Shown one piece after another: positions 1 to 34,016 of a DNA stretch of 34,016 nt. Below the pieces are notes generated by a model. The model did not search any database, was not told the DNA's origin, and saw only the letters and a list, made by a program, of their open reading frames with translations. Source of the stretch: Gemmatales bacterium (GTDB lineage: Bacteria; Planctomycetota; Planctomycetia; Gemmatales; HRBIN36). Positions within the stretch are counted from its first letter, which is position 1. Each line of letters starts with the position of its first letter. Location: assembly GCA_025056555.1 (NCBI GenBank), contig JANWVZ010000021.1:1-34016 (forward strand), written 5' to 3'. The translations under genes and the position numbers were made by a program.

Positions 1-391
1 TGGGACACACATACACCGGAACCGCAAGCCCGCGAATATTATGCTCCTGACCGGGCGGAGCGGCATGTTGCGTCGCATACTCCAGGTACGGGAGAATCTG
101 ATACGCCCAGCCCCAGCTTTGATAAGGAGGGCCGGCAGGAACTCCCTGAATAAAGATTCTGGGAGAATTAGCGTCGTACCCGCCTGTAGGCAGGACGCGG
201 AAATCGTTTTGATGATTGTGGAAGGCCAAAGCAATCTGGTTCAGATTGGAAGCGCAGCGCATTTTGTTCGATGCTTCCCGCACGCGTTGGATAGCTGGAA
301 GCAACAACGCCATGAGGAGACCAATAATCGCAATGACTACCAGCAACTCGATCAGCGTAAAGCCTCTGGACTTGAGAATACGTACCTTCAT
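1..391 (-). CDS. DUF1559 (SBP_bac_10) pseudopilin-like protein, 3' part cut by window edge
   Basis: This is the N-terminal 130 residues of a DUF1559 protein that runs off the left edge, which is why the ORF track misses it. Reading the minus strand from the ATG at 391 gives [17 protein letters not shown], a type IV prepilin-like leader (cleavage after the G of G|FTLIE) with a hydrophobic helix at about residues 10-32. The planctomycete-typical [19 protein letters not shown] follows, then [24 protein letters not shown] strong Shine-Dalgarno AAGGAGG lies about 7 nt upstream and fixes the start. Members of this family are numerous in planctomycetes; they are thought to be exported through a pseudopilin-type route, but their function is not known. 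The next two minus-strand genes are paralogues. Confidence 0.93.
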
Positions 392-790
392 GGGACACCT
401 CCTTCAGCAGGCTAGAATTGTTGTGGAAATATGCACATGACGCCCCGCAGCCTGAATAGGCCCCGAACCTATCCAGCGCTCCACCTTTCGACCACCCCCA
501 TCACACACTCATATCTTCAAGCGCCAGGAAGTGCTAATGCAATCAAAATTTCGCTCGCAGTTCGCTGTATTATAATGCTATCACTGAGGCAATATAAGAA
601 AAGCTTACTGGGGGACTAGAGGCTACTTTGCTGTAGGATAATCAAGTGCTATTGTTGAGCCCGTGTCTGCTGAGAACTAACAGGGATGATTGTTTCCATA
701 AGTGAATATGCTGTGAAGTGAGTACAGCAAGGGGATGGGGTACGTTTCTGTCAGGCTACCCCATCCCCTGCATTGATAATTCGCGAATTA
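392..790. other. Intergenic spacer between two DUF1559 genes
   Basis: There is no credible gene here; the short ORFs have no SD or family signature. On the minus strand a perfect TATAAT lies at 574-569, about 180 nt upstream of the first DUF1559 start, but I see no good -35 at 16-18 bp, so it is only a weak promoter candidate. A strong hairpin at 730-769 is listed separately. Confidence 0.6.
730..769 (-). terminator. 13-bp hairpin just downstream of the DUF1559 gene at 791-1843
   Basis: AGGGGATGGGGTA (730-742) and TACCCCATCCCCT (757-769) form a perfect 13-bp stem with a 14-nt loop, 21 nt past the stop codon of the minus-strand gene. No clear T-tract follows on the minus strand, so it may be a terminator lacking the usual U-run or an mRNA 3'-end stabiliser. 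Confidence 0.5.
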
Positions 791-1843
791 CTACTGCTCT
801 AAATCGCGGACGTTGTAAGCTTGGCCGTCGTTGCGGATAGCCGCACGCCGCAGGACTTCAACCGCGACGGTGTAACGAATGTTACGAATCGAACGGTCGG
901 CCATGACTGCGTTAAAGGAACCCACGTGCGCCGAACCGAATTGAGCAGCAGTCAAGTTATTTGTGGTCGTATAAATGGGCGGATCGGCATCTACATCCTG
1001 CCCCACCGCCGGAGGAACAGGCGAGGTCGTGATGACATGCACTTGACCGATCACTTCCGCATCAAAGCCTTGCGTCCAACCAGCGTTGTTATGGTTAGGA
1101 CCGGCCACTTCGTATTTCTGCTTGTGCATGCGTTTTTCACCAAGGAGAATGGTGTTGGACGTGCCATCGGGGAAGCCAGCGTTCAGGTCTATAGAACGAC
1201 GATGCGAGGCCTGGGGATGGGCCATCCCGCTGGCTACGAGTGCCCCACTCATGGTGAAGTCGTTGTACGGGGCAACGGGGTAGTTCCCAAGAGCGTCGCT
1301 CACTGCGGCTGGCACACCACCGTTACCTACGTAATCATTGGGAGCAATCAAAGCCAGGAGGGTACCTGGTACGGTTTGCGGTTTACGACGGCTTGGGCAG
1401 AAGTAAGAAGGCACTACGGTAGCACGAACGTCATTGTCGCTATTAAAGGCCCACAGGTTGCGTAATTCAATCGCCGGTAACACCTGATACATCCAGCCCC
1501 AGTTCTGCTCTGGAGGGGCTGCCGGCTGAGCGGGAGCAGCGGGAACGTTTCCGCCGGTTGCGGAGTTGGTCGTATACGGTGGACTTAGAGTGGGGTTATA
1601 GACGACACGACCAGTACCAGGCCAGCCCGCGGTGGGGAAGATGTTGAAGTCATTGTGGAAATTGTGAAATGCGACAGCCAACTGGGACAGGTTATTAGCG
1701 CAACGCATACGGTTAGCAGCTTCGCGGACGCGCTGAATGGCCGGCAGGAGCAAGGCCATCAAGAGTCCGATAATCGCGATGACGACGAGCAGCTCGATGA
1801 GCGTGAAGCCACGACTTCGTCGGCTCACACACACCCTACGCAT
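791..1843 (-). CDS. DUF1559 (SBP_bac_10) pseudopilin-like exported protein
   Basis: This is a 350-residue full-length DUF1559 protein. Residues 1-11 are basic ([11 protein letters not shown]). A prepilin-type [24 protein letters not shown] helix follows, then the conserved [27 protein letters not shown]. The centre carries the family's [12 protein letters not shown] and YFCPSRR motifs, and the C-terminal part has [12 protein letters not shown] and an altered final motif [12 protein letters not shown] (usually FADGSVRFI). The ATG at 1843 is preceded by GAGGAGG at good spacing. The gene sits in a tandem of three related minus-strand genes; gaps of more than 200 bp suggest separate transcription. 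Function is unknown; export and surface placement are inferred from the pseudopilin leader. Confidence 0.95.
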
Positions 1844-2069
1844 GACAGTACCTCCTCTTGGTAGAAAAGACCTGAATAGAAATTACGAGCAGGCGCCGCA
1901 CCTGCCCTGGTTAGTTGAAGAAATAAGGCCCTTCGCTTCCCTCACCCACACCTTGTCAAGTTCCTGAGTCACGATTCGTCATTTCCCCGTGGGCTATACT
2001 AGCAAATTAGCAAATGGCAGGCAAGAGGCTAGGAAGAAATTTTTCGAGAATCCCTTTCTGACTCGCTTT

Positions 2070-3071
2070 TTAATAGTTGGGGGGCATTACATTTTCGCCC
2101 AGGCGAATGGTGGACAGGGCACGATAAGTGGCCAAGTCAATCGTTTCGCGGATGAAACGGATGGAACTATCGGCCATCACGAATTGCGTTCCTCCGGGAT
2201 GACGACTGCGGAAGGAGTAGCGCTCCTGCCATTGGCCAATCCCGCTGCACGGAGCAGCCATGTTAGGCAACATGCAGGCGTTAGGCGGAATGGCGCAGGT
2301 CGCTGTGCACATATTGGAGTACACCCAAGTGCAACAGTGCTGGTCTAATTCTGGAGAGCGCTCGCCGATCATAAATGTATAGGCTGTGCCATCGGTAACA
2401 TCGGTGAGAGTAATGCGTTCTCGAACATCTGCACGGTAAAACATACCGTTACCATTATCCAAACCATTGCAGTCATTCTTATTGGGATCGGTGAAATTGT
2501 AGCCCGCACTCGACCAGCACCAGTTCGATCCTTCCACGCCGCCGTAGTTAATCATCGCCACTTGAACACTGAAGTTCACGGCACCGCGTACACCAATGGC
2601 GCGAGCCCGGTCGCTGGGGCAAAACATGAAGTCGAGCTGCGTTGCTAAAGGATTCAAAGCGGGGTTTGTACTGCCGGGATTACCAAACGTAGCTTGATTA
2701 ATGGTGGTGTTATCAATGTTGCCCATTCCACTGGGATCAGCGCTGCGAATCCTATCAAACAAATCGGAACGCTCAAAATAGGGCAGCAGCCGAGCGAAGA
2801 AACACCATTGAGGTTGGTTCGCGTCGCAGCAACCGCTGTTATTATTGACGTTGCCCGTACGAGGAAGGATTTTCCAGTCGTTGACGTAATTATGCACAGC
2901 CACGGAAAGATGCTTGAGATTGTTGCCACAGCGCATACGATTGGATGCTTCGCGAACCCGCTGGATGGCTGGCAATAGAAGAGCCAGCAAGAGTCCTATA
3001 ATGGCGATGACCACCAACAGTTCAATTAGCGTGAAGCCAGCAGCTGACTTGCGCTGAGATCCCCTACGCAT
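2070..3071 (-). CDS. DUF1559 (SBP_bac_10) pseudopilin-like protein, cysteine-rich variant
   Basis: This 333-residue protein has a prepilin-like start ([19 protein letters not shown]), [31 protein letters not shown], and the closing motif GGTQFVMADSSIRFIRETIDLATYRALSTI, all diagnostic for DUF1559. The start at 3071 has AAGAGGAGA upstream. It differs from its neighbours in having about 13 cysteines, clustered as GCCDANQPQWC near residue 78 and in a stretch from QHCCTW to AAPCSG near residues 245-277. After export these could form disulfides or bind metal; I infer this only from the pattern. Function is unknown. Confidence 0.94.
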   Translation of the reverse strand: MRRGSQRKSAAGFTLIELLVVIAIIGLLLALLLPAIQRVREASNRMRCGNNLKHLSVAVHNYVNDWKILPRTGNVNNNSGCCDANQPQWCFFARLLPYFERSDLFDRIRSADPSGMGNIDNTTINQATFGNPGSTNPALNPLATQLDFMFCPSDRARAIGVRGAVNFSVQVAMINYGGVEGSNWCWSSAGYNFTDPNKNDCNGLDNGNGMFYRADVRERITLTDVTDGTAYTFMIGERSPELDQHCCTWVYSNMCTATCAIPPNACMLPNMAAPCSGIGQWQERYSFRSRHPGGTQFVMADSSIRFIRETIDLATYRALSTIRLGENVMPPNY

Positions 3072-3385
3072 GACGGCATCTCCTCTTTGTGAAAGGCCTC
3101 AAAGGAAATTTATGAAGGGAATCGCACACACTCCCACCTCGTGCGACCTTTGCTATATCGAAGGCGAGCCAAGCCTTTGAACTCGCTCACACTAATTCTC
3201 CCAGTCTGACCGCAAACCTTATTAGTAAGAGTACAAAAGGCCGGAGGGTTCGTCAAGGATTTTTAGAGCATTTTTCATAATTGGCTTCGGGCTCGAGCTT
3301 CTTAGCCCACGGCGCCGGCAGGTTCGCCCCAGGCTGCAGACAGGCTGGTGCTGGGCCATTGAAAGGATAGGTTCAGCGTAGCGGC

Positions 3386-3498
3386 GTTTCCGGGTGGCGC
3401 AATCGAAAATAATGCCTGACACTCCGGCACCACTGCGAGTGGTGCCAGAAGAAAGTACGGGTTTTCGGGTGGCGCAATCGAAAATAATGCCTGACACT
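3386..3498. repeat. Two 38-bp direct repeats, 75-bp period
   Basis: 3386-3423 and 3461-3498 are identical except for one base: GTTT(C/T)CGGGTGGCG, then CAATCGAAAATAATGCCTG and ACACT. The 37-nt spacer contains a perfect hairpin. The repeat begins with GTTT and has a CGAAAATAATG core that resembles the core of the three-copy repeat at 19247-19436. This architecture resembles a two-repeat CRISPR or a set of transposase-binding sites at an element end; there is no cas gene or transposase in the window to decide. Confidence 0.85.
3426..3446. other. Perfect 9-bp inverted repeat inside the repeat spacer
   Basis: GGCACCACT and AGTGGTGCC are exact reverse complements separated by GCG. The hairpin occupies most of the 37-nt spacer between the two 38-bp repeats. 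There is no T-tract, so it is not a standard terminator. Confidence 0.7.
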
Positions 3499-4075
3499 AA
3501 GCCACGCGAATCAACGTGTTATGATGGCTTTATAACAGACCGTCCGAAGGTAAGTGACACGGGTACTTCGGCGGTAATCGCAAGAAGATAACGTCCAGCT
3601 TGATGATGAGTCGCTTTGAGGGTGAGAATATCTACACATGATGGCATTTCAGAGCGAATCGTCCAGCCAACTCTATGTTAGCTGAGATTCATGAATTTCT
3701 TTACTGCGGTCACTGATGCTTATGGAAATGGCCCCGATCAAGTCTGGCCCGATCAAAGCATTGTTTGCGAAACTGTGTACGTCGAGGGTTGTCGAGCTGT
3801 TGCTAATTTGAGTCCAGCTCGACGAACGCCAATAGCTTTGGTGCTTGTCTCCGGCGTGATCGGGATAAATGGCTTTATCGGGAATGAAGCCTGGAGTTCG
3901 CGATGAGAATTCGGTTCGGCGAGACGGTTTCCGGATCAAATCGCTGCGTTTTCCTGTGTGTTGGGTGGGATGCGTCCTCACGGTTTTTGGTTCGTCCCAG
4001 GTTGCATAGTTGTTACAACCGCCTTCCGTGGTAACGGCGGCATGAGCGCCAGGAATGATTTAGCGGTAAGGCCCC

Positions 4076-4103
4076 TTGCAGCAGTTAGGCTGGCACATAC
4101 AAT
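4076..4103 (+). promoter_or_regulatory. Putative sigma70-like promoter for the HTH-TM gene
   Basis: TTGCAG, 16 bp, TACAAT, placed 65 bp upstream of the ATG at 4168. Each hexamer has few mismatches to the consensus. Planctomycete promoter rules are poorly known, so this is a candidate only. Confidence 0.4.
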
Positions 4104-4167
4104 ATTGATGGTAAGTTACTCTTACAGCACAGGGCTGCCAGTAACGCACAGACGAGGGGGACAGGTC

Positions 4168-5913
4168 ATGCCGGAAGAGTTTTACACATTGCAGCAAGCT
4201 GCGGCGCGGCTAGGTCTACCGCCTGAGCGACTTCGACAGATGGTACAACGCAACGAGATTCGTGCCTTCATGGACCGTGGAGAGCCTATGTTCCGCAAGA
4301 GTGATGTTGAGGAAATTAGCAAGCGGTTGGGTTTGAAAAGTGATGCGAGCACGGGGCCGCCCACGCCGAAACCGAGCCCGGCGCCGGAGGTGAAGTCCTC
4401 TGAAGATAGCGGTCCGCGAAGCTCCAAACCAGCGGCGTCGCCGAGTGCTCCTGAAAGTCCGTCGGGGCGCGAGACCATGCCTGCAGGTTTGGATGCGGTG
4501 CCTTTTGAGATCGCGGATGGTCCAGGCACGGTAGATCTGGCGAGTGTGTTTGAGCAAGGGCCACGTACGCCCGGCACCGATAGTGATGTCCGCCTAGTAC
4601 CCGATGGCAGCGATATAAACGTGGTGGTCTTTCCCCCCGATGCCGATAAGCCACTGTCGCAACCCAGTAGCGGTAAGGACAAGCCGGAGAGTCAGGTACG
4701 CTTGGAGCCTGGTCAACCCGCGGCCGAGGCACAGCGTCCGCGATTGTCACAGTTGGACGTTCGCTCAGGGGACAGCGATAGCGACGTGCGCCTGGTGGAT
4801 GTGGACGGGCCGCAAATCGTACCAACCACTGGTGCTGCGCGCCACGACAGTCGCATTCGCCTGGAACCTGACCATCGATCGGACGTCAAGAGCGACAGTG
4901 GCGTTAAAGCTGAGCCGCGTTCCCCGGAAGGCTCCGATTCGACGTTGCAACTGGAAGTGAACCTGGACGAGGAACTGCAGGGAGCCGAAGAGCAGCGTCG
5001 CCGTGTCAGTGATTCCAGCGAGGAACGGGCTGCCGCGGAGATGTTACAGGACCCAGTCGAGCGCACTGAGTTTGAAGGGCAGGGGGACGAGTTTGAACTG
5101 AGTTTGCCGGAGGATGAGACGGCTCTTGCTGAGGAGGGTGAGGGCTCGGCAACGTTCCGTATCAAGGAAGAATCGGAGGACGTCTCGCGGAGTCCGGCCG
5201 CTGACAGTTCGAGTAATCAACCGCTGACTCTGGATGGAGGGGAGGCATCTGCTACCGAGGAACTTTCCTTTGACCTGTCTTTACAGGAAGAGGAGGCTAC
5301 GGAAGTTACGCCACGACCGGAGTCTGCCAAGCGCACCCCGGATTCCAGCAGTGAGTTTGAGTTGAGTGTTCAGGAAGACGATGATGCGGAAAGTGACACA
5401 GCCTTGCTCACCAGTCAAGGGAAGAAAGGCGGTCGTTCCCTTCAGGAAGCGGATACCGAGATGGAAGAGACCTCCGATTTCGACCTCCAGTTGGTCGAAG
5501 AAGAGGCCCCTGTCGGCGAGGAGAGTGGACGAGAAACTGAGGTGATCATTGACGAGGCGGCAGGTTCTGATCAGGAAACCCAAGTCGTCGAGCCAGTGGA
5601 GGACCTGAGCGACTTAGATTTAGGCCCCGAAGGCGGATTGGAGTTTGCTGAGCCGGGCTCCAGCGAAGTTACCGAGGTAGAAGAAGAAGCTGCGGTCGTC
5701 CCGGCGGAGGAAACTGCCGCTGCAATACGCTATGTGGAACTGGCACCGGCAGATTGGGGCTTATGGGCTTTGGTTCATGTGCCAACTACACTGGTCCTTA
5801 TCTTTGCGGGGCTACTGATGTTCGAGTTGGTGCGCAGCGTTCTTTATTATCACGAGCCGAGCATGATGGGGGGTCAGCTCTTCGAGTTGCTGGCCAATCT
5901 GTTCCGCAAGTAG
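4168..5913 (+). CDS. Membrane-tethered acidic protein with N-terminal MerR/excisionase-type HTH
   Basis: I start this 581-residue protein at the ATG at 4168 (MPEEFYTLQQAAARLGLPPE), not at 3958, because GAGGGGG lies just upstream and the HTH begins at once. Residues 5-55 form an excisionase/MerR-like HTH (YTLQQAAARLG, RLRQMVQRNEI, MFRKSDVEEI). A very acidic, proline/serine-rich and probably disordered region runs from about 60 to 525. It holds two series of degenerate motifs: first DSDVRLV / ESQVRLE / DSRIRLE / DSTLQLE, then DEFELSLPE / SFDLSLQEE / EFELSVQED / DFDLQLVEE. One membrane helix lies near 532-555 (LWALVHVPTTLVLIFAGLL), followed by a short tail. With the HTH in the cytoplasm the protein would be C-tail anchored. 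It is convergent with a second HTH gene. The DNA-binding role is inferred and no target is visible. Confidence 0.88.
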   Translation: MPEEFYTLQQAAARLGLPPERLRQMVQRNEIRAFMDRGEPMFRKSDVEEISKRLGLKSDASTGPPTPKPSPAPEVKSSEDSGPRSSKPAASPSAPESPSGRETMPAGLDAVPFEIADGPGTVDLASVFEQGPRTPGTDSDVRLVPDGSDINVVVFPPDADKPLSQPSSGKDKPESQVRLEPGQPAAEAQRPRLSQLDVRSGDSDSDVRLVDVDGPQIVPTTGAARHDSRIRLEPDHRSDVKSDSGVKAEPRSPEGSDSTLQLEVNLDEELQGAEEQRRRVSDSSEERAAAEMLQDPVERTEFEGQGDEFELSLPEDETALAEEGEGSATFRIKEESEDVSRSPAADSSSNQPLTLDGGEASATEELSFDLSLQEEEATEVTPRPESAKRTPDSSSEFELSVQEDDDAESDTALLTSQGKKGGRSLQEADTEMEETSDFDLQLVEEEAPVGEESGRETEVIIDEAAGSDQETQVVEPVEDLSDLDLGPEGGLEFAEPGSSEVTEVEEEAAVVPAEETAAAIRYVELAPADWGLWALVHVPTTLVLIFAGLLMFELVRSVLYYHEPSMMGGQLFELLANLFRK

Positions 5914-5994
5914 CGTTGCTGAACTTGGCGGACGCGATCCTGGCGCTGCACTAATCGGCAAAGCCAGACGAGATTAAAGTGCCTGTGGCATGGG

Positions 5995-6039
5995 TTGCTA
6001 TTCCGAACTGGAAAGCCCGCGACACATTGGGAATAGCAA
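5995..6039. terminator. Inverted repeat between convergent genes, possible bidirectional terminator
   Basis: TTGCTATTCC (5995-6004) pairs exactly with GGAATAGCAA (6030-6039) around a 25-nt loop. It lies between the stops of the convergent genes ending at 5913 and 6056. There is no strong T-tract on either side, so the assignment rests on position and pairing. Confidence 0.35.
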
Positions 6040-6055
6040 TAATCCGACGGTTGAA

Positions 6056-6631
6056 TCAGCCTTCGCGTTTTTGCAAAGCCAGAGTGCGAATTCTTTGGGC
6101 CAATAACGCGATGTCAAAAGGTTTCTTGAACGCTTCGTTGAAACCAAACTGGAGTAATCCTTCAGGATTCGGCTCGTCTTCAAGGGCCAAAGCAATGATG
6201 TAGGTGTCGCGATACTCATCGTTGCGCCGCAGGTTTTGCGCAATTTGGATGCTTTCGGAGCGCCCCATAGCCAAGTCAATGATGATGGTATCGGGGTGGA
6301 AACTCTCGGCGAGGATGCCGGCTTCGAAGCCACTGTGCGCGACCTGATAGCGGAAGTCTTCAGACTCGGGCAGCAGCTCCTTGAGGCGATTAATGAAAAG
6401 TTCTTCGGCACCGAGGATCAGAATCTTGTGCCAGATTTCCTCTTCCAGTTCGCCGAGGGGCATGCCGTGTTCCTTGAGAAAGCGAATGAGGCTTTCCCTC
6501 GGAATGCGCCGGTCCTGGCTACCGGGGATGCGGTAACCCCGGAGTCGGCCGGAGTCGAACCACTTGCTGACGGTGCGCGGAGCCACCTTACAAATCTTGG
6601 CCACTTGCCCAGTCGTGAACACTTTCCTCAT
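6056..6631 (-). CDS. HTH (BldC/excisionase-type) protein with response regulator receiver-like domain
   Basis: I start this 191-residue protein at the ATG at 6631 (MRKVFTTGQVAKICKVAPRT), with GGAG about 9 nt upstream; the longer ORF start adds 42 residues unlike the family. Residues 5-55 form a MerR/BldC-like HTH (TGQVAKICKVAPRTVSKWFDSGRLRGYRIP). Residues 68-188 resemble a CheY-like receiver: KILILG, IIIDLAMG with Asp119 in the phospho-acceptor position, and AFKKPFD with the conserved Lys. The usual N-terminal acidic pair is replaced by GAEE and the Ser/Thr position appears as ALAL, so canonical Mg2+-dependent phosphorylation is doubtful. HTH-first, receiver-second is the reverse of most response regulators, though known in planctomycetes. 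No histidine kinase is adjacent. Confidence 0.88.
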   Translation of the reverse strand: MRKVFTTGQVAKICKVAPRTVSKWFDSGRLRGYRIPGSQDRRIPRESLIRFLKEHGMPLGELEEEIWHKILILGAEELFINRLKELLPESEDFRYQVAHSGFEAGILAESFHPDTIIIDLAMGRSESIQIAQNLRRNDEYRDTYIIALALEDEPNPEGLLQFGFNEAFKKPFDIALLAQRIRTLALQKREG

Positions 6632-7878
6632 AGTTCGCGCTCCAGTCTGTTCTCGTGGCGGCACGGCGTATGCGGGCTCGCCGGCCGATGCCTTGTGGTT
6701 TGCCTGAGCGGTGTAGTCAGGGGTCGTGCTGACTACACTGCCTGGGACCTTACCCATCCCTGCCAGACCGTGCTGGGTCGCTCGTCTCCTCTTGGCCTAG
6801 GGCTTTTCTGGGGTTTGTGCTTTGGACATTGTTGTTTTTCGTCACAAGTCCGTGCTTCAAATCAGAAAAATACCTCTATTTCGGGGACTTCCGCCCTTCC
6901 GTATTCCGGCGCAGCACCTCATAATCGTTGGACGTGTTTCCTTCTGAATCGGCGCCATATCTCACCCAATTTGAACTGCAAGCCCTGGGTTAGTAACAAA
7001 GGGGCACCTTACCAACCCTCGATAAGTCGCGATGACCTTCGACACCATGGAACGACCTGACATGTGTCCCCATGAGGCAACACGTCCTGAACTCAAGAAG
7101 CCCCACTCACCCTGCGCCTCTAGAGGTTACATAAGCTGTTTATTCATACGTACTACAGGGCTATCACAGGAAAACCAATGGTACAATAATTCAAGCATAA
7201 CGCCTTACTTCTACGCTCGTATTGTTTCCCCTACACATAAGGTGGTCCGGCTGATTCGGTCGCTTGCTTTGTAACCATTTGATGGAACCCTGCAGTCTGA
7301 AGAGCAGGCAGAGCAAGTTGGACAGCGCTGATACGCTCGCTTGGTTTGTAACCGTTTGATGGAGCGGTAGCGTTAGTTCGCGCGCATCCAGTGGTTTTCG
7401 ATAGGTGAATTGGCAAACAAACACACATTTGTAGGTGGGCCGAATTTTCGGGCCGTGAATCACGCCAATCTTCTCTAAGAAAACGCGTAACCCTAAAGAC
7501 CCCAGGCTTGCTGCAACAACATGAAACATGCCAATGACAGCCGGTTGGTGGCACCGTTGGCCTATTAGGCCAAACGATTTGGAAAAAGAGAACCATTTCG
7601 AGATTTTGGACTTGGTGCCAGCGATCAGAAAGGTCAACTTGGGAACTGGTAGGTCCTGATAAAGTATAGACGAACCACGAAAACCCTTCGATGATCTATT
7701 CTTGGGCAACGTAGCAGATTACCTGTTGTAGCAAGAATCAGGTACATTATCTGCGCTAGTCCGCCGCAATAGCATATTATGTGATGGAGTGGGCACAGAT
7801 TTTGCCAATCTGGAGACGGGTAATTATCTGTCTGTATAGGGGGCAGCTGAATAAGCCTGAAGCTGGGGGATTGCTGAG
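6632..7878. other. Gene-poor spacer of about 1.25 kb
   Basis: I find no ORF with a family signature. The 172-residue minus ORF at 7191-7709 runs across the direct repeats and looks random. The stretch holds the 37-bp imperfect repeat pair at 7250-7363. I see no tRNA, riboswitch or transposase remnant. Confidence 0.55.
7250..7363. repeat. Two imperfect 37-bp direct repeats, 77-bp period
   Basis: 7250-7286 and 7327-7363 match at 33 of 37 positions; shared blocks include TTTGTAACC and TTTGATGGA. The spacer is 40 nt. Unit length and period match the other two intergenic repeat loci (3386-3498 and 19247-19436), but the repeat sequence is different. Confidence 0.75.
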
Positions 7879-8400
7879 ATGGTTGTGGAAGGGAAAGAAA
7901 TTGGAAGAAAAACCTTAGCGGCGACGGTACTGGTGGTGCTGGCGTTGAGTGGTTGCGGTAACGGTCAAGCTGGCCGTGAGCTGCCAGCCGCTTCTTTACA
8001 GCCCTTAGCAGAAGACGAGCCGATTCGTTTGATGATCCGGGGCCAGGATGAACGTGGACGGCGGGTGAATGAGGTGTTCATCAATGGCAAATGGGTGTCT
8101 GTGCTGAATGATCCAGTGTTCGATCAATGGTTGGGCATACAGGTGGCTCGCTACGAAGCTTTTTATCAGCAAACGGGGACCCCTAAACTGCAGATTGTAG
8201 ATCGAGGCGGTTGCCGAGCGGTGTTTCGCACGCCTGTTATTCTACAAGTGGTGGGGGACGGTTACGCGGCTGGCGTGGTGCACAGTGTAAGCCGCCGACT
8301 TCGTGACGCAGGTTTCGCCATGCCACCAGAAGTTGTCTCAACTACAGGCGCGAGCCTGGTTGATCCCAAGACGCTGGCAGATACTCGCTTCGTTCAGTAG
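7879..8400 (+). CDS. Putative lipoprotein of unknown function
   Basis: This 173-residue protein has a signal peptide whose hydrophobic part is ATVLVVLALSG, followed by a lipobox LSGC with Cys26 as the acylation site. A GGGGGA stretch lies about 11 nt upstream of the ATG. The mature part is mixed alpha/beta (IRLMIRGQDERGRRVNEVFINGKWVSVLND, then PKLQIVDRGGCRAVF) and I do not recognise a domain. It is the first of four exported-protein genes on the plus strand; gaps of 120-210 bp make a shared operon uncertain. Attachment to a membrane by lipid is inferred from the lipobox. Confidence 0.82.
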   Translation: MVVEGKEIGRKTLAATVLVVLALSGCGNGQAGRELPAASLQPLAEDEPIRLMIRGQDERGRRVNEVFINGKWVSVLNDPVFDQWLGIQVARYEAFYQQTGTPKLQIVDRGGCRAVFRTPVILQVVGDGYAAGVVHSVSRRLRDAGFAMPPEVVSTTGASLVDPKTLADTRFVQ

Positions 8401-8519
8401 GTTTATCCCGAGTGAGTTGGGCCAATGATTTTCTGCCATCAGGTTGATACATTGAATCCATTCGAGACCAATCCGTGAAACACGGTGCTGCTGGCGGGTA
8501 ACATTTTCAGGGGAAAGAA

Positions 8520-9497
8520 ATGCAACATACCATGTGGGCAGTGTCGGCAAAGTTTCTGACAGCGTTGTTGGTCGTGGCGATGACTGCGCTGCTGCACGGG
8601 CAGGACGAGGCAACGGTGCGTCGGCTTCTGGATCAGTTGCGCAGCAGCGATCCCTTGCGCCGCGGAGAGGCAGCCCGTGCAATACTGCAAGTGGCGCCGC
8701 ACGCCACCGCTGCTTGGCCAGTTTTCCTGGAAGCGTTGCTCGACGCGAATGAAGAAGTGCGGCAGACTGCCGGCGAAGCCCTGGTGCGGATGGGCGCGAA
8801 AATCGTTCCTGAGTTGGCTCGCGTGTTGGATGGACCGAGTCGGACTTTGAAGCGACGGGTTGCAGTAGTGTTGGGACAGATGGGCTCCAACGCGCTGGAC
8901 GCAGTGCCAGCTCTCGAAAAAGCCCTGCGCGACGAAGACGGAGAAGCACGTGTCTTCGCGGCTTTGGCGCTAGTGCGTATTGCGCCCCAGCGCGCGGACT
9001 TGGTGCCCATCCTGGAACCGTTGCTGCAGGATACTGAACCTCGCTTGCGCGTGGCCTTGGTTTATGCCGTCGAACCTCTAGCTCAGCGCCATCGGGAGGC
9101 CTTGTCTCTCTTGGAAAAAGCCTTGAACGATGCAGCGGCCGATGTTCGGTTAGCTGCAGTGGCGGTATTAGGTCGGCTCGCGGAAGCAGCTCAGCCGACC
9201 GTGCCGGCTTTACAGAAGCGGCTGGCAGATGAACACGAGCTAGTACGCATCAGCGCCGTTTCGGCACTACTATCCATCGGCAGTACGCCCAGCCGTGAAT
9301 TGGTGCCCATACTCACTAAGGCCCTTAGCGCTCAGGATGCTACGGTACGCCGTGCGGCGGTGATCGTTTTGCAGCAGACGGGGCCTGCTGGTGAGGCCGC
9401 CCTGGCTGATCTGAAACGGCTCGCTCAATCTGACCCCGACCCCGTAATTCGCCAGCTGGCTGAACAAACCCTGCTGAAACTCAACCAACCCCGATAG
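8520..9497 (+). CDS. Exported HEAT-repeat protein
   Basis: This 325-residue protein has a signal peptide at about residues 1-28 (FLTALLVVAMTALLHG) followed by a continuous array of roughly 8 HEAT repeats of 30-38 residues. Typical units include SSDPLRRGEAARAILQVAP, ANEEVRQTAGEALVRMG, EDGEARVFAALALVRI, ADVRLAAVAVLGRL, HELVRISAVSALLSIG and DATVRRAAVIVLQQTG. The fold is an all-helical solenoid used for protein binding, with no catalytic motif; it resembles the PBS-lyase/EZ-HEAT type common in planctomycetes. The start has AGGGG about 7 nt upstream. The partner is unknown; location outside the cytoplasm is inferred from the signal peptide. Confidence 0.92.
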   Translation: MQHTMWAVSAKFLTALLVVAMTALLHGQDEATVRRLLDQLRSSDPLRRGEAARAILQVAPHATAAWPVFLEALLDANEEVRQTAGEALVRMGAKIVPELARVLDGPSRTLKRRVAVVLGQMGSNALDAVPALEKALRDEDGEARVFAALALVRIAPQRADLVPILEPLLQDTEPRLRVALVYAVEPLAQRHREALSLLEKALNDAAADVRLAAVAVLGRLAEAAQPTVPALQKRLADEHELVRISAVSALLSIGSTPSRELVPILTKALSAQDATVRRAAVIVLQQTGPAGEAALADLKRLAQSDPDPVIRQLAEQTLLKLNQPR

Positions 9498-9707
9498 AAG
9501 ATCCGCTGAACCGCGGGCAGATTGCCCTGGAGAAAATTGTGCGCCGTGTTGCCGTCGGCTCGGGCTACTTCGTAAGAAGAGCCAATTCACAGGGTTACAC
9601 ACCTATACTGCTCCCTGGAAAATTCGCTTCAGCAGGAGGAAAATGTGCTTAGCATCCTGGAAGCGGGATGCCCAACAACATGCTAACACGAAACAGGAGA
9701 ATCAGTC

Positions 9708-10595
9708 ATGCGGCGGCAAATGCTAAGCCTAGTGGTGGGGCTGTGTGTGGTTGGCTGGCTCGGCGCTCAGGAGAAACCCAAAGGGCCGGCAGTGCCACCG
9801 GGCACGCGAGTCTTGCGTGATTTGGAATACGTGCCCCAGGGACACGAACGCCACAAGCTGGACTTGTATTTGCCTGAGAAAGCGCCGAAACCCATGCCTG
9901 TAGTGGTCTGGATTCATGGCGGCGGTTGGCGCGCGGGCAGTAAAGACAATCCACCATTGCTCTGGTTGGTGGAGCGGGGCTATGCCGTGGCGAGCATCAA
10001 TTATCGGCTCAGCCAGCATGCCACCTTTCCGGCTCAAATCCACGACTGCAAAGCGGCCATTCGCTGGCTGCGGGCGAATGCCTCCAAATACGATATTGAC
10101 CCCAATCGCATTGGTGTTGCAGGTGGTTCTGCCGGCGGGCACTTGGCCGCTTTACTGGGAACGGGCGGAGACGTGAAGGAATTGGAGGGCGAACTCGGTA
10201 CGACCAAGGTGTCCAGTCGAGTGCAAGCTGTGTGTGATATTTTCGGACCGGGCGACTTCCTCCGCTTCGAGCCGATGAACCGTGATCCAAAATCGGTGCT
10301 GGCCCAACTCTTAGGTGGGGTCGTGGATGAAAAGAAAGACCTGGCGCATTTGGCCAGTCCGGTTACCCACGCCACCCGAGACGATCCTCCGTTTCTAATC
10401 TTGCACGGCACCGCCGATAAAGTGGTGCCTCTGGCGCAGAGCGAACTCTTGGAGAGAGCGCTTCGCCAAGCGGGGGTGGAAGTAACGTTAGTAAAAATCG
10501 AGGGCGCAGGTCACGGCGGACCGCAATTCAACACCGCCGAGATTCGCAAGACCATCGCTGATTTCTTCGACAAGCATTTGCGACCTGGCAAATAG
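9708..10595 (+). CDS. Secreted alpha/beta hydrolase (Aes/BD-FAE-like esterase)
   Basis: This 295-residue protein has a signal peptide (MLSLVVGLCVVGWLGA|Q) and an alpha/beta hydrolase fold of the acetyl-esterase/BD-FAE type. The oxyanion motif HGGGW lies at residues 70-74, the nucleophile elbow GGSAGG at 139-144 (Ser141), and the acid and base are in HGTADKVVP (Asp237) and GAGHGG (His269). The phrase YVPQGHERHKLDLYLPEKA is typical of planctomycete 'esterase/lipase' annotations, often found with polysaccharide degradation. The substrate cannot be read from sequence; a carboxyl ester such as an acetylated or feruloylated sugar is the likely type. Start context is weak (AGGAGAATCAGTC before ATG). 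Confidence 0.92.
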   Translation: MRRQMLSLVVGLCVVGWLGAQEKPKGPAVPPGTRVLRDLEYVPQGHERHKLDLYLPEKAPKPMPVVVWIHGGGWRAGSKDNPPLLWLVERGYAVASINYRLSQHATFPAQIHDCKAAIRWLRANASKYDIDPNRIGVAGGSAGGHLAALLGTGGDVKELEGELGTTKVSSRVQAVCDIFGPGDFLRFEPMNRDPKSVLAQLLGGVVDEKKDLAHLASPVTHATRDDPPFLILHGTADKVVPLAQSELLERALRQAGVEVTLVKIEGAGHGGPQFNTAEIRKTIADFFDKHLRPGK

Positions 10596-10644
10596 CCTTG
10601 CCTCTCCGCGCACTGTGCCGTTCCGCTCTGAGTCCAGCTGCTCA

Positions 10645-10674
10645 CGACCTAAGAGGTCGGCTCGATTCTTTTTT
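10645..10674 (+). terminator. Possible intrinsic terminator after the esterase gene
   Basis: CGACCT and AGGTCG form a 6-bp stem with loop AAG, followed after 8 nt by a run of T residues. The stem is short and the gap to the T-run is long, so this is a weak call. Confidence 0.35.
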
Positions 10675-10726
10675 CGGTCTTGTGAGCGCCGTAGTCTAAA
10701 CTTGCAAAGTGCGGAGGGAAAAAGTC

Positions 10727-12451
10727 ATGAAGCCCATAACAAGCTACTGGCTGGGAGGAGTGGTTGTCATGGCAATGGTGACGGGGCTTGGTGCCCAGAC
10801 TGGCCCTGGGGGGAACAACGATGCCGAGGAGCGGGCCCGGGCTTTTATTCGTTATTACGAGGAACAGGTACGACCGTTAGAGATTGCCGTCAACTTAGCT
10901 TGGTGGAAAGCCAATCTCAGTGGCAAGGACGAGGATTTCAAGGCTAAGGAGGAAGCCCAGAACAAGCTCGATGCGGCGCTAAGTAACCGCGAACGCTTTG
11001 CCGAGCTGAAGGCACTCTATGGCCAGGTCAAAGATCGCGTGCTGGCCCGGCAAATCCATCTGCTTTACTTAGCCCATTTGGAGAAGCAGGTGGCCCCCGA
11101 TCTGCTGCGTCAGATTGTCAGCAAGGCCAACGCCGTCGAAAAAGCTTTTAATGTTTATCGTGCCCGAGTGGGGGAACGGGAGCTGACCGACAGTGAAGTG
11201 CGTCGCGTCCTCAAACAATCTACCGACAGTTCGTACCGCAAAGCCGTTTGGGAAGCCAGCAAAGCCGTGGGCGCGGTCGTCGAGAAAGATCTGAAGGAAC
11301 TGGTGCGGTTGCGTAATCAGGCTGCTCGTCAGCTGGGATTTCCAGATTACCATGCCCTGCAACTGCACATTAACGAACAAAGTCAGGATGAGGTACTCCG
11401 CCTCTTCGACGAATTAGACCGTCTCACAAACCAACCGTTCCGCCGGCTCAAGGAACGTTTGGATCGGGTTTTGGCTAAGCAATACGGCTTGGCCATCTCC
11501 GACCTGCGCCCGTGGCATTACAAAGACCCCTTCTTCCAGGAATCAGTGGCGGATTATACTGCGGACCCCGACGCTCCGAAACCGCCTGCAGACCTCGATG
11601 CTGTATACGCGAAGGCGGACATTGTGCGTATCTGTCGGGATTACTTCGCCAGTTTCGGATTACCGGTCGAAGACATTCTGGCGCGAAGTGATTTGTTCGA
11701 GAAACCGGGTAAGAGTCCTCATGCGTTCTGCATAGATATTGACCGCGAGGGAGACGTGCGCGTGTTAGCTAATATCGTGCCTAACGAATACTGGATGAAT
11801 ACCATGTTACATGAATTGGGCCATGCCGTTTACAGCAAGTACATACCGCGAACGTTGCCCTATGTATTGCGCGCCGAGGCACACATCCTGACCACGGAAG
11901 GTATTGCCATGATGATGGAGCGCGCCAGCAAACAGTCTGCCTGGGCCCAGGCGATGGGACTGCACGTCCCTGATCCTGAAGCCTTCGACGAAACCGGCCA
12001 ACGCATGCTCCAGGCGCAGCTGCTGATCTTCTCGCGCTGGTGCCAGGTGATGCTCCGCTTCGAAAAGGAAATGTACGCTAACCCAGAGCAAGATTTGAAC
12101 CGACTCTGGTGGGACTTGGTCGAGAAGTATCAGTTGGTGCGCAGGCCCGAGGGACGAAACGCTCCCGATTATGCCAGCAAAATCCATATTGTCAGCGCAC
12201 CGTGTTACTACCACAACTACATGCTCGGCGAAATGTTCGCCTGCCAGCTGCACCATGCTATAGCCCGCGAGGTGTTGCGCACCACACCCGACAAGGCCCT
12301 TTACGTCCACCGTAAAGAAGTAGGGGATTTCCTCAAACAGAAGGTCTTCGGTCCGGGCCGGAGTATGACTTGGCAGGAGTTGACACGTTTTGCCACTGGC
12401 GAAGACCTCAGTCCGCAGGCGTTTGCCCGCGACTTTGGCGCGGGGCAATGA
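10727..12451 (+). CDS. Exported zinc metallopeptidase, M2 (ACE-like) family
   Basis: This is a 574-residue gluzincin. I start at the ATG at 10727, behind GGAGGG, instead of the GTG at 10709. The signal peptide is SYWLGGVVVMAMVTGLGAQ. The zinc site is HELGH at residues 362-366, and the third ligand is probably Glu391 in TTEG, 29 residues after the first His. The region LPYVLRAEAHILTTEG aligns by eye with the ACE segment after HEMGH (LP..LR....HEA). PCYYHNYMLGEMFACQL near the C-terminus and LRNQAARQLGFPDYHALQL are also typical of bacterial peptidase_M2. Expected activity is release of C-terminal dipeptides from peptides outside the cytoplasm. M3 is the main alternative, but spacing and flanks fit M2 better. 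Confidence 0.88.
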   Translation: MKPITSYWLGGVVVMAMVTGLGAQTGPGGNNDAEERARAFIRYYEEQVRPLEIAVNLAWWKANLSGKDEDFKAKEEAQNKLDAALSNRERFAELKALYGQVKDRVLARQIHLLYLAHLEKQVAPDLLRQIVSKANAVEKAFNVYRARVGERELTDSEVRRVLKQSTDSSYRKAVWEASKAVGAVVEKDLKELVRLRNQAARQLGFPDYHALQLHINEQSQDEVLRLFDELDRLTNQPFRRLKERLDRVLAKQYGLAISDLRPWHYKDPFFQESVADYTADPDAPKPPADLDAVYAKADIVRICRDYFASFGLPVEDILARSDLFEKPGKSPHAFCIDIDREGDVRVLANIVPNEYWMNTMLHELGHAVYSKYIPRTLPYVLRAEAHILTTEGIAMMMERASKQSAWAQAMGLHVPDPEAFDETGQRMLQAQLLIFSRWCQVMLRFEKEMYANPEQDLNRLWWDLVEKYQLVRRPEGRNAPDYASKIHIVSAPCYYHNYMLGEMFACQLHHAIAREVLRTTPDKALYVHRKEVGDFLKQKVFGPGRSMTWQELTRFATGEDLSPQAFARDFGAGQ

Positions 12452-12879
12452 CAGCTCCGTCCCCCTGGCCCAGGAAGACGGTGGCCCCGGTAAGATTCGC
12501 TGCCTCCCATCTGACATACTGTTTTGCCGCACTGCGGTTTGGAAAATGGCCTGATCAGGGACACAGTTGTTTGTTGAGGAGAGTCCCTTACGCCGAATGA
12601 TTCTGTCTCGACCTGTCGCGGATTTCCTCGATTGCGCAGATGTGTCTTTATGATCGAAAAGTACGACCGGCCAACCTTACAACTCTGGGTACACGAAAAC
12701 GACGTGAATCAAATTCAGTGCGGTTGACCGAATATTCTGGCCCGCGAACCTCCGCGACCAGCAGGCTGGTCGAAAGGGACGCAGCGGCTCATTGTGTGAT
12801 ATTTTTGTGAATATTACGTCAACAGGAGTAACTATAATTACGCCAAAAGGACTAGGGCACCAGCAGAGGGGAAAGGTCA
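12452..12879. other. Intergenic spacer of 428 bp upstream of the phosphatidyltransferase gene
   Basis: No gene is seen. A 7-bp hairpin CGACCAG/CTGGTCG with loop CAGG lies at 12755-12772. A perfect -10-like TATAAT lies at 12833-12838, 42 bp before the GTG start at 12880, but no good -35 sits at 16-18 bp. Confidence 0.5.
12833..12838 (+). promoter_or_regulatory. Candidate -10 element for the phosphatidyltransferase gene
   Basis: TATAAT, perfect to consensus, 42 bp upstream of the start codon; the nearest -35-like TTGTGA is 22 bp away, which is too far for a classic sigma70 promoter. Confidence 0.3.
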
Positions 12880-13683
12880 GTGCGGCGAATCGCCATCTTG
12901 CCGACCTTGTGTACTCTGGGAAACGCCGCCTGCGGGTTCACTGCCATTATGCTGGCAACCGGAGCCGGGTTAGCCAGTGATTGGCCGAATGAATCTGCAC
13001 TTTACACGGCGGCCTGGCTGATTTTCGCCGCGATGGTGTTCGACGTATTTGACGGTTTCCTGGCACGGCGCTCGCGCACGGCCAGTCAGTTTGGTGCCGA
13101 ACTGGACAGCTTATGCGATGCGATCAGTTTCGGCGCCGCACCGGGTTTTCTGCTGTTGCAGTTGGGTAGCCATTTCACTAACCGCCTGGCGGGGGAGATT
13201 TTTCTGCTCATCGCGCTCTTGTACATGGTTTGTGCCGTGCTGCGCCTGGCTCGCTTCAATGTGCAAACTACTCTCGAAGCAAAAAGCCATAAGAGTTTTC
13301 AGGGTTTACCCTCGCCAGCGGCAGCGGGTTGCCTGGCCTCGCTGGTGCTGCTTGGCTATTCGCCTATGCGTTATCCGTGGTTGCCCGACGAAGTCCGTCA
13401 GGCCGTGCACTGGTTTGCTCCCCTCGGCGCCACTGTCGTGGCTCTGCTAATGGTTTCTCGTATCTCCTATCCCCATTTGGCCATGCACTGGCTGCGCCGG
13501 CGCCGACCTTTTACGGAGGTCGTCGAGGTAATTTTCGCCGTATTCCTGCTGGTCTTTTTGAAAGAAGTGGCCCTTCTGGGGCTGTGCTGGCTATATGTAG
13601 TGGCCGGTCCAGCTCTGTCCTTGGTACGACGAAAAGTGCCTCAGACCCTCGAGGCCTCCGCATCACCGATTATCGAGCGGTGA
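12880..13683 (+). CDS. pssA: CDP-diacylglycerol--serine O-phosphatidyltransferase
   Basis: This 267-residue membrane enzyme belongs to the CDP-alcohol phosphatidyltransferase family. The signature DG..AR........G...D...D is complete in FDVFDGFLARRSRTASQFGAELDSLCD at about residues 56-82. The N-terminus RRIAILPTLCTLGNAACGF and the following DAISFGAAPGFLL are typical of PssA of the Gram-positive/integral type. It transfers the phosphatidyl group from CDP-diacylglycerol to serine at the cytoplasmic face, the first step to phosphatidylethanolamine. Several further membrane segments follow. The start is GTG, with GAGGGGAAAGG just upstream. It converges with the MFS gene. PgsA is the main alternative, but the N-terminal motif favours PssA; no psd gene is visible nearby. 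Confidence 0.9.
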   Translation: MRRIAILPTLCTLGNAACGFTAIMLATGAGLASDWPNESALYTAAWLIFAAMVFDVFDGFLARRSRTASQFGAELDSLCDAISFGAAPGFLLLQLGSHFTNRLAGEIFLLIALLYMVCAVLRLARFNVQTTLEAKSHKSFQGLPSPAAAGCLASLVLLGYSPMRYPWLPDEVRQAVHWFAPLGATVVALLMVSRISYPHLAMHWLRRRRPFTEVVEVIFAVFLLVFLKEVALLGLCWLYVVAGPALSLVRRKVPQTLEASASPIIER

Positions 13684-13785
13684 TTCTTGTAAACCTAGTC
13701 AGTGAAACCGTTGCAGTAAAGCGGCAGCAACCATGCGCGACGCGATCATCTTGAACACATGCTCCCAGTTCTGAAGAGCGACCTT

Positions 13786-15084
13786 TCAGCCGTGGTGCGG
13801 CATTTGGGAGGAGTGGGGAGTCGGCGGTTCCCAACGCAACGACCAGCAGATTACTACGACAGCCAACGCGGAGATCAGCACTGACAAACCTAGCGGCATT
13901 CCCGCTGAAGCCAGCGCCAGCCATTTTCCCAGCCAAGGCATCAGCAAACCGCGCAGGCCATTCAGGATGAAGTGAATGCCGTTATAGGTAGGAATGTCGT
14001 CCGGCGCAGGGGCAAACTGTACCGACGCCAAAGCCCAGGTGACTTGTCCGCCACCTTCCGAAACGCCTCGCAACACACTACCGACGTACATCAGGGCAGG
14101 CGCGAGCCAAACCAATCCGCCGAGATAACAGGCCAAATAGCCCGTCATCACAATGGCAATAAGCAGCCGGGTTCGCACGATACCAATGCGGTCGAGAACG
14201 TAACCCCAAATTGGCGAAGTCAGTGCCAGCACCAGCTGCGGCACAACAGTCATCCATAATGTGATGCTCGCCGTGTCCCAGCCCAATCTTTCGTGCGCCA
14301 AGACGATGCTCACGCCCCAACTCACAAAAAACGCGGAGCCTGACAGGAAAAAAGCGATTTCAAAATAACGGAATCTGCGGTCCTGCTGCATGACCTGGCG
14401 GAGTCGCTGCCAACCGGTCCGCCACGAACCCGGTCTCCCCACCATTGGCTGACGCAATAACCGCAATTGCCCATAAAACACGCAGGCCACCAAGCCACAC
14501 AATCCTGCTAACGGGTAAAGCCACTGATAACTGCGCACATCCTGACTGGAGACCACGCCGGCCAGCAACGCGGCCAACACCATGCCGAGATAATTCCAGA
14601 AAATCAGAGTCCCCAGCACCCGGCCAAACAGACTTCGCGGGTAGGTGCAGTAATATGTGCTCGATTGTCCCATGCGCATTCCGGAGTGGAACAATTGGGC
14701 CAAGGTAATAATGGCGGTAAACAGGGCACCATTTTCCACCCAGAACAGGGCAAACAGGGGCAGGTTGGCCAGCAGGGCAGTCTGCACCACTAACTGATGC
14801 ATGCCCACACGCCGACCCCAGGCGGCCCACAGCGGCCCCAGAAATGCCCCACAAGGAAAGGCGCAGGTGATTACCGTGACGTAGGCCATTCGCGTCAAAG
14901 TATCTACTTCGAAACACGTTGCCGCTATCGCGGGAGCAGCAAACAGAATCATACCCATAAAGAAACCGTTAAACAGAGAAAAGAGACTCTCCCTCAGCAG
15001 ATTATGGCGTATCAGTGCTTCGGAAAAATCTGTATGGTCAGGCTGTGCCGGCCAAGTCGCTGGCGCGTGGCTTATCGCACTCAT
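13786..15084 (-). CDS. MFS-type permease, substrate unknown
   Basis: This 432-residue protein has about 12 hydrophobic segments, for example LFNGFFMGMILFAAPAIAATC (about 37-57), VITCAFPCGAFLGPLWAAWG, NYLGMVLAALLAGVV and SLRGLLMP-type helices near the C-terminus. The loop after helix 2-3 (GPLWAAWGRRVGMHQLVV) fits the position of the MFS cytoplasmic G-x3-D/R motif. A second-half repeat of it is seen in SPIWGYVLDRIGIVRTRLLIA, which is the clearest MFS sign. No substrate-specific motif is seen and no linked catabolic genes point to cargo. The start at 15084 lacks a clear SD, so the N-terminus could differ. It is divergent from the PEBP gene and convergent with pssA. Confidence 0.87.
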   Translation of the reverse strand: MSAISHAPATWPAQPDHTDFSEALIRHNLLRESLFSLFNGFFMGMILFAAPAIAATCFEVDTLTRMAYVTVITCAFPCGAFLGPLWAAWGRRVGMHQLVVQTALLANLPLFALFWVENGALFTAIITLAQLFHSGMRMGQSSTYYCTYPRSLFGRVLGTLIFWNYLGMVLAALLAGVVSSQDVRSYQWLYPLAGLCGLVACVFYGQLRLLRQPMVGRPGSWRTGWQRLRQVMQQDRRFRYFEIAFFLSGSAFFVSWGVSIVLAHERLGWDTASITLWMTVVPQLVLALTSPIWGYVLDRIGIVRTRLLIAIVMTGYLACYLGGLVWLAPALMYVGSVLRGVSEGGGQVTWALASVQFAPAPDDIPTYNGIHFILNGLRGLLMPWLGKWLALASAGMPLGLSVLISALAVVVICWSLRWEPPTPHSSQMPHHG

Positions 15085-15222
15085 GGGTAGTATCGAGCTT
15101 GACTGCGGTAACGATTTCGGTGTGTGTCCGCTTTACTATACAATCAACGCGACAAATTGTCTTGCTCAACTGGTCAGGGCAGGGAGCACTTCTTAGAAAA
15201 ATTATGTCGGGGGGAACCGATC

Positions 15223-15687
15223 ATGCCGATGGTGCTGAAAAGTTCGGCTTTTGCGCAGGGAGCGGTAATTCCGAAAGAACACACGGCGGACGGTCGGGAT
15301 ATTTCACCGCCCCTTGAGTGGACTGACCCCCCTGTGGGAACCCAATCCTTTGCGTTGCTGTGCGAAGACCCAGACGCCCCGCGGGGACTATGGGTCCACT
15401 GGGTGTTGTTCAACGTTCCGCCTCAGACCCGCTCACTACCTGCCGGCGTGCCGCCCCACGATCATCTGGCCGATGGCTCCCGACAGGGCCGCAACGATTT
15501 CGGCCGCATCGGTTATGGTGGACCAGCTCCACCGCGCGGTAAGCCCCATCGTTACTTCTTCCGCTTGTACGCGCTCGACACTTCGTTGGGACTGCCACCC
15601 GGAGCCACTCGCGAAATGCTCTTAAAGGCGATGCACGGCCACATCCTCGAACAAGCCGAAGTCATGGGAATCTACGCTCGGCCCTGA
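15223..15687 (+). CDS. YbhB/YbcL-family (PEBP-like, Raf kinase inhibitor-like) protein
   Basis: This is a 154-residue protein of the bacterial phosphatidylethanolamine-binding protein family. I start at the ATG at 15223, with GGGGGGAA upstream and the family's usual N-terminus (LKSSAFAQGAVIPKEHTADGRDISPPLEW); the longer ORF adds 33 unrelated residues. The ligand-pocket motifs DPDAPRGLWVHW (about 49-60) and NDFGRIGYGGPAPPRGKPHRYFFRLYAL (about 92-119) are intact. There is no signal peptide. Its role in bacteria is not settled. It is followed after only 20 nt by nrfH, so it is probably co-transcribed with the nitrite reductase genes, although no functional link is known. Confidence 0.93.
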   Translation: MPMVLKSSAFAQGAVIPKEHTADGRDISPPLEWTDPPVGTQSFALLCEDPDAPRGLWVHWVLFNVPPQTRSLPAGVPPHDHLADGSRQGRNDFGRIGYGGPAPPRGKPHRYFFRLYALDTSLGLPPGATREMLLKAMHGHILEQAEVMGIYARP

Positions 15688-15707
15688 ACGCTCGGAGGCG
15701 GCCCGCG

Positions 15708-16181
15708 GTGAAATTTACGGAAGCTCTGTCTGCCTGCTGCGGTGTTTCTCTGTCTGGGTTGGCCTTGTCAGCGTTAGTGGGCGTGCTCCTTGGGGCGGGC
15801 GCTTACACCATTTATTACGCCGAGGCCACCTCCTACCTGCGCGATGAGCCGACTGCTTGTATCAATTGTCACATCATGCGGGAACATTATGAATCCTGGC
15901 AAAAGGCAGGACACCATACGGTTGCCGTCTGCAATGATTGTCACCTGCCGCACCGTTTCGTCGGCAAATGGACCGCCAAGCTCCGCAACGGTTTCTTCCA
16001 CTCCAAGGCGTTTACGTTCCAGGACTTTCACGAGCCGATTCTGATTCATCCCTGGAACCATGGCATTGTGCAAGCCAATTGCGTGGCCTGCCATCGGGAA
16101 TTAGCGCAGCACATCTTGTTGGCGGGTCAGCCGGACTGCATCCGCTGTCATCAGGCTGCCGGCCACGGCCCGCGTAAGTAG
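15708..16181 (+). CDS. nrfH: Cytochrome c nitrite reductase small subunit NrfH (tetraheme quinol dehydrogenase)
   Basis: This 157-residue NapC/NirT-family protein has one N-terminal membrane helix (about 13-37) and four heme c sites: CINCH (51-55), CNDCH (75-79), CVACH (125-129) and CIRCH (144-148). The first has the NrfH-type CxxCHxM pattern, with Met57 as probable axial ligand of heme 1. NrfH takes electrons from menaquinol and passes them to NrfA on the periplasmic side. The length matches known NrfH. The start is GTG, with GGAGG about 10 nt upstream. nrfA follows after 49 nt. Confidence 0.96.
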   Translation: MKFTEALSACCGVSLSGLALSALVGVLLGAGAYTIYYAEATSYLRDEPTACINCHIMREHYESWQKAGHHTVAVCNDCHLPHRFVGKWTAKLRNGFFHSKAFTFQDFHEPILIHPWNHGIVQANCVACHRELAQHILLAGQPDCIRCHQAAGHGPRK

Positions 16182-16230
16182 GGACTACTATTACGAAAGC
16201 CTCAGGAAAGGATGTAACGGGGAAGATTCT

Positions 16231-17724
16231 ATGGCTCAAACGGCACCCGCCCCGCCAAGCCGATGGCGCTGGATCGGCTACACGCTCACGATCGCGCTGA
16301 CAGCACTGGCGACGGTCGGCATTCTGGCTCTGTGGCAAAACATCACCGAACGCAAACGCGAAGCTCGGGAGACCGTGTTTCGAATCGTCGAGATTACCGA
16401 AGACACCATTGATCCCGCGGTCTGGGCTAAGAACTTTCCGCGCCAGTATGACAGTTACCGGCGCACCGTGGACGTGGAACGTACCAAGCATGGCGGCTCT
16501 GAAGCGTTCCAGAAGCTGGAAAAGGATCCGCGCCTGAAATCGCTGTTTCAAGGCTTTCCCTTCAGCGTGGATTATCGCGAAGAGCGGGGCCATGCCTATA
16601 TGCTCCAGGATCCCGACGAGACTGAACGCCTCAAGGGACCGCAGCGGCCCGGTGGGTGTCTGCATTGCCACGCATCGTCTTTGGGGGCGATGTACCAGCT
16701 AGGCGTGCAGGCTGGTGTTCCTAAAGACGAGAGCCAACGTCAGCAGGCGATCTTCAAAGGTTTCGAGGTGTTATGCTCAAAGAGTTATTGGGAGGTACGC
16801 CCATTGGTGGAGCATCCGGTCAGCTGTGGCGATTGTCACGATCCGCAAAGTTTAGCCTTGCGAGTTACCCGACCAGCTTTCATCTACGCCATCCAGGCCC
16901 TGGCCCGTTCCCAGGATCCCGTACCTCACCTGCCCAGTATTGAACGTTGGCGCGGAGGCGACCGCAAGAAGGAATACGATCCCAACCTGGAAGCGAGTCG
17001 GCAAGAATTACGCTCTCTGGTCTGCGCTCAGTGTCATGTCGAGTACTACTTCCAGCCGCCGAATCGCTTGCTGGTGTATCCTTGGCATCAGGGGTTGAAA
17101 GTAGAACAGATCGAGGCCTATTACGATGCGCAACAGTGGAAGGACTGGACGCACCCAGAAACCGGTGCCCCACTACTCAAAGCACAACATCCAGAGTTTG
17201 AGTTATGGTCGCAGGGCGTCCACGCCCGCGCAGGCGTCGCTTGTGCGGATTGTCACATGCCTTATCGCCGGGAGGGCGCGCTCAAGATCAGCGACCATCA
17301 GGTTCGCAGCCCGCTGCTGAACATCGCGCGTGCGTGTCAGACGTGTCATCCCGTGAACGAAGCGGAATTACTGGCCCGCACTGTCGCCATTCAGGATCGT
17401 ACCGTTGCGTTGCTCGACCGAACCGAGAATGCCCTCATGGATCTCATCGCGGCCTTGGCCCAGGCACGCCAGGCCGGCGTGGACGAGTCGCGCCTTCAGC
17501 AGGCACAACGATTCCATCGGCAGGCTCAATGGCGGCTCGATTTTGTCCTGGCGGAAAACTCCACGGGGTTTCACGCCCCGCAAGAAGCGGCTCGCATTCT
17601 CGCTGAAGCGATTGATCTCGCTCGCCAAGGCCAACTTGCTGCCTGGCGTGCTCAGTCTCTGCGAGTTGTAAGGCCCACAGACGAGAAAACACCTGTCGCA
17701 ATCTTGTTGCCGCGCAGGCCCTGA
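16231..17724 (+). CDS. nrfA: Ammonia-forming cytochrome c nitrite reductase NrfA, with CxxCH at heme 1
   Basis: This 497-residue pentaheme NrfA reduces nitrite to ammonium with six electrons. An N-terminal hydrophobic segment (about 14-35) acts as signal or anchor. Heme sites are CLHCH (143-147), CGDCH (199-203), CAQCH (265-269), CADCH (338-342) and CQTCH (369-373). The active-site set is present: Arg119 in ERGHAY, Tyr272 in HVEYYF and His320 in KAQHPEF; KAQHPE also belongs to the calcium-site region. The odd point is heme 1. Classic NrfA binds it with CxxCK, but here the lysine is His, as reported for some other NrfA such as that of Campylobacter jejuni. The C-terminal helical part ends in a short tail. 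The start has GGGGAAG at good spacing. It pairs with nrfH directly upstream. Confidence 0.95.
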   Translation: MAQTAPAPPSRWRWIGYTLTIALTALATVGILALWQNITERKREARETVFRIVEITEDTIDPAVWAKNFPRQYDSYRRTVDVERTKHGGSEAFQKLEKDPRLKSLFQGFPFSVDYREERGHAYMLQDPDETERLKGPQRPGGCLHCHASSLGAMYQLGVQAGVPKDESQRQQAIFKGFEVLCSKSYWEVRPLVEHPVSCGDCHDPQSLALRVTRPAFIYAIQALARSQDPVPHLPSIERWRGGDRKKEYDPNLEASRQELRSLVCAQCHVEYYFQPPNRLLVYPWHQGLKVEQIEAYYDAQQWKDWTHPETGAPLLKAQHPEFELWSQGVHARAGVACADCHMPYRREGALKISDHQVRSPLLNIARACQTCHPVNEAELLARTVAIQDRTVALLDRTENALMDLIAALAQARQAGVDESRLQQAQRFHRQAQWRLDFVLAENSTGFHAPQEAARILAEAIDLARQGQLAAWRAQSLRVVRPTDEKTPVAILLPRRP

Positions 17725-18078
17725 AAGTGAACGAATCGCTCCGCCGGATTTCCTGCCACCGTTCTTGTGGCTTTACACCGCTGATACCTGCCATCAAATG
17801 CACCCAACGGTAGCACGATTTTGGCAGACAGGTTCCTGCCAGCAAAGAACGGATTATTGGTGCACGAGCAAAGTTTCTGAGCATGGCAGGGGTTCGATGG
17901 TTTCCCCAAGACTCGAAGTTTTCTTGGTTCGTTACACCGACCGCGACAAGCTCCCCGTTTCAGGGAGATGCTTAAGGATTCGCCAACTGAGGCGGAGTTC
18001 ATTCCCAGGTCGAATGTGCCAATTGGATGATTATTCCCCGGCAAGCCCGCTTCAGCGTGCAGGAATCATCCACAGTAC
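17725..18078. other. Spacer between convergent nrfA and nucleoside hydrolase genes
   Basis: There is no gene with a recognisable product. A weak inverted repeat (TGGCAG...CTGCCA near 17822-17841) could help termination; nothing else is seen. Confidence 0.5.
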
Positions 18079-19008
18079 CTAATCGCACAGGTAGCGACGG
18101 AAAACCCGGTGAAGATGCTCGCGAACCGCCGGGAGGTGTACTTCGGTAACCATATCCACATTTGGCGGGGCTCGCCTGGGAGTCAGGTCCACGACTGACA
18201 TGCCGCGCGTCAGTTCTCCTCGAGTTTCGACGTCCACGGTCATCGGGCGAGTGTGAAACGCATGCCGACACGTCAGCACACTGATGCCAAGCACATCTTT
18301 CAGATGGAAGCCTTCGATGCCATATAACCGCGAAGTCGCACCGACACCGTAATGAAGGATTTTTCGCAGAAACCTGCAGGCACGCGTGTCGCGATCCGTG
18401 AACGTGGCAATTTCTGCGGGTGAAACCAGCAATTGCCGGGTGACGTCCAGGGGCACCAGGATGATTGGGGCGCCACAATGCAGGACCTGCCGCGCTGCCT
18501 CTGGGTCGCAATAGAAATGAAACTCCGCAACGGCCGAGGCATTACCCGGCTCCCGCCACGCCCCGCCAACTACCACGATTTGGCGAACTCGCTTAGCCAA
18601 TTGCGGCTCACGGTCCAGGGCTCGTGCCAGCACTGTCAGCGGACCCAGACATACCAGGGTCAGTTCATCGGCATACTCCGTAGTCAATTCCACCAGTAAC
18701 TTGTCCGAAGGAAGAGTGCGATGACGGCCTGCGTATGGCCAGGAAATGCCCCCCAGGCCGCCGGAGCCGTGCAGGCGTGTTCCCTCAACTTCATAACGCA
18801 CGGGCAACGCTTCCCCCAATCGGGGCCAGCGCGGCGGATCGAGATTATCCACGACGATTTGTACGTTGCGGGTCGCTTCCTCGGCCGAAATGTTCCCCGC
18901 CGTCGCCGCTATTCCTACCACCTCCAACTGCGGATCGTACAACGCAGCCGCGATGGCCACCGCCGTGTCTATCCCTGGATCGGCAATCAGCGCAACTTTA
19001 TGAGCCAT
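18079..19008 (-). CDS. Nucleoside hydrolase-like protein with altered metal site
   Basis: This 309-residue protein is of the inosine-uridine-preferring nucleoside hydrolase family, which cleaves the N-glycosidic bond of ribonucleosides using a bound Ca2+. The N-terminus KVALIADPGIDTAVAIAAAL matches the family's DxDPGxDDxxA, but the second Asp of the DD pair (a Ca2+ ligand in characterised enzymes) is Thr15. TAGN (Asn39) and EEATRNVQ are kept, and VDVETRGELTRGMSVVD is a strong C-terminal family match. The usual catalytic HDP motif appears as KDV in FHLKDVLGIS, so the His is lost while the Asp stays. The family call is firm. Catalysis may be altered, or the substrate may not be a standard nucleoside. 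The SD is weak. Confidence 0.87.
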   Translation of the reverse strand: MAHKVALIADPGIDTAVAIAAALYDPQLEVVGIAATAGNISAEEATRNVQIVVDNLDPPRWPRLGEALPVRYEVEGTRLHGSGGLGGISWPYAGRHRTLPSDKLLVELTTEYADELTLVCLGPLTVLARALDREPQLAKRVRQIVVVGGAWREPGNASAVAEFHFYCDPEAARQVLHCGAPIILVPLDVTRQLLVSPAEIATFTDRDTRACRFLRKILHYGVGATSRLYGIEGFHLKDVLGISVLTCRHAFHTRPMTVDVETRGELTRGMSVVDLTPRRAPPNVDMVTEVHLPAVREHLHRVFRRYLCD

Positions 19009-19847
19009 ATGGTTATCTTAGCAATTCCGTCCGGGTTCGGCGCACCTTTGGCCGGAATGAATGACACTCTCCTGGTCTTTCCCTTTCTTCTCAGCGGCTC
19101 GGCAAACTCATTGCTTGTAATTCCTCTGGATAGAGAAAGAAACTCAGTGTTCCATAATCACCGGTTGTAATTTATATAAATTCGGGTTGGCCTACCCGGA
19201 TTCTCTCAAGCAGGACGGAGAAAGGCTAAATAATTAAGCGGACGGGGTTTCACCAACATGTCTCCTCGGAATAATCTCAAAGGGATGATACGGTACCTCG
19301 GTTCTTACCTCCTTGCCCCCTGCGTTTCACCAATGTGTCCCCCGAAATAATGTCAAGGGACCTTGTTACTGCAATTTCTCCAGGACGGAATTGTTTAGCG
19401 TTTCACCAACGTGTCTCCTTCGGATAATCACAAGGGGGCAGGTAGAACACATGGGCCCCAAGCTTGAAAGATGGCATTTCGTCAGATGGCGGTTCGATTT
19501 GACTCCCGGAATGTCAGACTGTGTCTGGAGAGAGAAACTTTCGCTCGTTAACCGTCCCAAGTCAGAGGTAAGATAAGTCAACTTGCGAGTTTCCCATAAT
19601 GATATACCATTTGTGAGGAGAAATGCTACCATTCTGCCAGCCAGATGAGTCTATCCAGCGGAGTTTGTCGCTGGTATAATAAGCTGTCCCAGTGTGGCAT
19701 ACCCATGGGATTCCTTCCGCCTATTCGAACACACTAGCGGTAATTTCTCAGTCTGGCAATCCTGACGAAGTTGGCAGGGGCTACCATTAACGCTGGGAGG
19801 TGCTCCAGGCCAACACCAACTCGATCTGCTTCCACAATCAGTATCAC
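19009..19847. other. Gene-poor spacer with three-copy repeat upstream of tRNA-Ala
   Basis: There is no credible ORF; the 76-149 residue track entries overlap in several frames without signatures. The stretch contains the repeat array at 19247-19436. The 9-mer CAGGACGGA occurs near 19211 and again near 19381, inside and outside the array, consistent with a longer decayed repeat. Confidence 0.55.
19247..19436. repeat. Three degenerate ~37-bp direct repeats, 76-77 bp period
   Basis: Copies lie at 19247-19284, 19324-19359 and 19400-19436. All start GTTTCACCAA, continue with (C/T)(A/G)TGTC and end with an AAGGG block; the middle varies around CGGAATAATC. Spacers are 39 and 40 nt and unrelated except for small matches. 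Copies differ at several positions, more than expected for an active CRISPR. No cas gene is in the window. Repeated transposase-binding sites at the end of a lost IS21- or Tn7-like element are one alternative. Confidence 0.8.
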
Positions 19848-19920
19848 GGGGCGGTAGCTCAATTGGGAGAGCGCAGCTTTCGCACGGCTGAGGCTACGGG
19901 TTCGAGTCCCGTCCGCTCCA
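19848..19920 (+). tRNA. tRNA-Ala (anticodon CGC)
   Basis: This is a full cloverleaf of 73 nt. The acceptor GGGGCGG pairs with CCGCTCC and includes the G3:U70 pair that marks alanine tRNA. The D arm is GCTC/GAGC. The anticodon stem CAGCT/GGCTG (closing G-U) has loop TTCGCAC, giving anticodon CGC, which reads GCG. The variable loop is AGGCT, the T arm ACGGG TTCGAGT CCCGT, and the discriminator A. CCA is not encoded. It stands alone between gene-poor flanks. Confidence 0.95.
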
Positions 19921-20723
19921 TTACCCCGCGCATCAGCATGGAAATCGTCCGCTAAGCCCGCCACCTAAGTTCGCCAGTATGAAAACCTGTATAATTACTT
20001 TTGACCTTAGGGAGGTCCGCAGTTCCGAGATTGCCGAAGGCTGAACCTCGTGCTTTCAGTCAAATTGCAGTTCAGTTAGCCGAGATTGTGAGCACCACAT
20101 GACATGGCAGCCGCCGGTCTGTGTCTTACAAGCTACTTTCTGGTAAAGCTCAGCCAGCAGCAAGATCAGAGTTTCGGGCTTAGCCACCACAATAAACGTT
20201 GTGGCCTCCAGGCTTCCAATGTTGTTTAGGGAGTGGCAGGCTATCGTTTGTGGTCCGGCCGGTGCGTAATCTTCGTTGCAGCGCTGAAGACGAGTAGCGT
20301 GTTTGTCTGCAGTAAATGTGTAATCCAACGGATGCAAAAGAGTGCGTCGCTGAAGGTAGCGGAGACACCAGAAGCCAGGGCAACAGCCGACATGGGGCGC
20401 AAAAGCAGGTTGGAAATATGTGTACCAACCACGTTGTTACTATAGGCTTCCAAGGCTAAGAGGCAGAATTGTTACGCTGGTAAATAGGAGGTTTCAGTGT
20501 ATAAAGCAGGTTGTCGGCAGCAAACTCGGCCGTGAATCCAGGCATTATGCTCACAGAAGCCGCTGAGAAATGACCTTCGATATTGTGTTATCAAGATATC
20601 GTATTATCGGCACGTTAACCATTGCTCCTGACTTCAGTGGTCAGGTGCTGGTCAATGGAGAAGGAGGCTTCGAGGAATTGAGCGGCGAAGCTTGCGGTTC
20701 AGTTTGCTTCGCCAGTCAATTTG
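19921..20723. other. Gene-poor spacer downstream of tRNA-Ala
   Basis: I see no gene I can support. No repeat of the tRNA 3' end was found that would mark an att site. A 56-codon ORF at 20570-20740 is discussed under rejected items. Confidence 0.5.
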
Positions 20724-21779
20724 TTAGTCAATCTTGTTAGGGAAAGGTGCAGCACCGCCCATCATCCTCTGAAGTTGTTCGAAAATCGTCTTCAGGGCGG
20801 CTTCATTCAGCTCCAATTCGATGCTGGCAATGGAGCCTTTTTGATCGGTTTTTAGTTTGCCGACGACATCTTGAAGCAGCTGACCGAGGTTCTTGTCAGA
20901 GGCCGCTGCCAGAACTAGTATAGCGCGAAGTTTTTCGAAACCTGCGCGAAACTCCCGAGCGGCGTCGGCATCGGTCGCGTGAGCCCGCAGACCGACGGTA
21001 ACTTTGTCAGTAACCGCGATGCTCAGGCTGGCGCCAACAAATTTGTCAATCAAATCCGCAGCATTCGGGTCGTTCTGGGCCAAGTCTTTGAGCAGTTGGA
21101 ACTTGTTCATCGCAAACCAGAACGATTGTCGCTGCGGAATCGCCTCAATGACGGCTTTAAGCTCCGGACTGATGCCGCTTGGTTTAGAATCCGCGCTTAT
21201 GCTGTCCAAAGATTTCTTCAGGCGGCTCAGTTCGTTGGAGAAGATAATCAAACCGTCGTCAGCCACGCAAATGTGGATTGATTGTTGTTCATCATCAGTT
21301 GCCGCTCTACTGAAGATCGTGTGGTCCCGATATTTTTGGGTAGTTAGGTCTTCGTTCTTCTTCATGGCCCGCACGACACTATCCCGGGAGAATTGGCCAC
21401 GAAGAATGACGAGTAATTCGAAATCCTTCGGATTCACGTCTACAGGATTGTTCGGATTGATCTCCTTGGGGAGCTTGGTGAATGCAAGACTGACCGAGTG
21501 TATGTCCTTCAGTACGTTGATGCCGGTTTCCTCCTGGAACTTCCGAAGGTTTTCGTCATTCCGCAACGCGTTCTGGAGTTGCCCAGCGACGTATTTCTTG
21601 AACAGTTTGGAATCTTGTACGTTCTTGAGATTCACGTGGAAGACCATGACACTTTCGGGCGGTAGTAGCTTGTCTGCCGTCTCTGCGCGAGCGGAACTGG
21701 GACAGCCTAGCCAAACCGCCAAGCCTGCCGCCAATGCGACCACCAGGGTGCCTGACATACCACGGCGAAGAGCCGACAT
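20724..21779 (-). CDS. Exported protein of unknown function
   Basis: This 351-residue protein has a clear signal peptide (SGTLVVALAAGLAVWLGCPSSARA|ETADKLLPP). The cysteine in WLGC does not fit a standard lipobox, so cleavage after ARA by signal peptidase I is more likely. The mature part begins KLLPPESVMVFHVNLKNVQDSKLFKKY, a pattern (levels of 'LLPxdsv..vhvn') seen in planctomycete exported proteins and loosely like DUF3352. The middle and C-terminal parts are charged and alternate helix and strand, without catalytic motifs. AAGGAGG 5 nt before the ATG makes the start firm. Function is not known. Confidence 0.85.
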   Translation of the reverse strand: MSALRRGMSGTLVVALAAGLAVWLGCPSSARAETADKLLPPESVMVFHVNLKNVQDSKLFKKYVAGQLQNALRNDENLRKFQEETGINVLKDIHSVSLAFTKLPKEINPNNPVDVNPKDFELLVILRGQFSRDSVVRAMKKNEDLTTQKYRDHTIFSRAATDDEQQSIHICVADDGLIIFSNELSRLKKSLDSISADSKPSGISPELKAVIEAIPQRQSFWFAMNKFQLLKDLAQNDPNAADLIDKFVGASLSIAVTDKVTVGLRAHATDADAAREFRAGFEKLRAILVLAAASDKNLGQLLQDVVGKLKTDQKGSIASIELELNEAALKTIFEQLQRMMGGAAPFPNKID

Positions 21780-21861
21780 GTGTTCCTCCTTTCCTTTGTT
21801 TGGTAGGTTTTACTACTTGTTTTTATACCATCCTTCTTGTTGAGGGGTTTCAACCAAATCT

Positions 21862-23052
21862 CTAACAGCATAACCGTTTTATTAAACATTTCAAGTAGGA
21901 CGATTCGCGGCAGGCGACGGCGATGGGATGGTCGGGGGGTTGATAATGCCGTTCGAGAATCTGCACCTGGCGTCGCGCTTTGGTGGCCGCCTGATTGGAT
22001 AACTCCTCCAGCATATCCATCGTGATCAACCCAGAACAGCAACACGTCACCAGTATGCCTCCCGGCTCCAACAGCAGTAAACTCAAAGCCAGCAGACGGC
22101 GGTATCCTTTGAGGGCGTTTTCGACGGCACTCTGCCGATGGGCAAACTTCGGCGGGTCGAGGATGATCAGGTCATAGCGCTGGCGGTTGCGTGCCTGTTC
22201 TTCGAGGAAACGGAATACCTCCGCTTCCACGAAACGCACCTGCACGAGGTGGTTGCGTTGGGCGTTGCACTGTGCTAATTGAATGGCGGAACTGGAACTA
22301 TCCACGCCGATGACCTCGATAGCCCCGGCGTGGGCGGCGTGCAGGGCGAAGCCGCCGGTGTAACAAAACGCGTCGAGTACGCGACGCCCCTTAGCATAAC
22401 GACGCACGGCACGGCGATTGTCCCGCTGGTCGAGATAAAAGCCAGTTTTTTGACCGCCTAGTAAGTCCACTAGGAACACCACGCCATCTTCCTCAATAGC
22501 TACGGGTTCCTTAGGCGTATCGCCCCACAGCACTCCTTCGGTTAGCTCAAGTCCTTCCAGCGGTGCGATGCTTTTTTCTGTGCGCAGCAAAATCCCTCGA
22601 GGTTGCAGTAGCTCGACCAACAGGGTGGTGAAGATCTCGCGGCGTAACGCTAAGCCCAGCCCTGTGAACTGCATCACGACCCAACCGTCGTACCAATCCA
22701 CGGTCAATCCCGACAGACCATCGCCTTCGCTGAACACCAGGCGGCAGGCTTTACCCGGGCCAAGCAGGTGGAGCACCTCCCGGCGCAGTTGAATTGCTTG
22801 CTGCAACCTATGACGCCAGAACGCCATGTCCAGCGGTTGATTCATCTCCCAGCAATACAAACGGACGCGCACTCGGCTGCGACTGTTATAAAGTCCGCGT
22901 GCAATGAAGTGGCCGCCGTGTGAAAACACTTCAACCTCGTCTCCATCCGTTGGTTGGCCCTGGACCTGGGCTATCGCCCCTGCATAAATCCAGGGGTGCC
23001 TTGAGAAAAACGGTTTGGCCCGACGCGACCGCAAAATGACTGTGGCAGGCAT
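21862..23052 (-). CDS. Class I SAM-dependent rRNA methyltransferase, RlmI-like (23S rRNA m5C)
   Basis: I start this 396-residue protein at the ATG at 23052 (MPATVILRSRRAKPFFSRHPWIYAGA), behind GGGAGAGGAA, dropping eight residues of the longer ORF; the length then equals E. coli RlmI. Residues 1-75 form a PUA-type RNA-binding domain with the usual HPW(I/V)Y start. The Rossmann methyltransferase part has the SAM motif LDAFCYTGGFALHAAHAGA, the acidic GVDSSSSAI, DLIILDPPKFA, and VTCCCSG, which corresponds to the TCSCS catalytic-cysteine loop. Expected reaction: methylation of C5 of a cytosine of 23S rRNA (C1962 in E. coli). RlmK/RlmL-like relatives are possible, but the whole-length match favours RlmI. 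It is divergent from yidD. Confidence 0.92.
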   Translation of the reverse strand: MPATVILRSRRAKPFFSRHPWIYAGAIAQVQGQPTDGDEVEVFSHGGHFIARGLYNSRSRVRVRLYCWEMNQPLDMAFWRHRLQQAIQLRREVLHLLGPGKACRLVFSEGDGLSGLTVDWYDGWVVMQFTGLGLALRREIFTTLLVELLQPRGILLRTEKSIAPLEGLELTEGVLWGDTPKEPVAIEEDGVVFLVDLLGGQKTGFYLDQRDNRRAVRRYAKGRRVLDAFCYTGGFALHAAHAGAIEVIGVDSSSSAIQLAQCNAQRNHLVQVRFVEAEVFRFLEEQARNRQRYDLIILDPPKFAHRQSAVENALKGYRRLLALSLLLLEPGGILVTCCCSGLITMDMLEELSNQAATKARRQVQILERHYQPPDHPIAVACRESSYLKCLIKRLCC

Positions 23053-23100
23053 GGTTCCTCTCCCATCGCACCACACCAGAATGCCGGCGCGGGGTATAGT

Positions 23101-23106
23101 TATAAT
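23101..23106 (+). promoter_or_regulatory. Candidate -10 element in the rlmI-like/yidD divergent spacer
   Basis: TATAAT (perfect) lies in the 107-bp spacer between the two divergent starts. No good -35 is visible on the plus strand. On the minus strand TTCAGA and TATACC are 18 bp apart and could serve the methyltransferase gene. Confidence 0.25.
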
Positions 23107-23159
23107 GACTAAAGGCTCTGAATCTTAGCAGTAGTTCGTCTTCATGCCGACTCCGCGCT

Positions 23160-23474
23160 ATGGCTAACGACTGGATTGCTACGCCCGAGGTAGCACAGGG
23201 ATCTGGGCAAGTCGGCTCAAGTACGACTGAACGGCGGAGTATTGTGTCGCGATGGTGCTGCGGACTCGTAATAATATTGGTGAAATTGTACCGCCTGATG
23301 GTGCGACCAATCCTGTTGGTAGTCTTTGGGCCATGCTGCCGTTTTGAGCCCAGTTGCAGCGAGTATATGCTGCAAGCAGTGCGCAAGTATGGCCCTCTTC
23401 GAGGAGTCGCCAAAGGGTTAGGACGAATAGCACGCTGTCATCCCTGGTCGGCTGGGGGATACGATCCACCGTGA
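23160..23474 (+). CDS. yidD: Membrane protein insertion efficiency factor YidD
   Basis: This 104-residue protein has the complete YidD core: LVKLYRLMVRPILLVVFGPCCRFEPSCSEYMLQAVRKYGPLRGVAKGLGRIARCHPWSAGGYDPP. It includes the conserved CRFxPSCSEY and RCHPWxxGGxDP motifs. YidD helps YidC insert inner-membrane proteins and sits at the membrane through an amphipathic helix. The first 30 residues are unlike the family, so translation may begin later, but no good internal start is seen before the core. In most bacteria yidD lies between rnpA and yidC; here neither is nearby. Confidence 0.93.
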   Translation: MANDWIATPEVAQGSGQVGSSTTERRSIVSRWCCGLVIILVKLYRLMVRPILLVVFGPCCRFEPSCSEYMLQAVRKYGPLRGVAKGLGRIARCHPWSAGGYDPP

Positions 23475-23797
23475 AAAGCGATATTCTCGTCTGGCTGGGC
23501 TGCTGATCTGCCACCAGGTAAAACGATTGCTGCGGTAAATTTATCGCCGTGAGAAATAGTCAACGAATGCCCACACGATAACGCTGACAGGGAACCCCAA
23601 AACCAGTACTAAGCCAGCAACTCAGGATCGCTCAGGAATAGCAGGAGCAGAGACCCATTCGAGCGTGCAGGAATGCGGTCAGAGAGCGCTTTGCTTGACA
23701 GTTGGAAGGGGGCTGTTAGAATGCCAATGGGCGGAAGCGGCACCTGCTTCAGTGGGCGAACCAAGGGTTGGAGGCTTCTGGAAAGTGGTGAATCACC
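23475..23797. other. Spacer upstream of the mcsA-mcsA-mcsB operon
   Basis: There is no gene. It holds the promoter at 23695-23722. A small palindrome GGTGAATCACC overlaps the start region of the first mcsA (about 23787-23797), where it could shade the ribosome site; no strong SD is seen there. Confidence 0.5.
23695..23722 (+). promoter_or_regulatory. Sigma70-like promoter of the mcsA-mcsA-mcsB operon
   Basis: TTGACA (perfect), 16 bp, TAGAAT (one mismatch), about 75 bp upstream of the first ATG. No CIRCE (TTAGCACTC-N9-GAGTGCTAA) or CtsR-type heptad repeat is visible beside it, so regulation differs from the Bacillus clpC operon. Confidence 0.6.
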
Positions 23798-24286
23798 ATG
23801 AAGTGCCAGCGCTGTAACAAACGGGCTGTCCTCCATATTACGGAAAACCTCGGCGAAGGGCAAATCGAGGAGTTGCACTTTTGCGAGGAGTGTGGGGCGC
23901 GTTATCTGTCGGAGCCGATACCCGGCACACAAACCCCTGGCGGTAGCGGGACCAGCGCGGAATTGGAATTTTTGCAGCAATGGGACCAACTGTGCTGTCC
24001 GGAATGCGGTGCTACACTGAAGGATTTTCGCAATACTGGACGCCTTGGTTGCCCTCGCGACTATGAACACTTCCGCGAACAACTGCAACCGCTATTGCAA
24101 AGCATTCACGGTGATACACAACACCTGGGAAAAGCTCCCAGCCAGTCGGCAAATGTGGAGCTAAAGCGTCGGGAACTGGCACGGTTGCGCCGCCTGATGC
24201 AGGAACTTATCAATGCTGAACGCTACGAAGAGGCAGCCCGTCTGCGCGATCAGATTCGCCAATTGGAAGCGCGGACTCAATCATGA
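23798..24286 (+). CDS. mcsA: McsA-like zinc/UVR-motif protein, copy 1
   Basis: This 162-residue protein starts MKCQRCNKRAVLHITE, a zinc-finger opening typical of McsA. Cysteine pairs at CQRC, CEEC and CPEC plus GCPRDY fit two zinc sites in the first half. The C-terminus ELARLRRLMQELINAERYEEAARLRDQIRQLE is a complete UVR (UvrB/UvrC) motif. In Bacillus, McsA activates the arginine kinase McsB, which tags proteins with phospho-arginine for ClpCP. The stop overlaps the next gene's start by 4 bp (ATGA), so translation is coupled. Confidence 0.93.
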   Translation: MKCQRCNKRAVLHITENLGEGQIEELHFCEECGARYLSEPIPGTQTPGGSGTSAELEFLQQWDQLCCPECGATLKDFRNTGRLGCPRDYEHFREQLQPLLQSIHGDTQHLGKAPSQSANVELKRRELARLRRLMQELINAERYEEAARLRDQIRQLEARTQS

Positions 24287-24774
24287 AGTGCTTCTCTTGC
24301 GGCAAGCCAGCTACGGTGCATGTAACCAACGTCGAGCCTGGAGGTCAGAAAAAGGAACTGCACCTGTGCCAGGCTTGTGCCGAGAAGATGCACCTTTTCC
24401 AGCAAAAGCAACTGAGCCTGCCGGCCCTGGTGCATGCACTCCTGGGAGCGCACTTAGGACCCGCGGTTGAGGAAATCTCGCGGTTGCATTGCCCCGCCTG
24501 TGGCATTGGGTTTATGGAGTTTCGCCAGCAGGGGCGGCTGGGATGTCCGTATGATTATGTAGCCTTCCGCAAAGGGCTGCTGCCCTTGCTCGAGCGGTTG
24601 CATCGTCGCGTGCGGCATCGGGGTAAAGTCCCCCGTCGCTGTCTCCCCGATACTGACGAACAACGCCAGGTGATTCGCTGGCGTCAGGAACTGGGAGACG
24701 CGATAACCCGCGAGGCCTTCGAGGAGGCCGCTGTGCTGCGCGACCGTATTCGTCGCAAGGACTTTCACCTATGA
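24283..24774 (+). CDS. McsA-like zinc/UVR-motif protein, copy 2
   Basis: This 163-residue paralogue of the upstream protein has the same layout: MKCFSCGKPATVHVTN, CQAC, CPAC and GCPYDY cysteine sites, then a UVR motif DAITREAFEEAAVLRDRIRRKD. The sequences are clearly diverged (different middle parts, ALVHALLGAHLGPAVEEISRLHC here), so this is not a recent duplication. It overlaps both neighbours by 4 bp. Two McsA-like proteins with one kinase suggest a hetero-complex or two alternative activators, which is my inference. Confidence 0.9.
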   Translation: MKCFSCGKPATVHVTNVEPGGQKKELHLCQACAEKMHLFQQKQLSLPALVHALLGAHLGPAVEEISRLHCPACGIGFMEFRQQGRLGCPYDYVAFRKGLLPLLERLHRRVRHRGKVPRRCLPDTDEQRQVIRWRQELGDAITREAFEEAAVLRDRIRRKDFHL

Positions 24775-25832
24775 CACTGGACGACCTGCTCCAAGGTACT
24801 GGCGAATGGTTACGCGGCGAAGGCCCCGAAGTGGACGTGGTGGTTTCCACGCGGATTCGCCTGGCGCGCAATCTCGCGGACTTTCCCTTTCCCAATCGTG
24901 CCTCCGCACTACAGCGCGGTGAAATCGAAAGTCTGCTGCGCGAGCGGATCCTGCAATTGGCCGACAGTTGGCAGTTCTGCTATTTCGCGCTGCATCGGCT
25001 CCCTGAACTCGACCGTCAATTCCTGGTCGAGCGTCAGCTGATCAGCCGCGAACATGCCCATGCCAATGGCCAGCGCGGGGTCGCCATCGGTAAGGGAGAG
25101 GCCAGCTCCATAATGGTCAACGAAGAAGACCATCTCCGTCTGCAGGTTATCCGCAGCGGTTTCCAACTGGACGACGCTTGGCATGAGATTAACCGTTTGG
25201 ACGATGCCCTGTCGGAGCGCGTCTGTTACGCGTTCAGTGAGGAATTCGGCTTTCTGACCGCCTGTCCGACCAACGTGGGCACGGGCATGCGCGCCAGTGT
25301 CTTACTCCATCTGCCCGCGCTCACCTTAGCCAAACAGTTGGAAAAATTCTTCCGTGCTCTGCAGAAGATGAATCTGGTAGTCCGGGGCCTTTACGGTGAG
25401 GGCACGCGGGCCAGTGGCGACTTTTACCAGATTTCGAATCAAGTTACCCTTGGTCGCAGTGAGGACGAGATATTACGGGCCATTCGCGAAACCGTGCCTG
25501 CTATTGTGGACTATGAGCGCCATGCGCGCGAGGTGTTGGTTCGTGAAATGCGCTCCGCGTTGCAGGATCGCATTCATCGTTCTCTTGGCACGCTACGTTC
25601 GGCCCGTATGATGACCTCTGAGGAAACTCTCGACCTGCTTTCGAATGTGCGCCTGGGCGTTGCTCTGCAACTGTTGGACGACTTAACCGTTCCGCGGATC
25701 AATGAGCTGTTGCTGCAGACTCAGCCCGCGCACTTGCAAAAGCTGGTCGGGGAAGAGATGGACACTGACCAGCAGAATATAGTTCGCGCCCGCTATCTGC
25801 GTGAACAACTCCGCCACGTCCAGCTGAATTAG
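24771..25832 (+). CDS. mcsB: Protein arginine kinase McsB
   Basis: This 353-residue protein of the ATP:guanido phosphotransferase family matches McsB in length. Visible motifs are VVVSTRIRLARNLADFPFPN (nucleotide-binding region, about 24-43), IMVNEEDHLRLQ (about 112-123), and the family signature CPTNVGTGMRASVLLHLPAL (about 166-185) with the reactive Cys. It phosphorylates arginine residues in proteins, marking them for degradation or changing activity. Free-arginine kinases are eukaryotic, and the McsA neighbours make McsB the right call. No clpC or ctsR lies in the window. Translation is coupled by a 4-bp overlap. Confidence 0.96.
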   Translation: MTLDDLLQGTGEWLRGEGPEVDVVVSTRIRLARNLADFPFPNRASALQRGEIESLLRERILQLADSWQFCYFALHRLPELDRQFLVERQLISREHAHANGQRGVAIGKGEASSIMVNEEDHLRLQVIRSGFQLDDAWHEINRLDDALSERVCYAFSEEFGFLTACPTNVGTGMRASVLLHLPALTLAKQLEKFFRALQKMNLVVRGLYGEGTRASGDFYQISNQVTLGRSEDEILRAIRETVPAIVDYERHAREVLVREMRSALQDRIHRSLGTLRSARMMTSEETLDLLSNVRLGVALQLLDDLTVPRINELLLQTQPAHLQKLVGEEMDTDQQNIVRARYLREQLRHVQLN

Positions 25833-26213
25833 CTTATTTGCTCCGCTTGACAGCCACATGTTGCCGCTGGCTAACGCCAGTTGCTGCTGTTCCTGAAGAT
25901 TCTGGTATGTTGTACTCCAACGGCAATCCCATAAGTCCTTCAGAGTCTACAAGTTAGGCTTCGTTATGACATTTTGGCCAATTATGCGATTTTTTCTATC
26001 TTTCCTCTTGACACTCAATTTGCTTATTAGTACCATCAAATAGCCTGCCAAGGAAACTGACGCTCGTTATGCCGGGACTCGCTTCTCCAATTCAGGCACG
26101 GAGCCGATCTAATCAGACTTTCTACGGATTATTGGCCTGATCATCTTGAATTAGCTTTCCTTTGAATTATTGGTCAAAACGACATCCAGAGTGATACGTC
26201 GGAGATTTATCGT
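25833..26213. other. Intergenic spacer after mcsB
   Basis: No gene is seen. A small hairpin CTGGC/GCCAG (25867-25880, loop TAAC) lies 35 bp past the mcsB stop, without a clean T-tract. The promoter candidate for the next gene is at 26008-26036. Confidence 0.5.
26008..26036 (+). promoter_or_regulatory. Candidate promoter of the first surface-protein gene
   Basis: TTGACA (perfect), 17 bp, TACCAT (two mismatches). Use of this site would give a leader of about 170 nt before the ATG at 26214. Confidence 0.4.
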
Positions 26214-27248
26214 ATGCCTACGCGACTTAGGTCGGCTCTGCATGTAGAAACCCTGGAAGACCGAGACTTGCCCGCAGGCAACGTCAACGTGTTTATCACG
26301 GGCGGAGTCCTCACCATTCAGGGAGATAACGACGCCAACCGTATTCGCATCACGCAGCCGGCGGCGTTCAACTTGCTAGTCAGTCCCGGCGACACTTCGA
26401 CCACCATCAATGGTGGCTTGGGAGCGGTTTCGTTGATAACGGGGGGTGTCAATCGCGTAGTTGTTGACCTGAAGGGGGGCGACGATGTTCTGGAAATCTC
26501 CCCCGGTGGGGGTATCGTCGTGTTCAACGCCCCGGTTTTCATCAACACGGGTAGCGGCAGCGATAGCGTCCTCATCGAAGACATCGTAGCCCATAACCAT
26601 TTCACGATTGATACAGGAAATCAGGGGGATCAAGTCATTCTTCGTTCACCGAGCCGACCGCTTCAGTTCAATCGTGATCTTACTATCCTGACGGGGCAGG
26701 GCCCGGATGTCCTGACCGCGCTGAATGTCGTGCTTCGCGGTTCGTTGCGCTTTGCTACTGCCCAGCAAAATGACCAGGTGCGGTTACAGAACGTAGTCGT
26801 CGGTGGGGAGTTCAATGCCAACCTCGGCTCTGGGGCGGATTTCCTTGCCTTGAACCAGACAGAGGTGCGCGGCCAAGCGTTTGTCGGAGGGGATGCGGGT
26901 AACGACCAGATCATCATTGCACGAGGTCAATTCGACTTTTCGTTGCGGATCGCCACTTCTCAGGCCCCGGGCTTTTTCGCTTCAGACAACGATTTCGTCA
27001 ACGTGCATAACACCTACGTTGCGGGAGATGTCATCATCAGTACGGGCAAAGGTGCGGACTTTGTACGACTGCGCTACAACTTCTTCGGAGCGCAAACCTT
27101 TGTTCACCTGGGTGAGGACAATGATTCGTTGGAATTCGTCGCCACCGATTTTGAGCTGGGCATGGTCGCCCATGGTGGTCTAGGCATTGACACCTTCGTG
27201 GATTTGGGCAGCAACACGGGTCTGGTGCAGCTAGAAAGCTTCCCGTAA
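26214..27248 (+). CDS. Planctomycete surface-type protein with VExLEDRxxP motif and beta-solenoid-like repeats
   Basis: This 344-residue protein has the N-terminal motif HVETLEDRDLPAG at residues 10-22, a planctomycete hallmark (LEPR-XLL-like) found near the start of many large surface or extracellular proteins; no classic signal peptide is present. The rest consists of imperfect repeats of about 20-25 residues with glycine/aspartate turns (GGDDVLEISPGGG, GSGSDSVLIEDI, GNQGDQVILRS, GSGADFLALNQ, GEDNDSLEFVA), suggesting a right-handed beta-solenoid with possible calcium-binding turns like RTX. The start has GGAG about 10 nt upstream. The gene at 27739 is a diverged paralogue with the same plan. 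Function is unknown; the surface location is inferred. Confidence 0.85.
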   Translation: MPTRLRSALHVETLEDRDLPAGNVNVFITGGVLTIQGDNDANRIRITQPAAFNLLVSPGDTSTTINGGLGAVSLITGGVNRVVVDLKGGDDVLEISPGGGIVVFNAPVFINTGSGSDSVLIEDIVAHNHFTIDTGNQGDQVILRSPSRPLQFNRDLTILTGQGPDVLTALNVVLRGSLRFATAQQNDQVRLQNVVVGGEFNANLGSGADFLALNQTEVRGQAFVGGDAGNDQIIIARGQFDFSLRIATSQAPGFFASDNDFVNVHNTYVAGDVIISTGKGADFVRLRYNFFGAQTFVHLGEDNDSLEFVATDFELGMVAHGGLGIDTFVDLGSNTGLVQLESFP

Positions 27249-27738
27249 TTCCAAAAAAATTGAAAAATAGACTTGATCCTCAGGCTTAGATGGATTATAA
27301 GAGATACATAAGATTTTCCCAGGTCATTAATTCGAACGAAAATAGTAGCTTTTACGAAACTACGGAATCTTGAAGAGCGGATATGATTCGCCTCACAGTC
27401 ATGCTGAACACGAAGGCTGGCGCCGCGGAATTGATGTGCTGTGGAGTATAGCGCATAGGTCTGTCCAATTTCATTGCCAGCACACGAAAGGCCATACATG
27501 GACTGTGCAACTTGTTATTCAGGAAGGAAATACTCCCTGCGCAAGATTCCTTCGACGAACGAACTCCCCTGGCATTACATCTGCGGCCGCGAGAATGTGA
27601 GTGTGGCCGGGACAGTGATGACAACCTTGGGTCCGGAGCGATTCGGCACCGATTCGGTACATGCGATAGATCAGCGTGCGGTACGCTGACGCCGAATTGA
27701 TGGCGCCGACGCTCCATCATCAGGAGGTCTTTGGGACC
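27249..27738. other. Spacer between the two surface-protein genes
   Basis: I find no gene or strong terminator. A good SD (AGGAGG at 27722-27727) marks the end of the spacer. The track ORFs here overlap in four frames and have no signature. Confidence 0.5.
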
Positions 27739-28821
27739 ATGCGCAGCAAGCATTACACCACCTTGCGTGTCGAGCAGCTCGACGATCGCATCACGCCGGA
27801 CGTCGGCACAGTATTGGGAGGCGCGGGAAACGTCCAGGCGTATCTATCCGGAGGCAACCTGTACATTATTGGCGACGGCGTTGGCAATAGTTTGGCGCTA
27901 TGGAACGTTACCCCGAACGCCATCCGCATTCAAGGGAGCGGTACTACCATTAACGGCTCTTCAACCGCTCAGGTCTTTGCTTTGGGTGCCGGTAGGTCGG
28001 TATTCATCAACCTGCGCGGCGGCGACGACTTCATCGTACTCGGCGATAACTTAAATGATGTTAATGGCCTAAGCCTCAGCATTCTCGGTAACCTCCGCAT
28101 AGATTTGGGTGCTGGTCATAACACGGTGGGTTTGGAAAACCTTTACGTAGGAGGCACGACTACCGTTCGAGCCGCCGATGGTAATGATACGCTGGACATT
28201 GACACTACGCTGGGCCAGCCTTCTTTCTTCAAGGGCAACGTAAGTTCTACCTTGGGCGCTGGTACTAACATCGTGACAGGTAGCACTTTTGGTATCGGTG
28301 GTAATCTCAGCCTGACCACAGGCGATGACGATGACACCATTAACTTGGCCAATGCCACTGTTGCAAAGAACCTGCTCATAGCGGCCAACGACGGTGATAA
28401 CAACATCACCATAACCGACAGCGACGTGAATGGCAACATCACACGTATCTCGACGGGAGTGGGCGACGATGACATTGAGTTAGACAGCAGCGACTTCAAG
28501 CGACTCTTCATCGTGGCCGGCGATGGCGCTAATAACGTAGACGTGGGCGTGGCCGGCGGCGGCGTGACTGCAGTGAGTGTGTCTGTAACGACCGGAGAAG
28601 GTGCTGATACGGTCAACATTACCGATAGCGACTTCCAGCTGGCCTCGTCGGTTTCCACGGGCGATGATGATGATACAATCAACGTGAGCGGCTCCGACTT
28701 CCTGGGCGGACTGACGGTAGATGGCGGCGCTGAAACTTCCGCTGACACCTTCAACGGCTTGGCGGCTGTGTTTGGGAACACCGGGATTATTACACTAATT
28801 GACATCGAAACCTCGACCTAA
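27739..28821 (+). CDS. Planctomycete surface-type protein with VExLDDRxxP motif and Asp-rich repeats
   Basis: I start at the ATG at 27739, 11 nt after AGGAGG, giving 360 residues; the longer ORF adds 21 unrelated ones. The motif RVEQLDDRITPDV has its V-E-x-L-x-D-R-x-x-P at residues 11-20, exactly as in the upstream paralogue. The C-terminal two thirds carry repeats with very acidic turns: TGDDDDTINLANA, NDGDNNITITDSDV, GVGDDDIELDSSDF, GEGADTVNITDSDF, GDDDDTINVSGSDF. Each turn is followed by a short beta strand, so a calcium-stabilised beta-solenoid is likely but unproven. Regular DSDF steps point to internal duplication. The terminator at 28944-28979 ends the transcript. Confidence 0.87.
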   Translation: MRSKHYTTLRVEQLDDRITPDVGTVLGGAGNVQAYLSGGNLYIIGDGVGNSLALWNVTPNAIRIQGSGTTINGSSTAQVFALGAGRSVFINLRGGDDFIVLGDNLNDVNGLSLSILGNLRIDLGAGHNTVGLENLYVGGTTTVRAADGNDTLDIDTTLGQPSFFKGNVSSTLGAGTNIVTGSTFGIGGNLSLTTGDDDDTINLANATVAKNLLIAANDGDNNITITDSDVNGNITRISTGVGDDDIELDSSDFKRLFIVAGDGANNVDVGVAGGGVTAVSVSVTTGEGADTVNITDSDFQLASSVSTGDDDDTINVSGSDFLGGLTVDGGAETSADTFNGLAAVFGNTGIITLIDIETST

Positions 28822-29223
28822 TCCCGGCCATCACAGCGCCAATCCTTACAAAGCGCAGCTGGCCAAGTATTGCGGATCAGGTAAGCCGCCGAATAATTTG
28901 TCTAGGTTGGCTGACCTGCCCAATAAGCTTGGTAATCGGTACGACGGCGAGGCGTATGCCTTGCCGTTTTGGTTTTTTTGCAAGGTGCGGTCTTGAGTTT
29001 ACGACGGTGATGTTGCTAACCATCCATGAGAATAGGGGCCAGTTCCGTTTTTTATCAGAAGGCTCAGCAGCGAGGTGCTGGAAGGTCCAGCTCTCAGGAG
29101 CGGCAAGTAGTCCCGAAACTTCCTCAGAAAAAGATTCCAGGATGGGTGCCCGATGGTGAGTAGCAGAACTTTTTGTGCTAGAGAATTCGGAAACGGTACA
29201 TAGGACGCTTGCGACAGCTGTCG
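28822..29223. other. Spacer after the surface-protein gene
   Basis: Apart from the terminator at 28944-28979 I see no feature. It lies between convergent genes (27739-28821 plus, 29224-29517 minus). Confidence 0.5.
28944..28979 (+). terminator. Intrinsic terminator of the surface-protein gene
   Basis: ACGGCGAGGC and GCCTTGCCGT form a 10-bp stem (one G-U) with loop GTAT, followed by TTTGGTTTTTTT. It lies 122 nt past the stop codon at 28821. Confidence 0.75.
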
Positions 29224-29517
29224 TCAGCCCCCGACGTCGGCCGAGAGAATCAGAACGGTCTGGCCGGCTGCAACTGCGAGCTGGAGGTCGCGGACGAATC
29301 CGTGGCTGTCCAGGGCGAGGCGATACCACGGGGCAAGCTCCCCAGATGAATCAAGCAGATCTTGCCAATGGGGGAACCGTTCTTGCACTTGTCTGAGCAC
29401 ATCCCTGAGCGTACCGGGCTGCACTCGGCATCGCGCGCACCCCGTACGCAACCTCGGCACGCCGAGAAACTCCACTACCACGCTCTGCTCTTCACGAACA
29501 GTCTCTGCCGACTTCAT
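29224..29517 (-). CDS. MoaD/ThiS-family ubiquitin-like sulfur carrier
   Basis: This 97-residue protein, read from the ATG at 29517 (MKSAETVREEQSVVVEFLG), has a ubiquitin-like beta-grasp pattern: VVVEFLGVPRLRTG, TLRDVLRQVQERFPHWQDLL, then AAGQTVLILSADVGG. It ends exactly at Gly-Gly, as needed for adenylation and thiocarboxylate formation in MoaD and ThiS. The ORF can extend upstream to 29613, but that part spans an AT-rich hairpin and is unlike the family; the SD at 29517 is weak, so the start is not certain. No moa, thi or E1-like partner gene is in the window, so pathway (molybdopterin, thiamine or other sulfur transfer) is open. Confidence 0.8.
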   Translation of the reverse strand: MKSAETVREEQSVVVEFLGVPRLRTGCARCRVQPGTLRDVLRQVQERFPHWQDLLDSSGELAPWYRLALDSHGFVRDLQLAVAAGQTVLILSADVGG

Positions 29518-29582
29518 GCGTACACCACCGCGACCAGGCCGATAAGGAATCGGAGCGTGGCCAGCCATAGGACTGACGTCAT

Positions 29583-29602
29583 CCGCAAAAATTTTTTTGC
29601 GG
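29583..29602. other. Perfect A/T-rich hairpin upstream of the MoaD/ThiS-like gene
   Basis: CCGCAAAAATTTTTTTGCGG: an 8-bp stem CCGCAAAA/TTTTGCGG with loop ATTT. It lies between the sulfur-carrier gene and the divergent ncRNA candidate, and overlaps the extended N-terminus of the longer ORF. Confidence 0.6.
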
Positions 29603-29648
29603 GGACTGGCCACACCCTGGCCGATTTCGTATTCTCATTATCGGTACA

Positions 29649-29955
29649 GGGACGAAAGCAGGCAGGACAGCCCGAAAATCAGCTTGTATTATCAAGCCTA
29701 TGGCCCCGGACCCCAGCTTGGTGGATTTCAGTAGAAGTCGCCACGGCTGGAACATGGTGGGCCACATAAAGCGAGGGCAGTCCAGCGGCGGGTGCATGTC
29801 CGCTGCATGTGCCAAAAGAGCTGTCGGCAGACCGCACCAAGAGGAGTGGCCTGCGGCCCAAGCGGGTAGCTCCGCGACACATGCCTCGAACGTGCAATGA
29901 GTCAAAGCCTGCTTTCGTAGTTCCACCCCGGCCTCTGTGCCGGGGTTTTCTTTTT
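29649..29955 (+). ncRNA. Probable structured non-coding RNA of unassigned family
   Basis: ACGAAAGCAGGC (29652-29663) is the exact reverse complement of GCCTGCTTTCGT (29907-29918), a perfect 12-bp stem joining the two ends of a 267-nt region. Inner helices are also visible: GCTTG/CAAGC (loop TATTAT, about 29682-29697), CAGCGG/CCGCTG (about 29783-29805), and GCGG/CCGC (loop GTAGCT, about 29862-29875). Seven nt after the closing stem an intrinsic terminator begins. A weak -10-like CATTAT (29636-29641) would start transcription near 29649. I looked for RNase P (GAGGAAAGTCC, ACAGAA), tmRNA (tRNA-like T arm, tag ORF) and SRP (GGAAGG/AGCAGCC) signatures and found none. A 6S-like or lineage-specific RNA is possible; a 66-codon ORF inside does not look coding. 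Confidence 0.6.
29926..29955 (+). terminator. Strong intrinsic terminator after the ncRNA candidate
   Basis: CCCCGGC and GCCGGGG form a 7-bp GC stem with loop CTCTGT, followed at once by TTTTCTTTTT. No protein gene on the plus strand ends near it (the nearest stop is over 1 kb upstream and has its own terminator), which supports a separate RNA transcript. Confidence 0.85.
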
Positions 29956-30197
29956 ATTGGAGCTTTTCATTATTATGACCGTTCCGCTGTGGCTGACAAT
30001 CTGTAGAACACCATAACCTCATGCCTTTCGGATGTTGCTGAAAGTCGAGCGTTTTTTGCTTTGTCGCAGCCCTGTTCCCAGTTTTGAAGTCTGAGACAAG
30101 CCCAAGGCAATTGTTACGTAAACTCACACATTCCAGGAACTATCAATGCTGACGGTTATATGGCGTATATTGTGCATCTGTTTAGTTATACACAGTA

Positions 30198-30225
30198 TTG
30201 ACCTATGGAGCAGCGATGGTATAAT
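30198..30225 (+). promoter_or_regulatory. Strong promoter of the fourth DUF1559 gene
   Basis: TTGACC, 16 bp, TATAAT (perfect), with an extended -10 (TGG before TATAAT). Transcription would begin near 30232, about 60 nt before the ATG at 30293. The remaining spacer from 29956 holds no other feature. Confidence 0.7.
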
Positions 30226-30292
30226 TAGGTAAAACTAAATGCGCGGTGTTTTACGTTGGTTTATGAGTAACCTTCGGATGGAGGAAGACTGC

Positions 30293-31375
30293 ATGAGTGG
30301 TGAGCGAGGACAGCTTTCGAATGGCCGGGGAAAGCGAAGTAGCCAACCGAGCCAATCGCACCAGGGTGGCTTCACGCTGATCGAACTGTTAGTAGTCATC
30401 GCGATTATTGGCCTGCTCATGGCGCTGTTATTACCGGCGATTCAGCGGGTGCGGATGGCGGCTAACTCACTGCGGTCGCGGAACAACTTGCGGCAATTGG
30501 CCATTGCGATGCACAATCACCACGAAACGCTCGGTGTGCTGCCCCCAGGTTCCGGACCCCTCCGGCCAGATGGGTCGAGTATGGGTTTTTCCGCCCTGGC
30601 CCAGATTTTGCCTTACGTGGAGCAAGACAATCTCCAGCGCTTGATTGACCTGAACCAGCCGTTGTTCCTCGGCCAAGGGCCGAACCGTGTGCTCAATCCC
30701 GTCCATCAGCCCGCTATACAAACAGTGGTGCCACTGTTTTTGAATCCCGGCGATGGTAATAGTCCGATTTTCACTAGTTATTGGCAAGCTCGCAGCGCGG
30801 GAACGAATTATGCGGTGAACACAGGCAGCGGCGTGGGGAGTTTCGTGGACCTTCGGTTTCCGACGGATGGCGTCTTCTGGCACGCTTCGCAGGTGCGCCT
30901 GTCGGACTTGTTTGACGGCACCTCAAACACCCTACTCTTGGCGGAAATCTTACGGGGGCCCGACCGCAATGCGACAGGCCCGATGCCGAACTCTGCAGGC
31001 CCACCGCGGTGGGCAGCGAGTATTTCTACCGGGCGCACGATGATCCCCACTCCGCCCGGGGGAGTGAATCCGCCCATGACTGAAGCCGATTGTGCTCGCT
31101 CGACTTCGTGGTTTGGGTTCCGCGGCGCTAGTTGGGCTTATCCCGACCTGAGCAGCACCGGCTTCAATACCTATTTGCCCCCGAATTCCAACCAACCCGA
31201 TTGTTTCGCTCACGGTGCCGGTTGGTACGGGGCACGCAGTCCGTTTCCCGGCGGGGTAAATGTCAGTTTCGCCGATGGCAGTGTCCGGATGATTCGCAAT
31301 AGCATTCATATCCAGGTTTGGCGGGCTCTGTCCACACGGTCTGGCGGAGAAGTTGTGTCTGCTACCTTAGACTAA
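30293..31375 (+). CDS. DUF1559 (SBP_bac_10) pseudopilin-like exported protein
   Basis: I start at the ATG at 30293 (MSGERGQLSNGRGKRSSQ), 8 nt after GGAGGA, giving 360 residues; the 30239 start would lie at the transcript's very 5' end. The prepilin-like leader [25 protein letters not shown] begins at about residue 25, longer than in the three left-end paralogues. The family markers IQRVRMAANSLRSRNNLRQLAIAMHNHHE, ILPYVEQDNL, DGTSNTLLLAEI and VNVSFADGSVRMIRNSIHIQVWRALSTRSGGE are all present, the last in its canonical form. The MRC cysteine of the left-end paralogues is replaced (LRSRNN). Function is unknown as for the family. Confidence 0.95.
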   Translation: MSGERGQLSNGRGKRSSQPSQSHQGGFTLIELLVVIAIIGLLMALLLPAIQRVRMAANSLRSRNNLRQLAIAMHNHHETLGVLPPGSGPLRPDGSSMGFSALAQILPYVEQDNLQRLIDLNQPLFLGQGPNRVLNPVHQPAIQTVVPLFLNPGDGNSPIFTSYWQARSAGTNYAVNTGSGVGSFVDLRFPTDGVFWHASQVRLSDLFDGTSNTLLLAEILRGPDRNATGPMPNSAGPPRWAASISTGRTMIPTPPGGVNPPMTEADCARSTSWFGFRGASWAYPDLSSTGFNTYLPPNSNQPDCFAHGAGWYGARSPFPGGVNVSFADGSVRMIRNSIHIQVWRALSTRSGGEVVSATLD

Positions 31376-31525
31376 CGCACGAACAGGCCTTCAAGAAGCT
31401 AGGGCAAAAGAGGCATTTGCCCGCGGGTCAGGTCATTTCGCTCAAGTTACCAAACAGCAACGGAAAGCAAAAGTGATCAGTGATTGCATCAGGAATAACA
31501 AACAAAACAGAAAGGAGGTAGTCCA

Positions 31526-32986
31526 ATGCAGCCCAGAATGCATAGCAACGCTCGGGACACCGAGCAATACAGCCTTGCGATGAATCGCCGCCGAATCTGG
31601 ACCAAGTGGCTCGGGCTAGCAATGTCGCTAGTGGCGACCCTTAGCTTAGGTCCCAGCATCTGCGTCGAGGCCCAAGCGGCTAAGGGGCAGCGACTGACGC
31701 GCTTGTTTTACCACGACGACAGCACTTGCACTCTCCGCTGGGCCGACGTGATGATGACAAGTAACGCCGTCAAACTGCAACTGACCCAACCCGTGGCCCA
31801 ATGGCCGAAGGTCGACCCGAGCAAACAACATTTGACCCAACTGGTGGCGATTGCCAATTGGCTCCTCAGCGGTTTACACGACTCAGAGCAAGGCAAGTTC
31901 GGCAGCGGCTGGATGTTGACCTACTCGGCCGTTCGGCGCATTCCCCATGGCGATCATGAAGATTGGCGCTACGACCCGAATCCGTTCGTCGCCGACTATC
32001 GCCTCGACGACAAGCAAGGCAATCCTGCCCATGTGTACGCATACAACTCAGTATTCTATGTGGCCAACGATTTGCTGAGTGGTTACACGCGCATCGCTCC
32101 CCGCGATTATGAAGTGCGGGGCAATCGCCTGGTGCGCAAAGGCCGGCCCCATTTCATCCCGGGCGGCGGGAATCACATTACCCTAGCCGTGGATCGCGAC
32201 CGTGTGGGTTACGCTTGTTGGATTGACAACGATGGCGAAAATAAGGGACGCGTGGACGTTTCTGTAATTCAGCCCAACGGAGCGTCGTTTATCTTGTACA
32301 CCTTCAATCTGCCTTGGGGCGCCCTCCACGGTGCGACGATCAATTCAGGCAAGGTCTTCGTGGCGCCGGAAGAAAACGTCGTCTGGTTCCCAGCGCTCGC
32401 GGACGTTCGCACCAAACCGGAATCGATCACCTATCACGTCGTCGACCTGGGCAAAGAGAACGGCCAGCCGCTGCGCACGGGGGCCTTTGCTGACTACAAG
32501 AACTACGTCTTATTCGTCACGGGGCGGAGCAAGCCGATGCTGGGGATTATCAACGCAGCTCAGTCCGAGCCTCAGCTAGTAACCGTCTCTCTCAGCGCTC
32601 GTCAGGGGCTTCGGCCGGTGACTCCGAAAGTCGTGGCCACTCATGATGGCAAAGTCTTAGCACTTGTGTGCCACGATAAACCTGGCGACGCACAAATGGA
32701 GGAGATTCTGGACATCGTTTCGCTCGATCCCGATGGCGATGGCTCATTCCACGACGCGAAGCTCGTACACACACTAACGATCGGGCCAAGCGCAGTCCAG
32801 GGACACTTCGGCCACCATCACGTCACTGCTGATGCCGACGGACGTTTCGCGTTCGTCACCAATCCGGGCAACGGCACGATCCAGGCCATTCGCCTGAGCG
32901 ATTTCAACCTCGTAGCCACTTGGACGGTTGGCGGCAAGCCCAGCGACATCGTGGCCATCGGCGGGTTGGAAGAGCATCATCATTGA
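31526..32986 (+). CDS. Exported beta-propeller-like protein with His-rich C-terminus
   Basis: This 486-residue protein has AAAGGAGG ideally placed before the ATG at 31526. A basic stretch (MNRRRIWTKW) and hydrophobic segment (LGLAMSLVATLSLGPSICVEAQA) at about 19-51 form a long signal peptide. The mature part has repeated strand-rich units; the end reads HFGHHHVTADADGRFAFVTNPGNGTIQAIRLSDFNLVATWTVGGKPSDIVAIGG, a clear YVTN/lactonase-like propeller blade. It closes with GLEEHHH. HFGHHH and the terminal HHH could bind a metal, which I infer only from the residues. No catalytic motif is recognised. It is 150 bp downstream of the DUF1559 gene, so co-transcription is possible. Confidence 0.82.
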   Translation: MQPRMHSNARDTEQYSLAMNRRRIWTKWLGLAMSLVATLSLGPSICVEAQAAKGQRLTRLFYHDDSTCTLRWADVMMTSNAVKLQLTQPVAQWPKVDPSKQHLTQLVAIANWLLSGLHDSEQGKFGSGWMLTYSAVRRIPHGDHEDWRYDPNPFVADYRLDDKQGNPAHVYAYNSVFYVANDLLSGYTRIAPRDYEVRGNRLVRKGRPHFIPGGGNHITLAVDRDRVGYACWIDNDGENKGRVDVSVIQPNGASFILYTFNLPWGALHGATINSGKVFVAPEENVVWFPALADVRTKPESITYHVVDLGKENGQPLRTGAFADYKNYVLFVTGRSKPMLGIINAAQSEPQLVTVSLSARQGLRPVTPKVVATHDGKVLALVCHDKPGDAQMEEILDIVSLDPDGDGSFHDAKLVHTLTIGPSAVQGHFGHHHVTADADGRFAFVTNPGNGTIQAIRLSDFNLVATWTVGGKPSDIVAIGGLEEHHH

Positions 32987-33029
32987 GCTTCGTAGTCCCG
33001 AGGCGAAGCCGACAAAGTAGCGCGACCTC

Positions 33030-33050
33030 CCATTAGGGATTCCCTAATGG
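33030..33050. other. Perfect 9-bp inverted repeat
   Basis: CCATTAGGG and CCCTAATGG are exact reverse complements with ATT between them, 44 bp past the propeller gene stop. There is no T-tract. It may stabilise the mRNA end or be an operator. The rest of the 32987-33351 spacer holds only the terminator at 33211-33254. Confidence 0.6.
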
Positions 33051-33210
33051 TGAATCGTAACGCAATGTTTTCGGACGCTCCAAGTCTTGGTAACTGAAGC
33101 ACGTCGGTATCGGGAGATCGCAGACATTAGTAAATATTCCTACTGATCCAAACTCCTCGGCTACTTAGCAATTGACAACGAATGCTCCACCGCAGCGGCG
33201 GGGGTCGAAT

Positions 33211-33254
33211 AAAAAAGGCAGCTCCCGGCGGTCGCCCCCGCCGTCTGCTTTTTT
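33211..33254. terminator. Bidirectional-looking intrinsic terminator before surE
   Basis: AAAAAAGGCAG and CTGCTTTTTT flank an inner stem GGCGG/CCGCC, giving a long hairpin with an A-tract on the left and a T-tract on the right. It would end the propeller transcript and insulate surE. Confidence 0.75.
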
Positions 33255-33351
33255 GCATCCGGGTGCTAGTTGATTCTGAGTTGATTACATAGAACACTCT
33301 TTCACCCTGCCCGATTGAGTGGTCTCAGCAATTTCACCGTAAGGCAAGACT

Positions 33352-34016
33352 ATGCACATACTGCTCACGAATGACGACGGTATCTACGCACCAGGATTAC
33401 GTGCGCTGTGGCAGGAGTTACGTAGTCTCGCACGCGTGAGTGTGGTCGCGCCCGCGACGGAACAAAGCGCCGTCGGCCACTCGATTACCTTACTGACGCC
33501 GCTCATTGTTCAGCCCGTGTTTGACCAGGATGGTACGCATTTCGGCTGGGCCGTGGAGGGAAAGCCCGCGGACTGCGTGAAACTCGCTCTTGTGGAGCTG
33601 CTCGACGAGACGCCCGACCTGCTCGTCAGCGGGATTAACGCAGGTTCGAATGTGGGCATAAACGTGCTCTATTCGGGCACAGTGGCTGCCGCTATCGAAG
33701 GGGCGTTCTTCGGCATCACCAGTATTGCGGTTTCCCTGGAATATCGCGACCCAGTGCACTTGGACTTCCCCGAAGCAGCACGCCTGGCCCGCCGACTTAT
33801 CATTCGCCTCATGGAAAAATATGCAGGCACAGGTCAGCTGTTTAACATTAATATTCCCAGCCTTGACCAAGGCCCCCCGAAGGGAGTTCGTGTCGTGCCC
33901 CAAGGCACCGCCCGCTATCGCGAGCAATTTGAACGACGCACTGACCCACGGGGCCGGGTTTATTTCTGGACCATGCCGGAACTCGTGCCCATCGAGACGA
34001 CACCTGATACTGATGT
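33352..34016 (+). CDS. surE: 5'/3'-nucleotidase SurE, 3' part cut by window edge
   Basis: The reading frame from the ATG at 33352 gives 221 residues and stays open to the window edge, so the ORF track omits it. MHILLTNDDGIYAPGLRAL has the metal-binding Asp8-Asp9 of NDDG; APATEQSAVGHSIT and the highly conserved DLLVSGINAGSNVGINVLYSGTVAAAIEGAFFG complete the SurE signature. SurE removes phosphate from nucleoside 5'- and 3'-monophosphates and is linked to stationary-phase survival. AAGG lies about 8 nt before the ATG. Typical SurE is about 250-260 residues, so only the C-terminal end should be missing. Confidence 0.96.
   Translation, partial: MHILLTNDDGIYAPGLRALWQELRSLARVSVVAPATEQSAVGHSITLLTPLIVQPVFDQDGTHFGWAVEGKPADCVKLALVELLDETPDLLVSGINAGSNVGINVLYSGTVAAAIEGAFFGITSIAVSLEYRDPVHLDFPEAARLARRLIIRLMEKYAGTGQLFNINIPSLDQGPPKGVRVVPQGTARYREQFERRTDPRGRVYFWTMPELVPIETTPDTD

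Follow-up and report, generated by a model that had tools for sequence, protein, structure and literature searches.

The window analysed here, a stretch of 34,016 nucleotides (positions 1 to 34,016, contig JANWVZ010000021.1, Gemmatales bacterium assembly GCA_025056555.1), carries on its plus strand a predicted RNA gene, set between a sulfur-carrier-like open reading frame and a DUF1559 pseudopilin-like gene. Comparison of the copies described below shows a predicted architecture in which P1, a long stem, closes the molecule around a variable P2 arm and a conserved 3' domain with a three-way junction at its end; an intrinsic terminator follows (Table 1). The sulfur-carrier-like frame (29224-29514, minus strand, 97 aa) has a Gly-Gly end as in MoaD/ThiS and no Pfam match at E 0.001; its identity as a sulfur carrier is unproven from sequence, and no relatives of the protein were found in viral contigs. 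Further upstream, 27676-28821 (plus strand) encodes a 381-aa acidic, D/N-rich repetitive protein, possibly secreted, that has no Pfam match. The downstream pseudopilin-like gene (at 30239) has its own near-consensus promoter, TTGACC-16-TATAAT, at 30198-30225 on the plus strand, with an upstream TG and 11/12 matches.

Table 1. Parts of the predicted RNA gene and of the region just upstream of it, in window coordinates
Feature	Coordinates	Strand	Basis
Whole RNA gene (structured core and terminator)	29649..29955	+	fold z, homologues, covariance model R1
P1, 5' strand of 12-bp closing stem (ACGAAAGCAGGC)	29652..29663	+	exact match, compensatory changes
P1, 3' strand of 12-bp closing stem (exact reverse complement of 5' strand)	29907..29918	+	exact match, compensatory changes
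P2, 5' strand GGAC-A-GCCC, conserved GAA next	29665..29673	+	two pairs with double changes
P2, 3' strand GGGC-A-GUCC	29775..29783	+	partner of P2 5' strand, alignment helix 2
Variable 5' arm	29674..29774	+	fold and alignment
5' arm, small hairpin	29682..29697	+	
5' arm, long hairpin	29713..29750	+	
Conserved 3' domain, stacked helices leading to three-way junction at end	29784..29906	+	fold, alignment
Three-way junction	29818..29872	+	helices 8-10 of alignment
Junction, GAGCU/AGCUC stem		+	
Junction, helix	29827..29854	+	
Junction, hairpin GCCC-AAGC-GGGU	29856..29867	+	
Intrinsic terminator, hairpin ACCCCGGC-CTCTGT-GCCGGGGT, tail TTTCTTTTT	29925..29955	+	hairpin and tail in the sequence; same place in 4/4 members
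Upstream element, probably promoter region or operator	29587..29623	+	alignment and distant-copy sequence
Upstream element, A5T7 tract	29587..29598	+	
Upstream element, dyad TGGCCA-CACCC-TGGCCG	29607..29623	+	

Both arms of P1 are exact and lie where a first-pass annotation of the sequence had placed them, as do the inner hairpins, and the terminator that it described seven nucleotides past the stem was seen at a spacing of six to seven. Its further argument, that a 12-bp match of this kind is unlikely by chance, holds for the 307-nt locus, where such an inverted repeat appeared in 2/2000 shuffles, but not for the 34-kb window, which after shuffling held on average 0.5 12-bp inverted repeats with arms 150-300 nt apart; the P1 stem by itself is therefore weak evidence. 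The locus folds with a predicted energy of -140.1 kcal/mol (z = -4.70), and z is -4.29 when the terminator is left off, with no shuffle equally stable in either case; inspection by eye found no loop-loop pseudoknots. What is decisive for a predicted structured RNA is the comparative evidence, namely the homologues and their alignment.

The same-genus genome of Gemmatales bacterium SKYB77 contains the RNA twice. The syntenic copy, 97% identical and with the same neighbours on either side, has 0/145 differences from the window copy over 29774-29918; the other is a paralogue of 86% identity, located on a different contig and divergent from an APC permease gene (named by eye from its translation), with 15 differences over the same 145 positions. 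The variable 5' arm holds 20 of the 40 differences between window copy and paralogue. The permease is also present in the window's genome, and SKYB77 DNA beyond it finds no match at that contig, so that the paralogue would be either absent from this genome, which is 87% complete, or unassembled. On the permease contig of the window's genome, the similarity to SKYB77 stops where the permease gene begins (position 26818 onwards), and the second SKYB77 copy sits at that break.

A covariance model (R1) made from the window copy, the syntenic copy and the paralogue, leaving out the distant homologue, was searched against 102 genomes of the order and found one further member (62.8 bits, E 3.2e-16), on a 10315-bp contig of Planctomycetota bacterium Centralia_MAG_199, which belongs to another Gemmatales family. 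In this distant copy the 5' arm is extended and rebuilt, and the three-way junction is the best-kept block. When the distant homologue is folded by itself (z -4.74), P1, the first arm, the 3' domain and the terminator all reappear. By-eye naming of translations places a P-type ATPase and a thioredoxin next to it; an apparently frameshifted P-type ATPase-like fragment (2166-2690 of locus L072) lies just upstream of the RNA, and a long P-type ATPase gene lies downstream on the opposite strand.

In the alignment of the four members, which was fitted to the structure and comprises essentially two lineages, so that most double changes trace to one divergence, 20 of the 96 pairs show double changes, against a shuffled mean of 6.2 (0/500 shuffles reach 20) and 1-3 pairs in slid-structure controls; RNAalifold on the same alignment likewise yields 20. 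The distant member's P1 (GGGAGAGAGGGC/GCCCUCUCUUCC) again has 12 pairs, of which two are G-U or shifted relative to the consensus, and is anchored by the conserved GGC-A-GG and CAAAGCC. The first-pass annotation had proposed that its RNA be judged by conservation in related genomes and by covariation in P1; homologues were found, 6 of the 12 P1 pairs carry double compensatory changes across the four members, and the proposal was not refuted. The locus is almost certainly a real structured RNA family. Protein coding was considered and rejected: there is no conserved start, the minus-strand frame is broken in the syntenic copy, and substitutions between window copy and paralogue are spread without bias over codon positions (11/15/11 in the only open frame that the two share), with 25 of the codon changes non-synonymous and 5 synonymous.

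Fold energy leaves the strand undecided, because the fold of the reverse complement is just as good (z -5.65). The assignment to the plus strand comes from the terminators, which have their T-tract on that strand in all four members, as the first-pass annotation had read from the window copy; from a promoter directly 5' of the stem in the distant copy (TTGCCA-17-TATAAT, recognised by eye); and from the excess of G-U pairs, 32 cells on the plus strand versus 3 that are G-U on the minus strand only, an excess that is partly built in, the plus strand being the one used to derive the structure. At the matching place the window copy shares only the A/T tract and the dyad. A 5-6-bp dyad also occurs at the corresponding place upstream of the paralogue (CTAGC-CACCT-GCTGG) and of the distant homologue (CTGGC-ACCCCCTT-GCCAG), and the base changes among the three versions preserve the palindrome. 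The RNA gene, whose downstream neighbour has a promoter-like site of its own, is thus predicted to be an independent, stand-alone transcription unit.

The RNA is present in 2/2 genomes of the genus, 0/5 in the rest of the family and 1/95 in the sister family, all of the carriers being uncultured metagenome-assembled genomes. A second model (R2), a search device only, adds the distant member after its arm and minor insertions had been masked or removed. Samples of the class (398 genomes) and the phylum (392) gave no credible match, the large searches being run under stricter filters: the weak R1 matches in order, class and phylum whose alignments were inspected comprised the terminator only, and those of R2 were partial and low-scoring. 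BLAST matches of the distant member within its own family (three read, ten rescored) included no homologue. An exact core pattern, which overlooks diverged members, was found across 85,462 GTDB representative genomes only in the SKYB77 and Centralia copies and in a single Actinomycetota match, which scores with neither model and is attributed to chance. The same pattern had no match in viral contigs; 14 viral contigs picked up by a relaxed pattern gave no model score, and BLAST matches in phages and plasmids covered the terminator hairpin alone. By these searches the predicted family is rare, known so far from three uncultured planctomycete genomes only, and its patchiness argues against an essential role.

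The suggestion of an undescribed planctomycete RNA, one of several made in the first-pass annotation, is borne out by the homologues, the compensatory changes, the RNA's own terminator and the lack of any Rfam match. We think it likely that the locus represents, as its first described member, a new Gemmatales RNA family, about 270-300 nt long, highly structured, stand-alone and, since the gene contexts of its copies differ, trans-encoded, whose members serve as folded scaffolds. The RNA would be transcribed from its own promoter and would act in trans, most likely inside a ribonucleoprotein, with a predicted binding core formed by the conserved 3' domain and the P1/P2/P3 junction. Conservation in the core extends to paired as well as unpaired positions, which would not be the case in a seed-only antisense RNA, and the retention of both helices and unpaired junction segments across the 3' domain suggests a folded scaffold, not an antisense seed. 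It is this scaffold-like conservation that makes a ribonucleoprotein-type RNA the preferred reading, with an antisense sRNA and a ribozyme as rivals; for the mechanism taken separately, we lean only slightly towards the scaffold. The analysis turned up neither a partner protein nor a target, and no conserved neighbour. Bacteria have few RNAs that are large, highly structured and stand-alone, and several of these have exposed unusual biology; in the Planctomycete phylum, to our knowledge, non-coding RNAs have hardly been catalogued. The new family comes with a secondary structure open to testing, one genome has two paralogues of it, and a divergent homologue confirms the fold; its narrow and patchy distribution points to a lineage-specific factor that needs explanation. 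That it might constitute a whole new class of large functional RNA, either the core of a ribonucleoprotein or a ribozyme working by a mechanism of its own, found in a few uncultured Gemmatales lineages only, is a doubtful proposition at present.

A trans-acting antisense sRNA, whose exposed loops would pair with mRNAs while the remainder served as a stabilising scaffold, is possible but rather unlikely. In keeping with it, the gene stands alone and ends in an intrinsic terminator, one genome has two paralogues, the distribution is patchy, as is usual for sRNAs, and there are unpaired purine-rich segments. Against it, typical sRNAs are smaller and less deeply structured than this RNA, and conservation takes in helices and junctions throughout the 3' domain instead of one seed. 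We regard as improbable a catalytic RNA, or the remnant of an RNA element that was mobile or self-splicing. The compact multi-helix fold with its conserved junction core, the patchy spread, and the presence of a copy in one species where the same place in the other has no match would suit such an element; against it, Rfam returned no intron or ribozyme match even at relaxed threshold, none of the genes recognised beside the copies encodes a reverse transcriptase, transposase or endonuclease, and the RNA has its own terminator and transcription unit.

On the minus strand, the region might be a leader, as the first-pass annotation had also suggested, or a riboswitch, serving the sulfur-carrier-like gene that ends at 29224 and starts about 130 nt away on that strand, and the stable fold of the reverse complement would allow it. 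A leader would be expected to keep its place and orientation in front of related genes, and this was not found: no neighbouring gene is common to the copies examined, the paralogue and the distant homologue adjoin other genes, every copy has its terminator on the plus strand, and the G-U balance, though partly favoured by the plus-strand derivation, points the same way. Since the neighbours differ among copies, the RNA is no leader of this gene, and we consider such a role very improbable. Least credible of all, close to negligible, is a divergent housekeeping RNA (6S, RNase P, tmRNA or SRP), which the closing stem, independent transcription and size superficially recall, and the 6S-like RNA of the first-pass annotation has to be given up: RNase P RNA is encoded elsewhere in the window's genome (265.5 bits) and 6S RNA elsewhere, above the Rfam cut-off, in 3/3 carrier genomes, so that this RNA is neither, and no member has an Rfam match.

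The putative scaffold RNA can be set against known families in more than one respect. Rfam 15 at the gathering threshold reports only a tRNA-Ala in the window; at relaxed threshold the locus is matched by sRNA families below their cut-offs, chiefly through the terminator, and the homologues give nothing better than the window copy. The best of these scores, to anti-hemB (RF02837), is 20.9 bits against a gathering threshold of 49.5, and its strong part is the generic terminator hairpin. The missing hallmarks of RNase P RNA, tmRNA and SRP RNA, already remarked on in the first-pass annotation, agree with these searches: ARAGORN, which looks for the tRNA-like ends and tag reading frame of tmRNA, reports on the window the tRNA-Ala only, and the SRP families of Rfam at relaxed threshold have no match at the locus. 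Our literature search returned general surveys only for planctomycete structured RNA and nothing for planctomycete 6S RNA.

With 6S RNA (RF00013) the RNA has in common that it is independent and apparently trans-acting, with a P1-type closing stem and a similar size class, but 6S RNA forms one rod, its large central bubble mimicking an open promoter, whereas the present RNA is predicted to have a branched two-domain fold; the RF00013 covariance model gives no score at the locus. Bacterial RNase P RNA (RF00010) likewise has a long closing helix and a branched, compact fold and stands alone, and its model gives no score there either. A further comparison is with the orphan structured bacterial non-coding RNAs, such as the 104 candidates described in PMC2864571: differing from them in that it matches no family of Rfam 15, the RNA resembles them in its conserved structure, its intergenic position, its stand-alone character and its orphan function.
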